Assembly (NCBI GenBank): GCA_021846285.1
Contig: JAJZCB010000007.1
Coordinates: 1 to 64,000 of the forward strand
Source of the DNA: Bacillota bacterium
GTDB lineage: Bacteria > Bacillota > Bacilli > Alicyclobacillales > SLC66
DNA: 64,000 nucleotides
Direction of reading: 5' to 3'
Of this stretch, positions 1-64,000 are shown piece by piece. Below the pieces are notes generated by a model. That model worked only from the letters and a program-made list of their open reading frames with translations. It was not told the DNA's origin and made no database searches. The stretch's first letter is position 1. Every line of letters starts with the position of its first letter. Both the position numbers and the translations under genes were made by a program.

Positions 1-1
1 G

Positions 2-748
2 CCGGATCTTTTTTCGCTCGCGGCGAGTATTGCGGTCCTGTACCTGTTTTTTCGCAAAGATATTCCCGCACGCTACAATCCTGCCGACTTGCCTGAGCCA
101 GCCGAGGCCATTGTGCATCGGGGCATGTTTGTGGTGTCCTGGATCATTCTGGGCATTTTGCTGGTGGGATATATCCTGACGGAACTATTGCATATTCCTG
201 TCTCGCTTGTCGCTGGACTTGTGGCGATTGTGTTTCTTGTCGGCGGAAGCCGGTCGGGAGTCATTCGCCCGTGGAATGTGATCCGCGAGGCGCCGTGGGC
301 GATCGTCGTGTTTTCCGTTGGGATGTATGTGGTGGTGTTCGGTCTTCGCAATGTCGGATTGACGAACGTCTTGGGACGCGTGATTCAGGGGGCCACCCAT
401 ACGGGCCTATACGGCGGGACACTGGCAACCGGTTTTCTTGCCGCCGGGTTGTCGAGCATCATGAACAATATGCCGACCGTCATGATCGACGCACTCGCCA
501 TTCATGCAACGAATGCTACGGGCGTCATGCATCGGGCTTTGGTCTACGCCAATGTGATCGGGTGCGACCTGGGGCCGAAGATTACCCCGATTGGCTCGCT
601 CGCCACGCTGTTATGGCTCCATGTACTCAACAAGAGAGGCATCACCATCACGTGGGGCAGATATTTCAGGGCCGGCGTCATGCTGACAATTCCCACACTG
701 TTTGTCACGCTGTCGGGCTTGTATTTGTGGATGACCATCGTGGGCTAA
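2..748 (+). CDS. arsB: Arsenite efflux pump ArsB, C-terminal part
   Basis: The reading frame is open from the window edge, so this is the C-terminal 248 codons of a protein that is normally about 430 residues. It encodes alternating hydrophobic segments and the ArsB-type stretch GPKITPIGSLATLLWLH near the end, typical of the arsenite/antimonite:H+ antiporter of the cytoplasmic membrane. The stop lies 37 bases before arsC, so the two are probably one transcript and act in sequence: ArsC makes arsenite and ArsB exports it. The upstream part of the operon, including any ArsR, is outside the window. Family assignment is secure; the start cannot be seen. Confidence 0.9.
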   Translation, partial: PDLFSLAASIAVLYLFFRKDIPARYNPADLPEPAEAIVHRGMFVVSWIILGILLVGYILTELLHIPVSLVAGLVAIVFLVGGSRSGVIRPWNVIREAPWAIVVFSVGMYVVVFGLRNVGLTNVLGRVIQGATHTGLYGGTLATGFLAAGLSSIMNNMPTVMIDALAIHATNATGVMHRALVYANVIGCDLGPKITPIGSLATLLWLHVLNKRGITITWGRYFRAGVMLTIPTLFVTLSGLYLWMTIVG

Positions 749-785
749 ACCGAGATGAACATAGGATTGAAAGGGGACTATCGTC

Positions 786-1220
786 ATGCGCAAACGGATC
801 ATTTACTTTCTTTGCACGGGGAACTCCTGCCGCAGTCAAATGGCGGAAGGGTGGGGCAAGCATTTCAGCGGCGACAGGGTGGAAATTCACAGCGCCGGCA
901 TCGAGGCGCATGGTCTCAATGCGCGCGCCGTAGCTACGATGAAGGAAGCGGGTGTGGATATTTCGCAGCATACCTCGAAGACCATCGATGCAGAACTCCT
1001 GAATCGCGCGGATTATGTGATCACGCTGTGCGGCGACGCCAATGACCGTTGTCCGATCACGCCGCCGCACGTGACGCGTTTGCACTGGGGATTTGCAGAT
1101 CCTGCGAGAGCGACCGGAACGGAAGAAGAGGTTCAGGCGAAGTTTCGGGAAGTCCGGGACGCCATACGGGACAAGATCGAAGGATTCCTTAAGGGGCTTG
1201 CGGATCAGGAACTGCGATGA
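786..1220 (+). CDS. arsC: Thioredoxin-coupled arsenate reductase
   Basis: A 144-residue cytoplasmic enzyme of the low-molecular-weight phosphatase fold that reduces arsenate to arsenite using thioredoxin. All redox cysteines of the pI258-type family are in the expected places: Cys10 and Cys15 in the P-loop CTGNSCR, then Cys82 and Cys89 in LCGDANDRC. The length is slightly above the usual 131 residues because of a longer C-terminal helix. ATG start with a GAAAGGGG-like Shine-Dalgarno upstream. It follows arsB closely and gives that pump its substrate. Confidence 0.95.
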
Positions 1221-1407
1221 AACAACATGCGTCATCAGTGGCATGCTTCCTCCACAGGCGCGATGATCGTCGATATGTTGTTGTATAGCAGTTCCTCAGG
1301 ACGTCCGACGCCGTTGCAGGCGGGAGGGCGGGTGGGCGGGGTGTCCGGATGCTGAGGTGCTATAGGCTGTTTGTTGTCGCTGGTTTGGCCGAAATCGGCG
1401 GGCTCTG

Positions 1408-2298
1408 TCAGGAGTCTGCCGAGTCTTGGCTTTGCTTCATTTGCAATGTCGCGGTGCGCAAGAAGGCCTGCAGGAGAGGAGTGTTTTCCTCGGCGCGCGG
1501 ATAGGCGACATAGAAGCTCCGAGTGGCTGCCAGTTCGTGCACGATCTGAACACGGCCGGATGCGACGGAGTCTTTGGCATCCAGGTTGGACACGATGGCC
1601 AGCCCCAACCCGGACTCCACCATGCGCAACATGAGAGACGTATCGTTTGTCAGCAGAGTGTAGGAGATCCCCTCCGGGAAGACGCCCATATCGCGCAATG
1701 CTTCTTCGGCGGCGCGGCGCGTTCCCGATCCGGACTCGCGCAGGATAAAGGGGCAACTGTGCCATTCGGAATTGCTGCAGTAGGCTGGATTGGCGATGAT
1801 GACCAAGCGGTCGGCGGCGATGCGGACTGACTCAATCTCGGAAGATTCCGGTTTGCTTCCCAATATGGCGACATCCACGTCGCCTTTTTGCAACAGTTCC
1901 AGAACCTGCTCGGAGTCATGGGAGTGAACCGCCACTTGCACCGCAGGGCAGTCGTTGTGGAAGGCGGGCAGGATGCGGGGCAGAAAGTGTTTTGTCGGGA
2001 TCGAGCTGGCCCCGATCCGGAGGGCGCCTTGAATCGGTCCGTCAAACTGATGCAGTCGATTCTGAAGCAGCGCCCACTCCGATACGAGCAGTCGGGCCGT
2101 CTGATACAGGCGCCGTCCGGTCTCAGTGAGAGCCAGTTCGTGATCTTCCCGGCAAAACAGCGGTGTATTCAATTCCGCTTCCATGCGCTGTATCTGTTTG
2201 CTGACGCCGGGTTGGGTCAACCCGAGCCTTTCTGCAGCCAGTGTGAAGCTCTTCAGTTCGCATACTTTCAAAAAGGTGTCGAGATATTTGATGTCCAT
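1408..2298 (-). CDS. LysR-family transcriptional regulator
   Basis: A 296-residue LysR-type regulator. The N-terminal winged helix-turn-helix spans about residues 3-62 (LAAERLGLTQPGVSKQIQRM is the recognition region), followed by a two-lobed periplasmic-binding-like effector domain from about residue 90 to 290. It is transcribed away from merA with 84 bases between the start codons, the usual arrangement for a LysR protein that controls its neighbour and itself. The effector is unknown; the mercuric reductase gene next door would more often be controlled by MerR. It could instead sense a thiol or sulfur compound, as CysB/CysL relatives do. Confidence 0.85.
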   Translation of the reverse strand: MDIKYLDTFLKVCELKSFTLAAERLGLTQPGVSKQIQRMEAELNTPLFCREDHELALTETGRRLYQTARLLVSEWALLQNRLHQFDGPIQGALRIGASSIPTKHFLPRILPAFHNDCPAVQVAVHSHDSEQVLELLQKGDVDVAILGSKPESSEIESVRIAADRLVIIANPAYCSNSEWHSCPFILRESGSGTRRAAEEALRDMGVFPEGISYTLLTNDTSLMLRMVESGLGLAIVSNLDAKDSVASGRVQIVHELAATRSFYVAYPRAEENTPLLQAFLRTATLQMKQSQDSADS

Positions 2299-2312
2299 GG
2301 AGGCTCCTCAAC

Positions 2313-2328
2313 TGGTGACCTGTTACCA
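2313..2328. promoter_or_regulatory. Near-palindromic operator between lysR and merA
   Basis: TGGTGACCTGTTACCA is a 16-base inverted repeat with one mismatch between its 7-base arms, in the 84-base divergent control region. It overlaps where the lysR promoter and the upstream part of the merA promoter should lie (TTATAG follows about 4 bases downstream). A LysR site (T-N11-A type) is the natural reading, but the binding protein is inferred. Confidence 0.45.
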
Positions 2329-2382
2329 TGATTATAGCTGAAGTGGCCGAGTCAGTTTGAAACGAAGGGGGCAAGTGAGCGA

Positions 2383-4041
2383 ATGACCACTGACAGACTG
2401 AAAGTGCGGCTGGCCATTCAAGGCATGACGTGCACCGCATGTGAAAGGCACGTCGAAAAAGCCTTGCAAGGTGTAGGCGCGTATCCCCTCTCCGTCGATT
2501 TTCGCCGTGGAGAGGCAACCTTTGAAGTGGCTGAAACAGCTGTTATTGAGGAGGTCAAGCGAAGCATTGCCGCCAGTGGATATACCCCCGGCAACGCGGA
2601 GATACTGCCTGTTTCGCACGGAGGTTTTCATACCGATGGGAAGAGCCATGACTACGACCTGGCAATCATCGGGTCGGGGGGAGCGGCCTTCTCGGCGGCC
2701 ATTCAGGCTGTGTCTCACGGTGCGCGAGTCGTGATGATCGAACGGGGCGCGATTGGCGGAACCTGTGTCAACGTCGGGTGTGTACCGTCGAAAACGATGC
2801 TGCGAGCAGGGGAGATCCATGATTTAGCAAGGCAGAATTCCTTTGCTGGGTTGCGGACGTCCGCTGAACCTGTCGATATGAAGGCGCTTGTCGATCAGAA
2901 GAAGGAACTCGTTGCCACTCTAAGGCAACAGAAATATGTCGACCTGATTGATGACTACGGCTTTGCTCTCATTCGTGGAGAAGCCAGGTTCATGGACGGA
3001 GAGACCGTTGAAGTCGGTGGGCGCCGGGTGACATCCAGACGTTTTCTTATTGCGACCGGCGCAACACCCGTGATCCCGGACATTCCTGGACTCAGGGATG
3101 TTGACTGTCTGACCAGCGCAGCGGCATTGGAACTTCAGGAGTTGCCCAAGCGACTGGCCGTTATTGGTTCCGGTTATGTGGCCATGGAGTTGGGGCAGAT
3201 GTTTCATCATCTCGGGGTGGAGGTCACTCTCATGCAACGCAGTGCCCGGGTGCTCCCGTCTTACGACCCCGAGATATCTGAAGCCGTCTTGCAGGCGTTC
3301 ACTAAGCAGGGAATTCGGATTGTCACTGGGGCCCGATTCATTCGCGTTGTGCAGGACGCCAATGATAAACGCATCCACATGACGGTGAACGGTCAGGAGC
3401 AGATTGTTGCGGCCGACCAGATTCTCGTGGCGGCAGGGCGACGGCCCAACACGGAGACGCTGAACCTGCCAGCGGCGAGGGTGACAACAGGCGACCGGGG
3501 AGAGATCGTGGTGGATTCGTATCTGCGTACCAGCAATCCGCGCATCTATGCCGCCGGCGACGTCACGTTCGGGCCGCAATTTGTCTATGTGGCGGCGTAT
3601 GAGGGACGGATTGCGGCAGAGAATGCGGTTGGCGGAGCCAATCAGGCGCTTGATCTCACTGTGGTGCCGGGTGTGACGTTTACTAAGCCAGCCATCGCGA
3701 CCGTTGGATTGACGCAAGAGCAGGCAAGAGCGCAGGGATATGACGTGATCGCGTCGGTGCTGCCGCTGGACGCGGTTCCAAGGGCGCTCGTCAATCATGA
3801 GACTGTGGGGGTATGCAAGCTCGTCGCCGACGCGCGAACCCGCAAGCTGCTTGGCGCGCATATGGTGGCGGAAAATGCGGGAGAGGTCATTTACGCAGCG
3901 ACGCTGGCGGTGAAATTCGGCCTGACGATCGAGGATTTGCGTGAAACCATGGCGCCCTATCTGACGATGGCAGAAGGGCTTAAACTGGCGGCGCTCACGT
4001 TTGACAAGGATGTATCGAAACTTTCCTGTTGTGCGGGTTGA
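2383..4041 (+). CDS. merA: Mercuric reductase with N-terminal HMA domain
   Basis: A 552-residue FAD/NADPH-dependent cytosolic enzyme that reduces Hg(II) to volatile Hg(0). Residues 9-75 form a heavy-metal-associated domain with GMTCTAC. The flavin fold starts at about residue 90 ([12 protein letters not shown]). The redox-active pair is in [16 protein letters not shown]. The protein ends with the vicinal SKLSCCAG cysteines that hand mercury to the active site and separate MerA from lipoamide dehydrogenases. Start ATG has GAAGGGGG about 12 bases upstream. No merR, merT or merP is nearby; a LysR gene is divergent instead. Confidence 0.93.
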
Positions 4042-4125
4042 CACTCTTCTCACCGGTCTACTGGTTCGGTCCTGCTCTGCTCTCGCGCCCTCCATGCGGA
4101 ACGTTCAACTTTTGGACGTGGTCAG

Positions 4126-4134
4126 TGCTATGAT
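4126..4134 (+). promoter_or_regulatory. Extended -10 promoter for the antiporter gene
   Basis: TGCTATGAT fits an extended -10 element (TGnTATGAT) 85 bases before the antiporter start. The -35 region is weak (TTCAAC about 19 bases upstream), as is common with extended -10 promoters. Position between merA and the antiporter suggests separate transcription of the latter. Confidence 0.4.
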
Positions 4135-4218
4135 GGTGGTTATGAACGCCACAACAGGCGAGGGCGTCAAGGGGGGCTATCACGGACGGTGGACCAGTAG
4201 AGAAGGAGGTAGACCAGC

Positions 4219-6420
4219 ATGTCCCTGACGCCGATTGAGTTGCTGCGATTTTTCCTCGAATTCATCATACTTTTGGGGATCGCTCGCATTCTTGGCGAAC
4301 TTGCGCGCCGATTGAATCAGCCGCAAGTCATCGGCGAACTGTTGGCCGGCGTCATGATCGGCCCATCGCTGTTCGGCTACGTCTTTCCCCAGGCATTCCA
4401 CACACTGTTTCCGGCCCAGGGACCGCAAGGGCTTCTGTTGCAGTTGATCGCTCAAATCGGCGTTATCTTCCTGCTGCTTCTGAGCGGGCTGGAGACTGAC
4501 ATCGACATTGTTCGCCGCAAGGCGAAGCCAGCGTTATGGGTCGCCTCTGGCGGCATTCTCATGCCGTTCGCGGCGGGGTATGGGCTGGCGAACCTGCTGC
4601 CCAGGGCGCTTGTAGCCCATCCAGATGCGCAGCAGGCGTTCACATTGTTCGTCGCGACAGCGATGTCCATTTCGGCCATACCAGTCATTGTGAAAATCTT
4701 GTTGGACATGAATCTGATGCGCCGGGACATTGGCCAACTCACTCTGGCTTCAGGCATCATCAACGACACGGTGGGATGGTTTCTCCTGGCCATGGTTTCG
4801 GGAATCGCCGCCTCCCAGCATGTGCCGATACACGCTCTATTGATATCCATTTTTGGCACCATTGCTTTTGCAGCCTTCTGTTTCACCTTGGGCTATCGTG
4901 GGATTCGAACGTTGGTGGCCTGGATCGACGACTATTTTGGCGGCGAAAGTCCTGTGTTGACGGCGGTCGTTCTGCTTGGTTTCGCGGGCGCCGCAGTCAC
5001 GCAGGCGCTGCACGTCGAAGCCTTTCTCGGTTCCTTTCTGGTGGGCGTACAGATGGCGCGCGTTCCGCGGATCACGGCGGTGGTTCGTGCGAAACTGGAA
5101 GGGATGACCCTCGCGATTTTTGCCCCCGTGTTCTTTGCTTCCGCCGGACTGAAGGTGGATATCACGCAAATCCTGACACCCCGATTACTGCTGGCCCTGT
5201 TCGCGGTCATCGTAGTGGCGTCTCTCGCAAAATTCGCCGGAACGTACGCTGGAGCCCGTTTGGCAGGTCTGAAGCACTGGATGGCCATAAGTCTCGGTTC
5301 AGGGATGAACGCGCGTGGGGCTGTGGAGATCATCGTGGCGACCATAGGTCTTCAGATGGGCATCCTGACGACATCAATGTACTCCATCATCGTGATTATG
5401 GCTGTGGTGACCTCCATTCTGGCGCCGCCGGCCCTGCGCTTTGCGCTTCGCCACACGGCGCCCGATCCTGACGAGACGGATCGTCTGCGGCGACAGTCAT
5501 TTGAAGAGAGGAGCTTTTTGTACGGACTGCGGCGCATGCTTGTACCGGTGCGCGATGGACGCAACGCGCTTTTGGCTGCGGGCATCATACAGCGTCTTTC
5601 AGGCGAACGGTCCATCGAGGCAACTGTGCTGCAAGTCCAGAAAGCAGGCGATCGACGCGTCACAGAGCCTGCCGGCGGAGAGAACGATCAACATGCCGAT
5701 GTCGGAGGCGTTTTGGGACAGCGTTTCGGTCGGCAGGCCGCGGGTGACGGGGCTGCCAATATTGAATGGAGAGAGCGACGGGTCGAAGCGAAACCCGATA
5801 TCGCCAAATCCATTCTGGCTGAGTGCGAACGCGGTTACGATCTGGTGGTCTTGGGCGCGGCCAGAGGGAAAATAGGGTCGGGGCCGTTTGGCGACATTGC
5901 CGATGAAGTGATCCTGAACTCTCCCTGCAACGTGTTTGTGCTGTACGCTCCACAGTGGACCGAGGGGATCGTTCGTCTGGAACGCATTTTGATTCCGACG
6001 ACGGGAACTTCTGCGGATCTGCGCGCGGCCGAATTTGCGATGTCGCTCGCAAAAGGCGCGCATGCGGAAGTGACAGCACTCTACGTGATTGAAGCACAGC
6101 CGCTCTCCGCGACTTTCAGCAGTGAGGCGCTCGATGTACGCGCCATGCAATCGGAAGAAAATATTGGCTGGCATTCAATCGCCGAAATATTGCGGTTGGG
6201 CGAGGCGTTTGCAGTGCCTGTTGACGGCGCGGTCAAGATTCGCACGGGGAGCAGCGTGGGGAGCGATATTGTCCAGCAGGCGCACGAGAGCCGACAGGAT
6301 CTTATCCTGCTCAGCGCGGAGCGGCGTCCTGCAGGCGGAGAACTCTACTGCGGGAGGACCGTGGAACGCATTCTGCGATCCGCCAGGTGTCCGGTGGGTG
6401 TTCTGTTCACGGAGGCGTGA
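4219..6420 (+). CDS. CPA2-family cation:proton antiporter with C-terminal Usp domains
   Basis: A 733-residue membrane protein. Residues 1-410 form the 12-13 helix CPA2 (KefB/NapA-like) antiporter, including the ion-site motif SGIINDTVGW with Asn182-Asp183; the ND rather than DD pair is usual in electroneutral members. Residues from about 430 to the end form two universal-stress-protein-like domains (MLVPVRDGRNALLAAG and RILIPTTGTSADLRAAEFA begin their first strands), probably cytosolic nucleotide-binding regulators. It would exchange Na+ or K+ for protons, useful for pH homeostasis in an acidophile. The start is set by AGAAGGAGG nine bases upstream. The substrate ion is not predictable from sequence. 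Confidence 0.85.
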   Translation: MSLTPIELLRFFLEFIILLGIARILGELARRLNQPQVIGELLAGVMIGPSLFGYVFPQAFHTLFPAQGPQGLLLQLIAQIGVIFLLLLSGLETDIDIVRRKAKPALWVASGGILMPFAAGYGLANLLPRALVAHPDAQQAFTLFVATAMSISAIPVIVKILLDMNLMRRDIGQLTLASGIINDTVGWFLLAMVSGIAASQHVPIHALLISIFGTIAFAAFCFTLGYRGIRTLVAWIDDYFGGESPVLTAVVLLGFAGAAVTQALHVEAFLGSFLVGVQMARVPRITAVVRAKLEGMTLAIFAPVFFASAGLKVDITQILTPRLLLALFAVIVVASLAKFAGTYAGARLAGLKHWMAISLGSGMNARGAVEIIVATIGLQMGILTTSMYSIIVIMAVVTSILAPPALRFALRHTAPDPDETDRLRRQSFEERSFLYGLRRMLVPVRDGRNALLAAGIIQRLSGERSIEATVLQVQKAGDRRVTEPAGGENDQHADVGGVLGQRFGRQAAGDGAANIEWRERRVEAKPDIAKSILAECERGYDLVVLGAARGKIGSGPFGDIADEVILNSPCNVFVLYAPQWTEGIVRLERILIPTTGTSADLRAAEFAMSLAKGAHAEVTALYVIEAQPLSATFSSEALDVRAMQSEENIGWHSIAEILRLGEAFAVPVDGAVKIRTGSSVGSDIVQQAHESRQDLILLSAERRPAGGELYCGRTVERILRSARCPVGVLFTEA

Positions 6421-6511
6421 GGCGTTCCCCGGAGATCGTCGCGTCCCGCATGACTGCGATCATTCACCCGAGCGCCTCATGTGAATGATCGCGGATGAAC
6501 GGGTTCCCGTT

Positions 6512-6994
6512 TCAGTGAACGCTGATTTCAGACAAGGTGTGGAATACAGGCGCTTTGAGGATCGGCCAGTGCTTTCCGATGGGCCACCAAAAGACCGAAT
6601 CACCCGTGGGAAGGTTACGGTGGATGAGACGATAGCCGGGAAGAGCAGGGAGCAGGGGCCAGGGACCTTTGGCGTCCTGCTCCTTGATGATGGCGTGAAT
6701 GAGCGCGGCGTCAAGGGCACGTTCAGATGCGGGAACGTGCGCGAGGAGTGCGGGAGAAACCCAGCCTGCATAGAGACTGGCAAACGACTGGACGGCGGTC
6801 GATGCGAAAACGGGTCCCACGGAGCGAAGGTAGAGATCGGCGTATATCGCTTCCAGATCCGCCTGCGTCAGGTCAGCATAGCGATGCGTCACACGATGCG
6901 GCAGGGTGACGGGCCACGGTGTTGTGCAGTACTCTTGCGCAAATGCGTGCAGCACGACAGACGCGACGGTTGTCATGGATACGGGAAGCTGCAT
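6512..6994 (-). CDS. Unrecognised protein, 161 residues
   Basis: The open frame encodes a protein with ordinary amino-acid composition and alternating hydrophobic and charged stretches (for example LTQADLEAIYADLYLRSVGPV), which supports real coding, but I do not recognise a family. No membrane segment or signal is clear. The start is uncertain: ATG at 6994 or 6976 has no good Shine-Dalgarno, and the frame stays open further upstream toward the transposon remnant, so the N-terminus may have been lost when the element inserted. It ends about 90 bases beyond the converging antiporter gene. Confidence 0.45.
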   Translation of the reverse strand: MQLPVSMTTVASVVLHAFAQEYCTTPWPVTLPHRVTHRYADLTQADLEAIYADLYLRSVGPVFASTAVQSFASLYAGWVSPALLAHVPASERALDAALIHAIIKEQDAKGPWPLLPALPGYRLIHRNLPTGDSVFWWPIGKHWPILKAPVFHTLSEISVH

Positions 6995-7079
6995 ACTGAC
7001 GGAGAAAGCGGGGGCCGGGTTTCGCCATGTCAGGAGACCAGCCGCAAACCAGTTCTTTGAACGAACTGCCCGCGCATTT

Positions 7080-7110
7080 CCCCTCCTAGTCGCGAAGCGC
7101 CAGGAGGGGG
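7080..7110. repeat. Candidate left-end hairpin of the IS605-type element
   Basis: CCCCTCCT and AGGAGGGG form an 8 bp stem around a 15-base loop, just beyond the tnpA stop codon. IS200/IS605 transposases recognise imperfect subterminal hairpins at this place. The exact end is not resolved. Confidence 0.45.
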
Positions 7111-7119
7111 TCAAGCGGG

Positions 7120-7371
7120 CTATCTTTTGGCTCTGGTCTTTGTTCCGGACCCGTTCAGTCCTTGGAACGGTGCGTAGCGTTTCACCGTCTCCAGGCTGGC
7201 ATGCCCGACACTGCCGACGTAGTAGGCCCGATGCCAAAAGAACGGCTTCCAGTAGAATCGTCGCAGATGATCGGAATACTTGGCGCGAATGCGCCGGGAA
7301 CTGGCCGTCTTCAGATGGAGACGAAGCGTAACCACCGCATGCGATGAGAAATGGAAATCTTGTCTACTCAT
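7120..7371 (-). pseudogene. tnpA: IS200/IS605 transposase TnpA with the core deleted
   Basis: Only 83 residues remain of a family of about 130-150. The N-terminus (HFSSHAVVTLRLHL) matches the usual start, where SHAVxxLxxHLV is followed by TKYRR. The next residues (KTASSRRI, then FYWKPFFWHRAYYVGSVG and ETVKRYAPFQG) match the C-terminal half, including the helix that carries the catalytic tyrosine. The intervening stretch of about 50-60 residues with the HUH metal site is absent, yet the reading frame is kept. The product cannot be a working single-strand transposase. It diverges from tnpB with overlapping 5' regions. Confidence 0.75.
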
Positions 7372-7394
7372 GGTGGGAAGTGTATCATAGAATC

Positions 7395-8867
7395 ATGATG
7401 AACGGTTACCAATTTCGCCTCTACCCGACAAAGGATCAGGAACAAACCCTCTTGCGTTGGATCGGATGCCAACGCCTGATTTACAATGCCAAGGTTTCGG
7501 AAGATCGCTATTTTCGCTCCTTCAAGCGACAGTTCCTTGCCGTTGTCGGGATACCGGTTCCGATCGATCAGGGATACAGCCACTTCAAAACCGAATTGAC
7601 TCCATTTCTAAGCGAAGTTCCTTCACAGGTCTTGCGCAACGGCGCGGTGCTGTGGAAACAAGCCTACAGTCGCCATTTTCAGGGGCTCGGCGGACGCCCG
7701 AAATTCCAGAAGAGAAGTGGTGAGCAATCGGTTTGGCTCACGTCGGAACTGTTTTCCTTCGAACCGCAGGTGGATCGAGAAACAGGCGACATCCTGCGGT
7801 ACAACCTGCAGGTGGGAACACGCAAATTTCCCGTCGGCGAGATGGACTATGTCAGCCATCGACAACACGAACTTCCCGCCTCCATCCATATCTCGGTTCG
7901 CGCCGGGAAGTGGTTTTTGTCCTTTAGCGCCAAAGACGATACGGTGACTGTGCCCGACAACGACCGCGACAGGGAGGCCCTCATCGAAGCGGCCGCGCAA
8001 GAGTTGCGCCAACTCCCTGCGGATGCGTTGGCCGCCCGCACCTGCGGAGCGGATCGCGGTGTCGCCAAGCCCCTTGCGACCTCGGACGGCCAGGTGTACG
8101 ATCTGTCGCCTGTTCAGAAGAAGCGGATCGAAAAGAAGCGCGAGCAAAAGAAGAAATGGCAGCGGCGTGCGGCCCGGCGAAAGAAGGGGTCGAAGAACCA
8201 GAAGAAAGCCTACCGGAAAGCGGCCCGCTACCAGCAGTACGAGGCGAACGTGCGCAAGGAGTACGCGCACCAGACCAGCCATGCGCTGGTGGCGGATGAT
8301 CGCTACACCCTCTATGCCTTCGAAGATCTCAAGATCCAAAACATGACCCGCCGTCCGAAAGCCGAGCAAGACGAGAAAGGGAGATGGGTTCCTAATGGCG
8401 CCAAAGCCAAAGCCGGGCTAAACCGCGTCATCCTGTCTTCCGCCTGGGGGCAGGTCGTGCAGTACACCGAGTACAAGGCGCTGCGCGCCGGGAAACTGGT
8501 GATCAAAGTACCGTTTGCGTACAGTTCACAGGAGTGCGCCGCTTGCGGCTACACTCATTCGGACAATCGGCTGACACAGGCCGAATTTGTCTGCCGCCGC
8601 TGTGGACATACAGACAACGCGGATCACAATGCAGCCGTCGTCATCGCCCGTCGAGGCGTAACGAAGATCCTGTCAGGCGTTCTTCTGACAAAACCAAAGA
8701 AGACAGTTCGTATGCGAAAGACGGTAGGGCCGGAACGGTCCAAACCTGTGCAGTTTGCACAAAAACCTGAGGAGACCGACATAAGACGCGATGCGGGTGA
8801 TCCCTGTGTGGCGCACAAGTCGATGATCCAGGAAACTCCGGCAGCGATGCTGGAAACCCCCGCCTAG
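7395..8867 (+). CDS. tnpB: RNA-guided nuclease TnpB of an IS605-type element
   Basis: A 490-residue TnpB, a compact RNA-guided DNA endonuclease ancestral to Cas12. The N-terminal segment (YQFRLYPTKDQEQTLLRW) is typical. RuvC residues are all visible: Asp in TCGADRGVAKPL, Glu in YAFEDLKIQNM, and the last Asp in NADHNAAVVIARRG. A zinc ribbon (CAACG and CRRCG) sits between the last two. A Lys/Arg-rich stretch around residue 240-280 probably binds RNA. Start chosen at the ATG-ATG pair before NGYQF; there is no strong Shine-Dalgarno. It appears intact although its partner tnpA is broken. Confidence 0.92.
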   Translation: MMNGYQFRLYPTKDQEQTLLRWIGCQRLIYNAKVSEDRYFRSFKRQFLAVVGIPVPIDQGYSHFKTELTPFLSEVPSQVLRNGAVLWKQAYSRHFQGLGGRPKFQKRSGEQSVWLTSELFSFEPQVDRETGDILRYNLQVGTRKFPVGEMDYVSHRQHELPASIHISVRAGKWFLSFSAKDDTVTVPDNDRDREALIEAAAQELRQLPADALAARTCGADRGVAKPLATSDGQVYDLSPVQKKRIEKKREQKKKWQRRAARRKKGSKNQKKAYRKAARYQQYEANVRKEYAHQTSHALVADDRYTLYAFEDLKIQNMTRRPKAEQDEKGRWVPNGAKAKAGLNRVILSSAWGQVVQYTEYKALRAGKLVIKVPFAYSSQECAACGYTHSDNRLTQAEFVCRRCGHTDNADHNAAVVIARRGVTKILSGVLLTKPKKTVRMRKTVGPERSKPVQFAQKPEETDIRRDAGDPCVAHKSMIQETPAAMLETPA

Positions 8868-8887
8868 GCGCCACAGGCGCCAGGCGG
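8860..8887 (+). ncRNA. Right-end hairpin, candidate 3' part of the TnpB guide RNA
   Basis: CCGCCT, GGCGCC, ACA, GGCGCC, AGGCGG fold into one stem with a single bulged A, overlapping the tnpB stop codon. In this family the guide (omega) RNA is made from the 3' end of tnpB and the right end, with the guide read from flanking DNA. The RNA boundary is inferred and not visible from sequence alone. Confidence 0.4.
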
Positions 8888-8967
8888 AGGGAGGTTCATA
8901 CAGTACCTCGGAGTCGATGATCGACACCGTGTGTGATCCATCACGCATGCTTCGCCGCTACCGCGGC

Positions 8968-9130
8968 GATTTTCCGGGATAGACGGCCATGCCGCGCGCG
9001 GCACCATCAGCAGGATGAAAAACCTGCTCCTCAGGATTCATGTGCTGTGCCCGTGGCGAGTTCGGCGTAGCCGTGTCTGAGCAGGGGCACAGCACATGAA
9101 TCCGGTCGGCAGGGACATTTTCCGGGATAG
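8968..9130. repeat. Conserved-loop, variable-stem palindromic element, copy A
   Basis: A perfect 19 bp stem (9034-9052 with 9085-9103) encloses a 32-base loop containing GGCGAGTTCGGCG and GTGTCTGAGCAG, with a small CGGC-GTA-GCCG hairpin inside it. The block CCATCAGCAGGATGAAAA precedes it and CATTTTCCGGGATAG follows. ATTTTCCGGGATAG also occurs upstream at 8970-8983, as if the tail of a lost neighbouring unit. A second copy at 56906-57049 has the same loop and flanks but a different stem. It fills most of the 400-base gap between tnpB and the BrxL operon. Function unknown. Confidence 0.7.
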
Positions 9131-9266
9131 TCTTGTAGTCTGAAGGAGGAAGTTGTTGATCCCTGTCGAAATTAGTCCACTGGATCCGTAGAATTGGCGT
9201 CTTGCCCTCGCTGGCCCAGTTGGCACAATCAATTTTTGGGGGCAGGATCTATCAGGAAGGGAAGTT

Positions 9267-10187
9267 GTGTTGGTGGAGAGACAAGCGGCATTGGAGATCA
9301 GTGAGCAGAACGAGGCGGAATTGGCGGAATTGGCGGATACGACCGCTAGTATCGGGAATGAAGAATCGGCTGGGGGGCTGTCGTTCTTTGAGCAGGTGCT
9401 CTGCGGCGATGTGGCCAGTCTGGCAAAGGTTGCTGAGAGAGTGGGGCGGGGGAAAGCGATCGCGAAGCAGGTTGACTTTGCGAATCGGGTGGAGTTGCAG
9501 AAGCAGTTGGACGACCTGATCCGCTATGCGGATGAAGCAGCGATACAGGCGCGTGCGCTCAAATCGTCGGTCGATCGTTTTCGGATGGTGGCGACGGAGG
9601 CCGATCGGGACGAGTGGACGCGTCTGTTCGTGGCGGGTTGCCATGCCGCGGGACGCCAGGTGGATGGCGAATACCCTCTGTTTCGCGTGTTTCCTGTCGA
9701 AGTGAAGACGGATTTCGCGAACGACGGCGTATACATCAACAACCGTCTGGTGCGCATCTTGCACCCCAAGGCCGTGGCGGCTCTTGTCGACCGTGAGATC
9801 AGCCGCTTGTATAAGGAAAAATTCAATGCGATGTCTTTCATGCGCGCACTGGTGCGCGCCTATGACGTCCTTTTGGCGGAGCGGCAGGTTGCGGAGTCGG
9901 GCAAGCGGATTGTGACGGCCATATCGCTCAAACAGATTCACGCTCTGCTGGCCATTCGCACAGGAACCACAGCCACCGGTTACCCGTTGAACCAATTTGC
10001 ATTTGACGTCTATCGATTGCGCACACAAACGGACGTGACGCTGGTCAGCGACAGTCGTCGCCTGGTGTTCGCCCCGACGAAAGTCGCCAGGGATGCCATT
10101 GTCATCCCATTGCCCGGTGGGCAGAAGGAGCATCTGGGGTCGCTGGAATTGACGGCCGTGGACTCGGAATCAGGGGGTAACGGTTGA
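9267..10187 (+). CDS. Unrecognised first protein of the BrxL-type operon
   Basis: A 306-residue soluble protein. The first 40 residues are Glu/Ala-rich and low in complexity; residues 60-110 are probably helical or coiled-coil; a globular part with VFPVEVKTDFANDGVYINN and LHPKAVAALVDREI follows. I do not recognise a family, and no nuclease or methylase motif is evident. GTG start, preceded by GGAAGGGAAG. It overlaps the next gene by one base (TGATG), so translation is probably coupled. Its place at the head of the operon suggests it is a partner subunit of the two ATPases. Confidence 0.75.
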   Translation: MLVERQAALEISEQNEAELAELADTTASIGNEESAGGLSFFEQVLCGDVASLAKVAERVGRGKAIAKQVDFANRVELQKQLDDLIRYADEAAIQARALKSSVDRFRMVATEADRDEWTRLFVAGCHAAGRQVDGEYPLFRVFPVEVKTDFANDGVYINNRLVRILHPKAVAALVDREISRLYKEKFNAMSFMRALVRAYDVLLAERQVAESGKRIVTAISLKQIHALLAIRTGTTATGYPLNQFAFDVYRLRTQTDVTLVSDSRRLVFAPTKVARDAIVIPLPGGQKEHLGSLELTAVDSESGGNG

Positions 10188-11377
10188 TGGACGTACTGGA
10201 CAGTCTCCCGCTGTTTCGGGCGAGTCCGGCGGCGGAAATGCTCTCGGACGGCGATGTGGAGAGAATGTTCGTCGACCCAGGCGGAATCGAGACGTTCTGG
10301 GTCAGGGAATACCTCGATGGGTTTATTGATCAGGGCGCCGGAAAAGTCAAGTTTGTGCGGGGACGATCGGGCTCGGGAAAGACGCACCTGTTGAGGCGCC
10401 TGAAACGGACTGCCGAACAAGCCGGTTATCTGGTTGTTTCCGTGGACGCGCACATCAATCGACTGGCAGCGATTGATGAACTCTATCGAGCGGTCGCGCA
10501 GGCTGTCAACTGGAACAATCTGCTCGACAGATGCACACTGGCGGTCATTCGGCAGGAACTTGGATACCAGGACTATGAGTTGCCTGTAAGTCGGTTCCGG
10601 ACGTGGGCCGAGGACACGCATGATCGGAGCCAGGCGGCGTTGATGACGGATATTCGCGATGTCACAGACCGCTTTGTCCGGGAACTGGATATCTATGCCG
10701 CTGTTCGGCAACCGGTTCGCGCCAGCATCGTGCGCAGGACAGGCGCGGATGCAGCGGACGAAAGCGTTCTGATGAGCTGGCTGCAAGGTGGAAAACTGAC
10801 GAGACAGGAACGCAGGGCTATCGGAGTATCGACCAATGTGGATCGGCGCAATGCGCGTTCGATCCTGTTGTGCCTGCCTGTGTTGGCGCGTGCGGCTGCC
10901 TATAAAGGTTTGCTGGTGCTGGTAGACCATGCGGAGGTTTTGGCCCGGACCGCGCGCACCGAGGGTATCCCCTACTATACGCGCGGCGCGCGGGATCAGG
11001 CGTATGAGATGATTCGGGAACTGATTGACGAAAGCTATCTGGCGCCATACCTGTTTATGGTGATCGCAGGCGATCCAGAGCTGTTTGACAATCAAAAGAC
11101 AGGACTGCCCGCCTATCCGGCGCTCTGGTATCGCATTCAGTCCGAGATTGCGACAAAACAGGTCAATCGCTTTCACGATATTGTCGATCTGGATCGATTG
11201 TGGAAGCGGGAGGATTTGACACGGCTATCGAAAACATGGGCGCTCTACGCGTCGGAAGTTGAATTGAACGGTCAGAGTCCAGACTCCGCGTCCGCCACCT
11301 GGGGGCTCGAATGGGGAAACGCGCGCCGCGCCGTCGCCAAGGCCATGTCCAGCCAGAATGGAGGAGGCCAGAATTGA
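10187..11377 (+). CDS. BREX-like P-loop ATPase (first of two)
   Basis: A 396-residue ATPase of the STAND/AAA type seen in BREX loci (DUF2791-like, tentative). Walker A is GRSGSGKT at residues 59-66, and the Walker B strand is GLLVLVDHAE with Asp247. The residue after Asp is His instead of the usual Glu, and Glu250 is three positions on, so hydrolysis geometry may differ from the next protein. The N-terminal 40 residues (VDPGGIETFWVREYL) match the lead-in seen before Walker A in such proteins. ATG 10187 is favoured by CAGGGGGTAACGG and by overlap with the previous stop. It shares its last bases with the next gene. Confidence 0.75.
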   Translation: MDVLDSLPLFRASPAAEMLSDGDVERMFVDPGGIETFWVREYLDGFIDQGAGKVKFVRGRSGSGKTHLLRRLKRTAEQAGYLVVSVDAHINRLAAIDELYRAVAQAVNWNNLLDRCTLAVIRQELGYQDYELPVSRFRTWAEDTHDRSQAALMTDIRDVTDRFVRELDIYAAVRQPVRASIVRRTGADAADESVLMSWLQGGKLTRQERRAIGVSTNVDRRNARSILLCLPVLARAAAYKGLLVLVDHAEVLARTARTEGIPYYTRGARDQAYEMIRELIDESYLAPYLFMVIAGDPELFDNQKTGLPAYPALWYRIQSEIATKQVNRFHDIVDLDRLWKREDLTRLSKTWALYASEVELNGQSPDSASATWGLEWGNARRAVAKAMSSQNGGGQN

Positions 11378-12732
11378 CAGAGAGAGCCAAGTTTATCGTA
11401 GAGGGTCTCAGATCGGGCGTTCCGTACCGTGAGCTGGCCAAGACCATCGCCTTTGGGCGTGAAAAGTACATCGACATCGTCAAGCGCATGATGGAGGGCG
11501 TCGAACAGGGGCGCGCTCCCAAACTTCCGTCCCTTGTCCTGCGGGCGAATTACGGTGAAGGCAAGACGCACCTGCTTCATTCGCTCTGGGGGGCGGGCGA
11601 GGATCGCAACTGGGTCGTCAGTTTCGTCTCGCTCAGCAAGGAAACGCCGCTGGATCGACTGGATTACCTGTATCCCAAGCTCATGGGTAACACCTATATA
11701 CCCGGCAGCGCCCAACCTGGCATTGCGTACATCGTTGCCAAGGCGCTGGAGGGCCAACTGCTTCCCGAAGCGCGAACGATGGGCATGTCGGACAGAATCA
11801 TGGCCGTTCTGGACGGTCTGGTCGTCCATGATGAGGGGTATGACGAGTTGCTCGCCGATGTTGCCGGTGACTTCCTCAGCGTGGCCGACCTCAAACGCAT
11901 CTATCGTCAGAACCTTGGCAGAGCGCCGCAATTGGCGAAATCCAGTCTGAAGGATGAAGCGTTTGAATACATGCGGCTGATCGATTGGCTGATCCAGAAA
12001 GCCGGTTTTGCCGGTTGGCTGATTCTGGTCGACGAGGTTGAGTTGGTCGGCAAGTCGGGAAAGGGCGCCCGCAGTCAGGCGTACGCCAACATGGGCCGTC
12101 TGATCGAAGGAAAACTGCCTCACGCGCTGAGCGTCTGGGCGCTCGCGGCCAATTTTTTCAGCGATGTCCTGATTCGCAGAAACGATCGGGAGGAGTGTCC
12201 ACGCTGGCTGGCTGCCCGTCCGAAGGAGGTGGAGCGGGCGCCCTGGAGTGAAGCGGCTCTCGACGCGCTTCTGGAATCGAAACTGCTTGATCCTCTCACA
12301 TTGACTCAGATCAAGGCGCTCGTACAGCAGATTCACGGGTTGCACCAGGAGGCGTACGCGTGGTCTGCGCCTTTTGACGGCGAGGATCTGTACGAGCAGG
12401 TCAGGCGCTTTGCCCCCACGCAGGACACGCGGTTGCGGACCTACGTGCGCCTGAGCCTGGCGATCCTGGACGTGTGGTATCAGCACGAGGAACCTCCGGT
12501 CATTGAGTACCTGGATCCGCTTCAGGACGCGGCGCTGGATGAACAGACGGAGCGGGACATGGTTAACGGCAAGGCCGGCGAGGACGGAAGCGGCGGAGAG
12601 GACCTCTGGCACGGCGACGGTCAGCAGGATGGCGACGGTCGAAAGGATGGCGGAGACGGCGAGGCCGACGAAGCGAATTCGGAACCAGATAAGCCGAATA
12701 TGATCACGAGACGTCTCATATTTCATGACTGA
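11374..12732 (+). CDS. BrxD-like P-loop ATPase (second of two)
   Basis: A 452-residue ATP-binding protein resembling the BREX type 2/6 component BrxD (DUF2791). Walker A is NYGEGKT at residues 59-65 and Walker B is LILVDE with Asp220-Glu221. The last 45 residues are acidic and Gly/Asp-rich (EDGSGGEDLWHGDGQQDGDG), probably a disordered tail. TTG start at 11374 is decided by GGAGGAGG six bases before it and by overlap with the previous stop (TTGA); a longer frame opens upstream but would run 66 bases into the first ATPase gene. It is likely to work with the other ATPase and BrxL. Confidence 0.78.
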   Translation: MTERAKFIVEGLRSGVPYRELAKTIAFGREKYIDIVKRMMEGVEQGRAPKLPSLVLRANYGEGKTHLLHSLWGAGEDRNWVVSFVSLSKETPLDRLDYLYPKLMGNTYIPGSAQPGIAYIVAKALEGQLLPEARTMGMSDRIMAVLDGLVVHDEGYDELLADVAGDFLSVADLKRIYRQNLGRAPQLAKSSLKDEAFEYMRLIDWLIQKAGFAGWLILVDEVELVGKSGKGARSQAYANMGRLIEGKLPHALSVWALAANFFSDVLIRRNDREECPRWLAARPKEVERAPWSEAALDALLESKLLDPLTLTQIKALVQQIHGLHQEAYAWSAPFDGEDLYEQVRRFAPTQDTRLRTYVRLSLAILDVWYQHEEPPVIEYLDPLQDAALDEQTERDMVNGKAGEDGSGGEDLWHGDGQQDGDGRKDGGDGEADEANSEPDKPNMITRRLIFHD

Positions 12733-12754
12733 CGCAGCGCAGGAGGGGTGAACC

Positions 12755-14818
12755 GTGGCGCAAGCAGGGGAACTCAGACAAAAAACGGCTCGCGTGTTTG
12801 CCCAGGTATTTGTGGACCACCATACATCCGCCGTCCTCCGCGCCGCTCGTGATTTGCCGCGCTACCTTGTCGACTTTCTCGTCGGTCAGTACGGACTCGA
12901 AGGCGCAGAGCGCAAAGTTTCGCAACATCTTGCCACCAACCGCACGCGCCAGTTGCTCAGAAGCCGTCTGCTCCAGAGGCGCACGCTGGAGCTTCTGGAC
13001 TTCGTCGACGTGAGGATCGACCTGAATCGTGGCGAGGCGGTTGCACGGCTGATGGCGTTTCAGGTGGACGGTGTCTACGTCGACCAGGATCTGCTGAACG
13101 CTCACCCTGATCTGCTGCAGGGAGGACTGTGGGGAAAGGTTTGTCTCATCTATTTTGGCAGTTTCGAAGGGGAATCGTCTCGCTTTCGCATGGCCATGGT
13201 TCATTTCGAACCGTATCAGGCGCTGATCGATCTGGCGTCCTTCGTGGCTGCGAGGAGGCAGTTTTCCACATCCGAGTGGGTTGAGTTGCTGCTGCGGTCG
13301 GCTGGGTACAACCCTGACACCCTTCTTGCCGGCAGAGATGGCCGGCGGCTTCGCTGGTTGTACCTCGCCCGACTTCTGCCTCTGGTCGAACGCAATGTGA
13401 ACATGATCGAACTCGGACCCAAGAACACGGGGAAGACATTTCTGCTGCGCAATCTGTCTGCGCAGGCCTTCACCATGGCAGGCGGGTATGCAAGCCCCGC
13501 CAACCTGTTTTACAATCTCGCGACCAGAAGAGGCGGCCTGATCGCAAGCCGGGAAGTTTTGGTGTTTGACGAGGTCGCATACACCCGTTTCACGGACGAT
13601 TCGGGAACCATCGCGCTGCTTAAGGACTTCATGGAGAGCGGACAGTTCAGCCGGGGTCATGCCGCGCAATCCGCCGACACGTCCCTCGTGTTTCTCGGCA
13701 ATCTTCAGGTGGACCAGCAGTTGCCGAGCGCTCAGTACGCACATCTGTTTGAACCGCTTCCGGTGGAGTTGCAGGATGCGGCCCTGATCGACCGCATCCA
13801 TGGATTCATTCCCGGCTGGGAACTGCCAAAACTCACTCCGGCCGATCTGGTTCCGGAGTTCTCCCTGTCCACGGACTATTTCGGGGAAATTCTGCTGGCG
13901 CTTCGCCATTTGAGATATGAGGAACATTGGCGCGGCGTTACGTCCACATACCCATTCCACAAGGGGATGACGCGTCGCGATGCGACTGCCGTGGACAGAT
14001 TGGGACGCGCCTTTTTCAAATTGGTGTTCCCGGATGGTCAGTTTACGGAACCCGAAGCGTCAGAACTGCTGTCGATAGTCGGGGAACTCCGTCAGCGCGT
14101 GGAACACCAGTTGGAGATCATGGACCCCGGCGAATTCTTCCCGCACACCATTGGCTTTCAGATGGGGAGTGAAGTGGGGCGCGAGCAGCCCTTTCCGGCC
14201 GACTTTCTGCGCCGTTCGACTTACGATGATCTGGATCGGCGGGTCAACGAGAGTCCTGATGTCGGGGAAGTCACGGCATTGACCGTTCTGACGGCCAACG
14301 GGCGAGCGTATGGCGGCGCCGTCCAGATGATCCAGGTGTCTGTGATCGATGGAGGCAGCGGCCAGATTCGTCTGACCGGGCAGCACGGTAGGGATATGAG
14401 CCACTCTCTGCGGACCGGTCATGATTTGCTGTTACGCCACGCGACGGAGATTGGCTATGGCCTGGAACGGATACGGACCGTCGATCTCGCCGTTCATCTT
14501 GTCTCCATCAGTCAGTACCGAGAGGGCCCGTCGGCCGGACTGGCTTTTGTTCTTGCCATGGTCTCGGCGCTTCTGGACAAGCCGGTGCGCCCAGCGCTCG
14601 CGGTGACAGGAGAAGTTTCCCTGCACGGCGATATCACGGCAGTGGGCGGGATCCCCCATAAGCTGACGGCGGCCCGCCAGCATGGCAGGCGTATCGTACT
14701 GATTCCAGAGGGGAACAGGACAGACGTGGAATCAGTTCCCAAGGGGGTTGTCGAGCGCATGGAGGTGGTGGCAGTCAAGGACATTCGACAGGCGCTTCAA
14801 ATCGCGTTCGCGGATTGA
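12755..14818 (+). CDS. brxL: BrxL-type AAA+/Lon-like protein
   Basis: A 687-residue protein of the BREX BrxL family. The N-terminal 200 residues are a DNA-binding-type region. Then comes an AAA+ module with Walker A GPKNTGKT (221-228) and Walker B LVFDE (269-273). The C-terminal Lon-type S16 domain has Ser593 in GPSAGLAF and Lys636 in GGIPHK, so the protease dyad is intact. GTG start after AGGAGGGG. It closes the four-gene operon. In known BREX loci BrxL accompanies PglX and PglZ, which are absent here, so its role in this set is open. Confidence 0.9.
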   Translation: MAQAGELRQKTARVFAQVFVDHHTSAVLRAARDLPRYLVDFLVGQYGLEGAERKVSQHLATNRTRQLLRSRLLQRRTLELLDFVDVRIDLNRGEAVARLMAFQVDGVYVDQDLLNAHPDLLQGGLWGKVCLIYFGSFEGESSRFRMAMVHFEPYQALIDLASFVAARRQFSTSEWVELLLRSAGYNPDTLLAGRDGRRLRWLYLARLLPLVERNVNMIELGPKNTGKTFLLRNLSAQAFTMAGGYASPANLFYNLATRRGGLIASREVLVFDEVAYTRFTDDSGTIALLKDFMESGQFSRGHAAQSADTSLVFLGNLQVDQQLPSAQYAHLFEPLPVELQDAALIDRIHGFIPGWELPKLTPADLVPEFSLSTDYFGEILLALRHLRYEEHWRGVTSTYPFHKGMTRRDATAVDRLGRAFFKLVFPDGQFTEPEASELLSIVGELRQRVEHQLEIMDPGEFFPHTIGFQMGSEVGREQPFPADFLRRSTYDDLDRRVNESPDVGEVTALTVLTANGRAYGGAVQMIQVSVIDGGSGQIRLTGQHGRDMSHSLRTGHDLLLRHATEIGYGLERIRTVDLAVHLVSISQYREGPSAGLAFVLAMVSALLDKPVRPALAVTGEVSLHGDITAVGGIPHKLTAARQHGRRIVLIPEGNRTDVESVPKGVVERMEVVAVKDIRQALQIAFAD

Positions 14819-14845
14819 TCAACGTGGATGGATCGCAAAACACCG

Positions 14846-15934
14846 TCAGCAAGTGCTGCGTTTGGTTTTTTTATTTTTTACTGGCAGGAGCAGCAACCCG
14901 AGCGGAATCAGAATGAGCAGGAAGCTGTACGTATAAAAATACTGCAGGATTAAACTGTAGATCGCATCATTCCAAAATGGCAATAGCGAGACAATCAGTG
15001 TCACTGCCGCGACTGGCCCTATGGCGGATTTGTACGACGATATGGGCACGGTGTGAGCGATCGTCTCGCACGCCGCAAATAGGAACAGCGTGATCCGAAT
15101 CAAGCTCCCCGCGGTCATCGTAAACAAGCCATAGATATCGTTCCGATCGAAAATCCCGAACTTGATGAGACGAACTTCTGCTTGACCCGGCCAAGAGAAG
15201 TGAGTGGCAAGAGGCATGTCAAACATGGTGACGGGCGACAAAACGGACAGGATGAAAAGGATTCCGTTAAACAGGATAAGGGAAGTCCATCCCTGCGCCT
15301 CTCTTTTAAGACTGTACGGCTTGGACCGGAACACCAATACAGAGATGAGTTCCGACCATAGGGAACTGAACAGCAGCGCACCAGCGAGTACGGGCGGCCA
15401 ACCGTTTTCCAGAATAGGGAATATGCGTACATAGTGTTTCTCCTGCATCAGGTTGGTTCCGACCGTCGTGCCAGTTATGATAATAAAGAGCACAAGGACG
15501 ATGGCAGTCCTGGCCACCGTTTCGATGTCGCGATACATGGCCCAGGCCACAAGCAGAATGAAGCTGACCCCTATTACAATATATGGAGTTTCCGGCATAA
15601 ACACAGATGTTACAAATTGTTCCAGACCACGCAAGGTGATCACGCCGATGCTGAAAAAATAAAGGACAAGGAGCGCGGAGATCAGCGTTCCGCCGACAGG
15701 GCCCGCCAAATGATAAATGCCGTCGACCAGCGGTGTGCCTTTCCACCGCCTGCGCAGCGCAAGAAGCACCGCAGCGAACAAAAATCCAACCGGGATGCCG
15801 ATGAGCGCGGAGAGCCAGGCGTCTCGCCCCGCTGTTCTCAGAACATTGGCAATCAATAAGAAGTGTCCCATAATGGGCAGGCTTCCGCATTGGAGCGCCA
15901 CCCACTGATTGCGCGAGACGACTCGGGTAGACAA
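14846..15934 (-). CDS. gerAB: Spore germination receptor permease subunit, GerAB type
   Basis: A 362-residue inner-membrane protein of the APC-superfamily endospore permease family with about ten membrane helices and a basic C-terminus (VKNKKTKRS). It forms part of the nutrient germinant receptor in the spore inner membrane, and the B subunit usually determines germinant binding. It is the last gene of a gerAA-gerAC-gerAB set, 14 bases after gerAC. Length is normal. The germinant cannot be predicted. Confidence 0.9.
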   Translation of the reverse strand: MSTRVVSRNQWVALQCGSLPIMGHFLLIANVLRTAGRDAWLSALIGIPVGFLFAAVLLALRRRWKGTPLVDGIYHLAGPVGGTLISALLVLYFFSIGVITLRGLEQFVTSVFMPETPYIVIGVSFILLVAWAMYRDIETVARTAIVLVLFIIITGTTVGTNLMQEKHYVRIFPILENGWPPVLAGALLFSSLWSELISVLVFRSKPYSLKREAQGWTSLILFNGILFILSVLSPVTMFDMPLATHFSWPGQAEVRLIKFGIFDRNDIYGLFTMTAGSLIRITLFLFAACETIAHTVPISSYKSAIGPVAAVTLIVSLLPFWNDAIYSLILQYFYTYSFLLILIPLGLLLLPVKNKKTKRSTC

Positions 15935-15948
15935 TGATCCTCAGCCTC

Positions 15949-17133
15949 CTAAAAGGTAACTTCTTCTTTCAACTGACCGTTGTGCAAAAGCCGGCCGTCC
16001 ACCTGAATACGAATGGGCGCCCGTGCGAACACTTCAGGCCAATGATCCTGCCAGACCCGCCACTTTCGCGGATACCTGCGGTGCGCATAGTCGTAGAAGC
16101 CAAAAACGTCCACCTGATGCGCTCGCGCTTTCTTGATCGCGGCGAGGATCTCGCGACTGATGACTTTATCAAATTTCTTCTCCAACGCCTTGTATGACGA
16201 AGGAGTCAGCGTGTAGGAAGTTAACTCGCCGATGTTGCCGATTGGACTAACCTTTACTTTGAAACGGAGTTGTTTGCCGTCGTAGATCGGTTGGATGTCG
16301 GTCTTTGAGCGAATCACCTCAATGGCTGCGTATTGGCGCTGCTGTCGCAACGAGACGACCACGATGGTGCTGGCGATCTTATTTCTGAGCCACAGAAGAC
16401 CCCGCGTTTCTGAATCGTTTAAATCTGCGATCACCTTGCCTCTTTTGATCATTGCGGCGCCGTGGATGTGAAGATTGTCTCTTTCGGATGTGACGCGAAT
16501 GCGGGGAAGATACGCCGCTTCGTCTGTGCCTGACAATGAACGCATCAGATCGATCACTTGCACTGCGGCGTACTTCCCGTTACTACGAAACGACTTTAGC
16601 ATCTCGTCGACCATGATCGCCTGATTCTGGTGCGTGGCCGCATCCGTCTTAATCACGGATTCTGCCCGTCCGTCAGCGACAAGCACCCATGCCCGTCCTC
16701 TTGCTTCACGGTTTCGAAGCATAAAGTCAAGCACCTGGGCGATGTCTTGTTCGGCGAGATCGTGTCCCAGAGCGATGTAAAGGAGATGTTCATAATACAA
16801 TTTAAATCCGGACACGGAAATCAGGTTGCGTAACGCATCAAATAAGGTATAGCCACTGGCCTGCAGGACAGCGCTCTGTTTCCCTCCCTGTTGGCCGGAA
16901 CTTGCGCCCCCCCCGCTCTGTTGCCCCTGAGCGCCGCTAGGTTTGAATATGCGCACGGTGACCAGATACCGTCCGTCTTTGTTCAGGTCGACGCCGATGG
17001 CGCCCGCCTTCCGCACAGAGTTTAATTCGACGTTGCTCCAGCAACCCGTAAGTGAGAGCGAAAGCGTAAGAGCAAGTAAGACCAAAGTGAACTTGCGCCT
17101 GTGAAATCGAAACCTTGCCATAGTCCGCTTCAT
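15949..17133 (-). CDS. gerAC: Spore germination lipoprotein, GerAC type
   Basis: A 394-residue Ger(x)C lipoprotein. The N-terminus is basic (RFRFHRRK) followed by a hydrophobic stretch and the lipobox LTGC with Cys31, so it is anchored on the outer face of the spore inner membrane. The family signature CWSNVEL-x-AIGVDL-x-G-YLV follows. A Gly/Gln/Ser-rich insert is seen near residues 65-85. The ATG overlaps the gerAA stop (ATGA), showing translational coupling. Confidence 0.9.
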   Translation of the reverse strand: MKRTMARFRFHRRKFTLVLLALTLSLSLTGCWSNVELNSVRKAGAIGVDLNKDGRYLVTVRIFKPSGAQGQQSGGGASSGQQGGKQSAVLQASGYTLFDALRNLISVSGFKLYYEHLLYIALGHDLAEQDIAQVLDFMLRNREARGRAWVLVADGRAESVIKTDAATHQNQAIMVDEMLKSFRSNGKYAAVQVIDLMRSLSGTDEAAYLPRIRVTSERDNLHIHGAAMIKRGKVIADLNDSETRGLLWLRNKIASTIVVVSLRQQRQYAAIEVIRSKTDIQPIYDGKQLRFKVKVSPIGNIGELTSYTLTPSSYKALEKKFDKVISREILAAIKKARAHQVDVFGFYDYAHRRYPRKWRVWQDHWPEVFARAPIRIQVDGRLLHNGQLKEEVTF

Positions 17134-18701
17134 CTCCGGTTGTTCCCAAAGGGTTTGTTAGGCGGCGGCGGAACCGAGTCCAGTTTTTTCTGATCGGAAA
17201 CTTCCATCGATGCGGGGCGTCTTGACAGCCACTGCAAAGGAGCGCGAAAGATGAAGTCCTCCCACTCATTCAATCGCATGGGCGCAAGAGGAGTCATGTA
17301 GGGGATTCCGAACGAACGAAGATCCACCAGGTAGACGAGCATGGCATAGAGCAACAGGAAGAGACCATACAATCCAAGCACGGAGACAACAAGGACGGCA
17401 ATCACCCGAAACATCGCCGATACGTCCTGCAGAGGCGGAACGAGAAAGGTGGTGATGGCGGCTGACGCAATCACGATCACCGTGGGGGCGCCGATTATTC
17501 CAGCGCTGACCGCAGCCTGACCAATGACGAGCGAACCGACGATGCTGACCGCCTGGCCGATGGGACGGGGCATGCGAACGCCCGCTTCACGCAGCCACTC
17601 GTATAAAACGATCATCATGAGCACCTCTAAGGCGAGCGGAAAAGGAACACCTTCCCGCGCATTGGCGAAGCCCCTGATCAACCCCTCCGGAATCAATTCT
17701 TTTTGAAAATTTTCGAGCGCCACGTAAAAAGCGGGCAAGAATACTGAATTCAGAAACGCCACATAGCGAAGCACGCGGGTGAAACTCGAATAAAACGGTC
17801 GAGAATAGTAATCTTCCGCAACTTTAAAATAATCGGCGAAAACGGATGGAACTGTAAGCGCGACAGGGCTGGTGTCGACGAGAATGGCCACTCTCCCATC
17901 GAGGAGTTTCCCGGCTACGATGTCCGGTTTCTCGGTGTTTCCGACAGTTGGAAACAGGGAGAACGGGGCGTCTTCAATCCACTGCTCAATATGCCCTGAA
18001 TCGAGAGGCCCCTCAATGTCAATGGAGGACAGCCGCCGTCTTACTTCCGCCACCAGTTCTTTCTTCACGATCCCGCGCAGGTACATGATACAGACTTCTG
18101 TGTTCGTCCGGCGGCCGATTACGTATTTTTCTATCTGTAAGTCAGAGCTTCGCAGCTTGACGCGGATCAGGGCCAGGTTGGCGTGTATGTCTTCGACGAA
18201 TCCGGCCCTTGGACCGCGAATCGTCGATTCGGTCATCGGCTCTGTCACCGAGCGTTTTTCCATCGCTTGCGCATCGACCACAATCACTTGGGTCTCGCCG
18301 TCGACAAGGATGAGCGTCTTGGCCTCCAGCAGGTCTTGAATCGCCGAAGAAAGGGACGTTTCGAGGCGAGAGCCTGCCACTGTCAAAACCGAATCAAGAA
18401 TGTGAGACATGAGATTTTCTTTCGGTGCTTGCTGCATTTGCATCAGGGGTTTGAGTACATTGTCGTTCAAAATGGCAAGGTCCGTCATGGCTTCAAGATA
18501 GATCAGGGCCGCCTGAACGGGCTTATCCTGTTCCAACGTGAACTTTCGTTCGTCCAGATCGCTTCTGGCTCCGAGTTGAGCTTTGATGGCCTTTAGGTTG
18601 GAGGCCAAGGACAAGTCGACGGGAAGTGCGCCCGCGGTTGCGCCTGAAGCTCTTTTTTTCATCATATGGAACTTGTGTTTGCGAAGGATCGTTGAGATCA
18701 T
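17130..18701 (-). CDS. gerAA: Spore germination receptor subunit, GerAA type
   Basis: A 523-residue protein with a cytosolic N-terminal domain of about 290 residues, four to five membrane helices in residues 310-470, and a short tail with PPPPNKPFGNNRR. It matches the GerA family of germinant receptor A subunits (for example PEGLIRGFANAREGVPFP). ATG 18701 is preferred over the longer frame because GGGGGTG lies just upstream and the extra residues do not resemble the family. It is the first gene of the germination operon, so a forespore sigma-G promoter is expected upstream but was not identified with confidence. Confidence 0.88.
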   Translation of the reverse strand: MISTILRKHKFHMMKKRASGATAGALPVDLSLASNLKAIKAQLGARSDLDERKFTLEQDKPVQAALIYLEAMTDLAILNDNVLKPLMQMQQAPKENLMSHILDSVLTVAGSRLETSLSSAIQDLLEAKTLILVDGETQVIVVDAQAMEKRSVTEPMTESTIRGPRAGFVEDIHANLALIRVKLRSSDLQIEKYVIGRRTNTEVCIMYLRGIVKKELVAEVRRRLSSIDIEGPLDSGHIEQWIEDAPFSLFPTVGNTEKPDIVAGKLLDGRVAILVDTSPVALTVPSVFADYFKVAEDYYSRPFYSSFTRVLRYVAFLNSVFLPAFYVALENFQKELIPEGLIRGFANAREGVPFPLALEVLMMIVLYEWLREAGVRMPRPIGQAVSIVGSLVIGQAAVSAGIIGAPTVIVIASAAITTFLVPPLQDVSAMFRVIAVLVVSVLGLYGLFLLLYAMLVYLVDLRSFGIPYMTPLAPMRLNEWEDFIFRAPLQWLSRRPASMEVSDQKKLDSVPPPPNKPFGNNRR

Positions 18702-18803
18702 GTGCGCACCCCCAGTTCCTGCTTCTGGGTAGTCTATACAAACGTAAGTTTGTCTATGCGCATGGTGTTTAGGTGACATTATCTTGGGTAGGGTTACGCC
18801 ATG

Positions 18804-19232
18804 TCAGGGGAAGTTATGACCCAATAGATACGGAACGATCTGAAGGGTTACGGGGATCAGATACGCGCCGAGAACGATCAGCAAGAAGCGCACAATCCGA
18901 TTGAAGTCATCGACTTCGGTGTCCTGTATATGATCCGGTTGGCTCGGAAGGTCCGCCTGGCTCGTCTGACTCGATCGAACTGGCAAGTTCGATTCGCTTG
19001 ACCGTCGCGATTGATTCGATTGATTCGCAGCGCCTGCCTGATTCGCTGAGCCCGCCTGGCTAGGTTGGGTTGCTTGGCTGGGTTGCTTGGCTGGGTCAGA
19101 TCTGCCCGATTGGCGCGACTGATTCAACTGAGCAGATCCGTTTGCGCGATTTGCGGAACTTGATTTGCTCGACAGCTTCCTCTTTTTCCCTTTGAACCAT
19201 TCTTCGAACTTCATCGGCTTGATCGAATTCAT
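18804..19232 (-). CDS. Small membrane protein with Ser/Gln/Asn-rich low-complexity region
   Basis: A 142-residue protein of unknown function. Residues 1-20 are basic (EEWFKGKKRK), residues 20-105 are low-complexity Ser/Gln/Asn/Ala, and residues 112-138 form a hydrophobic segment (RFLLIVLGAYLIPVTLQIV) that probably spans the membrane. The low-complexity part is built from short DNA repeats, including two 13-base tandem copies that are read in different frames. It lies just upstream of gerA on the same strand and diverges from a cluster of small membrane proteins; a spore or envelope role is only a guess. Confidence 0.6.
   Translation of the reverse strand: MNSIKPMKFEEWFKGKKRKLSSKSSSANRANGSAQLNQSRQSGRSDPAKQPSQATQPSQAGSANQAGAANQSNQSRRSSESNLPVRSSQTSQADLPSQPDHIQDTEVDDFNRIVRFLLIVLGAYLIPVTLQIVPYLLGHNFP
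19068..19093. repeat. 13-base tandem repeat inside a coding region
   Basis: GGTTGCTTGGCTG occurs twice head to tail, followed by a partial third copy (GGTCAG). Because 13 is not a multiple of three, gain or loss of one copy would shift the reading frame of the surrounding gene. Confidence 0.8.
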
Positions 19233-19419
19233 GACGCCACCCGCCTACCACAGATATAGCCTAGTCTATCCAGATGGACAACGGAAGTATGCGCGCCACC
19301 GTCGCGCACGATCCTTTTGTCGCGATGCCTCCGACGACCACAAGCGTAAGCGTTCCATGATAAATGCAGGTGTCTGTCACGCTCTGGAAGCCATACAATG
19401 AATGTCAGGGGAATCTGCG

Positions 19420-19527
19420 ATGGTGGTGAATGCTGTGGATGCAAAACGTCGTGACACCATTCATGACATTATTCTATTGTTTACTGGCATTTTTCTGTTC
19501 CTGTTCTTCTATCTGTTGCCGACTTGA
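19420..19527 (+). CDS. 35-residue single-pass membrane peptide
   Basis: A short frame, ATG at 19420, encoding a charged N-terminus (VDAKRRDTIHD) and a hydrophobic helix (IILLFTGIFLFLFFYLLPT) that runs to the end. Stop TGA overlaps a possible TTG start of the next gene, and the next likely ATG is 17 bases on, so the two look co-translated. It opens a cluster of small membrane proteins. No family is recognised. Confidence 0.5.
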   Translation: MVVNAVDAKRRDTIHDIILLFTGIFLFLFFYLLPT

Positions 19528-19544
19528 AACTGGAGGGATGGGCC

Positions 19545-19757
19545 ATGGCGTCCAGAGGGCAGTCGCGCACAACTCCGGTCGTGGAAGAGGTTCCAGAACC
19601 CAAATGGGTCAAAACCACCCGGAACGCAGCGGGGGTTGCGTCCATCATGGGTATTATTGCGGTGTCAGTGTTTGCGTTTGATTACCTGGTTCCGTGGTGG
19701 CAAGAAACGGTCGAAAGCGATCGACGGCGCAAAGAAGAAGGAACCGCTTCGATGTGA
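19545..19757 (+). CDS. 70-residue single-pass membrane protein
   Basis: Start ATG 19545 is placed by GGAGGG eight bases upstream. The product has a soluble N-terminus (EEVPEPKWVKTTRNA), one hydrophobic segment (GVASIMGIIAVSVFAFDYLV) and a charged C-terminus (ESDRRRKEEG). Its stop overlaps the next start (ATGTGA with GTG 19754). Function unknown; the context is an uninterrupted set of five small membrane genes. Confidence 0.6.
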   Translation: MASRGQSRTTPVVEEVPEPKWVKTTRNAAGVASIMGIIAVSVFAFDYLVPWWQETVESDRRRKEEGTASM

Positions 19758-20446
19758 AAACCAGACTAGCCAGTCTCACCAAGAGAGAACTCAGCATTCT
19801 CGCCGGTGTGTTGCTCGCGGCAGGATACATCAATATCGGGTCCGTCAACATCACGTCGAGAGAATTCATATTTGACCTGCGGGGGCCCTTATTCTGGCGA
19901 CTTACCAGCGGTCTGCCGCCTCTATTGCATCATCCCGGATCCGATTTCTACGTCCAGCTTGAAGCCTACATGGCCCTTCTGCTCTTTACAGGACACGCGC
20001 ACGTGGAGGGGCTGGTCGTCGCGGCGTCGGCCGTCATCCTCCGCGTTCGGTCTCCGATGTTCGAGTGGAGACGTCTCTCTACCGAGAGCCGGCTGCACAC
20101 CCTCGGCGTGTCCAAAGCCGCGCTGGCACTTCTAAATTTGGCCATAGGCATCCAACTCATCGAGGACCGGCTGCCGTTCGTGATTTCTGCAGTCAGTTTT
20201 CCGTCTGACAGGGAGATCCGCTTTGTGACGACAGCTCGTACAGTTCAGCGAGAAGAACGCAAATTGCCCAGCAAATTTACAACCCCTCAGGAGACGAACG
20301 TTGGCGCGATTCTGCACAAGGTGATCGGCGTGATGCTTACCATGCAGATTCTGCGCATTGTTACGGTATCCATGGGGCGCGGGGGCGAACTGGCTTTCGC
20401 GATCACTGGACGCGTTTTTCGCTTCCGGAGACTGCTGTCGCCTTAA
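19754..20446 (+). CDS. Membrane-hairpin repeat protein 1, function unknown
   Basis: A 230-residue protein with three or four hydrophobic hairpins. The first, SILAGVLLAAGYINIGS followed by FDLRGPLFW, shares a pattern with two copies in the next gene: hydrophobic run, Gly, Ile or Val, about ten residues, aromatic, then GP-[LI]-[FL]. GTG 19754 is chosen because it overlaps the previous stop and has AAGGA upstream; a longer frame would overlap the previous gene by 60 bases. No family is recognised. Confidence 0.6.
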   Translation: MKTRLASLTKRELSILAGVLLAAGYINIGSVNITSREFIFDLRGPLFWRLTSGLPPLLHHPGSDFYVQLEAYMALLLFTGHAHVEGLVVAASAVILRVRSPMFEWRRLSTESRLHTLGVSKAALALLNLAIGIQLIEDRLPFVISAVSFPSDREIRFVTTARTVQREERKLPSKFTTPQETNVGAILHKVIGVMLTMQILRIVTVSMGRGGELAFAITGRVFRFRRLLSP

Positions 20447-20530
20447 CCCCTTCACGCCCATCTTTTACGTGGTACATGCCCCATATTTCAGACTGCAATA
20501 CGGCCGCAAAGTTGAAATGAGAAAATACCG

Positions 20531-20560
20531 TTGCAACCTCCTGCCATCGCGTCATACTGT
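20531..20560 (+). promoter_or_regulatory. Candidate promoter before membrane-hairpin repeat protein 2
   Basis: TTGCAA at 20531-20536 and CATACT at 20553-20558 are 16 bases apart (or TACTGT with 18). The predicted start of transcription near 20567 fits a GTG or TTG translation start at 20583 or 20592. Confidence 0.4.
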
Positions 20561-20582
20561 AACAGAGGGGCACCCACGTGAG

Positions 20583-21035
20583 GTGAGGGAGTTGGCAAGA
20601 CGAAGCAGCGCAGACATGCGATCGCGCAACCTTCTCGCTTCCACGCAGTATTCGATCGACATCATTGCGGCCATCCTGCTGCTGACGGGCCAGATCACGA
20701 CGACAGGGATATTTTTCGTTCCCGAAGGCTTCTATTTGGGGGCTACGGGCCCTATCCTGGGGCGCGTTCGATCGACGGGACAGTCCGCTTCAGCCAGCGT
20801 CATTCTGGATGTTGTCGATGTACTGGCGGGTTTGTTGCTCATCATGAACGCCGTTCGCGTGACGGGGCCATATATTACGAGCCAGCGCTTCTTTCTCGTG
20901 TTCAGCGGCCCCCTGTTCGGCATTAAGGAAATCGTCAATGTTCTGGAGCCGGATAAGGGTCATGCGTCCAGTTCGCTGGGGCTGCGCGATTACATTAGAG
21001 ATACCATGGTAAGTCGGATGCCGAAGTCACTGTGA
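20583..21035 (+). CDS. Membrane-hairpin repeat protein 2, function unknown
   Basis: A 150-residue protein with two copies of one module: IIAAILLLTGQITTTGIFF ending in ATGPILG, and VLAGLLLIMNAVRVTGPYI ending in FSGPLFG. Each copy is about 33 residues, a hydrophobic run, a turn, an amphipathic part and a GP motif. The start is uncertain between GTG 20583 (GAGGGG 12 bases upstream), TTG 20592 and ATG 20616. It is related in design to the preceding gene, suggesting an ancient duplication. Confidence 0.6.
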   Translation: MRELARRSSADMRSRNLLASTQYSIDIIAAILLLTGQITTTGIFFVPEGFYLGATGPILGRVRSTGQSASASVILDVVDVLAGLLLIMNAVRVTGPYITSQRFFLVFSGPLFGIKEIVNVLEPDKGHASSSLGLRDYIRDTMVSRMPKSL

Positions 21036-21054
21036 ATGAGGGGGAGAATCGACC

Positions 21055-21183
21055 ATGACGCTTCATGAGGTTCCCACCGTGAGCCCGCCCATCGGGGCCA
21101 TATTTTTCGCCGCCGTTTTCCTGGGGTTGTTTTATTTCTTTTTTACGAAACCGGAATCGCCAGAGAAAAGTGTAGCACGATAA
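21055..21183 (+). CDS. 42-residue single-pass membrane peptide
   Basis: ATG 21055 has GGGGGAG nine bases upstream. The peptide has one hydrophobic helix (IGAIFFAAVFLGLFYFFFT) and a charged tail (KPESPEKSVAR). It is 19 bases after the membrane-hairpin protein and likely the last gene of that set. The size resembles accessory subunits of membrane enzymes, but no family is recognised. Confidence 0.6.
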   Translation: MTLHEVPTVSPPIGAIFFAAVFLGLFYFFFTKPESPEKSVAR

Positions 21184-21277
21184 GTTGATATCTTCTCCGT
21201 GAGGCTGGCGGACGTCCGCAGCTCAACGACTGGCCCGCCTCAGAAAATCATCAAATGTGATGTGGAGTATGATATGA

Positions 21278-21283
21278 TATAAT
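21278..21283 (+). promoter_or_regulatory. Consensus -10 element before the sdh region
   Basis: A perfect TATAAT preceded by an AT-rich GTATGATATGA stretch; the -35 position (ATGTGA at 21255) is weak. It lies about 200 bases upstream of the small zinc-ribbon gene and 400 before sdhC, in the otherwise gene-free stretch 21184-21483. Confidence 0.45.
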
Positions 21284-21483
21284 CCGATCGTATGCACACG
21301 CCAGACGGTCCGTTTTATTCTGGGTGTGTGATGTCCAACCATATGCCAACGTGCCAAACAAGTATGTTGCATTCCTGCACGGTTACAGATGGGTCGTTCC
21401 GGTCACAAGTGAATACGGCAGAGAAAGTGTGCACAGTCAACCCGAGTTATGACCATATCTCACTCGCATCGGAGGAGATGTAC

Positions 21484-21651
21484 ATGGAAATCTCCAGTTG
21501 TTGTGGGGCTCCCGTTATCATGGAGCATCAGTCTGATCTCTCGAATTTCACCGATGGCGAATACGACCTGAAAGTGCCAGCCAGAGTGTGCTCCAAGCGC
21601 GGCGCGGCGGTGAACGGGAAAGAGACTCGGCATCCCAGGGAGTCCGATTAA
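21484..21651 (+). CDS. 55-residue YgiT-like zinc-ribbon protein, degenerate
   Basis: Start ATG 21484 is set by GGAGGA seven bases upstream. The product has SSCCGAP near the start and VPARVCSKRG at residue 35-44, the outline of a YgiT/MqsA-type zinc ribbon (CxxCG with VPAxVCxxCG). The last cysteine of the second pair is replaced by Arg, so zinc binding would be incomplete. It ends 25 bases before sdhC and may be co-transcribed with it. Confidence 0.5.
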   Translation: MEISSCCGAPVIMEHQSDLSNFTDGEYDLKVPARVCSKRGAAVNGKETRHPRESD

Positions 21652-21676
21652 GCCCGTGAAACAAGGAGGAAAAGCA

Positions 21677-22312
21677 ATGAAACTCCAAAAGGCGCTGTCC
21701 TACAGCCCCCGAGCTGACTTCATCGTCGAAGTCATTCAGATGGTGAGCGGCCTTTTATTAGTCCTGTTTTTGTGGACTCACATGCTGTTCGTGGCGTCGA
21801 TTTTGATTGGGTCGAACGCCTTCAACAGTCTGTCGTTGTTTATGGAGAAGAATTATCTCTTGCCGGCGGCGATCGTTTTTCTGGTTCTCGTTGGCGGCGC
21901 CCATATCGGAGCGGTCATCCGCCGCATTCCGAGCCGATGGGCAGAGCAGAAGATTGTGTGGAAACACGCCAAGCTGATTCATCACGCCGATACATGGTCG
22001 TGGTTGTTTCAATCGGTTACAGGCGCCGCAATACTTGCTCTTGCGATTATCCACATCGCCGTGGTGACCTATGGCGGAATCGACGTGATATACAGTTCGG
22101 GGCGCATAAAACACGGGTTTTTGGTGTTTTACGCGGTGCTTCTGCTGTTGGCGGAATACCATGCCAGCGTCGGATTGTATCGTATCTTTGTCAAGTGGGG
22201 ATGGGTCAAGAGGCATAAACTGCACTGGGTCCTCGGCGTGATCAGCGTGCTGACCGTTGGCATTGGCGCAACGGTGTTGTGGATTTTCTTTACAATGGGG
22301 GTACATGCATGA
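21677..22312 (+). CDS. sdhC: Succinate dehydrogenase/fumarate reductase cytochrome b subunit
   Basis: A 211-residue membrane anchor with five hydrophobic helices and several His residues placed to bind two hemes b (WTHM, GGAHIG, KLIHHADTW, IIHIAV, LAEYHASVGLYR). This is the di-heme type B/C anchor that couples the flavoprotein to menaquinone. ATG 21677 follows AAGGAGG. Its stop overlaps the sdhA start (ATGA). Order C-A-B is that of Bacillus. Confidence 0.9.
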   Translation: MKLQKALSYSPRADFIVEVIQMVSGLLLVLFLWTHMLFVASILIGSNAFNSLSLFMEKNYLLPAAIVFLVLVGGAHIGAVIRRIPSRWAEQKIVWKHAKLIHHADTWSWLFQSVTGAAILALAIIHIAVVTYGGIDVIYSSGRIKHGFLVFYAVLLLLAEYHASVGLYRIFVKWGWVKRHKLHWVLGVISVLTVGIGATVLWIFFTMGVHA

Positions 22313-24132
22313 GCCGCTACGACAGTTTCGTAACCGATGTGCTGGTCATTGGGGCTGGTCTTGCAGGGGAACGGGCTGCCGTAGAGGCGGCGACTCAGGG
22401 TCTCAATGTTATCCTGCTCAGTCTTGTGCCGCCGCGTCGATCACACAGTTCTGCGGCGCAAGGCGGTATGCAGGCGGCGCTGGGCAACAGCGCCATGGGC
22501 AAAGGCGACAGCCCCGACGTTCATTTTGCGGACACCGTGAAGGGTTCCGACTGGGGCTGCGACCAGGATGTCGCTCGCCTGTTCGTGGAAACCGCTCCGA
22601 TTGCGGTTCGGGAGATGGCCCACTGGGGTGTGCCGTGGACGCGCGTTACGAAAGATGAGCATGTATACGACGGCAAGGTCATTCATGAGGATCCCGCAAA
22701 CGCTGGACTGATTACGGCGCGCAACTTCGGCGGCACCGCCAAATGGCGGACATGCTATACATCTGACGGAGCCGGGCACACCTTGTTGTATACGCTGGAC
22801 AGCATGGTCCTGCGACTGGGTATCACGGTTCATGATCGCGTCGAAGCCCTCAGTCTGATCCATGACAGCGAGCGCTGTTACGGCGCGGTCGCGCGGTGTC
22901 TCCGGACTGGGGAACTGCGGGTTTACACGGCCAAGACGACAGTCATTGCAACCGGAGGTTACGGACGGTTGTATGGGGCGTCGACAAACGCCATTATCAA
23001 TGAGGGCAGCGGCTTGAGCCTGGCCCTGGATACGGGCGTTGTTCCACTGGGCAATATGGAAGCCGTGCAATTCCACCCGACCGGCCTGGTTCCGTCCTGG
23101 ATTCTGATTACCGAGGGCGCGCGTGGAGACGGCGGCTATTTGCTTGACAAGAACCTGCATCGCTTCATGCCGGACTACGAGCCCGCAAAAAAAGAGTTGG
23201 CCTCGCGTGACGTTGTGTCGCGACGCATTATGCAACACATCCGGGCTGGATACGGCGTGGAGAGTCCCTACGGGGATCACGTCTGGCTTGACATTCGCCA
23301 TTTGGGCGCTGAACACATCAACACGAACCTCCGTGAAATTGCGACCATCTGCAAAAACTTCCGCGGTATCGATCCAGTAAAGGATCTCATTCCTGTCAGG
23401 CCGACGCAACACTATGGTATGGGCGGTGTGCGCACAAATATAGACGGGCAGGCATACGGACTGAAGAATCTCTTTGCACTCGGTGAAGCGGCGTGTTGGG
23501 ATTTACACGGCTTCAACAGACTCGGAGGAAACTCACTCGCAGAGACGGTTGTCGCCGGAAAGATCATCGGCGAACAGATCGCAAAGTTCACTGCCGAAGC
23601 GTCGCTGGATGTGAAGTCGTCTCTGGTAGAGGAACACCTCCAGAGGCAAATGGATCGCGTGACGCGACTTCGCGAGTCCAGGGATGGAACAGAATACGTA
23701 TATGATCTGCGCCGGGAAATGGAGCAGATATTGAGCCACCACGTGGGCATCTTCCGGTCGGAAGACTCGCTCCAGGACGCGGTCAACCAACTGAGCGATT
23801 TGCACGAGCGCGCCCAGCGCCTTGGGCTTCGCGGCGGCGGTCACGGCGGAGATCCAGAATTGGACGCAGCCCTGCGCCTGCCTGGTATGATCCGTGTGGC
23901 CTATTGCATCGCGAAAGGCGCGTTAGCTCGCAAGGAAAGCCGCGGAAGCCATTTCAGGGAGGACTTCCCGCACCGTGATGATGCGAATTGGTTAAACCGC
24001 ACGCTCGCTTACTGGCCTGAGGGGGCCGATGAACCTGAATTGCGCTACGAGCCAGTCAAGATAACAGAATCTCCTCCCGGAGACAGAGGGTATGGAGAAG
24101 CAACTCGCGGCCCAGATTCGGCAAAACCGTAA
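22309..24132 (+). CDS. sdhA: Succinate dehydrogenase/fumarate reductase flavoprotein
   Basis: A 607-residue FAD subunit. The dinucleotide fold is at residues 9-30 (VLVIGAGLAGERAA), the flavin-linking His lies in SHSSAAQGGMQAALGN, and the substrate-site motifs HPTGLVP and GGNSLAET are present. The N-terminal half closely resembles the Wolinella-type fumarate reductase (KGSDWGCDQDVARLFV), a branch that works with menaquinone. Direction in the cell (succinate oxidation or fumarate reduction) cannot be told from sequence. Confidence 0.93.
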   Translation: MSRYDSFVTDVLVIGAGLAGERAAVEAATQGLNVILLSLVPPRRSHSSAAQGGMQAALGNSAMGKGDSPDVHFADTVKGSDWGCDQDVARLFVETAPIAVREMAHWGVPWTRVTKDEHVYDGKVIHEDPANAGLITARNFGGTAKWRTCYTSDGAGHTLLYTLDSMVLRLGITVHDRVEALSLIHDSERCYGAVARCLRTGELRVYTAKTTVIATGGYGRLYGASTNAIINEGSGLSLALDTGVVPLGNMEAVQFHPTGLVPSWILITEGARGDGGYLLDKNLHRFMPDYEPAKKELASRDVVSRRIMQHIRAGYGVESPYGDHVWLDIRHLGAEHINTNLREIATICKNFRGIDPVKDLIPVRPTQHYGMGGVRTNIDGQAYGLKNLFALGEAACWDLHGFNRLGGNSLAETVVAGKIIGEQIAKFTAEASLDVKSSLVEEHLQRQMDRVTRLRESRDGTEYVYDLRREMEQILSHHVGIFRSEDSLQDAVNQLSDLHERAQRLGLRGGGHGGDPELDAALRLPGMIRVAYCIAKGALARKESRGSHFREDFPHRDDANWLNRTLAYWPEGADEPELRYEPVKITESPPGDRGYGEATRGPDSAKP

Positions 24133-24150
24133 GGACGGAGGTTATTCCAG

Positions 24151-24888
24151 GTGATTGAACGCGAATTGACGTTTCGCATTATGCGATATAATCCTGATGA
24201 ACCGGAGAAGAAGCCGCATCTTCAGGAATTCCATCTGACAGAGGAACCCGGGATGTCTCTGTTTGTCGTCCTCAATAAGTTGCGTGAGGAACAGGATCCC
24301 ACTCTTCGATTTGATTTTGTGTGCCGCGCTTCCATTTGCGGATCATGCGGAATGTTGGTGAACGGAAGGCCGACTCTTGCCTGTAAAACACTCACCAAGG
24401 ATTTGCCCGACGTCACCACGTTGTTGCCGTTGCCTGTGTTTAAACTGCTCGGGGATCTGTCTGTGGACACAGGCGTCTGGTTTCGCGATATGTCATTTCG
24501 CACGGAGTCCTGGGTTCACACGGACGAGACGTTTGACCCTGATGCTCCGGAAAAACGGATGGACAACGCCGTAGCGCTGGAGATTTACGAAGCGGAACGT
24601 TGTATCGAGTGCGGGTGCTGCATCGGCGGATGCGCCACCGCAAATATCAAACCGGATTTCATCGGGGCCGCCGGCGTGAATCGGGTCGCCAGATTTATGG
24701 TGGATCCGCGCGATAAACGGACAGAGCGAGAGTATTTTGAGGTGGTGGGCAACGAGGACGGGGTCTTTGGCTGTATAGGGCTGATGGCCTGTGACGACAA
24801 CTGTCCCGTCGGCGTTCCGCTTCGCGATCAACTTGCCTATGTCCGGCGCAAAATGGCGTCCGCAGGATGGCGCTATCAAAAGGTATGA
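24151..24888 (+). CDS. sdhB: Succinate dehydrogenase/fumarate reductase iron-sulfur subunit
   Basis: A 245-residue subunit. The N-terminal plant-type ferredoxin domain binds [2Fe-2S] through CRASICGSCGM and a later CK; the C-terminal domain binds [4Fe-4S] and [3Fe-4S] through CIECGCCIGGC, CIGLMAC and DNCPVG. It carries electrons from FAD to the anchor hemes. It follows sdhA by 18 bases and is followed by a strong terminator at 25002-25047, so it ends the operon. Confidence 0.93.
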   Translation: MIERELTFRIMRYNPDEPEKKPHLQEFHLTEEPGMSLFVVLNKLREEQDPTLRFDFVCRASICGSCGMLVNGRPTLACKTLTKDLPDVTTLLPLPVFKLLGDLSVDTGVWFRDMSFRTESWVHTDETFDPDAPEKRMDNAVALEIYEAERCIECGCCIGGCATANIKPDFIGAAGVNRVARFMVDPRDKRTEREYFEVVGNEDGVFGCIGLMACDDNCPVGVPLRDQLAYVRRKMASAGWRYQKV

Positions 24889-25001
24889 GTGCTCGGTGCG
24901 CTGGATGTTCACTGAACCATTGAGAGACTTGCCGTCATCCGGTGTGCGCTGAACCGTCCTGTGGGCCGCAGGGTTTCTAAATGCATCAGAATATCTGTCG
25001 T

Positions 25002-25047
25002 GCAACGTCGTTCCAGCGCAACCTGCGCAGGAACGACGTTGCGTTTT
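25002..25047 (+). terminator. Rho-independent terminator after sdhCAB
   Basis: Arms GCAACGTCGTTCC and GGAACGACGTTGC (13 bp) are extended after an A-A mismatch by GCGCA/TGCGC with an ACC loop, then TTTT. A long, stable hairpin 113 bases past the sdhB stop. Confidence 0.85.
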
Positions 25048-25133
25048 CGAGAGGACGAAAGAGACTCCATGACTCTATGCAATTCCTGTTTGCATTTTCA
25101 GACATCTTGTGATAGTATTATGAGAAAGAAAAA

Positions 25134-25205
25134 GGCAAACTCGTCGAAAGGCGGGGGCGCAAAGCTATAGGGGCTACAGCACATTGCCAAGCCAGCCAGT
25201 TGCCG
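25134..25205 (+). promoter_or_regulatory. Cyclic di-GMP-I (GEMM) riboswitch
   Basis: The segment begins GGCAAAC and ends with GTTGCC, which close the first stem. Inside are the GAAA tetraloop (TCGAAAGG), the invariant GGGGGCGCAAAGC turn, and a second arm with CCAAGCCAGCC that looks like the tetraloop receptor. These match the GEMM-I consensus in order and spacing. It lies 67 bases upstream of the coiled-coil protein start and is followed by a terminator hairpin, so it most likely controls transcription of that gene in response to c-di-GMP. Confidence 0.93.
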
Positions 25206-25227
25206 ATCGATACGATATCATTCGGCA

Positions 25228-25250
25228 TGGCGGGGAGAGCCCGTCATTTT
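25228..25250 (+). terminator. Expression-platform terminator of the c-di-GMP riboswitch
   Basis: TGGCGGG and CCCGTCA pair (one G-U) around GAGAG and are followed by TTTTAT. The 3' strand of the riboswitch closing stem (TGCCGA, 25201-25206) can also pair with TCGGCA (25222-25227) right beside this hairpin, giving a way for ligand binding to change terminator folding. Whether ligand turns the gene on or off is not decided. Confidence 0.6.
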
Positions 25251-25271
25251 ATATTCCAGGAGGGATGATTG

Positions 25272-25901
25272 GTGCGAAAGGGCATATTGAGTGCCATGGT
25301 TGCTGTAATGCTTGTGGGTGCGGCGAGTTCTCCTGTTTTGGCGGACAGCCACTCTCAGAAGGGTAGTAGTGAATGGGCGAAGAAGGAGCAGCGCCTGGAA
25401 AGTCAGATTTCCAGCACCATACAGACGTTTGTGCCCAAAGTGGAGTCTGTAGACTCTACTCTCGCGTCGCAACTGGGTGGACAGTCTGGAACGACCGTTA
25501 CAGGCAGCGTATATCTTCCACCATCCATCACGACCGATGTATCCACGATTCAGGCGAGTGCGGCCCAACTGCAAACGTCAGACGCTGCTCAGTTGCTGAA
25601 ACAATTGCAAAAGCTGGAGCGCCAGATCGAGCTTACCAAGGAAGCGTTGAATCATGTCAAGAAGCACTCTGGTGAATCCGCGAAAAGCCAGCAGAACAAA
25701 CTGACCAAACTGACAAAAGAATACGCCCTGTTCGAGCAGGCGGTTTCCGATCTGAAAACGGCCTATCAAACGCTTGTCGCCGCTCCTACAAGTCATGCGG
25801 ATTATTCGGCGGCCAAGCAGGCGTGGAAACGCGTTGAACACGATGGCAAGAAGATTGAGGAATGGAGTCGCGAGTGGTCCTCCGCAAAGGGAGGAAACTA
25901 G
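25272..25901 (+). CDS. Secreted coiled-coil protein under c-di-GMP riboswitch control
   Basis: A 209-residue protein with a Sec signal peptide (basic VRKG, hydrophobic LSAMVAVMLVGAASS, cleavage near VLADS). The mature part is almost all helical and rich in Gln, Lys and Ser; residues 105-185 have heptad-like spacing (LLKQLQKLERQIELTKEAL) and look like coiled coil. GTG 25272 is set by AGGAGGG seven bases upstream. No known family; c-di-GMP control suggests a role in surface attachment, motility or matrix. Confidence 0.8.
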   Translation: MRKGILSAMVAVMLVGAASSPVLADSHSQKGSSEWAKKEQRLESQISSTIQTFVPKVESVDSTLASQLGGQSGTTVTGSVYLPPSITTDVSTIQASAAQLQTSDAAQLLKQLQKLERQIELTKEALNHVKKHSGESAKSQQNKLTKLTKEYALFEQAVSDLKTAYQTLVAAPTSHADYSAAKQAWKRVEHDGKKIEEWSREWSSAKGGN

Positions 25902-25907
25902 GGTTCC

Positions 25908-25949
25908 GGGCACAATCCCCTGTGGTGCTGTTGATGGGGGATTGTGCCC
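25908..25949. terminator. 13 bp perfect hairpin after the coiled-coil gene
   Basis: GGGCACAATCCCC pairs exactly with GGGGATTGTGCCC across a 16-base loop, 7 bases after the stop codon. No T-run follows, so termination efficiency is uncertain; it may instead stabilise the 3' end. Confidence 0.6.
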
Positions 25950-25996
25950 CACTGCATGAATGTTGTCCATAGTTCGAATTTCATTTCGTGTCAACT

Positions 25997-26025
25997 TTGC
26001 GAACTCAGTGTAATTACAGCTAATC
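25997..26025 (+). promoter_or_regulatory. Candidate promoter of the HtrA gene
   Basis: TTGCGA and CTAATC are separated by 17 bases, about 50 bases before the start codon of the protease. Confidence 0.35.
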
Positions 26026-26077
26026 TCAAGGTATTTGCCCGAACATGGTTGAGAAATCAGTCATGGAGGGGATCAAC

Positions 26078-27298
26078 ATGCGACGTGCTGTATGGAACCG
26101 ATTTGCAGGATTGGCGGTTTTAACCATGCTTGCGGCTGGTGTTGGATCGGCTACGACTGCGTGGTTCGATGCTTCTCAGTTCAACACAGGTCGCCAGGCG
26201 CAGTCAGGCGCCGCTCCGACTTCTGCTGCGAGCGCCGCGACTGGAGCGGTTACAACCAGTTACACACTGGGGCCAAAGGTAGTACAGGTGAATATTTCCG
26301 ACGCGATTGTTCAGGCCGTTAAAAAGGCAACCCCCTCAGTTGTTGGCGTACTCAATATGCAGGATCTCCCGAACTCCTATGGCACGGGGTATTCGCTTCA
26401 GGAAGCGGGGGTTGGATCAGGGGTGATATTTAGCCCTGAAGGCTATATTGTCACCAACAATCATGTGGTGCAAGGAGCAAACCAGGTCCAGGTGGTCATC
26501 GATCAAAAGCAGAAGGTGACGGCCAAGGTGGTTGGCACCGATCCTTACACGGATCTCGCCGTTCTGAAAGTGCCCGCCAGTGACGTGCAGCCGAGCAATG
26601 TGGCGACATTCGGGAATTCAAGCAATCTCAACGTTGGAGAACCTGCCATCGCCATCGGCAATCCCGCTGGTTTGCAATTCTCCGACACAGTCACTTCCGG
26701 GATTATCAGCGCTACTTCGCGCAGCATGCCTGTCATGGATGAGGCGACCGGACAGACGCTTGGGATGCAAACCGTGTTGCAGACAGACGCAGCCATAAAC
26801 CCCGGGAACAGCGGCGGGCCGCTTCTTAACATCGAGGGGCAGGTCGTTGGCATCAACAGCAGTAAAATTGCTGCGCAGGGATTCTCCGGAATGGGATTTG
26901 CCATTCCCAGCGCCCAGGTGCAAAAAATCATCAATCAGATTTTAACGTCTGGGCACGCGCAGCACGCGGCCTTGGGTATCTCCGGATTATCGCTCAGGGA
27001 TCTGCCAGCAAACTATTGGCCCAATGTTCCGGTGAATTATGGGGTATGGGTTTCGGCTCCAAGGACTGCACAGGCGAAGGCGGCGGGATTTGAGCACGAT
27101 GACGTCATTGTCGCAATCAATGGTCATAAAGTGACGGGCATCGGCAGTTTGCAGACCGCTTTGCAACAGTATCAACCCGGGCAAGTCGTTTCCGTCACTG
27201 TGTATCGCGGTAAACAACAGCTGACACTGCATGACACGCTGTCCAATTTGCCTCCATTGCAGTTGCAGAACAATGCGGGTGGATCCGTAGTCGGTTGA
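26078..27298 (+). CDS. HtrA/DegP-type membrane-anchored serine protease
   Basis: A 406-residue envelope quality-control protease. An N-terminal hydrophobic segment (residues 8-28) anchors it and a Ser/Ala-rich linker follows. The trypsin-like domain (residues 75-270) has the full triad: His129 in TNNHVV, Asp159 in YTDLAVL and Ser245 in GNSGGPL. One PDZ domain (residues 290-390, FEHDDVIVAINGHKV) follows. ATG 26078 is chosen over two upstream ATG codons because GGAGGGG lies six bases before it. Monocistronic, with its own terminator. Confidence 0.92.
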   Translation: MRRAVWNRFAGLAVLTMLAAGVGSATTAWFDASQFNTGRQAQSGAAPTSAASAATGAVTTSYTLGPKVVQVNISDAIVQAVKKATPSVVGVLNMQDLPNSYGTGYSLQEAGVGSGVIFSPEGYIVTNNHVVQGANQVQVVIDQKQKVTAKVVGTDPYTDLAVLKVPASDVQPSNVATFGNSSNLNVGEPAIAIGNPAGLQFSDTVTSGIISATSRSMPVMDEATGQTLGMQTVLQTDAAINPGNSGGPLLNIEGQVVGINSSKIAAQGFSGMGFAIPSAQVQKIINQILTSGHAQHAALGISGLSLRDLPANYWPNVPVNYGVWVSAPRTAQAKAAGFEHDDVIVAINGHKVTGIGSLQTALQQYQPGQVVSVTVYRGKQQLTLHDTLSNLPPLQLQNNAGGSVVG

Positions 27299-27312
27299 GT
27301 ATGGCACAGGCC

Positions 27313-27345
27313 AAAACCCAGTCGCCCTTGAGGCGGCTGGGTTTT
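27313..27345 (+). terminator. Rho-independent terminator after htrA
   Basis: AAAACCCAG-T-CGCC and GGCG-G-CTGGGTTTT form a hairpin with a CTTGA loop followed by a T-run; a classical intrinsic terminator. Confidence 0.92.
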
Positions 27346-27424
27346 TCTTACTAGTTTATTGCGCATGGATTTGCTATTGTTTTCTCTGGGGGACAGTTGA
27401 TGGGGGGAGGCGTTTCTTATCCAA

Positions 27425-28411
27425 ATGAGAGTATTGGCAGGTGTTGATATTGGGGGCACCAAATGCGCGATCAGCCTTGCCGAGTTCCATGAATCCGATG
27501 TTAAACCCTTTATGCGCGAAGTGTTTCCGACTCCTGTTGGATTTCAGGCGACTTTGAATCAACTGCTAGAGACCCTCCAAAGAGTGTTGGGTCAGATCAG
27601 TGACTCGGAACTGACAGCGATCGGAATCAGTTGTGGATCACCATTGGATGCCAAACGCGGAATCATTCTCTCTCCGCCCAATCTTCCTGGGTGGGATAGC
27701 GTCGACATCGTGACACCGTTTCGCCATACGTTCCATGTGCCCGTGGCCTTGCAGAATGACGCCAACGCCTGTGCGCTGGCCGAATGGCGATTTGGCGCTG
27801 GACGCGGTGTGAACAGCATGATTTTTTTAACATTTGGAACGGGCATGGGAGCCGGCCTGATTTTAGACGGCAAACTCTATGGTGGCGTGAATGGCATGGC
27901 GGGGGAAATTGGCCATGTTCGCATGGCGGACACCGGCCCTGTTGGTTATGGAAAAGAGGGGTCTTTTGAGGGGTTTTGCAGTGGCGGCGGCATAGGACGT
28001 TTGGCCAGGGAACGGACGGCAGCCTGGTTGGCGGAGGGGCGCAGCACCAGTCTCGCCGAGAGTTCCGTAAGGATCTCCAGTATTACAGCCAAAGACGTAG
28101 GGTTGGCGGCGCAAGATGGGGATGAGTTGGCCGTGGGAATTATGGCGACTGTGGGGCAATATCTGGGACGGGGACTCGCTCTGCTCGTGGATTTGTTCAA
28201 TCCGGAGGTCATCATCATCGGAAGTATTTATGTTCGCCAGCAGTCGCTTCTGGAACCGATCGTCATGTCCGTTCTAGGCGCTGAATCGCTGTCCCTGTCG
28301 CGATCCGTCTGTCGGATTTTGCCGGCGGGACTTGGCGAAAATGTCGGTGACTACGCAGGACTGTCCGTAGCGCACGATGTATTTCTGGACAGCCGTTTAA
28401 CCGGAGAATGA
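27425..28411 (+). CDS. ROK-family sugar kinase
   Basis: A 328-residue cytosolic kinase. The phosphate-binding loop is GVDIGGTKCAI at residues 6-16, the catalytic Asp is in LQNDANACALAEW, and the second phosphate loop is FGTGMGAGLI. In the region where most ROK kinases have CxCGxxGCxE zinc ligands, this protein has GYGKEGSFEGFCSGGG, so the zinc site is not conserved. The likely substrate is a hexose or N-acetylhexosamine. It precedes a SIS-type phosphosugar isomerase by 40 bases, suggesting one sugar pathway. Confidence 0.85.
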   Translation: MRVLAGVDIGGTKCAISLAEFHESDVKPFMREVFPTPVGFQATLNQLLETLQRVLGQISDSELTAIGISCGSPLDAKRGIILSPPNLPGWDSVDIVTPFRHTFHVPVALQNDANACALAEWRFGAGRGVNSMIFLTFGTGMGAGLILDGKLYGGVNGMAGEIGHVRMADTGPVGYGKEGSFEGFCSGGGIGRLARERTAAWLAEGRSTSLAESSVRISSITAKDVGLAAQDGDELAVGIMATVGQYLGRGLALLVDLFNPEVIIIGSIYVRQQSLLEPIVMSVLGAESLSLSRSVCRILPAGLGENVGDYAGLSVAHDVFLDSRLTGE

Positions 28412-28451
28412 ATGAACGTTTGTCGTAATCTACGGGGGGTATACACTCATC

Positions 28452-29078
28452 ATGCCTGACTGGTTGAATGGACTGATAACCGCTTATCCGGATCTCCAGC
28501 CATGTGCCGAGAGTATCGAAGAAGCGTATGGTATTCTTCATAAACAGTTCGAAGCCGGCAATAAATTATTGGTCTGTGGAAACGGCGGCAGTGCCGCAGA
28601 TAGTGAGCATATCGTAGGTGAACTCATGAAGTCGTTTGTTGTGGATCGTCCGATTCCGGCGCAACTGCGGGATCGACTTGCACTGACGCCGCACGGCCCC
28701 TATCTATCCAATCACTTGCAACGGGCGTTGCCGGCCATTTCGCTTGTGAGCCAGAGCGCCCTTGTCACAGCCTTTGCCAATGACGTGCAGCCGGATCTTG
28801 CGTTTGCTCAACAGGTATATGGCTATGGCAAGCCCGGAGATGTGCTGTTGGGTCTCAGTACCTCGGGAAACTCAAAGAATGTGGTTTATGCGTTGGAGTT
28901 GGCCAAGGTCCTGGGAATGCGCACGATCGGGATGACCGGGAGCGCAGGGGGAGCGATGGCGCCCTTTTGCGATGCCTTGATCCGGGTGCCATACGAGAGG
29001 ACTGCCGATGTCCAGGAGCGCCATTTGCCGATCTATCACGCACTGTGCATGACCCTGGAAAGAACGTTTTTTGGCTGA
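28452..29078 (+). CDS. SIS-domain phosphosugar isomerase, GmhA-like
   Basis: A 208-residue protein of the SIS fold with LLVCGNGGSAADSEHIVGEL and LGLSTSGNSKNVVYAL, the motifs of sedoheptulose-7-phosphate isomerase (GmhA) and DiaA-type proteins. GmhA starts the ADP-heptose route that supplies S-layer glycans in Gram-positive bacteria. It follows the ROK kinase closely, though no other heptose gene is in the window, so a different sugar phosphate is possible. Confidence 0.8.
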   Translation: MPDWLNGLITAYPDLQPCAESIEEAYGILHKQFEAGNKLLVCGNGGSAADSEHIVGELMKSFVVDRPIPAQLRDRLALTPHGPYLSNHLQRALPAISLVSQSALVTAFANDVQPDLAFAQQVYGYGKPGDVLLGLSTSGNSKNVVYALELAKVLGMRTIGMTGSAGGAMAPFCDALIRVPYERTADVQERHLPIYHALCMTLERTFFG

Positions 29079-29134
29079 TCCGTGTGCCGTCTGACATTCG
29101 AATTTGTATGTCCGGAACCATGATCTTATGGCAT

Positions 29135-29177
29135 TGTGATGTGCGTCACGTTGTCTCGGTGAGGATGGCCGTATAGT
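29135..29177 (+). promoter_or_regulatory. Crp/Fnr-type operator and promoter 1
   Basis: TGTGATGTGCGTCACG (29135-29150) matches TGTGA-N6-TCAC. A -10 element TATAGT lies at 29172-29177, placing the site centre at about -41.5 from the expected start of transcription, the class II activating position. It drives the DUF2249, membrane protein and regulator genes downstream. Confidence 0.7.
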
Positions 29178-29230
29178 GTTGGAGACAGCACGACGGCCTG
29201 AGCCGTCTGCCTACGGGAGGAGAACTTGCG

Positions 29231-29473
29231 ATGAATGGTTATGCGGCCCTGTTGGATGTGACGCAGTACCCGCCGCGATTCAAACACGAAGCGATTTTTG
29301 CCGTCTTTGAGACACTGGCGCCGGGTCTCGCCATGGAGATCATCAATGATCATGATCCTAAGCCTCTGCACTATCAGCTTGAGGCGGAATATTCGGGGCA
29401 ATTCGATTGGCAGTACATTGCCGAGGGACCAGAGATCTGGCGAGTGCGCCTTGAACGCCGCGAATCCTCATGA
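29231..29473 (+). CDS. DUF2249 domain protein
   Basis: An 80-residue soluble protein with the DUF2249 core (PPRFKHEAIFAVFETL and NDHDPKPLHYQLEAEY). Such proteins occur beside RIC/hemerythrin-like and nitric-oxide-response genes, as here, and are thought to take part in redox or heme-linked processes. Start after GGGAGGAG. Stop overlaps the next start (ATGA). Molecular function is not known. Confidence 0.85.
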   Translation: MNGYAALLDVTQYPPRFKHEAIFAVFETLAPGLAMEIINDHDPKPLHYQLEAEYSGQFDWQYIAEGPEIWRVRLERRESS

Positions 29474-30729
29474 AATCGGCCCGACTATTTATCGTACTGG
29501 CCATGGTTCACTTTGCCGTTGGGGTGACTATGGGCGGATTGATGGCCGTTGACACGTCCCTGTGGGGACCACTTGCTCCCATCCACGCCGAACTCAATCC
29601 GTTTGGATGGCTGACCATGCTCATCTATGGCATGACGTATGCCGTATTGGCTTCCTTTGGGAATTTTCGCCCGTTACCTCCGAGAGCTGCGTGGGCGCAT
29701 CTGCTCTGCGCCGAAACAGGCGTGGTGACCATTGCGCTTGGCGGAGGACTGTCCTTAAGCGGTTTGGCGGAGATGGGATGGTTATTGCAGGCTTTGGTTC
29801 CATTGCTGTTTCTACGCAATATTTTATGGATCATTCGTTCTCGCCAATCAGTTTCTGCTGATCGTCCGTCAGAGGGAAGCACCGTAGTGTCGGGAAATGG
29901 GGTGAATGATAACGGGTTGCTGACACCGGCTGCCTATGCGGGTTCCACTGATCGCGTTGCGCAGCGAGGCACCAGCCTGGCGTTATTGTGCTGGATCGCG
30001 GCGGCGGTGTGGATGGCTGTGTATGTTCTGCGGTCTTCTGGACCCATCACAACCGATATGCCTGTTGGTGTACAGGCTTTGGTATACTATGGGTGGATTG
30101 CTGGAACTGTATTGGCCGTTTCGCTGCACTTGCTTCCGCGCTTTGCGGGGAAGGCATGCGTGGGTCCTAAGCAGGGTCTGCTGATCCAGATGATGTGGAT
30201 GACGGGTGTTGTGCTTGCTTCAGTCACTTCGGAACCGGGGGGCGTGGTCGGACGCATTGGGTATGGGCTGATTGGTCTGGCACTCGTATGGAATGCCAGT
30301 CTTTATGTGTGGCAGATGCGCCGTGACTGGTTCCACCGACTCGGTCCGACCTCTGGCGCAGCATGGTTTGCCAGTTGGTGTTTCTCGTGGGCGTTGGGCG
30401 CACGGCTCGTAGGGGGGGGCGATCCCCTGTCCTTGGTGTCGCTGCATCTTATGTTTCTGGGCTGGATTACCACACTCGTCTATGGAGTGGGGTACACGCT
30501 GTTTCCCCGCGTGTTGCATCGCAACGTGCGCTATGGTTGGGTTTCGCCCGTACAAATGACGGCGTCTTTGATTGGCGCCGTAGTGATGCCGCTCGGATTT
30601 TCCCTGATGGATCGCGGTTCGGTTGCCGGGCCTGACATACTGGCTGTCGGAGGGGTGTTCGCCGGACTCGGCGCTCTCTCGTTCCTAGCAGTCTGGTCTG
30701 TTTCGAAGCGGGAAGGAGACGCAGCATGA
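29470..30729 (+). CDS. NnrS/heme-copper-oxidase-I-like membrane protein 1
   Basis: A 419-residue protein with about twelve membrane helices and His residues spaced as in the cytochrome oxidase subunit I fold (APIHAELNPFGW, VSLHLLPRFAG, VSLHLMFLGW, FPRVLHRNVRYGW). It lacks the full set of copper-site ligands, so it is more like the NnrS family of nitric-oxide-stress membrane heme proteins. A Ser/Gly-rich loop at residues 120-160 is specific. It overlaps the DUF2249 gene and the Crp/Fnr gene by 4 bases each, forming one operon. Confidence 0.65.
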   Translation: MKSARLFIVLAMVHFAVGVTMGGLMAVDTSLWGPLAPIHAELNPFGWLTMLIYGMTYAVLASFGNFRPLPPRAAWAHLLCAETGVVTIALGGGLSLSGLAEMGWLLQALVPLLFLRNILWIIRSRQSVSADRPSEGSTVVSGNGVNDNGLLTPAAYAGSTDRVAQRGTSLALLCWIAAAVWMAVYVLRSSGPITTDMPVGVQALVYYGWIAGTVLAVSLHLLPRFAGKACVGPKQGLLIQMMWMTGVVLASVTSEPGGVVGRIGYGLIGLALVWNASLYVWQMRRDWFHRLGPTSGAAWFASWCFSWALGARLVGGGDPLSLVSLHLMFLGWITTLVYGVGYTLFPRVLHRNVRYGWVSPVQMTASLIGAVVMPLGFSLMDRGSVAGPDILAVGGVFAGLGALSFLAVWSVSKREGDAA

Positions 30730-31403
30730 CGGGTATAGAGGAAATGCGTCGCATGGTGTTGTTTCACGATCTGACAGACGCAGAATTTGCACAATTGGCG
30801 AAACTGGTGACTGTCCAACGCTGTGCGCGCGGCGATTACATTTTTATGGAGGGGCAAGCCCGGGAATTTGTGTACTTTATCAAACGAGGTCTCGTCAAAA
30901 TTTTCAAGGTTGACGCCGAGGGAAGAGAAAACATCGTCAATATTCTCGGCGCCAAGGCCATGTTTCCGCATGCGGGCCTGTTTGACGACAGTCCGTATCC
31001 GGGCACCGCAGAGGCGTTGGTCGACGGGGTTCTGTACGCCATTTCCATCTATAAATTTGAAGAACTGCTTCTGCAGCATCCGGATATGATGCGCAAATTG
31101 CTGCGAGTTCTTGGACGTATGATTTTGAGCTTGCAGACAAAATTGCAGGAGGTGTCGGTGTTTGACGCCAAAGAACGCGTGGAAGCTCTGTTGTGGCACT
31201 TGGTCGACGAGCACGGTCGACCTGACAAAGACGGTATTCATTTGTCGCTGCCGGTAACCCATACAGAGATGGCGCGCATGATCGCGCTCTCACGCGAATC
31301 GGTCAATCGCACATGGAACGAATTTCGCCGCGAAGGGATCATCGTGGGCGACAGAGACGACTGGATCGTGAGTCGGGAGTGGTTCGACCGTCTCCGACGT
31401 TGA
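30726..31403 (+). CDS. Crp/Fnr-family transcriptional regulator
   Basis: A 225-residue regulator. Residues 15-120 form the cyclic-nucleotide-type beta roll (GDYIFMEGQAREFVYFIKRG), then a dimer helix, and a C-terminal winged helix with THTEMARMIALSRESVNRTW. It has only one Cys, so no Fnr-type iron-sulfur cluster; a cyclic nucleotide or heme could be sensed. It is the third gene of the operon driven by the TGTGA-N6-TCAC promoter, so autoregulation is likely, and the same motif precedes two other operons within 5 kb. Confidence 0.88.
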   Translation: MTGIEEMRRMVLFHDLTDAEFAQLAKLVTVQRCARGDYIFMEGQAREFVYFIKRGLVKIFKVDAEGRENIVNILGAKAMFPHAGLFDDSPYPGTAEALVDGVLYAISIYKFEELLLQHPDMMRKLLRVLGRMILSLQTKLQEVSVFDAKERVEALLWHLVDEHGRPDKDGIHLSLPVTHTEMARMIALSRESVNRTWNEFRREGIIVGDRDDWIVSREWFDRLRR

Positions 31404-31475
31404 CCACGTGGCAGCCGTTCAGACGCGGCACAGCCGTCGCGGTTATTCGGTGTGCTGCGCCATAGGCTTGCCACA

Positions 31476-31784
31476 TTATGTCCACTCGATTTCAATATGT
31501 CCGTCGCGGATGCGAATCGGGTAGGTTTCCAGCCGAATCACGCAGGGCATGCGAGTGGCCCGGCCGGTCTCTATGGTAAACGCTCCGCCGTGACAGGGGC
31601 AGACGATCTCCTGGCCGTCAATGTCTCCTTCCGTGAGCGAACAGTCCTGGTGCGTGCACGTATCCGCAGTTGCGAACCATCCCCGCTCCAGACGGTACAC
31701 AGCGATAGGTTCTCCATCGATCACGTATTGCTTCATGTCGCCAATGGTCAGTTCGGACTCCTCGCCAATCGTCTCCCATGCCAT
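31476..31784 (-). CDS. Rieske [2Fe-2S] ferredoxin-type protein
   Basis: A 102-residue soluble protein with both Rieske ligand motifs, CTHQDCSL and CPCHGGAF, and the C-terminal strand YPIRIRDGHIEIEW. It belongs to the NirD/ferredoxin group that passes single electrons to oxygenases or reductases. ATG 31784 is chosen because AAAGGAG lies eight bases upstream; a longer frame exists without a binding site. It lies downstream of membrane protein 2 on the same strand (86 bases between). Confidence 0.9.
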   Translation of the reverse strand: MAWETIGEESELTIGDMKQYVIDGEPIAVYRLERGWFATADTCTHQDCSLTEGDIDGQEIVCPCHGGAFTIETGRATRMPCVIRLETYPIRIRDGHIEIEWT

Positions 31785-31869
31785 GTCTTTGACTCCTTTC
31801 ACAACGGATTCCTTTTTGTTTAACCATACCACACTCGCCTCAGGGAATCCGGGTGGGATTGACGGTCAT

Positions 31870-33249
31870 TCAGTTCATTCGCTCTCCCACACGCGGGCGC
31901 AGTTCACTCGCCACTTTTCGCGGATTGATGACGTACCAGATTTCCGCGCAAAAGCTGAGGATCGACAACGAGACCAACAGGCAACCTGCTATGACACCCC
32001 ATTCGAATTGTTCAGTCAAGCAAAATGACGTGATGATCACACCGGCAGAGTATGCCCAAAACACCGGTCGACTGTAACGAAGCGGCAACAGGTCCGCCAT
32101 CATCGGAACCTTGCCTTTGCCTGTGCCCGCCTGATGTCCGTAGCGCTCACTCCAAACCAGAAACGGAATGATTTTGTACGTGTAAGCCATCACTGTCAAG
32201 GTGACGCAGCCCCAAATATAAAACAGAATGATGCTCTCCAGAGCAACCGTAGCGCGCCACGCCACTACCTGAATCAGCAATGCGCACAAACCCGCAAAAC
32301 CAGCGGTTGCGGCGGTTATGACAAAACGGATCGGCGACTCGACCATCTTGCGCATGCGGTGCTTTATGACTGTGGCCGCGTAGACGAGATGGTTCGCAAA
32401 ACCCAACACGCCAGCCAGTGCGCCCAACCACAAAAATGGGGCTGCGCCAGACCAGGCGCCTGCGATGATCATCCAGACAGCGGCGTGAAGAAGAACAAAC
32501 GTCCATTTCTCACGCCATGTGGGGTAGCCATGAGAGAGCGTAAACATCGGCAACAGTTTGATGCTGAACCCCATGAGCAAGAACGTGAAAAACCCGCCCG
32601 CCGCCAATACGATGTGAGTCGCAAGCAGTGGATTCATGACGGCGTTCAGGCCGTTGGTGACTCCTGCGTCCGTCAGGACGAGGAAAATACCGGCCGTGAT
32701 GGCCAGCGCAAGATAGCTGTGCGCGGAAGCGACAAACCATACGATGGGTCCGCGCACTGCGGTTTTCGCGATGGAGGCGAGGATTATCCCGCAATACACG
32801 AAGATGGCGAGCGCCATCGCGCTGCCAAATACCAGAAGACCTGGGCCAAACCAAGTCTGCATCGACCACCAGAGTCCTGCGAGGGCGATCAAATACAGCC
32901 AGAAGTTCCATCTGGCGAAGCGGACGACCACCACTGGGATCAGAAACGCAACTGTCGCCAGTTGGTAGACGGCGCCCATGACAAAAGCAAGTATTGCTCC
33001 GAGTGTCAGCAGATGTGTCAATGCGATGACGGAAGGCTGTGTGGGATCCTGGACCAGCGCACCCGATTGGACGGTCAGATCGACAGCGAATAGTCCGAAG
33101 CACAGGATGCCAAGGATCATGTATCTCATCGGCAGTGTAAAGGGGGGCGATTGATTCGTACGAATGCCGCTCGATAAGGATGCCGCTGGTCTGGAAACGG
33201 GTGTGGACGCTGGCTTGGAAATTGACGGTGGGGTGTGTTGCTCTTCCAT
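31870..33249 (-). CDS. Heme-copper-oxidase-I-like membrane protein 2
   Basis: A 459-residue protein with a proline-rich 40-residue cytosolic N-terminus and about twelve membrane helices. Conserved His residues occur in IALTHLLTLGAILAFVMG, ASAHSYLALAITAG and LLATHIVLAAGGFFTFLLMG, a spacing typical of oxidase subunit I-like heme proteins that lack the copper site. It is related in type to the protein at 29470-30729. A Crp/Fnr site lies 77-92 bases upstream of its ATG, so it probably belongs to the same regulon and, with the Rieske protein, may form a redox pair. Confidence 0.65.
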   Translation of the reverse strand: MEEQHTPPSISKPASTPVSRPAASLSSGIRTNQSPPFTLPMRYMILGILCFGLFAVDLTVQSGALVQDPTQPSVIALTHLLTLGAILAFVMGAVYQLATVAFLIPVVVVRFARWNFWLYLIALAGLWWSMQTWFGPGLLVFGSAMALAIFVYCGIILASIAKTAVRGPIVWFVASAHSYLALAITAGIFLVLTDAGVTNGLNAVMNPLLATHIVLAAGGFFTFLLMGFSIKLLPMFTLSHGYPTWREKWTFVLLHAAVWMIIAGAWSGAAPFLWLGALAGVLGFANHLVYAATVIKHRMRKMVESPIRFVITAATAGFAGLCALLIQVVAWRATVALESIILFYIWGCVTLTVMAYTYKIIPFLVWSERYGHQAGTGKGKVPMMADLLPLRYSRPVFWAYSAGVIITSFCLTEQFEWGVIAGCLLVSLSILSFCAEIWYVINPRKVASELRPRVGERMN

Positions 33250-33298
33250 GGATCGATCACTCCTTGATGATCATACTCAGACATAGAACCATACGCGG

Positions 33299-33341
33299 AT
33301 TGTAGCAAAGCGCGGCGCAACGGTTTGTGCTTCAGGTCACG
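33299..33341 (-). promoter_or_regulatory. Crp/Fnr-type operator and promoter 2
   Basis: Read on the plus strand, TGTGCTTCAGGTCACG (33326-33341) is the TGTG-N8-CAC palindrome. On the minus strand a -10 element TACAAT lies at 33304-33299. The site centre is again about 41 bases upstream of the predicted start, the class II spacing. Confidence 0.65.
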
Positions 33342-33546
33342 AAATGGGTTTGGCCGCGTCGCCGCCTAGAATTGCTGATGGTCGCCTCCCGACTACACTT
33401 TCATCGCTGAGTAGGGGTACAATATGACTAAGATGTGCGCTCGATACCCGTGATCGGGTGGTTCAAAAAAACCGGGAACTGTAGATCACGGGATGAGTAC
33501 GAACACGCGCGTCCAACACCTGTAGTTCAGAATCAGTCAGGAGGTC

Positions 33547-33939
33547 ATGAAAGTGGATTTTCATTATTCTGTTGTGACAGAAAAGACGATCGATGCGGCC
33601 ATTCGGGCGCTCGAGGAGACGCTTAAGGCAAGGAAGTTTGGCGTTCTCTGGCAAATGGACATTCCTGCGAAATTGCAAGAGAAGGGCGTTGACTTCACTA
33701 TGCCTTTTCGGGTTCTGGAGGTCTGCAATCCGCACGAAGCGAACCGCGTGCTTACGCGAAATCCTATGGTCGGTTATTTCCTGCCCTGTAAAATCGTTGT
33801 CTATGAAATGGATGGTCAAACACATATCGGAATGCCGAAACCCAGCGTATTGATGGGAATCATCGGCGATTCTTCGCTGGAGGAATTGGCCCACAATGTT
33901 GAAGTCAATTTGCAGAGCGCCATTGACGAAGCCAGGTAG
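33547..33939 (+). CDS. DUF302 domain protein
   Basis: A 130-residue protein of the DUF302 family, recognised by the pattern from VLWQMDIPAKLQEKG to FRVLEVCNPHEANRVL, then FLPCKIVVYE and the C-terminal helix. DUF302 proteins are small, often dimeric, and are frequently found beside sulfur or redox genes; a ligand-binding role is suspected. Start follows AGGAGGTC. It stands alone and ends in a strong hairpin. Confidence 0.88.
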   Translation: MKVDFHYSVVTEKTIDAAIRALEETLKARKFGVLWQMDIPAKLQEKGVDFTMPFRVLEVCNPHEANRVLTRNPMVGYFLPCKIVVYEMDGQTHIGMPKPSVLMGIIGDSSLEELAHNVEVNLQSAIDEAR

Positions 33940-33976
33940 ACCGTGCCCGGTCTGACGGAAGACTGTGATAGACAGA

Positions 33977-34015
33977 GCGCAGTTTCTCACGCGAATACGG
34001 TGTGAGGAACTGCGC
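33977..34015. terminator. 14 bp hairpin after the DUF302 gene
   Basis: GCGCAGTTTCTCAC pairs with GTGAGGAACTGCGC (one G-U) around an 11-base loop, 38 bases after the stop. No T-run follows. Confidence 0.55.
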
Positions 34016-34069
34016 AATCATGAATCGCCAAACGAATGTCGTTGCGTATCGGGATCATACGTCCAAATC

Positions 34070-34112
34070 TGTGATGTGAAACACAACCCTGCCGCCACTG
34101 GCGCGTTATGAT
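34070..34112 (+). promoter_or_regulatory. Crp/Fnr-type operator and promoter 3
   Basis: TGTGATGTGAAACACA (34070-34085) is a variant of the TGTGA-N6-TCACA palindrome with one mismatch. A TATGAT element at 34107-34112 puts the site centre near -40.5. It precedes the RIC gene by about 150 bases. Confidence 0.6.
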
Positions 34113-34232
34113 GAATGAAGAGGCACGGTGACATGGCGCGTTCCTCGACACTGGCTGCATTTTCGGGATCGTTACGGACGCAGGAACTGACAAGTCTGTG
34201 GGAAGTAAAGACAGGCGAATGGGGTGGGGTTG

Positions 34233-34973
34233 ATGTTTCAAACGACCGATACGTTAGGTGAAGTGGTTGCGCGGTTTCCGGATGCGGGGACGATTTTTAC
34301 CGACGAGAAAATCGATTTTTGTTGCCGCGGGCAGCGAACTCTGGGCGAAGCGGCGCAAGAGCGGCAGATTGACCCGGCAGCACTGGTCGAACGGGTGAAT
34401 GCGGCGTACGCCGGGATGATCAACGAGTCCCGTCAGCGTTCGGATTGGCAAGAGGCGTCGTTGGAGAGTCTGATTCGCCACATCGTGAACACGCATCATG
34501 CGTATCTGAATCAAATATTGCCCGAATTAAGCCAATTGACAACGAAGATTTTGCGAGTTCATGGAGCGCGTCACAGTGATATTCTGGCCCCTGTTCACCG
34601 TATGTTTCACATGATGAAACTGGATATGGAACAGCACATGATCAAGGAGGAAGAAGAATCATTTCCGATGATCATCGCTTATGAACAGCATCCAGACGGG
34701 AAGTTGCTGATGCAGGCGATCAAGGCTGTCGAAGAGTTGGAGAGCGAACATCGCGACGCGGGAGACATATTGAAAGAGATTCGGAACAAGACGGGAGACT
34801 ATCATCTGCCCGAAGACGCGTGTACAACGTTTGCACAAACGTATCGGAGACTTGAGGAACTGGAAAATGACATGTTTCGGCATATACACATGGAGAACAA
34901 CATCCTCTTCCCACGGCTGCGCGCGACGAGCGCTGAGCCCGCAGCCGAATCTGCGGCTTCCCCCACGGCTTGA
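34233..34973 (+). CDS. ric: RIC/ScdA di-iron protein for iron-sulfur cluster repair
   Basis: A 246-residue cytosolic protein. The N-terminal ScdA domain contains KIDFCCRGQRTL; the hemerythrin-like domain provides di-iron ligands in VNTHHAYL, APVHRMFHMM, QHMIKEEEESFP, ESEHRDAG and RHIHMENNILFP. RIC proteins repair clusters damaged by nitric oxide or peroxide and can release iron or NO. ATG 34233 follows GGGGTGGGG. A Crp/Fnr-type promoter precedes it, in keeping with nitrosative-stress control. Confidence 0.92.
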   Translation: MFQTTDTLGEVVARFPDAGTIFTDEKIDFCCRGQRTLGEAAQERQIDPAALVERVNAAYAGMINESRQRSDWQEASLESLIRHIVNTHHAYLNQILPELSQLTTKILRVHGARHSDILAPVHRMFHMMKLDMEQHMIKEEEESFPMIIAYEQHPDGKLLMQAIKAVEELESEHRDAGDILKEIRNKTGDYHLPEDACTTFAQTYRRLEELENDMFRHIHMENNILFPRLRATSAEPAAESAASPTA

Positions 34974-35044
34974 TTCGCAAGGGCTGAACGGAACGGGCCC
35001 CTGACCGCTTCAACAGAGATACAGTGGCCGTAACTGACGATATC

Positions 35045-35079
35045 CTGTAAGGGGCATCCATCATGGATGCCCCTTACAG
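35045..35079. terminator. 16 bp perfect hairpin after the RIC gene
   Basis: CTGTAAGGGGCATCCA and TGGATGCCCCTTACAG pair exactly around a TCA loop, 72 bases past the RIC stop, within the 300-base gap before tatA. No T-run follows. The rest of the gap holds a TATACT element near 35200 that may serve the next operon. Confidence 0.65.
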
Positions 35080-35276
35080 ATGTTATCCGTGCCTATGTCC
35101 GCGGGACTTCGCTGCCTCACGGCGGAGTCCGAATGGATCATACATAATCATGGCCCTAAATGGCTCCTGTGGATCATGTGTCGAATCGGGGAGGCCAACT
35201 ATACTGGTCTTGAATAAGAGACCGATTATCTTCCAACGACGCTATTCACCAACAGATGAAAGGAAGGAACACGATC

Positions 35277-35492
35277 ATGTTGAACGATTTGCTGACCCCC
35301 ACGCATTTGATTTTCCTCCTGGTGCTGGCCCTCTTGATCTTTGGCCCCCGCCGCCTCCCCGAGATTGGTTCGGGCATGGGCAAGGCGCTGCGCGACTTTC
35401 GTATGGCGCTCACGCGCATCGATCAACCGGACCGAGATCAGGCGCCCCCCGCCGCAGAACCGCCGAGAGAGGATGAGCCGCAACATCGGTGA
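35277..35492 (+). CDS. tatA: Twin-arginine translocase subunit TatA
   Basis: A 71-residue TatA/E-type protein: one membrane helix (LIFLLVLALLIFG), the hinge FGPRRLPEIG, an amphipathic helix (GKALRDFRMAL) and a charged tail. ATG 35277 follows AAGGAAGG. It begins the operon that also carries TatC and a Tat-exported reductase, and probably serves that enzyme. Confidence 0.9.
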   Translation: MLNDLLTPTHLIFLLVLALLIFGPRRLPEIGSGMGKALRDFRMALTRIDQPDRDQAPPAAEPPREDEPQHR

Positions 35493-35532
35493 GTGGAGTC
35501 CGTCCAACGAGTGAAGGAGGGGAGTCCGACAT

Positions 35533-36552
35533 ATGGACAATAACAACATACCGCCTGCAGAGCCTTCCGGCGGCGAGAGCGATCGGCAACACGATGAGCC
35601 TCTGGCTACGCGAGGGCAGGTGGTGGCCAAAGGCGTCGCGCTGGGCCTCGGACTGGCTGCGCTCTCTCTCGGGCGCCAATCCGGCCGCGCACAGGCCGCC
35701 GCATCGACAGGAGGGCCGCATCTCGATCCGACCGCGAACATGAGCTGGGAAGGTTGGGACAATCCGCAGCTTCAGGTTCAGGATGGGTGGGAGAAATGGC
35801 AAACCATCCTCAATCCCGAACATCTGCCGATTTATCACGATCAATTTGAGAAGATTGACGTCGCCCGTCCCAGACACCACTGGGTCATGGTCATTGACCT
35901 TCGCAAGTGCGTCGGATGCCAGTCCTGCACAGTGGCGTGCAAGTCCGAAAACAACGTGCCCCTGGGAGTCTATCGCACGTGGGTGGACGTCTATCAGGAA
36001 GGCCGGACCGTTCCCGACCCGGCCGGCGATATCGTGGTGGACGGTCGGCGCTACCAGATGGATGTAAATGTCATGAATGTTCCCAAGCTCTGCAACCACT
36101 GTGATGATCCGCCGTGCGTGGAGGTCTGTCCGGTCAAAGCGACCTACAAACGCCAGGACGGCATAGTCCTGGTCGATCCGGAAGTGTGCATTGGCTGCGG
36201 CACATGCATTAACGCGTGTCCCTATGGTGCGCGGTACATGAATCCCGTTTCGCATACGGCAGACAAATGTACGTTTTGCGTCGAAAGGGTGGATCAGGGT
36301 CTGCTGCCTGCCTGCGTGCTGAGTTGCGTGGGGAGGGCCCGCGTTTTTGGAGACGCCAATGATCCGCAAAGCGATGTATCCCGTCTGCTTGCGGACTATC
36401 CCCATGTGGTCCGCCATGCGGACTTGGGAACGGAGCCCCAGGTGTTCTACATCGGGATGAGCGGCGAGATCGCGACGGCCGATGATCCGGATATCCAGCA
36501 CATGGTGTTCACGTACACCAGCAACGCGAACAGCATCGCGGCGACGGACTAG
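35533..36552 (+). CDS. Four-cluster ferredoxin subunit of a molybdenum reductase
   Basis: A 339-residue electron-transfer subunit of the PsrB/TtrB/DmsB group. Four cysteine groups for [4Fe-4S] clusters are visible: CVGCQSCTVAC, CNHCDDPPCVEVCP, CIGCGTCINACP and CTFC-CVLSC. The N-terminus has a hydrophobic stretch preceded by ATRGQVVAKG, where a twin-arginine motif would be expected but only one Arg is present, so it may be exported in complex with the catalytic subunit. It lies between tatA and the membrane anchor gene and passes electrons from the quinol site to the molybdenum subunit. Confidence 0.88.
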   Translation: MDNNNIPPAEPSGGESDRQHDEPLATRGQVVAKGVALGLGLAALSLGRQSGRAQAAASTGGPHLDPTANMSWEGWDNPQLQVQDGWEKWQTILNPEHLPIYHDQFEKIDVARPRHHWVMVIDLRKCVGCQSCTVACKSENNVPLGVYRTWVDVYQEGRTVPDPAGDIVVDGRRYQMDVNVMNVPKLCNHCDDPPCVEVCPVKATYKRQDGIVLVDPEVCIGCGTCINACPYGARYMNPVSHTADKCTFCVERVDQGLLPACVLSCVGRARVFGDANDPQSDVSRLLADYPHVVRHADLGTEPQVFYIGMSGEIATADDPDIQHMVFTYTSNANSIAATD

Positions 36553-36584
36553 CGTGGCGTGACACATAGAAGGGAGGGAAAGAC

Positions 36585-37790
36585 ATGCCGCTTGACACGA
36601 CTCCATTAGTGGGGCTCGAACACGTGTATTGGGGCATTTTGATCGTGATTTATCCGTATCTTTCAGGACTGGTCGCGGGTTCCTTCATCGTGGGTTCGCT
36701 CGCCAAGGTCTTTGGAGCGAAGAAATTTGAACCGTTGGCGAAGATCTCGGTGATGGTCACCCTGGCGTTCCTGTTGGTGGCCGCCATGGCGCCGCTGGCC
36801 GATGCGCGACAGCCCTCGCGGTTTCTGGAACTATACTCTCGCCCGCATGTTCCGTACGCCCCGATGGGACTGTTTACGCTGATCTGGACCACCTATGTAC
36901 TCCTGGTCCTCGTCGAAACGTACTTTATCTTTCGCGTCGACAATATCTATCTGGCGACGCACGCTGCAGGATGGCGGCAGACCTGGCACCGCTGGTTGAC
37001 GCTGGGATCCAGGGATACTTCCGACGCCACCCAAAGACGTGACCACACCGTGCTGGTGGTGCTGGCCGCAATTGGAATCTTCTTGGCGTTCGCATTCCAC
37101 GGCTATATCGGATTCATCTTTGGCGCCTTAAAAGCGCGGTACCTCTGGAGCAACCCGCTCATGATGCCGCTTTTCATCGTCTCCGCCATCGTCTCCGGGA
37201 TCGCTTTGATGATTCTGGCCTATGTCGGCATTCAGGGCGGGCTGGTGGGGCGCAAAACGCTGAACACGGAGATTCTGGACGGTCTCGCAAAACTCTTGAT
37301 GTGGGTGATCTTTGTCGATTTGTTCCTGGATATCGTCGAGTTGCTGAACAGCAGCGTTTCGGCGTACACCAACGAGGCGGTGTACGAGGGATTTCACACC
37401 ATCTTTATGGGGGGGCCGCTGACGTTTATGTACTGGGGTCTTCAACTCGGCTGTCTCATCCTCGGCATGATGTTGACGTTTTTCCGGCGCCTTCGTCAGT
37501 CGCCGTTGTGGGCCAGTCTTACCGCGTTCGTTGTGTTGATCAGCGTCTTTGCCATGCGGTACGACACCGTCATCGGCGGCCAACTGCAGCCGAAGGTGTC
37601 GCAGGGGCTGGTGGCCTATGCGCTGCCTTGGCTGGGTCGGGACAGCGTGCAAACCGCCGTTGGCATCTTCGGGATTGTCGTTCTCCTGTTAAGTCTCCAG
37701 CTCTTGTTGTTGCCGTGGGAATCGACATGGATCGCGGTCTGGGCGCGGGGGCGCGGCAGGATGGCAAAGAATGAGGAGGCGCCGCAATGA
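36585..37790 (+). CDS. NrfD/PsrC-type membrane anchor subunit
   Basis: A 401-residue protein with eight to ten membrane helices, starting with HVYWGILIVIYPYLSGLVAGSF, a typical NrfD/PsrC lead. It would oxidise menaquinol and pass electrons to the ferredoxin subunit. GAAGGGAGGG precedes the ATG. The stop overlaps the start of the catalytic subunit (ATGA). Close in type to polysulfide, tetrathionate and sulfur reductases. Confidence 0.88.
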   Translation: MPLDTTPLVGLEHVYWGILIVIYPYLSGLVAGSFIVGSLAKVFGAKKFEPLAKISVMVTLAFLLVAAMAPLADARQPSRFLELYSRPHVPYAPMGLFTLIWTTYVLLVLVETYFIFRVDNIYLATHAAGWRQTWHRWLTLGSRDTSDATQRRDHTVLVVLAAIGIFLAFAFHGYIGFIFGALKARYLWSNPLMMPLFIVSAIVSGIALMILAYVGIQGGLVGRKTLNTEILDGLAKLLMWVIFVDLFLDIVELLNSSVSAYTNEAVYEGFHTIFMGGPLTFMYWGLQLGCLILGMMLTFFRRLRQSPLWASLTAFVVLISVFAMRYDTVIGGQLQPKVSQGLVAYALPWLGRDSVQTAVGIFGIVVLLLSLQLLLLPWESTWIAVWARGRGRMAKNEEAPQ

Positions 37791-40700
37791 GTTGGAATGA
37801 CACGGAAGTCTCCCGTCGCATGTTTGTGGTGGGATCGGTTGGGGCCGCAAGCGCCCTGGCGACGTTGTGGGGATCTTGGCCATGGCTGCCCGGCATGTTC
37901 CATCGCCGGGGAACGTACGTTTATCCTATGCGCACCGAGCTCTGGAAGGGCGTGGATGTCCGCTACAGCGTCTGTCGGCAATGCCGGAGCGACTGCGGTC
38001 TTGAGGCTCGGGTGTATAACGGCGTCCTGATGAAACTGGACGGGAATCCCTATCACCCCAACACGACGGAGCCGCAATTGCCGTACGCCACCTCTGTGGA
38101 GGAATCGCTCAAGGTCGCGGCGCCGCACTCTTTGTGTGCCCGTGGTCAGGCCGGGCGCCAGACTGTGTACGATCGCTACCGCGTCTTCTTCCCGCTAAAA
38201 CGGGTCGGTCCCCGGGGGGCGGGGCAGTGGCAGACGATCGGTTGGGAGCAGTTGATTCGTGAAGTGACCGAAGGAGGCATGCTCTTCAAGAACGCGCCTG
38301 GCGAGGAGAACCGGTACGTGGAGGGGTTTGCGGATCTATGGCGACAGGGCAATGGCCCCAATACGCCAGTTGATCCGAAGCACTCTGATCTCGGACCCGT
38401 CACCAATCAGTTCGTGCTGTTCTGGGGCCGATCCGAGCCCGGTCAGGCGACGTTTCTCACGCGATTTGCCACCGCCTTTGGCTCCATCAACGCGCTGCCG
38501 CACGTCGGCATTTGCGAACTCAACCATCACGTCGCGACGATGCAGTCGCTCGACGGCAAAATCGCCATGCTCAAACCCGATGTCGCGAACGCCGAGTATG
38601 TGATCTGGTTTGGGGCCAACATCTACAATGCGAATTTCCCCATGCAGACGCTGGCCCGCAAGGTTGCGGAGGCGTCCGCCGACGGTTCGCTCCAGTTCGT
38701 ATTGGTCGACCCCAATACGCCAAATAGCGCTGGCCGGGCGCAGCGCCATGTGAAAATTCAGCCTGGGGGCGACGCCGGTCTCATCATGGGCATGATCCGG
38801 CGCATCATCGAACAGCACCGCTATCGGACAACGTTTCTTTCGGTTCCAAGCTATGAGGCTGCGCAAAAGGCGGGCGAACTCGATTATACGAACGCCAGTT
38901 GGCTGGTCATTCACGATTCGAAGAATCCCGATGAGGGTCAATTTTTGACGGCAGCGGCCGCCGGGTTGGTTCCTGTCGCCGATCCCGCCGCCGCTGATCC
39001 GGTGGTCATCGACGCCGGATCGGGCAAACCGATGCGCGCCACGCAGAGTGTCGTGGGGCAACTCTGGCCGACAGGGAACCTGTCGAACCGGCCCGTCACG
39101 GTGAACGGAATCGCGTGCCAGACCGCGTTTCAGGTTCTCTACGAGGAAGCGGCCTCTCATTCTTACGCGGAATACGCCCAGATCGCCGGCATTCCAGAGT
39201 CGACCATCCATGAGTTGGCCACGGAGTTTACGAGCCATGGGCGCAAGGCGGTGGCGGATTTCTACCGTGGACCTGCCATGCATACCAATGGCGTCTACAC
39301 CGGCCGCGGGATCCTGACCTTAAACTTTCTCATCGGCAACATCGATTGGGCGGGCGGATACATCACGGGCGGCAAAGCGGCGGACTTCATGGGCGCCTAT
39401 CCTGGAGCGCCTTACGACCTGGGCAAATGGCCTGGCCCCAAAGGCTCCCTCCCGGCAGGCGTTCCGATTTCGCGTGAGAAGAGCTTTTATGAGAAGACCT
39501 CACTCTATCAGGAGGCGGTCACAGCGGGCAAAGATCCCTTCCCGACAAAGCGGCCGTGGTATCCGTTCGGGTATGGCATCTGGCATGAGATCTTTGCCGG
39601 AACTTGGAACCAGTATCCGTATCCGGTCAAGATCCTCCTGCAGCACGAGGCGAATCCGGCGTGGTCTGCGCCGCCCGGCATGAGCGGAGCGCCGGATGAG
39701 TCGTTGCCGTGGTTTCGGATGATTAAAGACGTCCAGAAAGTGCCGCTCTACATCGTCAGCGATATTCTGATTTCGGAGTCTTCCCGCTATGCGGACTATA
39801 TTGTTCCAGATACCACGTATTTGGAGACATGGGGTATGCTTCCCGGGTTCCCCACGACGCCAACCGGAACGATCGGCGTCCGCCAGCCTGTCATTGAGCC
39901 CTTGACCGCCAAGACACCGTCGGGGGCGGCGATGTCGGTGGAACAATTCCTGATCGACGTCGCGCGAGCCCTGGGGTTGCCTGGATTTGGCCAAAACGCG
40001 TTTCAGGAGGGCGGGTCGCTGACAAGGCGTGAGGACTATTACCTCAAGATGGTGGCAAATATCGCCTACTATCCGGACTATCACGCCAAGCGAGGATCGC
40101 AACTCGTAAAAATCGGGCCCGTGCCGGATGCGGCCACCCCGCTTGAGCGAAACGCGGCGGAACGCTGGCAATCGCAGTATGGCAGCGCACTCAGCCCGGA
40201 CCAGTGGCGGAAAGCGGCTTATGTCCTGGCGCGCGGAGGACGTTTCGAAGACTATGATGCGGGCTATGTGCCGGGCGCACTTGTACCCACCCAAATGACG
40301 TACCAGTACGGTCAGGCAAAACTGCCCTGCCAGATTTACAACGCCACCTTTGCAAAGACACACAACACCCTCACCGGGGAACGGTTCACGCCCGTGGCGC
40401 ATTGGGAGCCCATTCGTCTCTTTGACGGCACTCCCTTGGCGACGGTGGACGATCCCAGGAAGTATCCCTTCCTGCTTTCGACCTATAAACAGCCGATCCA
40501 CAGCAAAGCCCGCACCTGGGCGGACAAGTGGCTGGTGGAACTGATGCCTGTGGGCTATCTGGAGATGAATCCGCTGGACGCACAGCGGCTGGGGTTGAGA
40601 GACGGCGACTGGGTTCGGGTGTGGTCGGCCACCTATCCAAAAGGCGTCAAGGGGCCTCTGCGGACGATGCCGGGGGTGCGCCCCGGCGTGGTGAGTTTCC

Positions 40701-40951
40701 CTCAGTCGTATGGACACTGGCATTATGACGCCGGACAGTGGACCATCAACGGGAACACCTATCAGGGCGACCCCCATCTGGTGACGCCCGTCCGGCTCAA
40801 CGCCTGCATGCGGCTGGATCCCTCCCTTACGGACGCCGAGGGCTGGGGTACTTGTATGATCGATCCGGTCGGAGGCGGGGCGGACTACTACAGCACACGG
40901 GTGCAGTTGGAGAAGATCCCGGCAGAATCGGTCCATGCGCTGCAAGTGTAA
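37787..40951 (+). CDS. Molybdopterin catalytic subunit, sulfur/tetrathionate-reductase type
   Basis: A 1054-residue member of the DMSO reductase family. A Tat signal starts the protein (SRRMFVVG, Arg10-Arg11). A [4Fe-4S] site uses Cys63, Cys66, Cys70 and probably Cys117. Cys243 in HVGICELNHH is the likely molybdenum ligand. The size and the ferredoxin/NrfD partners match TtrA and archaeal SreA-type enzymes that reduce tetrathionate, polysulfide or sulfur; the actual substrate is uncertain. It would act outside the membrane. The neighbouring Tat subunits and TorD-like chaperone support its maturation. Confidence 0.85.
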   Translation: MSWNDTEVSRRMFVVGSVGAASALATLWGSWPWLPGMFHRRGTYVYPMRTELWKGVDVRYSVCRQCRSDCGLEARVYNGVLMKLDGNPYHPNTTEPQLPYATSVEESLKVAAPHSLCARGQAGRQTVYDRYRVFFPLKRVGPRGAGQWQTIGWEQLIREVTEGGMLFKNAPGEENRYVEGFADLWRQGNGPNTPVDPKHSDLGPVTNQFVLFWGRSEPGQATFLTRFATAFGSINALPHVGICELNHHVATMQSLDGKIAMLKPDVANAEYVIWFGANIYNANFPMQTLARKVAEASADGSLQFVLVDPNTPNSAGRAQRHVKIQPGGDAGLIMGMIRRIIEQHRYRTTFLSVPSYEAAQKAGELDYTNASWLVIHDSKNPDEGQFLTAAAAGLVPVADPAAADPVVIDAGSGKPMRATQSVVGQLWPTGNLSNRPVTVNGIACQTAFQVLYEEAASHSYAEYAQIAGIPESTIHELATEFTSHGRKAVADFYRGPAMHTNGVYTGRGILTLNFLIGNIDWAGGYITGGKAADFMGAYPGAPYDLGKWPGPKGSLPAGVPISREKSFYEKTSLYQEAVTAGKDPFPTKRPWYPFGYGIWHEIFAGTWNQYPYPVKILLQHEANPAWSAPPGMSGAPDESLPWFRMIKDVQKVPLYIVSDILISESSRYADYIVPDTTYLETWGMLPGFPTTPTGTIGVRQPVIEPLTAKTPSGAAMSVEQFLIDVARALGLPGFGQNAFQEGGSLTRREDYYLKMVANIAYYPDYHAKRGSQLVKIGPVPDAATPLERNAAERWQSQYGSALSPDQWRKAAYVLARGGRFEDYDAGYVPGALVPTQMTYQYGQAKLPCQIYNATFAKTHNTLTGERFTPVAHWEPIRLFDGTPLATVDDPRKYPFLLSTYKQPIHSKARTWADKWLVELMPVGYLEMNPLDAQRLGLRDGDWVRVWSATYPKGVKGPLRTMPGVRPGVVSFPQSYGHWHYDAGQWTINGNTYQGDPHLVTPVRLNACMRLDPSLTDAEGWGTCMIDPVGGGADYYSTRVQLEKIPAESVHALQV

Positions 40952-40990
40952 ATCAAGGAGGTGAAGGGGCGGGCCAGCCACTCGCCCCGG

Positions 40991-41662
40991 ATGATGGGAA
41001 AAAGCATGGGAAATAGCGCTGAAAACTCCGAACTGACGGCGTCGGTGGCCGACGTCCTGTGGCTCTTTGCCGCTCTTTTCGACGGACCCCCGCCAGCGCC
41101 TCTCTGGGTGGCTCTCCGCGAGACGGTCTGGCCTCACCTCAGGCAGGCAGTCGACGCGCCCAGCACAGCGCTGGAATTGCCCGCCTGGGACGCGGATCGA
41201 CTTGGCGTGGAGTACGACCAGTGGTTGGCCATTCCCGTGGCCGGGCAGGGCGCCTTGGGCTACCCGCCTGAGCGCGTTGTAGAACAGGGGAACGAGGACA
41301 GCGTGGAGGCGATGGCGCGTCTGGCCGACCTGTTGGGCGTGGAATGGGAGAAACCGTCATTCCGGCCTGGGAGCGCCTTTCCAGTGCGTCCCGACCATCT
41401 GACGGTTCTCTGGGGGCTGTGGGCGATCCTGCTGACGATGCCCGGGACCGATCAACTCGGGGAGCGCCGGGTGGAGGATTGGTCTCAGACAGTCTGGTCG
41501 CTGATCCACGCGACGTTGACTCGACTACAGGAGATCCTGCCAGCGGAAACCGCGTATGCGGCCATCACCCGTATAGCCTTGGCGTACGGCGTCGAAGCGG
41601 CCGCCTGGCAAGAGATGGGCGACATGGACGAGATGGACGAGATGGGCTCCCATAGCGAGTGA
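40991..41662 (+). CDS. TorD/DmsD-like maturation chaperone
   Basis: A 223-residue mostly helical cytosolic protein placed directly after the molybdenum subunit. It has the loose TorD features: an EYDQWLAIP segment, LADLLGVEWEKPSF and conserved acidic residues; identity is low and the position in the operon is the main argument. The start is ambiguous: a perfect AAGGAGGTGA (40955) sits too far from ATG 40991 and directly on GTG 40961. The tail contains a short EMG/DEM repeat. Its stop overlaps a possible upstream start of tatC. Confidence 0.65.
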   Translation: MMGKSMGNSAENSELTASVADVLWLFAALFDGPPPAPLWVALRETVWPHLRQAVDAPSTALELPAWDADRLGVEYDQWLAIPVAGQGALGYPPERVVEQGNEDSVEAMARLADLLGVEWEKPSFRPGSAFPVRPDHLTVLWGLWAILLTMPGTDQLGERRVEDWSQTVWSLIHATLTRLQEILPAETAYAAITRIALAYGVEAAAWQEMGDMDEMDEMGSHSE

Positions 41663-41679
41663 GGAGAGGAGGAACAATC

Positions 41680-42516
41680 ATGGCTACACTTTTGCGTGGT
41701 CCCAATCAGCGCCATACCGTCGCCTCCAACAGGAATAAGGTGATGACGGTCACGCAGCACCTGGGCGAACTGCGTCGTCGGCTCTTGTGGGCGATCGCCG
41801 GCACCGCCGTGGCGGCGATCGGGCTGGCGCTCCAGTGGCGCACTCTGCTGCGCGGGGTGCTGTTTCCGCTTCTCTTTGCCAAAGCGGGCCACCTCACCTG
41901 GGCAAGCTGGCGGCAGGCGTGGGAGGCGCCGTGGCCCGCGCACTCTCCGCTCCTGACGCTGTCGCCGACGGAGCCGATTTTCACCCTGATCAATCTGGTG
42001 TTGGCGGCGGCCGTCGTGGTGAGTTCGCCGCTCTGGCTGTACGAGGCCTGGGCCTATCTCGCACCCGTCTTACCCGCCCGCCATCGGCGCTGGGGAGGCG
42101 GGTACCTGGTCGGGGGCCTCGGCCTTTTCTGGCTGGGCACCGCCGTGGCATTCCTCGGCATCATTCCGGTGTCGCTCAAGTTTTTGCTCACCTTTTCGGG
42201 CGGTCTCTTCGCGGAACAGGTGCGAGCCAGCGCCTATCTGGGGTTTGTGACCAGCTTCAGCCTGGCGCTGGGCCTCATCTTTGCGCTGCCGGCCCTGTTG
42301 GCGGCGGCGGTGAAACTGGGCCTGCTTCGCGCGGAGCAATTGCAGCGCGGACGGCGGGTGGCTCTGTTTGTCAGCGCGTTTTTGGCGGCGTTGGTCATTC
42401 CCTCCCCGGACCCGCTAACGCTGATGGCGGCGACGGCGCCGATCTACGCGCTGTATGAGGGCACGGTGCAACTGGCGCGCTTTATTCGACCGCTCGGCAC
42501 ATTCCGGGGGGTTTGA
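41680..42516 (+). CDS. tatC: Twin-arginine translocase subunit TatC
   Basis: A 278-residue protein with six membrane helices. The N-terminal cytosolic signature HLGELRRRLLW and the first periplasmic loop element LSPTEPIFTLINL are present, as is the PLWLYEAWAYLAPVL segment. TatC binds the twin-arginine signal. ATG 41680 follows AGGAGAGGAGGA. It has a 35-residue extension before the first helix. Together with tatA in the same operon it forms a minimal dedicated TatAC system. Confidence 0.9.
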   Translation: MATLLRGPNQRHTVASNRNKVMTVTQHLGELRRRLLWAIAGTAVAAIGLALQWRTLLRGVLFPLLFAKAGHLTWASWRQAWEAPWPAHSPLLTLSPTEPIFTLINLVLAAAVVVSSPLWLYEAWAYLAPVLPARHRRWGGGYLVGGLGLFWLGTAVAFLGIIPVSLKFLLTFSGGLFAEQVRASAYLGFVTSFSLALGLIFALPALLAAAVKLGLLRAEQLQRGRRVALFVSAFLAALVIPSPDPLTLMAATAPIYALYEGTVQLARFIRPLGTFRGV

Positions 42517-42557
42517 CAGAGAGGATGTTTGCATGGATCACGGGAGTCTGCGATAAT

Positions 42558-42752
42558 ATATAAGTAAATGATTATATTCCAAAACGCGCAAGGCAGCAGG
42601 AGTATCTGCACGAGCTCGCCCAACGGCACTCGGACCGCATCCTTGCAGAGTGCGAGGCGTCCGATGATGAGGTGATCGGTGTCGCGGCCTTGCGGAAGGT
42701 GGCCAGTCAGATCTTTGCCTCAGCGGGCTATCGCTTCCATACGATACGTTGA
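42558..42752 (+). pseudogene. Possible gene remnant, unrecognised
   Basis: An open frame without a usual start codon encodes a protein-like segment (RQQEYLHELAQRHSDRIL, then VIGVAALRKVASQIFASAGY) to a TGA at 42750. Composition is that of a real helical protein but no family is recognised. It occupies half of the 380-base gap between tatC and the next gene; a promoter-like TTGCAT/TAATAT pair lies at its upstream edge. Confidence 0.3.
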
Positions 42753-42899
42753 CAAATGCTTTGCCAAGATGTCACTGTTAGAATGAACAGGTGATGGAAC
42801 GAGAGCTTGGCGCAGCAACAGGGCAAGGGAGAACCCGATCGAAAGAAGCAGGGGCCTTTTAAGGGGTGATCAGCGCTGAAACGAAGCCAAAAGATCGGA

Positions 42900-43868
42900 A
42901 TGTTTTCTGCCGGCGCAGTGGTCGTTTTGTTCGCGGCCGCTATTGGGATCTGGCGCTGGTCCGTGTACACGCAGCATCAGCAGACAGTTGCTGCGTATCA
43001 GACATGGATGGCGGCCGCGATTCAGGACATACACTCGAATCAGTTGGAAACAGCCCTCAGGAAGGTGCGTAAGGCGGCGCAGTACGAGAAAACGAGTGCT
43101 GTTTTAACCATGGAAAACGTTCTGGAGAAGACGCGACGGCGAGGGCTTAAGCTGAACGGCGGTCCGTACCCTGCGGATCCGTTGGTGGTTGACGGGGGAA
43201 AAGTGGTGCAGGGCAAGTACGATATTGTTGCGTTGGCCAGTAGTTCAAAGGACCTTCAGAAATACAGGAACAGCATCATGAACAACCTGGATTTTCATGC
43301 TTTTGTCGATCGGGAACCGATTGGCGCGACGGTGTACGCTGTGGTCATACTTCCGGATGGCGCACAGCGCACGGTAAAGGCAACCGTCGTGGCGATGTCA
43401 TCCGGAAGTATTGGATTCACTGGCTTGTATACGAACCAACGATACGGGATGTCTGTGAATCTGCCGACTCTCACGACAGATGCCATATCCTATGGCTGGA
43501 TTCCGTCTGCCCGTCCTACGGACGGTGACGGAAGAGTGTTTACTGATCCGCTGAATCCACACATTACTGTAGTCGCATATGGATCAAATAACGTCTTGAA
43601 TCAATCGCCAAGCGCCTATATTCCTCTATCCGCCCACATTTTGAAGAATGTGCAGATTGGCGTCTATCCGGCGATTATCTATGCCAACGTCCAATCCGTG
43701 CAGGGCATTCCTGTCTATGACGAAAGCATTGTAGCAGGCGCTTCGAATCTGCAATCATCCAACGAGGTCGATGTTGCGGTTCCGCGAACCCTGTCAGCGC
43801 AGTGGCAACCCATAATCGACACCGTCATCGGTTCGTTTGAGCCGGGGAATCTGACTCAGGCATATTAA
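42900..43868 (+). CDS. Membrane-anchored extracytoplasmic protein, unknown
   Basis: A 322-residue protein with an N-terminal hydrophobic segment (residues 3-18) and a large extracytoplasmic domain. A CTG at 42876 with AAGGGG nine bases upstream would add KRSQKIG, giving the positive charge expected before an anchor, so the real start may be that rare codon. Residues 30-70 look helical; the rest is beta-rich with repeated Val/Ile/Tyr strands. No enzyme motif is seen. It converges with the pullulanase gene. Confidence 0.65.
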   Translation: MFSAGAVVVLFAAAIGIWRWSVYTQHQQTVAAYQTWMAAAIQDIHSNQLETALRKVRKAAQYEKTSAVLTMENVLEKTRRRGLKLNGGPYPADPLVVDGGKVVQGKYDIVALASSSKDLQKYRNSIMNNLDFHAFVDREPIGATVYAVVILPDGAQRTVKATVVAMSSGSIGFTGLYTNQRYGMSVNLPTLTTDAISYGWIPSARPTDGDGRVFTDPLNPHITVVAYGSNNVLNQSPSAYIPLSAHILKNVQIGVYPAIIYANVQSVQGIPVYDESIVAGASNLQSSNEVDVAVPRTLSAQWQPIIDTVIGSFEPGNLTQAY

Positions 43869-43942
43869 AACCTCCTGGCGCGTGAGACACCATGACAACA
43901 GTCCTCAGAGTGGACCAAGTGGGGCCCTCTTAGAGAGTGCCG

Positions 43943-46507
43943 TTAATTTCCATGAGTATTGTTTTGGTACAAAATTTCGCAGGTGATGGCAGGAACCGTG
44001 ACCGTTCCCTGTGCGTGGCCAAGCGTCCGTTCGCCGACTTGCCCGGTTGTTCCTACGATGTTCCAATGACCGGACGGTAGACGGAAGGCGGTTTTGCCGC
44101 CAGGATTGTAGATGACAACGATATTCTTCCACGGGTCTCCGTTCGCGTGGTTGATCAGTTCAAATGCCACCGTGTTATTGGGGCTTGGAATGAACTGCAA
44201 ATCTTTTTTGATCTGCAGGGCGGTTGTCATTCGAAACGCCGGGTGATCGACGCGTAGATGGATCAACCCTGCGTAGTAGTTGAATACGTTCAGATATTGC
44301 GCCTTTCGAGCCCAGTTAAACTCATTGACGGCGTCTCCCGCGTTGTAGCTGTTGCCGTTGCCGTTTTTCGTGCGCAGCATCTCTTCGCCGCCCTGCATAA
44401 ACGCTATACCTTGCGATGTCATCACAATGCTCTGGGCCAGTTCATCCATTTGAATGCGCAACGGTTTCGGAGTGCTCGGGTTGCTGAGTTTGAGTTTGTC
44501 CCACAACGTGTAATTGTCGTGGCTTGTCACATAGTTGACGGTTTCTGACGGTGCGGCGGCGAAGTCGTGAATCTGGCTGTTGTAATTGATGCTGCCGACA
44601 ACGCCATTTTCGATGGCAGGCACATAACCGACCCCGCCCATGGCATACCCGAGAGCGGTCGGTTGAAACACATTGGCTTCAATGGCATTGCGAAAGTTGT
44701 CATTGAACACGCCAATTCCAAGACCTTGCTGACTCCCCTTGACTAACAGCTGGCTCGGCGCCAGTCCGGATGTTCCGCCGGTCCACGGTTCGCCATAGAG
44801 GATAATGTTTGGATCAATGGCGTGCAGTTCCTGTGACACCTTTTTCATGGTATCAACGCCCAGCAACGCCATCAGGTCGAAACGAAAGCCGTTGACATGA
44901 TATTGGGTCACCCAGTATTTGAGTGAATCGAGGATGAATTTCTGAACCATGGGGCGCTCGCTGGCCACTTCATTGCCAACGCCGGATCCATTGTAATAAT
45001 TGCCCTGATAGTCGGTGCGCCAGAAGTACCCGGGAACCAATGTGTTAAGCGCGGATCCCTGGACAGCGAATGTATGGTTGTATACGACATCCATGATCAC
45101 CCCAATGTGCGCCTGGTGCAGACTCTGAATCATCTGTTTGAGTTGCGTGATGCGCGCCGCGCCCAAGGGTGTTGTGGCGTACATGCCTTCTGGCGCGTTA
45201 AAGTTTTGCGTATCATAGCCCCAATTGTAAGTGTAGCCAGGGTCGGGGAACTCCTGAACAGGCATGATCTGCACGTAGTTGACGCCGAGTTGCTTGAGAC
45301 TGCCAACTCCAGTCTTGACGTTGTTCGGTCCGCGCGTACCATGCTCCGTGAAGGCCAGGTATTGGCCCGGGTGCTTGAATCCGCCATTGGGATCCATCGA
45401 GAAGTCCCGCACACTCACTTCATAGACGACCGCATCCACAGGATTGGGAACACCCTGATAATGATCGTTGCTCCAGCCCTCGGGATTGGTTTTTGCGAGG
45501 TTGACAATCATGGCGCGGGTAGCGCCTGGAGCGATGGCAGTTGCGTAAGGATCGACAGCGGTCTGGGCTTGCCCGTCTATGGTCACGCGGTAGAGATAAT
45601 ACCAGCCGTCGAGATTCCCTGGTACAGTGACGCGCCAGGTGCCGCCTGTTCCCTGTTGCATGGGGATTTGCTGTTTTAGTGGACCCGCGGCGCTGGAGAA
45701 CAACTGCAGTTCCATCTGGCTGGCTGTGGGCGCCCATACGCGAAACGACGTCCGTCCCGGCGTCCACACGTTGCCAAGAGTGCCTCCGTAGTAGTACTGA
45801 GGAAGATTCAGAACTCTGCGGGGAACCACCTGTACAGACGTAAAACCTGTCGCGTGCAGCATGAGCGTGTGCGTGACATTGGGTGCGGCGGCGAGTGTCA
45901 GTTTGAGGAGAGTCGTTGAGTTGTCAGGCGTCACGGCCGTGACAGGAATGGTCGTGTGGCTGGTTTCATCCGTCACGGAAAACTTGGCGCCGGACGCAGG
46001 CACGGGACTGTCCAAACTCGCATAAATGGTGTGAGCGCCGTCCAGAAACGCGTTCGTGATACTTGGCTGCAGCGCCTGCGTGGCGGCCGCTTGCGAGTAA
46101 TAGACAGTCGGGTTCCCTTCCACCAGCCAAATCTGAGCTTTGCCGTTTGTCACCCTGATATATCGATTCGCGGACACATCTTTTGCCTGCCAGTTGCCAA
46201 GCCGGACTATGACGCCGACTTCCGTGTTGTTGCCGGGCACCTGCGCGGTCGATACTACGCCAAAGGAGTCGGTTCCCGTGAAATTGTAGGCGGCGCCATT
46301 TAAACTCTGCGGCTGATAGGGCCACAGCCATAGATTCCACCCGGTGTAATTGTTGTCGAATCGGTGATAGTGAACAATGACTGTGGTCTCAGATTGTGCG
46401 GCGGCCGGCACTGCAGCCAGTGATTGAAATGAAAGAAAGACACCGACCAGGGCCGTTCCAAACAGGTATAGCACGCGTGACCACCGGAAGCGTGCAAACA
46501 GTCTCAA
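43943..46507 (-). CDS. Secreted type I pullulanase
   Basis: A protein of about 854 residues with a Sec signal (basic start, VLYLFGTALVGVFLSF, then AAAQS). An N-terminal CBM41-type starch-binding domain follows (VHYHRFDNNYTGWNLWLW), then a CBM48-like domain (FRVWAPTASQMELQLF) and a GH13 barrel. The pullulanase hallmark YNWGYDTQNFN differs from the usual YNWGYDP at the last residue. Catalytic residues are Asp in GFRFDLMALL, Glu in LYGEPWTGG and Asp in TSHDNYTLWD. It cleaves alpha-1,6 links in pullulan and starch outside the cell. TTG 46507 is preferred because AGGAGGG abuts the ATG two codons earlier. Confidence 0.92.
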   Translation of the reverse strand: MRLFARFRWSRVLYLFGTALVGVFLSFQSLAAVPAAAQSETTVIVHYHRFDNNYTGWNLWLWPYQPQSLNGAAYNFTGTDSFGVVSTAQVPGNNTEVGVIVRLGNWQAKDVSANRYIRVTNGKAQIWLVEGNPTVYYSQAAATQALQPSITNAFLDGAHTIYASLDSPVPASGAKFSVTDETSHTTIPVTAVTPDNSTTLLKLTLAAAPNVTHTLMLHATGFTSVQVVPRRVLNLPQYYYGGTLGNVWTPGRTSFRVWAPTASQMELQLFSSAAGPLKQQIPMQQGTGGTWRVTVPGNLDGWYYLYRVTIDGQAQTAVDPYATAIAPGATRAMIVNLAKTNPEGWSNDHYQGVPNPVDAVVYEVSVRDFSMDPNGGFKHPGQYLAFTEHGTRGPNNVKTGVGSLKQLGVNYVQIMPVQEFPDPGYTYNWGYDTQNFNAPEGMYATTPLGAARITQLKQMIQSLHQAHIGVIMDVVYNHTFAVQGSALNTLVPGYFWRTDYQGNYYNGSGVGNEVASERPMVQKFILDSLKYWVTQYHVNGFRFDLMALLGVDTMKKVSQELHAIDPNIILYGEPWTGGTSGLAPSQLLVKGSQQGLGIGVFNDNFRNAIEANVFQPTALGYAMGGVGYVPAIENGVVGSINYNSQIHDFAAAPSETVNYVTSHDNYTLWDKLKLSNPSTPKPLRIQMDELAQSIVMTSQGIAFMQGGEEMLRTKNGNGNSYNAGDAVNEFNWARKAQYLNVFNYYAGLIHLRVDHPAFRMTTALQIKKDLQFIPSPNNTVAFELINHANGDPWKNIVVIYNPGGKTAFRLPSGHWNIVGTTGQVGERTLGHAQGTVTVPAITCEILYQNNTHGN

Positions 46508-46758
46508 AGTCATCCCTCCTGGTTTTTGTGACCGTTCGCGTGCAGGTAAGGTTATTTCGCATGGACTGCCGTCATTGTTGATAATCAGAGGTGTGAAAAC
46601 GTTTGCGCAAACAAGTATTGAAGAAGCTTCATAATCTTTTATGCCCTTACAGCGATTGTGCGAAAGAATGCCAGTCTTGTCAAGAGTCTGCAAAAACAAA
46701 TGGCAGACTTCCATGTACGTTGGCCCGTTCAGTATGACCGGGAACGCAGTGTCGCGAT

Positions 46759-47541
46759 TCAGTCTGTAAAGAGGTCGCGTTTCACGAAGGCGGATCGCGC
46801 GAATCGCCACAGGATCTTTCTCTTGGTCAACCAGACGATGTGGGCTCCAGTGTGGTGATTATGCAAGATCTTGGTCACCAGAAACCGCGCCACAGTGTCA
46901 GGGGCATCGCCGAGAATATTAAAAATGCGTTTCGTGTTATGGCCGTTCCTCAATTCACCGGAAGGATCCTTCAGAAAATCTGTCACCATCATGCCTGGAC
47001 TGAGCAGTCCAATCAGGATGGGGGTGTCTGATGTTTCTTTAGCGCATGCGGTGGTGAAGTGGGTTAGCGCACGTTTGGTCGTACCGTAAAGGTTGAGGCC
47101 CTTTCGCTGCATGTCGTTGCTGCCGAACCCTTCAACATTGAAAATTTGGCCGTGGCCCTGCTGCAGCATGCCGGACAGGGCGATTTGTGTACCAAAGATG
47201 GCGCCGCGCAGATTCGTGTCCAGCACACTTTGAACGTCCTGCGCGGACAGGTCATGCAGTGCGTGCCCCTGCTGATTGACGCCAGCGTTATTGATCCAGA
47301 TATCGATCGCGCCCCATCTGTCAACGGAACGTTGCCATACCTCCACGATGTCGTCGCGATGCCGCACGTCACAAGGTACGCCCAGCACTGTCTGGCCGTG
47401 GCTGGACAAACTGTTCACCGCCTGTTGGACCTGATTCTGGCTGCGACTGCAGATCGTGACGTTGCAATTTTTCTGCAGGAACACTTTTGCCATGGCATAA
47501 CCTAGACCGCGAGAACTGCCAGTGATTACTACGGTTGTCAT
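46759..47541 (-). CDS. Short-chain dehydrogenase, NYC1/NOL-like
   Basis: A 260-residue SDR with the cofactor motif TGSSRGLG, the NNAG motif and YGTTK active-site pair. The catalytic serine region reads FNVEGFGSND, which resembles the plant and bacterial chlorophyll(ide) b reductase-like SDRs (NYC1/NOL) more than classical SDRs. The organism shows no photosynthesis genes, so the substrate is likely another carbonyl compound. ATG follows AGAGGATGG. Confidence 0.8.
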   Translation of the reverse strand: MTTVVITGSSRGLGYAMAKVFLQKNCNVTICSRSQNQVQQAVNSLSSHGQTVLGVPCDVRHRDDIVEVWQRSVDRWGAIDIWINNAGVNQQGHALHDLSAQDVQSVLDTNLRGAIFGTQIALSGMLQQGHGQIFNVEGFGSNDMQRKGLNLYGTTKRALTHFTTACAKETSDTPILIGLLSPGMMVTDFLKDPSGELRNGHNTKRIFNILGDAPDTVARFLVTKILHNHHTGAHIVWLTKRKILWRFARSAFVKRDLFTD

Positions 47542-47664
47542 CGTCCATCCTCTTCTTTCCAGGTAACCGTTTCACAATCCAGTGTAGCAGACTTTCAGGA
47601 TGAGTTATAGAATTGATGATAAGATCGCATGAGTGGTACACGGCAACGGAACGGAGTCAAAGAG

Positions 47665-49467
47665 ATGCAGGAGCATGAGGCGAACGTACAGATAGAGGAC
47701 GCTCGGAAACTCTTAAAACGCTATTACGGTTACGATGAGTTCCGTGAAGGGCAAAAGGAGATCATCGAAGGCATACTGCAGGGGCGCGACACGATTGGGA
47801 TTATGCCGACCGGAGGAGGCAAGTCGGTCTGTTATCAGATTCCCGCGTTGCAAAGCGAGCGACTGACTCTGGTCATTTCGCCTTTGATTTCCCTGATGAA
47901 AGACCAGGTGGATACACTCGCGAGTCTCGGCATCGCCGCGACGTTCATCAACAGCACGTTGCACGCTTCGCAAGTTCGGGAACGGTTGCAGGGAGCGGAA
48001 CAGGGAGCGTATAAACTGCTTTACGTTGCGCCGGAGCGCCTGGAATCCGAGTCTTTTTTGCACTTTATCGACACGCTTCGCCCTGAACTTGTGGCCATTG
48101 ACGAAGCGCATTGCCTGTCACAGTGGGGACACGATTTTCGCCCCAGTTATCGTTCTATCGCGCCGCTTCTGGCAGGGCTCAGTCATCGTCCTGTCGTGAG
48201 CGCGTTCACGGCAACGGCCACTCCGGAAGTACTGCAAGATATCGTCCAGCTTCTGCATCTTCGCGATCCGCATGTCTGTGTCACGGGATTTGATCGGGAG
48301 AACTTGACGTTTTCCGTGATTCATGGGCAACCCAAGCGTGATTTTGTAGTCCGGTACATGGACAGTCATCCTCACGATGCGGGGATCATCTACACCGCAA
48401 CGCGCAAAGAAGCAGACAGTCTGTACGAACTGTTGAAACAGAAGGGCAAGTCCGTGGGCCGTTATCACGCGGGACTCAGCGATGAGGAACGAAGTGGCAG
48501 TCAGGAACAGTTCCTGTATGACGAGACACGCGTGATGGTGGCTACCAACGCGTTTGGCATGGGGATCGACAAGTCAAACATACGATTTGTCATTCACTAC
48601 AACATGCCAAAAAATTTGGAATCCTATTATCAGGAGGCCGGGCGTGCCGGACGAGACGGGGATCCCGGCGAATGCCTGCTGTTGTTTAGCCCGCAGGATA
48701 TCCAGTTGCAAAAGTTTCTCATCGAACAGACGGTGTCTTCGACTGATCGCAAGTCGACCGAGTACAAGAAATTGCAGTCGATGGCGGATTACTGTCACAC
48801 CACCCAGTGTCTGCGCGCCTATATCCTGCGCTACTTCGGCGAGACCGCGCCAGAACGCTGCGACAGTTGCGGCAACTGCAATGACTCATTTGACCTGCGC
48901 GATATCACTGTCATGGCGCAACAGATCTTCTCGTGCGTTCATCGGGTCAAGGAGCGGTATGGGATCACACTGGTGACGGCTGTTCTCAGGGGTTCTAAAG
49001 ACAGACGGATCCTACAGCTTGGACTGGATCGACTGCCAACGTACGGCTTGCTGAGGGGCCGGCCTGAAAAGGAAATCACAGGGTATATACAGACTTTGAT
49101 TGCGGACGGTTATCTGAAGGTGACTGAGGGGCAGTATCCCGTAGTTCAATTGCAGCAAAAGGCAGTGCCGGTGCTCAAAGGTCAGGCGCAGGTCTTCGTT
49201 AAAGTGCTTCCACAGATGAAAACGGAGGCGCCGGACGATGCGCTGTTTGAGCAACTTCGGATGTTGCGCAGAGAGATTGCGCGCGCGCACAATGTTCCTC
49301 CGTATGTGATTTTCCCCGACAGTACGCTGCGCGAGTTGGCGGCGAAGTGTCCCCAGGATCGGCGGGCCATGCTCGCTGTGAAAGGCGTCGGCGAATTGAA
49401 ATTCGAGAAGTACGGACCGGCGTTTTTGCGCGTGTTTCAGGAGCGCGCAGCCAGAGTGGGAAAGTGA
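47665..49467 (+). CDS. recQ: RecQ-family ATP-dependent DNA helicase
   Basis: A 600-residue helicase. Motif 0 is [11 protein letters not shown], Walker A is MPTGGGKS, and the DExH box is [19 protein letters not shown]. The zinc-binding RQC part has C-x-YFGE-x-CDSCGNC, and an HRDC domain occupies the last 75 residues. It unwinds forks and recombination intermediates. ATG 47665 is preferred; an earlier ATG at 47629 is possible. Confidence 0.93.
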
Positions 49468-49522
49468 TACAATTGACTGATACGAAACATATGTCATATG
49501 GTCGGTGAGGGGGGATGGCTCC

Positions 49523-49714
49523 GTGCCGAGAGCAGAGAATCGCAAACGTCCGCCGAACGTGCCGGGAGGCGCTACAGATGGCCGCCGCAACAAGGTGGTT
49601 GACGCCCAAAAAGCGTCGGAGACCCAAGGGGCGCAAAATAGAAAGCAAGAACTGATTGAAAAGATGAAGAAGATCCAGGAGAGAAAAAAGGCGGGCAATA
49701 AGCCAACCTCGTAA
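49523..49714 (+). CDS. 63-residue basic protein, unknown
   Basis: GTG 49523 follows GAGGGGGGAT. The product is hydrophilic and rich in Lys, Arg and Gln, with a helical C-terminus (NRKQELIEKMKKIQERKK). No membrane segment or known motif. It lies between recQ and a long hairpin at 49729-49784. Possibly a small nucleic-acid- or ribosome-associated protein, but this is only a guess. Confidence 0.5.
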   Translation: MPRAENRKRPPNVPGGATDGRRNKVVDAQKASETQGAQNRKQELIEKMKKIQERKKAGNKPTS

Positions 49715-49728
49715 GTGTCTGTCTTGGA

Positions 49729-49784
49729 GCGATGCGCATGGGAAAGCGAACCTGCCAGCGGGTTCGCTTTCCCATGCGCATCGC
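49729..49784. terminator. 24 bp perfect hairpin
   Basis: GCGATGCGCATGGGAAAGCG-AACC pairs exactly with its complement at 49761-49784 across an 8-base loop (TGCCAGCG). It starts 14 bases after the small basic gene. There is no T-run on either strand side, which is odd for so long a stem. Confidence 0.75.
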
Positions 49785-49901
49785 AGTGAGAGTGAGTCAT
49801 ACATTTCTGGCTCTCTGGCTCTCATCCATGCGCTTCATCACCTATGCTCATGGTATACTGAAACGATTAGCCTATACAACGTGTAAAGGGAGAAAGAACG
49901 A

Positions 49902-51500
49902 ATGATTCGCGTAAAAGATCTGTCGTTGTCTTTTGGGAGTCGCATTTTATTTGAAGGCGTCAATATAAGTTTTGATGAAGGCAATCGTTACGGACTGATT
50001 GGAGCGAATGGATCTGGCAAGTCTACGTTTATGAAGATCCTTGTCGGAGATTTCGAGCCGAGCACAGGCAACGTGACCGTTTTACCGGGAGTGCGGGTCG
50101 GCGTCCTGCGCCAGGATCACTATCAGTATGATGACTGTACAGTACTGAACACGGTGCTGATGGGATATCCGGAATTTTGGGCCGTCATGCAGGAGCGGGA
50201 GCGGATGTACGCGCTGCCCGAGATGACGGAGGAAGACGGTATGCGGGTTGGAGAACTGGAAAGCGCGTTTGCGGACATGGACGGGTATTCTGCCGAGTAT
50301 TTCGCTGCGGAACTGCTGGAGGGACTCGGAATCCCCGTGGAGAAGCACGGGGATTTGATGAGTTCGATGATCGGCGGATTTAAACTGCGTGTCTTGCTGG
50401 CGCAGGTGCTGTTTGGCCGTCCGGATGTTCTGTTGCTCGACGAACCGACGAACCACCTGGACCTCGACACGATCCGCTGGTTGGAGAACTTCCTGCTCGC
50501 GCACAAGGGAACCATGGTCATCATCTCGCACGATCGCCACTTTCTCAATACGGTCTGCACCCACATGGTCGATGTGGATTATAAGCAAATCTCCGTGTTC
50601 TCAGGCAATTACGATTATTTTGTGGCGGCCAGTACGTTGGCCCGTGAGCAGTTGCTCGCCGACAATGCGAGAAACCTGGAAAAGATATCCGAACTGCGCG
50701 AGTTTGTGGCCCGATTTTCTGCGAACAAGAGCAAGGCGAAGCAGGCGACAAGCCGGCAGAAACAGATTGAGAAAATTGAGATCCAGGAGATCCGCCCCTC
50801 GTCGCGAGTGTCCCCCTACATCAAATTCACCTCCCGGCAACCACTCGGGAAGCAGGTTGTCGTTCTTGACAAGGTGGACAAATCATTTGGCGATCTGCAC
50901 GTGCTGAGATCTGTCACGCTGCAGATTGTGAATGGGGAAAAGGTGGCCGTCCTTGGCGTCAATGGCATTGGCAAGACCACACTTCTGAACGTGATGATGG
51001 GGGAGTTGACGCCAGACAGCGGGGTCGTGACGTGGGGGAAGTCGGCGGAAGCCACGTATTTTACGCAGGATCACAATGAAACCATCCCGAAAGACACCAC
51101 GGTCTATGAATGGCTGAAGAGCTTCGATGATGAGGCGGACCAGCAGACGATTCGCAGCATTTTGGGGCGGATGCTGTTTTCCAAGGATGATGTCCACAAG
51201 TCCACCGAGGTTCTGTCCGGGGGCGAGACCGCGCGACTGATGCTGGCGAAGATGCTGCTGCTGCAGGGCAACGTTCTGGTGCTGGACGAACCGACCAACC
51301 ACCTGGATTTGGAGGCGATCGACGCGTTGTCGAAAGCGCTGGCCGAATTTGGAGGCGCGGTCATCTTTGTTTCCCACGCGCGCCAACTGGTCACGGATGT
51401 CGCCAACCGCATCATCGAACTGACGGCGGATGGGGTTGTCGACTTTTCGGGAACGTACGATGAATACCTGGCCAAACGCGATACTCTGGTGAGGATCTGA
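49902..51500 (+). CDS. ABC-F ribosome-associated ATPase, YbiT-like
   Basis: A 532-residue soluble protein with two ABC domains and no membrane part. Walker A motifs are GANGSGKS and GVNGIGKT. The first signature is degenerate (MIGGFKLR), as in YbiT, and the second is LSGGETAR. Both Walker B segments read LLLDEPTNHLDL or VLDEPTNHLDL. ABC-F proteins of this branch act on stalled or antibiotic-bound ribosomes. It overlaps nothing but precedes the pseudouridine synthase by 2 bases, forming a translation-related pair. Confidence 0.92.
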   Translation: MIRVKDLSLSFGSRILFEGVNISFDEGNRYGLIGANGSGKSTFMKILVGDFEPSTGNVTVLPGVRVGVLRQDHYQYDDCTVLNTVLMGYPEFWAVMQERERMYALPEMTEEDGMRVGELESAFADMDGYSAEYFAAELLEGLGIPVEKHGDLMSSMIGGFKLRVLLAQVLFGRPDVLLLDEPTNHLDLDTIRWLENFLLAHKGTMVIISHDRHFLNTVCTHMVDVDYKQISVFSGNYDYFVAASTLAREQLLADNARNLEKISELREFVARFSANKSKAKQATSRQKQIEKIEIQEIRPSSRVSPYIKFTSRQPLGKQVVVLDKVDKSFGDLHVLRSVTLQIVNGEKVAVLGVNGIGKTTLLNVMMGELTPDSGVVTWGKSAEATYFTQDHNETIPKDTTVYEWLKSFDDEADQQTIRSILGRMLFSKDDVHKSTEVLSGGETARLMLAKMLLLQGNVLVLDEPTNHLDLEAIDALSKALAEFGGAVIFVSHARQLVTDVANRIIELTADGVVDFSGTYDEYLAKRDTLVRI

Positions 51501-51502
51501 CC

Positions 51503-52393
51503 ATGGCGACGGACAGGAAGTGGACGGTAACGGAACCTGGTCTCCTGCTCCCCTTTTTGCTGCAGAATCTTCCCGAGAAGGGCCGCAACAAAGTGAAGGC
51601 GCTGCTGACACACCGACAGGTCGCCGTGGACGATCGGGTGATCACGCGCCATGACCATGCGCTGCAGAGTGGTCAGTGCGTTTCCGTTCGCGCAGCAAGC
51701 GGTTTTGCAAAAGCGACGGGATCCATGGAGGGGGTCCGCATCCTGTACGAAGATGCGGATATCATCGTGATCGACAAGCCGCCGGGCCTGCTCTCCATCG
51801 CGTCTGATGAGGAGCGGGAGCATACAGCGTACCATGTGCTGACGGAACATGTGCGGGCGCATGATCCGGGAGCGCGCATATTTATCGTGCACCGCCTGGA
51901 TCGCGACACCTCCGGCGTCATGCTGTTCGCCAAGCGGTACGAGGTGCAGCAGGCGCTGCAGCTTGACTGGCGCGAGACGGTGCTGGAGCGTTCCTATGTC
52001 GCGGTTGTGGAAGGGTTGGTGAATCCGCCCGAGGGAACTCTCCGGTCGTGGCTGAAGGAGACGAAAACACAATTGATGTACGTCAGCCCGATACCGGGAG
52101 ATGGGCAGGAGGCAATCACGCACTATGAGGTGTTAAAGGCAGACAAAGACTATTCGCTGCTGAAAATCTGGCTGGAAACGGGGCGCAAGAACCAGATCCG
52201 CGCGCAGATGCAGAGCATTGGCCACAGTGTGGTGGGCGACAGGCGGTACGGAGCGGCCAAGAATTCGCTTGGGCGACTTGGGCTGCACGCGCGAGTTTTG
52301 AGTTTCCGCCATCCGGTCACTCACCAGGTGCTGCGGTTCGAGACGGATGTTCCACCCGCTTTTCGCAGAGTGTTGTCGGGGGCGGCGCAATGA
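51503..52393 (+). CDS. RluA-family pseudouridine synthase
   Basis: A 296-residue enzyme with an N-terminal S4-like RNA-binding region (residues 30-60) and the catalytic core. The catalytic Asp is in HRLDRDTSGVMLFAK, and the C-terminal motif is GRKNQIRAQM. It modifies uridine in rRNA or tRNA; the target is not predictable. It starts two bases after the ABC-F gene, so they are probably co-translated. Confidence 0.9.
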   Translation: MATDRKWTVTEPGLLLPFLLQNLPEKGRNKVKALLTHRQVAVDDRVITRHDHALQSGQCVSVRAASGFAKATGSMEGVRILYEDADIIVIDKPPGLLSIASDEEREHTAYHVLTEHVRAHDPGARIFIVHRLDRDTSGVMLFAKRYEVQQALQLDWRETVLERSYVAVVEGLVNPPEGTLRSWLKETKTQLMYVSPIPGDGQEAITHYEVLKADKDYSLLKIWLETGRKNQIRAQMQSIGHSVVGDRRYGAAKNSLGRLGLHARVLSFRHPVTHQVLRFETDVPPAFRRVLSGAAQ

Positions 52394-52585
52394 TCATTGT
52401 CGCCGCTCGTGGAGTCATAGATCTCTCGGTGAGGTTTGCAAAACCCGACGGCGCTGGATATTGTTACGCTTTTTATGAACTCGCTTATGGTAGCCATCGT
52501 GGGGAACAACCATTCGGTACGATGGTTACTTAAGAGATGGATGTCTGCAATCTGGCTCCAGTTGGGCAAACAATTTGTCCTCCTC

Positions 52586-52891
52586 TTACCGTTGGGACAG
52601 CCTCTTCTCCTCCTCGTACAAGCGCTCGATCACAAATTGCTTCAACAACGTCTGATACCCCTTGTGTTTTTTCTCGGCTAATTCTTGTAATCGATCGAGC
52701 GTGTCCACGTCCATACGAATCGTTATCGTCTTTGCATCAGTTCTCCTAGGTGGCATTTCAGACTCGTCCAATGGACGCGCGTGCGACAGAAAGTCTTCAG
52801 TTAGTTCATGAGTATCCCAATACTCGGCAGATTCTTTATCCGTCATGTGCTTCGGTATTTCATTAGGGTCATTGACAGGTTTCATATTCAT
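52586..52891 (-). CDS. brnA: BrnA-type antitoxin
   Basis: A 101-residue antitoxin. The N-terminal half, with MPPRRTDAKTITIRMD, resembles the BrnA domain, and the C-terminal half folds as a ribbon-helix-helix (DVDTLDRLQELAEKKHKGYQ). Its ATG overlaps the toxin stop (TAATG). It would neutralise BrnT and repress the operon through the palindrome at 53186-53207. Confidence 0.9.
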   Translation of the reverse strand: MNMKPVNDPNEIPKHMTDKESAEYWDTHELTEDFLSHARPLDESEMPPRRTDAKTITIRMDVDTLDRLQELAEKKHKGYQTLLKQFVIERLYEEEKRLSQR

Positions 52892-53160
52892 TAACGACTC
52901 CCCCTGCGAAATGCCTGTTTTTCTCTGTCATTTAAATCCCTGGCTGTAATTACACGATACATGCCATCCTGGATTACATAGACTACAAACAATAGTCGCC
53001 CATCTTCTGTACGTCCGACAATACCTTTTTTGCCCTTGTCATGTACATCAAATCCAACTCGTTCGGGATCTTTCATTGCTTCCTCGGCTTCATAAGGCAC
53101 CACGTCATGTCTTGATATGTGTTCTTCATTGTCTGCGTTCCAATCAAATTCACGTGGCAA
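52891..53160 (-). CDS. brnT: BrnT-type RNase toxin
   Basis: An approximately 90-residue ribonuclease toxin of the BrnT family: FDWNADNEEHISRHDV at the start, then EEAMKDPER, GRLLFVVYV and RVITARDLNDREKQAF. TTG 53160 is preferred because family members start just before FDWN and GGAGGTG lies upstream; ATG 53184 would add eight residues. It cleaves RNA to halt translation when BrnA is lost. The operator-promoter lies 25-45 bases upstream. Confidence 0.9.
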   Translation of the reverse strand: MPREFDWNADNEEHISRHDVVPYEAEEAMKDPERVGFDVHDKGKKGIVGRTEDGRLLFVVYVIQDGMYRVITARDLNDREKQAFRRGSR

Positions 53161-53185
53161 AGGCGCACCTCCGAGGTATGCCAAT

Positions 53186-53207
53186 TACAATTATATTTAT
53201 AATTGTA
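53186..53207. promoter_or_regulatory. Palindromic operator of brnTA
   Basis: ACAATTATA and TATAATTGT pair perfectly around TT (extended by one T-A). The minus-strand -10 element TATAAT lies inside, so repressor binding would block the promoter. This fits autorepression by BrnA or the BrnTA complex. Confidence 0.75.
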
Positions 53208-53288
53208 TGTTCAAGGAGCGATTTATTCAACCGTGTGATATTCGAGGCAGGATACCATCTCTAAAGGATCCCAATTAAAATCCCTTCT

Positions 53289-53339
53289 GCGGCCTGTTGA
53301 CTCGTATCTTTGACGGAAAATCGGTTCATAACAGGCCGC
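53289..53339 (-). terminator. Hairpin downstream of metG
   Basis: GCGGCCTGTT and AACAGGCCGC pair exactly across a 31-base loop, just after the metG stop on the minus strand, with TTTTAATT about 9 bases beyond the stem. Probable end of the metG transcript. Confidence 0.55.
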
Positions 53340-53386
53340 TCCGTTTGTTTCGTGCTACAATATTCCCGTTCCGAATTCACCATATT

Positions 53387-55072
53387 TCATTGCCCCGAGA
53401 ACCGTAGTTGCAGCGCTGCTAACGCCACTTTTTCAATTCGCCGAAAAAGTGGCTCCGGTACGGTGAACCGCCTCCCTGGTTGGTATGAATACAAGTCGAA
53501 TTCGTCTTTCAACCACTCTTTACGCTCCCCGGCAGCCAGATCCAGCGCGTCAAAAACCTTCGCCGATGAAAAGGGGATTATGGGCTCGGCTGCAACAGCG
53601 AAGCATTTAATGAGATTGATTGCCGTGCGCAGGACCATGGCAGCTTCAGTACGGTCCGTCTTGACAAGGTTCCACGGAGCCCGCCGGTCGAGATACACAT
53701 TTCCGAGCGACCAGAGTTCGCGAAGCGCCTGAATGACCTTGCGAAACTCCAGGGTTACGAACTGGCTTCGATATGCCGCCAATACTCTCTGGCAATCCTC
53801 CTTCAGTTTTTCCTCCAGTTCTGACGGCGAACCGCCGTCGGGAACGCGATCACCAAACTGGGCAACTGTCAGTTTTAGCGTTCGATTGACGAAGTTCCCA
53901 AAGTTTCCGACCAAGTCTTTGTTCAGCATGGTGGCAAACAGATCCCAGGTAAAGCTGGCGTCATCCGTTTCAGGCGAGTTTGCCAGCAGGAAATACCTCC
54001 AGTAATCAGGATCAAACAACTCCAAAGCATCATCCAAAAAGATCCCGCGTTTTTGGCTGGTGGAAAATTTCCCGCCGTAATAAGTCAACCAGTTAAAGCT
54101 TTTAATCTGAGTTGCCATCGTCCATGGCTCGCGTGTTCCGAGAATCATCGCCGGGAAAAAGACCGTGTGGAACGGAACGTTATCTTTGGCCATGAATTGC
54201 GTATAAGTCACAGCAGAGGCGTTCAGCCACCAGTCTTTCCAGTCACGGCTGTCCGGGTCCCGGTCAGAGTACTCCTTTGTAGCTCCGATGTACCCAATTG
54301 GCGCATCAAACCACACATAAAACACCTTCTGCTCAAACCCGTCACGCGGAACGGATACGCCCCACTGGAGATCGCGCGTGATGCAGCGTTCATTCAACCC
54401 TTCGTCCAGCCACTTCATTGCGATAGACTTGGTCAGACGCGACCACTTTTCGTGGGATTCAACCCAGGTTCGTACCTGGTCGCCAAGCGCATCGAGTCTG
54501 AAAAACAGGTGTTTGGTCGTGCGTACTTCGAGTTCGGTGCTCCCGGAAACAGCTGATCGGGGGGCGAGTAAATCCACAGGATCGAGCACCGAAGTGCAAT
54601 TTTCGCATTGATCGCCCCTCGCCGCTTCATAGCCACATTTGGGACACGTGCCGATCACATACCGATCGGGTAGAAAGCGCTCGTCCTTTAAGGAATACAC
54701 CTGACGAATTGAACGTTCCTCAATATAACCGTTGGCGGCTAAACGTTCGAAGAAATGCTTGGTCAATTCATGATTCTGCAGTGAAGATGTCCTGCCAAAA
54801 TAGTCAAACGACAGTCCGAATTCCTGGTAGATGGACGCCTGTTTCTGATGCATGATGTTGCAATACTCCTGAACCGATAAATCCGTCTCAAGTGCTGACA
54901 ATTCTGCCGGTGTGCCATGTTCATCGGTTGCGCAGACGAATAAAACATCCTCACCCTCCAGTCTCAAGAAGCGAGCGTACGCATCTGCAGGAAGCAATGA
55001 GCCCGTAAGATTTCCAAGATGTTTAACACCATTAATGTAAGGCAGCGCACTGGTAATCAGAAACTTTGCCAT
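53387..55072 (-). CDS. metG: Methionyl-tRNA synthetase
   Basis: A 561-residue class I synthetase. The HIGH-type element is PYINGVKHLGNLTG, the zinc knuckle is CPKCGYEAARGDQCENC, and the KMSKS position reads KFSTSQKRG, as in the branch without classical KMSKS. It lacks the C-terminal dimerisation domain. It charges tRNA-Met and is essential. ATG 55072 is set by GAGGAGATGG upstream. A methionine-rich leader peptide and a terminator hairpin precede it, suggesting ribosome-mediated attenuation instead of a T-box. Confidence 0.93.
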   Translation of the reverse strand: MAKFLITSALPYINGVKHLGNLTGSLLPADAYARFLRLEGEDVLFVCATDEHGTPAELSALETDLSVQEYCNIMHQKQASIYQEFGLSFDYFGRTSSLQNHELTKHFFERLAANGYIEERSIRQVYSLKDERFLPDRYVIGTCPKCGYEAARGDQCENCTSVLDPVDLLAPRSAVSGSTELEVRTTKHLFFRLDALGDQVRTWVESHEKWSRLTKSIAMKWLDEGLNERCITRDLQWGVSVPRDGFEQKVFYVWFDAPIGYIGATKEYSDRDPDSRDWKDWWLNASAVTYTQFMAKDNVPFHTVFFPAMILGTREPWTMATQIKSFNWLTYYGGKFSTSQKRGIFLDDALELFDPDYWRYFLLANSPETDDASFTWDLFATMLNKDLVGNFGNFVNRTLKLTVAQFGDRVPDGGSPSELEEKLKEDCQRVLAAYRSQFVTLEFRKVIQALRELWSLGNVYLDRRAPWNLVKTDRTEAAMVLRTAINLIKCFAVAAEPIIPFSSAKVFDALDLAAGERKEWLKDEFDLYSYQPGRRFTVPEPLFRRIEKVALAALQLRFSGQ

Positions 55073-55113
55073 CTCGAACCATCTCCTCATCGTTTAATAA
55101 CCGGAGCAATAAA

Positions 55114-55145
55114 ACACGCCGCAGGCAAGTGTGCCCACGGCGTGT
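55114..55145 (-). terminator. Attenuator terminator in the metG leader
   Basis: On the minus strand, ACACGCCG and CGGCGTGT form the stem, with an inner GGCA-CACT-TGCC stem, followed by TTTTATT. It ends about 35 bases before the metG start and lies 20 bases after the leader-peptide stop, as expected for an attenuator. It might instead simply terminate the HIT gene transcript. Confidence 0.7.
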
Positions 55146-55165
55146 GTAAGGTCTCATTTGTCAGT

Positions 55166-55249
55166 CTATAGCGACTGCCATCGAGTCCTCAACCGCGAGC
55201 ATAAATGTGACATACGCATGGAACGCATCATCATTCGCATGTTCGTCAT
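55166..55249 (-). CDS. Methionine-rich leader peptide of metG
   Basis: A 27-residue frame starting MTNMRMMMRSMRM, with seven Met codons in the first 13 positions. AAAGGA lies about 11 bases before the ATG. The stop is embedded in a small hairpin (CAGTC-GCTATA-GACTG), followed by the terminator and then metG. The arrangement is that of classical attenuation: shortage of charged tRNA-Met would stall the ribosome on the Met codons and let transcription continue. It was found by reading the leader and has no family support. Confidence 0.7.
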   Translation of the reverse strand: MTNMRMMMRSMRMSHLCSRLRTRWQSL

Positions 55250-55337
55250 TCGTGCCCACGTCCTTTCCACAATGTTTTGCAATTGTTTGACAGTATATCA
55301 CTGAACATGGTGGACAGCAACCTGGTGGTAAACGGTG

Positions 55338-55709
55338 CTATTTGCGTCTATTGTCTTCTTGTTTAAGCCACCACCGAATTCCTCTGCCTGCAAAAGGTTC
55401 GTCATTGTAGCGGGGGATGACGTGTAGATGTGCATGAAAAATCTCCTGTCCTGCAACGGTTCCGTTATTCCAGCCGACGTTGTATCCGGCGGGGCTGTAT
55501 CGCTCGTCGAGTAAGCTTTTTACCTGTTGTAAAAGATAAAACGTGTCGCTCCACTCCTCCTTTCCCAAGTCAAAGACAGTCTCTCTGTGTGATCGTGGGA
55601 TGATAAGTCCGGAGCCAACGAGAATGGATTGTGGAATCTGTGTGAATATACAATATTTGCTTTCCAATACGATCTGACTCTTGTCGGGGTGACAAAACGG
55701 ACAATTCAT
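55338..55709 (-). CDS. HIT-family nucleotide hydrolase/transferase
   Basis: A 123-residue protein with the histidine triad HAHLHVIPRY at the end of the core, and CPFC at the start as in many bacterial HIT proteins. It belongs to the Fhit/HinT-like group that acts on nucleoside phosphoramidates or dinucleoside polyphosphates. It lies 90 bases upstream of the metG leader on the same strand. Confidence 0.88.
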   Translation of the reverse strand: MNCPFCHPDKSQIVLESKYCIFTQIPQSILVGSGLIIPRSHRETVFDLGKEEWSDTFYLLQQVKSLLDERYSPAGYNVGWNNGTVAGQEIFHAHLHVIPRYNDEPFAGRGIRWWLKQEDNRRK

Positions 55710-55931
55710 ACCGGATGAATCCCTTCATGATTAATAAAGAAAATATTGGATGACTTCGTTGAGGGGCGGTTATTACGAATTGCTGTTATAGCAACTTGTC
55801 ATCATCAACCGGGATACTCAGTGTCCATGTAGGACCCACTCGTACTGTTTCTCCATACTCAACCACAATTCTATCATATTCTCAAATTTGATCCGCAATA
55901 GCCTTCGACTCCAAATCGGATACGGGTCATC

Positions 55932-56774
55932 CTATGGGTTGGCGGCCGTCCGATTCCGTTCCATCCAATCGACGGCGAAGTCCACAAGCGCTCTCTGGCG
56001 CATGAGTCTGCACTCTGCGCCCGCGACGGCTCCGATTCGCACTGCCTCTGTCGCTCCTGCAACCGCCTCAAATGCTGTTCCGACTGCGCTAAAATCATCA
56101 GAGTCGTAATCGATGTCCGAGAATGTGACCCACTGCCGCTGTCCATTCACAAGAATGGGCGCGCCTGCCGTTATCGTCGTTTTCCCATGATAATGGGCCC
56201 GATATTCGGCCAGATGGATCGATGTATTGTTTTCGTGCGATACACCAAGCAGGAGAACCCAGGCGTCGAGACGGTATAGGGTTCCCAGCGGCGACGTTTC
56301 GCCGAGTCCGTTTGGCAACGCATGGTCGGCGGTCAGCGCGGCTGCATGTTTCCCCCAGACGGCGAATGACACCTGCGGATGCGCGCTGCGCAACACGCCG
56401 GGGGCTTTGCGGAAGCATTCCGCGATGGCGCCCATCTGTCGGGTCGGAGTGAAATCGGGATCGTATGGCGGCATCGTGCTTCGAATCGTCTCCCACCATG
56501 TCTCGGGCACGGGAGGTCTGCTCCAGCCGGCGGGATCCGACAGTTCGCTGGTCTGAGTCGGCATGACGAGCGTTCCATCTGTGGTAAGAACGCGCTGCAG
56601 CGCCTGGATGACGGCCACGGGTCCCCCACAGACCCAGCCGTCGAGCGATTTCATGGATGAGTGCACGATCAGGGTCATGCCTGGCTGGAGCCCGAGCGCC
56701 TGCAGATCACGCGTGAGCGAGTAAGTGGTGATCAGGCGTGTTGGATGCGGGGGCGTGTGCGTATCGTCTTGCAT
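55932..56774 (-). CDS. AAC(3)/YokD-family antibiotic acetyltransferase
   Basis: A 280-residue acetyl-CoA-dependent enzyme of the aminoglycoside 3-N-acetyltransferase family, recognised by VHSSMKSLDGWVCGGP, MPTQTSELSDP, HPQVSFAVWGK and the LLLGVSHENNTSIHLAEY segment with catalytic His. Many environmental members are not true resistance enzymes. ATG 56774 follows GGGAGG. Start region abuts the palindromic repeat copy B. Confidence 0.88.
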   Translation of the reverse strand: MQDDTHTPPHPTRLITTYSLTRDLQALGLQPGMTLIVHSSMKSLDGWVCGGPVAVIQALQRVLTTDGTLVMPTQTSELSDPAGWSRPPVPETWWETIRSTMPPYDPDFTPTRQMGAIAECFRKAPGVLRSAHPQVSFAVWGKHAAALTADHALPNGLGETSPLGTLYRLDAWVLLLGVSHENNTSIHLAEYRAHYHGKTTITAGAPILVNGQRQWVTFSDIDYDSDDFSAVGTAFEAVAGATEAVRIGAVAGAECRLMRQRALVDFAVDWMERNRTAANP

Positions 56775-56905
56775 TGTCTGGCCTCCCAGTTCCGGAACTC
56801 TGGTGTTCCGTTTCTTTTGTGCTCTTGCGTGACCGAACGACAAGCAGATGATCTACTGAATTGTATCACAGCGAACTCAGTTTCCATGATTTGCGGCGTT
56901 TCGAC

Positions 56906-57049
56906 CAAACAGGCCATACCGTGCCATCAGCAGAATGAAAACTCGCTCTGCCGGGATCGTATACTGTGCCGAGGCGAGTTCGGCGGAGCCGTGTCTGAGC
57001 AGCGGCACAGTATACGATCCCGGCAGAGCAGGCGCATTTTCCGAGACGG
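56906..57049. repeat. Conserved-loop, variable-stem palindromic element, copy B
   Basis: A perfect 27 bp stem (56945-56971 with 57003-57029) encloses a 31-base loop that is almost identical to copy A: GGCGAGTTCGGCG, a CGGC-GGA-GCCG mini-hairpin and GTGTCTGAGCAG. CCATCAGCAGAATGAAAA precedes it and CATTTTCCGAGA follows, as in copy A. The stem sequence differs at several paired positions from copy A while pairing stays perfect. It ends 7 bases before the stop of the converging-side MocR gene. Confidence 0.75.
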
Positions 57050-57055
57050 CCGACG

Positions 57056-58489
57056 TCAAAGGATGTCGGCCAAACGGCGAATCCCTTCCACAATGAGTTC
57101 TTCCGGAGTGCTGGCGAATCCCAACAACAATCCTTTGCGTTCGCAGCTGTATCGATAAGGCGCCAACGGATAGATTCCTACCCCCACCTGCGCCGCCGAC
57201 TGAACTGCCGCCTGTTCATCAAAACCCCGATCGGCTTCCAAAAATACATGCAAACCGGTTTCTGCACCCTGGATGCGAAATCTGCGGTTCAATCCGTAAT
57301 GGGTCAGTGCATCCATCATGACGCGATGCCGATCGCGGTACAATTTTCTCATGCGGCGCACATGCTTTGTAAATCCGCCGCTATTCATGAAGGTTGCGAG
57401 CGTCATCTGCGGTGCGGCGGGAACCTGCCGATTGGTAAGCGAGTGGACAGCGGCAATTCGCTCCACCGCGTCGGCGGCGCCAACAATGATCGCCATACGG
57501 ATACCTGGGGCGAGCACCTTCGACAGTGTCATAATGTACAGGACATGGGAAGGCGCCTCCGCGAACAGAGAGGGAAGGGGGCCTCCATGGTAGCGATATT
57601 CCCCATCAAAATCATCTTCCACCACCCACGCTCTGCGCGCCACCGCAAAGTCCAGCAGTTGCCTGCGCCGATTGACTGACATCACTGCGCCTGTCGGACG
57701 CTGGTGAGCGGGGGTGACAAATGCCAACCTCGTCGTGTCCGGAAGGTTATCGATGACCATTCCTTCGTCGTCGACGGGAACCCCCACGACATTCATGCCC
57801 CTGTAGGCGAGCGTCAAACGGGCGCCAGGAAACCCGGGATCTTCGCTCGCCACTGCGTCGCCCCTGTTCAACAACGCCTGGGCGATCAGGTCCATGCTTT
57901 GCTGAGCGCCCGAGGTGACAAGAATTTGTTCGGGTTCAACGGAGATTCCTCTGGCCTGCGCAAGGTAATGCTTCACCGCCAGTCTTGTCTCCCAGGCCCC
58001 ATGACCGGGCAAATACCCCCAGTGCTGCGGGGTCATGGCATCCAGCGCCTGGATAGTGGCTCGTCTCCACGCGTTTTGAAAGACGACATCGACATACGGT
58101 TCTTGGTGACGAAAATCGATTGGCGCCGGATGGCCTTTGTTTACTGTGAGCCAGTCGCGCAATTGTGCGTGAATTCCTTCGCAGTCGCGATTGCAAGGCA
58201 TGTCGAAGGTAGTCGAGAATGTGCGGTTCGCAGTGGCGACAGCGACGTTGGATCGTGCGATCACGCGTGTGCCGCCTCGGCCAGCGGATTCCGTGTAACC
58301 GCGGGCGGTGAGTTCCTCGTATGCGATCTGTACTGTCGAGCGCGACACGCCAAGTTCTGTCGCGAGCACGCGGGAGGGTGTCAAGAGTGCGCCTTCGCGA
58401 AGCAAGCCCCTGTCGATCTGAGCGATGACAGCGGTCACGATTTGCTGCCACAGAGCACTCTTGTTCGCTCTGTCAAGGTGTAAGAACAC
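57056..58489 (-). CDS. MocR/PdxR-type GntR-aminotransferase regulator
   Basis: A 477-residue fusion. Residues 1-75 form a GntR winged helix (PSRVLATELGVSRSTVQIAYEEL). The rest is a type I aminotransferase-like PLP domain, with the PLP Lys in TLSKVLAPGIR and the EDDFDGEYR motif. Such regulators sense PLP or an amine. It diverges from an MFS transporter with a shared control region that holds several repeated GATTGG and TATGGTCGA motifs, so control of that exporter is likely. Confidence 0.9.
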   Translation of the reverse strand: MFLHLDRANKSALWQQIVTAVIAQIDRGLLREGALLTPSRVLATELGVSRSTVQIAYEELTARGYTESAGRGGTRVIARSNVAVATANRTFSTTFDMPCNRDCEGIHAQLRDWLTVNKGHPAPIDFRHQEPYVDVVFQNAWRRATIQALDAMTPQHWGYLPGHGAWETRLAVKHYLAQARGISVEPEQILVTSGAQQSMDLIAQALLNRGDAVASEDPGFPGARLTLAYRGMNVVGVPVDDEGMVIDNLPDTTRLAFVTPAHQRPTGAVMSVNRRRQLLDFAVARRAWVVEDDFDGEYRYHGGPLPSLFAEAPSHVLYIMTLSKVLAPGIRMAIIVGAADAVERIAAVHSLTNRQVPAAPQMTLATFMNSGGFTKHVRRMRKLYRDRHRVMMDALTHYGLNRRFRIQGAETGLHVFLEADRGFDEQAAVQSAAQVGVGIYPLAPYRYSCERKGLLLGFASTPEELIVEGIRRLADIL

Positions 58490-58510
58490 GATTGATCTCC
58501 CTTAGGCTGG

Positions 58511-58591
58511 CGATTGGATTGAACAATCTATGGTCGATTGGCTATAGTATACCATCCAATTCTTCTATATGGTCGAAATCAGATGGATTGG
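58511..58591. promoter_or_regulatory. MocR-MFS divergent control region with repeats and promoter
   Basis: TATGGTCGA occurs twice (58529-58537 and 58568-58576) and GATTGG three times (58512, 58536, 58586). A plus-strand promoter TTGAAC/TATAGT with an 18-base spacer (58519-58548) overlaps the repeats. MocR proteins bind pairs of direct repeats, so these are candidate operators. Confidence 0.55.
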
Positions 58592-58612
58592 CAAGAGTGA
58601 GGGAGATCAATC

Positions 58613-59737
58613 ATGCTGACAAAGGCGCAGGGCGTTATAACCGCAGCACTCTTTCTCGTTACCGTGTCGATCAATCTGCAGGTGCCGCTCTACCTGACCT
58701 ACGCCAGAGCAGCCGGCATGGGAGTGGGTGTGACGGCCCTTGTCTTCTCGGCTTACGTAGTGGGAGTGCTTCCCGTTTTGATTGGTCTTGGCGGGGTGTC
58801 GGATCGCTTTGGGCGTAAACCCGTCCTTCTGGCCGGTTTGTGTTGCGCCCTGATTGGCACAGGCATGACCATGGTGTTTCCGACGATGTACGGACTTCTT
58901 GTGACGAGATTTGTTCAGGGCATTGGCGTCGGGCTGAGTGTCGCCACGGGTACGGCCTATCTGTCGGATCTCCGGCAGGAACATGGAATGGATGGCGCAC
59001 GGCAGGCAGCAAGACAGGTCGCTCTCGCAACGTCACTCGGATTTGGCGTCGGACCTCTGTCGACCGACATCGCTGAGTTGATTCATCCGAGTCCGACGCC
59101 ACTCAGCTATGGGATCGTGTTAATTTTACTGCTCGCATGCCTGGCGGTCGTATCTCGACTGCCAAGTGTTCCGACACCGGGTGGAGCGCTGGTTCGTCTT
59201 CCTCATTATCCGCGCGGATCGATTGCGGTCGGGCTCGGTATCGCCACGGCGTGGGCCATCACTGGAATCGTCATCACAGTCGTGCCAGGACAGCTTCTGC
59301 GCTATGGGCTTGCCGCGTGGTCGCCGATTGCGCTGTTTCTTGTCAATGGCGTGGGCGCACTGGCGCAACCGTTGGCTCGGCGACTCGCAGACAAGACATC
59401 CATGCGGGTCGGATATGTGTTTATGAGTGTTGGCACGCTGTTATTGACGGTGGGCACCTGGATCGGAAATGTTTTGCTCCTGTTGGCAGGTGCGGCTGTT
59501 GCGGGAGCAGCCTGTTATGGCTTCACCTATCTCGGGGGACTGGCCATCGTATCGAAACTCGGGGGAGAACGGCGGGCGGGTGCGGTCGCTGGGTATTATC
59601 TGTTTGCTTACGTTGGTTTAGGCGCACCCAGTGTATGTGTCGGCTTTTTGGCTGACGCAGTGGGAACTGTTCACGCGCTGATTGGGTTTGCAGCAGTTGT
59701 GCTGGTTGCCTCGGGTGCGCTGGGGATGCGTAAATGA
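58613..59737 (+). CDS. MFS transporter
   Basis: A 374-residue transporter with about twelve hydrophobic helices and the MFS loop motif GGVSDRFGRKPVLLAG after helix 2. It is somewhat short but ends normally. The neighbouring MocR regulator suggests export of an amine or amino-acid-like compound or a drug. Start after GAGGGAGATC. Terminator at 59902-59936. Confidence 0.88.
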   Translation: MLTKAQGVITAALFLVTVSINLQVPLYLTYARAAGMGVGVTALVFSAYVVGVLPVLIGLGGVSDRFGRKPVLLAGLCCALIGTGMTMVFPTMYGLLVTRFVQGIGVGLSVATGTAYLSDLRQEHGMDGARQAARQVALATSLGFGVGPLSTDIAELIHPSPTPLSYGIVLILLLACLAVVSRLPSVPTPGGALVRLPHYPRGSIAVGLGIATAWAITGIVITVVPGQLLRYGLAAWSPIALFLVNGVGALAQPLARRLADKTSMRVGYVFMSVGTLLLTVGTWIGNVLLLLAGAAVAGAACYGFTYLGGLAIVSKLGGERRAGAVAGYYLFAYVGLGAPSVCVGFLADAVGTVHALIGFAAVVLVASGALGMRK

Positions 59738-59901
59738 GTATTCTCCGATCCCAATTACTCTGATGCGGAACCTGTTGGGTACATCCTCTGTTTAATTGCT
59801 CGGGAGCAAATCGGCGCGTCAAATCCAGGTCCGCATTTGATCAGGAGGCGGCAAATAACCATTCTACTCCGCAACGGTGCAATTGTGAACTTGTCGACGG
59901 A

Positions 59902-59936
59902 AACAGGGGGAAGCGCTGATGAGCGTCTCCCCCTGT
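59902..59936. terminator. Bidirectional hairpin between MFS and oxidoreductase genes
   Basis: AACAGGGGGA and TCCCCCTGTT flank AGCGCT-GATG-AGCG, giving a long stem between two converging genes. A short T-run is present only on the minus strand. Confidence 0.6.
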
Positions 59937-59963
59937 TATAGTATGTCGGCCGTTCTTGTCCGC

Positions 59964-61025
59964 TTATCGCATCGGTGGTATGGGTAGCAAACCGGTTTTT
60001 GCGGACATTCGCACAGTGTCCATCACTGCCTGAACGTATGCTGCGTCGTCTAGGGTCGGTACGGACCTGTCTGTAAAACCATGGATTTTTTCGGCCAGTC
60101 GTGTATACAGTGTCCATTGCGGGTGCACATAGCGCTGAATTTCTTGGGCAAATCCCGAAACATCCATGGATTGTTCCATCTCTACGGGTTGGAATCCTGG
60201 CGCAACGATGGTTGCCTGTGTAAGTGTTTCGCCTTCCAACACCAGGGTTCCCTGGGATCCGAATATTTCGATGCGCGGTTCACGTCCAACCGCGACGCCA
60301 GTGAATTCCAGTGTGCAGGAGCCGCCTTGCGCGAATCGACCGTGCAGCGTGAAACTGTCATCGGCGGTGGATACGGTGTGGGCGTCTTCAGAGAGGCGGG
60401 AATGGACTCGACTGACTGTGTCTCCCTGCACCTGCGTGAAAGGGCCGAACCAGTGGCGCAGCGCGTCGATCATGTGTGATCCGACGGCTCCGAAGAAGCC
60501 GCCGCCGTGCGGTTCGCTCCAAAGCCACTTATGTTGCTGATCGCGAATTCTCGGCCACATGGTCGCCGATTCACTCCAGCGAACGTGAAAGATTGCGCCG
60601 AGCGAACCTTCTGCCAGAACACGGGCGATCGTCGTTCGCTCCGGGAGATAGCGCCACTCAAAGTTCATGGCCGCCACGCGGCCGCTTATTGCAGCGGCGT
60701 CGCGCATGGCGAGAGCTTCCCCGAGATGGAGCGCAGGAGGCTTCTCGCATAACACATGGAGTTTTGCCGAGAGTGCTGCCAGGGTCATGGCCGCGTGCTC
60801 GGCGGGATTCGCCGCGATCACCACGAGATCAAGGCCAGCTTCCCGGATCATGGCGGCCCAGTCATCATAGGGTTTGACCCCAGCCAGCGCTTCGACTGCC
60901 TGGCGCGCCCGACCAGGCCGCAGACTTGCCAGCGCGGCAAGCTGATAATCCGGATGTTTTTGCAGAATGGGTGCGTGGACTCGTGCTCCGTACCCAGTTC
61001 CGATGATGCCGACGCGCAGGGTCAT
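59964..61025 (-). CDS. Gfo/Idh/MocA-family oxidoreductase
   Basis: A 353-residue NAD(P)-dependent dehydrogenase. The Rossmann motif is GIIGTGYGARVHAP, and the sugar-dehydrogenase-type EKPPALHL motif with its Lys follows. The C-terminal half is the GFO_IDH_MocA alpha/beta domain with GGGFFGAVGSHMIDALRHWF. Substrate is probably a sugar, inositol or pseudosugar. ATG 61025 is set by GGGAGG eight bases upstream; the longer frame has no support. Confidence 0.9.
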   Translation of the reverse strand: MTLRVGIIGTGYGARVHAPILQKHPDYQLAALASLRPGRARQAVEALAGVKPYDDWAAMIREAGLDLVVIAANPAEHAAMTLAALSAKLHVLCEKPPALHLGEALAMRDAAAISGRVAAMNFEWRYLPERTTIARVLAEGSLGAIFHVRWSESATMWPRIRDQQHKWLWSEPHGGGFFGAVGSHMIDALRHWFGPFTQVQGDTVSRVHSRLSEDAHTVSTADDSFTLHGRFAQGGSCTLEFTGVAVGREPRIEIFGSQGTLVLEGETLTQATIVAPGFQPVEMEQSMDVSGFAQEIQRYVHPQWTLYTRLAEKIHGFTDRSVPTLDDAAYVQAVMDTVRMSAKTGLLPIPPMR

Positions 61026-61158
61026 AACAGTCGCCTCCCGATAGAAATTGGGTGTACTTACAAAAAAAATACGGGCATCCCCGCCGTGTCCGAACAGGTC
61101 GCGCAAGGCGGTCAGGTCGATTGCGGCGCATGTTCCTCCAGCTTCTCTGACATTCGTT

Positions 61159-61411
61159 TCAGCCACAGGCCCATGAGAGACGCATGGCCGGCAAGGCGAT
61201 GGAAAATTCCCTCCGCCACAGCAGATCATAGGTGTGACTGGTCAAATTACGATCATTCGCCATTTCGAGTGCATACTCTGTTTCTTCTACAGTCAGTATT
61301 CCGACTTCACGGCACGTTCGTATCACCTCGTTCGGCGACCCAACATCCAGTCCTGCATATGTCCTCAGAAAATGTCGGCCCGCCTTCCAAGGCCAATTTT
61401 ACACGCTCCAT
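61159..61411 (-). pseudogene. HEPN toxin remnant (nucleotidyltransferase substrate-binding type)
   Basis: The gene starts with an intact ribosome site (AAGGAAGGAATCCG) and MERVKLALE, the usual N-terminus of the HI0074-type HEPN partner, then goes out of frame. In another frame it resumes with YAGLDVGSPNEVIRTCREVG and carries RNLTSHTYD, the HEPN active-site motif, before ending in LSWACG. The central portion of roughly 50 residues is missing and the frame is broken, so the toxin is dead. It overlaps the stop of its MNT partner. Confidence 0.75.
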
Positions 61412-61713
61412 CGGATTCCTTCCTTTCGAACCTTATCCCGCAAAGTTGCGGAAGCAGTGTTCAGGTCAACCACATCTACCCGATAAGGGATGGTGGAATC
61501 TTCAAACTCCTGTCTTAAATTTGACAGTTTATCAAACGGCACTGTGGTTGGAGCCTCAATACCCACATCGATGTCGGACGATGTTTGCTCGTCGCCCCGC
61601 GCAAATGATCCAAACAGATAGATGGTGCAGGGGAATCCTTGCATAGCCTTCAGGGCGATTTGTCGCACCCTTTCAAGAATTTCCGCCCGTCGATCTTTAC
61701 GGGCCATTGACAT
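61399..61713 (-). CDS. MNT-type nucleotidyltransferase, orphan antitoxin
   Basis: A 104-residue minimal nucleotidyltransferase with IYLFGSFARGDEQTSSDIDVGI, the full GSxxRG-SDID pattern. MNT antitoxins inactivate HEPN ribonucleases by adding AMP to the toxin. ATG 61713 is set by AAGGAGT ten bases upstream. Its HEPN partner immediately downstream is broken, so it now has no obvious target here. Confidence 0.85.
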   Translation of the reverse strand: MSMARKDRRAEILERVRQIALKAMQGFPCTIYLFGSFARGDEQTSSDIDVGIEAPTTVPFDKLSNLRQEFEDSTIPYRVDVVDLNTASATLRDKVRKEGIRWSV

Positions 61714-61987
61714 GTGGAGGTCCACTCCTTAAATAAGTCGCTAATTTTATTATACCTCTCTATAACCAGTCGTGAAATACTGCCTCAGGAGTGCGAAAAA
61801 TAAGATTCAGCCTATCATACTTGCGCCGTCCGCGATTCGGTGTCAGGCATGGCTGACGTGAGACTGCCATATGCAACATTTGATCCAGACTGCAATGATT
61901 TCGATGACGGTTTCGAGAGGGCGCCGGTTATGATGGGAACAGGGGATCAAGAGAGCAAGAGAGCAAGATTAAAAGGGGGTTGCGGCG

Positions 61988-62374
61988 ATGGCATACACAT
62001 TTTTCGGGATCGATCATGTGCAGTTGGCGGCGCCCGCTGGCTGCGAGGCGGCTGCACGCATATTCTTTGGCGATCTGCTTGGCATGACGGAGATTACAAA
62101 GCCGGAGGATTTGCGCAAACGGGGGGGCGTCTGGTTTCAGTGCGGCGGGCAGCAACTGCATGTGGGCGTGGACAGCACGTTTGTTGCGGCCAAAAAAGCG
62201 CATCCTGCGTTTCATGTTCAGAATCTGGCTGCGCTGCGGGAACGGATATTGGCGCAGGACATTCCTGTGCAGGATGACGGTCTGCTGCCAGGGGCGGAAC
62301 GGTTTTATGTGACAGATCCATTCGGCAATCGGCTGGAGTTTCTGGAATGGCGGGATGATCGCGATGCCCATTGA
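61988..62374 (+). CDS. VOC-family (glyoxalase/dioxygenase superfamily) protein
   Basis: A 128-residue protein of the vicinal oxygen chelate fold: FFGIDHVQLAAP at the start with a metal His, and FYVTDPFGNRLEFLEW at the end with a metal Glu. These small stand-alone members include lactoylglutathione lyase-like and fosfomycin or bleomycin resistance proteins. Start after AAAAGGGGG. It overlaps the methyltransferase gene, so the two are probably made together. Confidence 0.88.
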   Translation: MAYTFFGIDHVQLAAPAGCEAAARIFFGDLLGMTEITKPEDLRKRGGVWFQCGGQQLHVGVDSTFVAAKKAHPAFHVQNLAALRERILAQDIPVQDDGLLPGAERFYVTDPFGNRLEFLEWRDDRDAH

Positions 62375-63146
62375 CTTTCACTCGTCGCAAAATCGACTCA
62401 GTTACACAGGGAGGACCGCAGACAGGACTTGGCGGGATGGCATGCAATCCGCAGTGCAGGCGGCAGGGATGCGCGTCGTGGACGTTGGTTGCGGCGGGGG
62501 GATTTACGCGAGAGCGTGGGCAGAGCTTGGCGCAGCCCAGGTTACGGGTGTGGACTCTTCGGCGGTTATGGTGGACGCTGCAAGGGAGTGTTGCGCCGAC
62601 CTTGCAAACGTGGATTTTCAGCAGGCGGACGCGTTGGCGACAAAACTTCCGGACGGTTCGGCGGATCTCGTGTTTGCACGGGCGCTGATCCATCATCTGG
62701 CGGACCAGTCGGCCTTTTTTCATGAGGCGAGACGTATGCTGGTTGCGGGCGGCGTTCTTCTGATTCAGGACCGAACTCCAGATGACGTGTTGTCGCCGGC
62801 GTCGCCGGATCACATACGGGGCTATTTTTTTGCCTGTTTTCCGCAGTTGGTACAGGTCGAACTGGCGCGGCGCAAAGCGGTGTCCGATGTATCGCGGGCG
62901 CTTTTCGCCAGCGGGTTTGTGGATGTTCAGTCAACTACACTATGGGAAACGAGGCGTGTATACGATTCATTCGCAGAGCTCGCGGATGATGTGCGCGCCC
63001 GCACGGGTCGATCGATTCTACACGAACTGTCGGATGGGCAATTGGAACGGCTCATTGATCACATGCGTGCACAACTGCCCGCTGACGGACTGATCGTGGA
63101 ACGGGATCGCTGGACGGTTTGGCGTGCATACGCCAAAGTTTTATGA
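62364..63146 (+). CDS. SAM-dependent methyltransferase
   Basis: A 260-residue class I methyltransferase. Motif I is VVDVGCGGGIYARAW, followed by VTGVDSSAVMV (acidic residue for ribose) and LVFARALIHHL. The C-terminal 100 residues are helical. ATG 62364 or 62355, both inside the end of the VOC gene. Substrate unknown; similar to UbiE/tocopherol-type small-molecule methylases. Confidence 0.85.
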   Translation: MPIDFHSSQNRLSYTGRTADRTWRDGMQSAVQAAGMRVVDVGCGGGIYARAWAELGAAQVTGVDSSAVMVDAARECCADLANVDFQQADALATKLPDGSADLVFARALIHHLADQSAFFHEARRMLVAGGVLLIQDRTPDDVLSPASPDHIRGYFFACFPQLVQVELARRKAVSDVSRALFASGFVDVQSTTLWETRRVYDSFAELADDVRARTGRSILHELSDGQLERLIDHMRAQLPADGLIVERDRWTVWRAYAKVL

Positions 63147-63156
63147 TTCTGCCAAA

Positions 63157-63252
63157 CTATACCCCCAGCACCAGAACTGCGCCCGAAAACTTCCGCAGAT
63201 CCTCAAGATGGTGCTCGATGATAGACTGCAAAATTTCCACATTACTCGGCAT
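63157..63252 (-). pseudogene. HepT-type HEPN toxin remnant
   Basis: A 31-residue frame with a good ribosome site (GAGGGGGAG) overlapping the end of its MNT partner. It begins PSNVEIL, which can be aligned with the usual HepT N-terminus, and continues with IIEHHLEDLRKFSGAV, typical of the HepT C-terminal helix. The central 80-100 residues with the RNase motif Rx4-6H are absent. The product cannot be a working toxin. Confidence 0.65.
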
Positions 63253-63652
63253 ACATACTCCCCCTCTCGGTAATGGCTTTGAAAATGCATGCCCGTTCAT
63301 CATTGAGCAACGCGTAGTCCTTGAGAACGCGCATCTGAAATTCAGCGATGCGAGCGGGATCCCCACTTACCAGCAGTTTTCCCGTTCCAACAATCTGCGC
63401 CTGAAACACGGTATTGGCTGCTCTGAGATCGATCAGATCCACGTCGCGGTTGAGCAACAGCGCCGTCTGCTGCTCCAACAGAAAAAGTTCGTACATCGAT
63501 ATGCTCCGATCGGACAGAAATGCGAGATCGATGTCGCTGTCCGTTCGAAGCCGTGATCTTGCCCCCGATCCGAATAGATAGACTGCGTATGGTGACAGGG
63601 TGCTGTCCAATAATTGAATCGTGCTTGCGAAGTTGATGTCGGGCGGCGCCAT
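63242..63652 (-). CDS. MntA-type nucleotidyltransferase, orphan antitoxin
   Basis: A 136-residue MntA-like nucleotidyltransferase with VYLFGSGARSRLRTDSDIDLAFL and DVDLIDLR. The longer C-terminal helix (AEFQMRVLKDYALLNDERACI) is typical of MntA, which AMPylates HepT. ATG 63652 follows AAAGGAGC by eight bases. Its HepT partner directly downstream is only a remnant. Confidence 0.88.
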   Translation of the reverse strand: MAPPDINFASTIQLLDSTLSPYAVYLFGSGARSRLRTDSDIDLAFLSDRSISMYELFLLEQQTALLLNRDVDLIDLRAANTVFQAQIVGTGKLLVSGDPARIAEFQMRVLKDYALLNDERACIFKAITERGSMYAE

Positions 63653-63955
63653 GCGATCGTGCTCCTTTGCAGCGTTGTAAGGTGGCGAATGTCGATGCAC
63701 TGGAAGTATCGAACGAAATCTCATTGTAGATGAGTCCGGAATCGTCTGACAACTTGTCAAGCGACTGTTCGCACGCCATCGGGAAAACACCTCGGGTGCT
63801 GAGGACTACCTTCGTTCCTGTCGCATTCCACTAGTTGTACCAGTCAGTCACATTGGCTTGCATCTAAATCCCTGTCTGAATGGAAGTAATCGAATCGTCC
63901 GGAGCCCCGCGATCCTTGAGTGGATTCATCTTGACAGACCTTCATATACTCAATG
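63653..63955. other. Gene-free stretch, no feature recognised
   Basis: About 300 bases with stop codons in all frames and no family-like protein. A TTGACA at 63931 near the right edge may be part of the promoter for the gene that starts at the window end. Confidence 0.5.
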
Positions 63956-63979
63956 TGTCTGATAGGATAGTATCAGACA
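63956..63979. promoter_or_regulatory. Perfect palindromic operator before a gene leaving the window
   Basis: TGTCTGATA and TATCAGACA pair exactly around GGATAG. It lies about 20 bases downstream of TTGACA and 13 bases upstream of a possible GTG start at 63992, so a repressor bound here would block transcription. Confidence 0.6.
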
Positions 63980-63991
63980 GAAGAGGATATT

Positions 63992-64000
63992 GTGATTACA
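63992..64000 (+). CDS. Possible start of a gene continuing beyond the window
   Basis: GTG ATT ACA preceded by AGAGGATATT at the very end of the window, just after the palindromic operator. Only three codons are visible, so nothing can be said of the product. Confidence 0.25.

Follow-up and report, generated by a model that had tools for sequence, protein, structure and literature searches.

A predicted methionine-codon attenuator ahead of a second, type-2 methionyl-tRNA synthetase gene in Bacillota

In Streptomyces coelicolor, the trpRS1 gene reportedly encodes an auxiliary, indolmycin-resistant tryptophanyl-tRNA synthetase (TrpRS) that is controlled by ribosome-mediated attenuation. Judged by analogy, it is the nearest functional analogue of the locus described here, in which a second, divergent synthetase gene likewise follows a leader peptide whose cognate codons are predicted to direct attenuation. 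Unlike trpRS1, the present system would read methionine instead of tryptophan and belongs to acid-loving Bacillota instead of Actinobacteria, and both the resistance of its methionyl-tRNA synthetase (MetRS) and its induction are putative.

Other attenuators share this general plan. The pheST attenuators of gamma-proteobacteria and the trpS and leuS attenuators of Streptomyces combine a leader open reading frame (ORF) of cognate codons with an antiterminator and a terminator (PMC1262725), as does the present locus, but they differ from it in amino acid, phylum and sequence; moreover, region 3 of the RNA here repeats region 1, which precedes the leader start codon. The uORFC-8-2 motif upstream of cysS in Rhodobacterales (PMC8632094) is also a cognate-codon upstream ORF with predicted ribosome-mediated attenuation of a synthetase gene, yet it contains Cys codons, occurs in alpha-proteobacteria and is unrelated in sequence. 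Ribosome-mediated attenuation in Gram-positive bacteria is represented by the branched-chain amino acid leaders of Staphylococcus aureus and Listeria monocytogenes, which control biosynthesis operons and not synthetases (PMC6123439). In a survey from 2005, the synthetase genes of Firmicutes were mostly under T-box control and none under classical attenuation, while methionine was entered under S-box riboswitches (PMC1262725). The T-box (RF00230) resembles the predicted attenuator in that it senses whether the cognate tRNA is charged and acts on synthetase genes of Bacillota through termination, but it binds the tRNA directly, without translation. A Met-specific leader attenuator was not found in the open-licence literature.

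The window, that is, the whole stretch of 64,000 nucleotides that was analysed, contains the locus on its minus strand, and its elements are collected in Table 1 together with the leaders of related genomes (G numbers). The leader ORF of 27 codons, read directly from an ATG at 55249 to a TAG stop at 55168-55166, sits between a predicted promoter and an intrinsic terminator, ahead of the MetRS gene. No other independent site on either strand of the window reaches seven Met codons among 13, the runners-up having five, and in 60 first-order Markov simulations of the window the count per 13 codons never exceeded five. The first-pass annotation, which had pointed to this Met-rich leader, was thus correct on the count, and its remark that the stop codon is set in a small hairpin also holds, since TAG lies in the loop of CAGTC...GACTG; this hairpin shows no obvious conservation among relatives. 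Within the leader Shine–Dalgarno sequence, AAGGACGTG matches AAGGAGGTG at 8 of 9 positions, and the leader folds better than its shuffled versions (z = -3.2). The ORF ahead of the regulated gene, its Shine–Dalgarno sequence, the Met run and the conservation described below together predict that the leader is translated.

Table 1. Elements of the attenuator locus in the window and leader peptides found upstream of MetRS2 genes in relatives
Feature	Position	Strand	Remarks
Promoter TTGCTG-17 bp-TATACT, TGA before -10	55292..55320	(-)	promoter-like, predicted
Leader Shine–Dalgarno GGAAAGGACGTG	55257..55268	(-)	kept in nearly all leaders
Region 1 CGTGGGCA	55253..55260	(-)	5' base of 1:2 hairpin
Leader peptide ORF MTNMRMMMRSMRMSHLCSRLRTRWQSL, then stop	55166..55249	(-)	Met codons kept, other codons vary
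Control region	55211..55249	(-)	Met codons 1, 4, 6, 7, 8, 11, 13
Region 2 TGCTCGCGG	55193..55201	(-)	encodes Cys-Ser-Arg; partner of region 1 or 3
Region 3 CCGTGGGCA	55132..55140	(-)	terminator 5' arm; antiterminator partner of region 2
Intrinsic terminator (3:4)	55106..55145	(-)	14-bp stem and U-rich tail
Type-2 methionyl-tRNA synthetase	53387..55072	(-)	RBS GAGGAG at 55088-55083
Leader of G002 MTNMQMMMRSMRMSHLCSRLRTRLQSL			upstream of MetRS2
Leader of G001 MMNMLMMMRSMRMSHLCSRLRTRLQSL			upstream of MetRS2
Leader of G014 MMDMRMMMDAMRMPCLCSRFRIRLFLM			upstream of MetRS2
Leader of G047 MMTMCMIMQSMRMSHVCSRSWIAYRM			upstream of MetRS2
Leader of G044 MANMQWMMRSMSMRLSCPRLEHRE			upstream of MetRS2
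Leader of G035 MLHLPFAMPNLNDMRMCGMRMAFSCPRTRMRH			upstream of MetRS2
Leader of Sulfobacillus harzensis MAMRMMMRYMDMSRVCSRFWVGLRSL			upstream of MetRS2
Leader of G468, one copy MAMRMMMRCMRTSGGCSRFRVGLRSL			upstream of MetRS2
Leader of G468, other copy MAMRVLMRRMRTSGVCSRFRIGLRSL			upstream of MetRS2; no Shine–Dalgarno

An overlapping GTG frame, VGTNDEHANDDAFHAYVTFMLAVEDSMAVAID, might instead encode the true small protein, with the Met codons as a by-product. This frame is open in the window, where it forms part of a listed 46-aa ORF, but early stops close it in G044 and G035, and its start lies nearly on the Shine–Dalgarno sequence, whose spacing fits the ATG. Such a protein is therefore scarcely credible, and the Met-rich frame is taken as the leader.

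In the direction of transcription, a HIT-domain gene ends at 55338, before the promoter. The motif TTGnnn-17-TAnnnT is found equally far from the leader Shine–Dalgarno sequence in 11 of 12 leaders; as exceptions, the promoter is not the top-scoring one in G014 and is missing from the decayed second copy of G468. In the terminator, a stem of 14 pairs (55145-55114) closes a 4-nt loop and is followed by TTTATT, which confirms the terminator with T-run that had been read ahead of metG, and 34 nt separate its tail from the MetRS ATG (55072). No promoter was found in these 34 nt, where its presence would have spoken against attenuation; the conserved promoter precedes the leader.

Several other features were observed around the locus. 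A gene of the aminoglycoside 3-N-acetyltransferase family (PF02522, E 2e-93) lies close upstream at 55935-56843 (-), and a BrnT/BrnA-type toxin-antitoxin pair at 52586-53184 (-) lies directly downstream of MetRS2, in place of which G001 carries a different small gene. Elsewhere in the window, a c-di-GMP-I riboswitch is located at 25124-25207 (+; 75 bits).

The regulated gene had been read simply as metG. The position of the leader ahead of it stands, but the gene is one of two MetRS genes in this genome and, on its sequence, is a second, type-2 enzyme beside a type-1 MetRS. The ORF list places its start at 55090, whereas the alignment with relatives begins at the codon at 55072. Its best family is PRK00133 (577 bits, slightly below the cut-off of 587); among proteins of solved structure, the archaeal and human cytosolic MetRS are its best relatives. 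The other gene, on contig C21, belongs to PRK12267 (type 1), scoring well above the cut-off on a partial sequence whose 5' end is cut off by the contig end; thus, as in arrangements of the trpRS1 kind, a separate housekeeping enzyme is encoded in the same genome. The Met-site motif reads YVWFDAPIGY in the window MetRS versus YVWLDALTNY in that of C21, so that the former falls with the Gram-negative, archaeal and eukaryotic cytosolic group, in which Pro replaces the Leu of MetRS1. Near the inhibitor pocket, Leu is conserved only in MetRS1 and Pro in MetRS2, and MetRS1 inhibitors are poorly active on bacteria that make MetRS2 (PMC8165550); the Leu and Pro seen here are probably the equivalent residues. 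Streptococcus pneumoniae and Bacillus anthracis have two MetRS types (Gentry 2003 and Brown 2003, as cited in PMC8165550 and PMC4787780), and the present genome resembles them, at the level of sequence, in carrying a type-2 MetRS beside a type-1 enzyme. Close MetRS2 genes are patchy in the relatives searched: few are intact, those of G045, G057 and G035 are broken, and that of G041 is reduced.

The leader proved to belong to a conserved family and not to be the single case that the first-pass annotation had seen, although the attenuator itself had been recognised. Leader, promoter, Shine–Dalgarno sequence, terminator and all three pairings are kept in two congeners, one other genus of the family, several sister-family genomes and Sulfobacillus relatives. 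The leader precedes MetRS2 in 3/3 genus members, in G014, G047, G044 and G035 (where MetRS2 is broken), in Sulfobacillus harzensis and at both copies in its relative G468; in G041 it is partial. Its absence from near relatives, which would have told against the proposal, is thus not what was found, as it is kept in near and far relatives alike. The Met codons persist while most other codons change, with MetRS identity ranging from 95 down to 65% (72% for Sulfobacillus); even within the genus, codon 5 varies between Arg, Gln and Leu. In all eight leaders of the alignment (A4), TGC-YCR-CGG comes exactly three codons after the last Met, a spacing kept in G035 despite its longer leader; in the two leaders of G468, the last Met position is occupied by Thr.

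In the protein tree, in which the locus L158 is disregarded because it was read on the wrong strand, the leader-bearing MetRS2 proteins fall into a single, well supported clade with ten members, of which G049 alone has no leader. This fits a single origin of the cassette with later transfer between classes, which the tree leads us to infer; inheritance of the cassette with one MetRS2 clade had escaped the earlier reading of metG. Counted against attenuation are the decayed leaders of G041, G045 and one G468 copy, together with the G049 MetRS2 that has none. Two loci illustrate such decay: G468 carries two MetRS2 copies (L153 and L154, on C41 and C88), each with a leader, one of them decayed, and a deletion in G041 (L008/L140, on C37) runs from inside the leader into the MetRS2 gene, so that the cassette appears caught while decaying. 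Nothing comparable to the Met-rich leader was found at MetRS relatives of Streptomyces, cyanobacteria and alpha-proteobacteria, and a sample of 398 genomes of the phylum, searched for such leaders and with the covariance model (R1), gave no further credible member; its best weak match, L146, was rejected because it falls within a coding gene.

Three mutually exclusive pairings, 1:2, 2:3 and 3:4, with 3:4 as the terminator, were named by hand on the A4 alignment and on 11 sequences. Region 3 is a near repeat of region 1, so that both can pair with region 2, which lies inside the ORF. The eight pairs of 1:2 are preserved in 87 of 88 cells of the 11 sequences, and the 3:4 pairing has 14 pairs, with 94.6% of cells paired and two-sided changes in 5/14 pairs; the covariation score of both together was reached by none of 500 shuffles. 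The 2:3 pairing has nine pairs, with 93% of cells paired versus 35–52% when the regions are slid against each other. Most changes in 1:2 and 2:3 affect one side of a pair (G-C/G-U), and region 2 has a coding role as well, so that the support for 2:3 is one of conserved complementarity and not of double changes; shuffles score as well for its covariation, which gives no proof proper. The alternative pairing that had been anticipated is hence present and conserved across relatives.

The same pairings bear on a different explanation, in which translation of the leader would merely keep the RNA open for constitutive partial read-through and the Met runs would be selected through CAU/AUG pairing. 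AUG triplets do join the imperfect 1:2 stem, but the Met codons have stayed in frame and at a constant distance from region 2 while the intervening codons differ, and the codons adjacent to them are not kept, which makes this explanation very unlikely.

Seven leaders were folded with a 31-nt ribosome mask moved codon by codon, on transcripts truncated directly downstream of region 3. When the A-site was placed on the early Met codons or on the last one, 2:3 was dominant in most leaders. At the last Met codon it formed at 0.66–0.77 and was lost one codon further on in six of the seven, making the last Met the switch codon (13, 13, 13, 13, 21 and 12); in G014, it was lost one codon before the last Met. 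In this model, a stall would thus free region 2 and passage would mask it, with G014 one codon off. Folded without a ribosome, 1:2 dominated in five of the seven leaders. In the window and in G001, the equilibrium before region 4 favours 2:3 (P12 0.01–0.12), so that termination requires either that 1:2 form first or that a ribosome cover region 2; this preference is the weak point of the model. Additionally, mid-leader stalls in several leaders, most of all in G035, permit 1:2 to form across the modelled ribosome, a pairing that may be sterically impossible.

Taken with the conserved leader, these alternative pairings support, as a prediction, the earlier proposal of stalling at Met codons: the second MetRS is very probably controlled by a ribosome-mediated transcription attenuator. 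With charged Met-tRNA present, the ribosome would pass the last Met codon and either cover region 2 or let 1:2 form; in both cases, 3:4 would form and transcription would stop before the gene. If elongator Met-tRNA were short, the ribosome would stall on the Met codons, which belong to the 5' half of the 1:2 hairpin; region 2 would then be free to pair with region 3 ahead of the synthesis of region 4, and RNA polymerase would read on. Given the type-1 MetRS of the same genome, the signal in nature would be failure of that enzyme, through methionine shortage or a MetRS1 inhibitor. A backup role of MetRS2 against failure or inhibition of MetRS1 is plausible, on balance somewhat favoured, and by analogy with S. 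coelicolor trpRS1 the trigger is possibly an antibiotic that targets MetRS1. A further point counts against attenuation: initiation needs Met-tRNA as well, and under very severe starvation translation of the leader should also fall.

A missed riboswitch sensing tRNA or a metabolite (T-box or SAM), with the ORF incidental, would be favoured by the T-boxes that are present at the type-1 metG loci of the close relatives G044, G047 and G049 (with an ATG triplet at the apparent specifier position in G044 and G047) and at remote MetRS2 genes, namely 10 of 16 other MetRS2 loci of Bacillota (three at 63–67% identity, the rest at 32–39%). The locus in the window and its homologues, however, gave no match to T-box, SAM or any other Rfam family even at a permissive threshold, in agreement with the first reading that no T-box consensus is seen; neither the locus nor its homologues show a specifier stem-loop or a T-box antiterminator, while the genome of the window has 17 T-box matches elsewhere. 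Moreover, the leader is about 160 nt long, largely coding and free of a T-box consensus, so that a hidden riboswitch is extremely improbable. None of the 16 other MetRS2 loci has a Met-rich leader (0/16). Since T-boxes occupy many of the other MetRS2 loci and the type-1 metG loci of some relatives, and the sample of the phylum gave no further credible leader, the predicted attenuator appears to take the usual place of a T-box in a single MetRS2 clade. The design had been called unusual for this phylum, and for synthetases that is right (PMC1262725).

A homologous cassette was also found at a transporter gene. The covariance model matched G057 at C1:1267243 (E 9e-17), upstream of an MFS gene of the H+ antiporter/macrolide-efflux type (TIGR00900 subfamily, with a score below the cut-off); the cassette (L139 1501-1656, that is, C1:1267243-1267398) has the same regions 1, 2 and 3 and the same promoter as the MetRS2 cassette, with the leader MMQVLQSMQMLQARQCPCIVCSRLRT, and only fragments of MetRS2 are left in this genome. 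Genes other than MetRS2 may thus also be driven by the cassette. Among the occurrences of the region-1 motif found before other genes, only this one is accompanied by region 2. In addition, weak model matches precede another MFS transporter in G053, G050 and G057 (L141, L142 and L145, the last at C3:56203-56352); their leader ORFs, MRISHKSRAQQTFDTYSSALTTRMRRQH and MRTVIHVAGHTELYTQNVLPGLIG, are followed by terminators and are candidate attenuators of a different specificity.

The efflux gene raises the question of whether the cassette is an antibiotic attenuator of the erm/hflXr kind, in which a drug-bound ribosome stalls on a nascent peptide of the Arg-Leu-Arg type and not on Met codons. Besides the related cassette ahead of the G057 efflux gene, the window leader does contain RLR (CSRLRTR), a signature of macrolide leaders (PMC6310831). 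Most leaders, however, have no RLR (CSRFRIR, CSRSWIA, CPRLEHR, CSRFWVG), the conserved feature is the Met codons, and RLR comes after region 2, where a stall would, in the model, mask that region and favour termination. A drug-sensing attenuator is thus unlikely, and Met-codon stalling is retained as the preferred reading.

A broader proposal is tentative, and more doubtful than probable: the cassette may be a portable module that senses inhibition of MetRS and drives resistance functions, mostly through MetRS2 and in G057 through an MFS efflux pump. If so, natural MetRS-targeting antibiotics would exist in acidic habitats, and the cassette would be the first leader-peptide attenuator to read methionine, the amino acid on which initiation depends; as methionine is also needed for initiation, a non-monotonic response would be expected.

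The synthetase genes of Bacillota are textbook T-box ground, and one MetRS2 clade appears to use leader-peptide attenuation instead. Methionine is an odd choice for such attenuation, as starting the leader also needs Met-tRNA, and the predictions that follow are sharp and testable. If inhibition of MetRS1 is the trigger, the finding would suggest that MetRS inhibitors occur in nature and that resistance can be induced by a route of relevance to drugs directed at MetRS.
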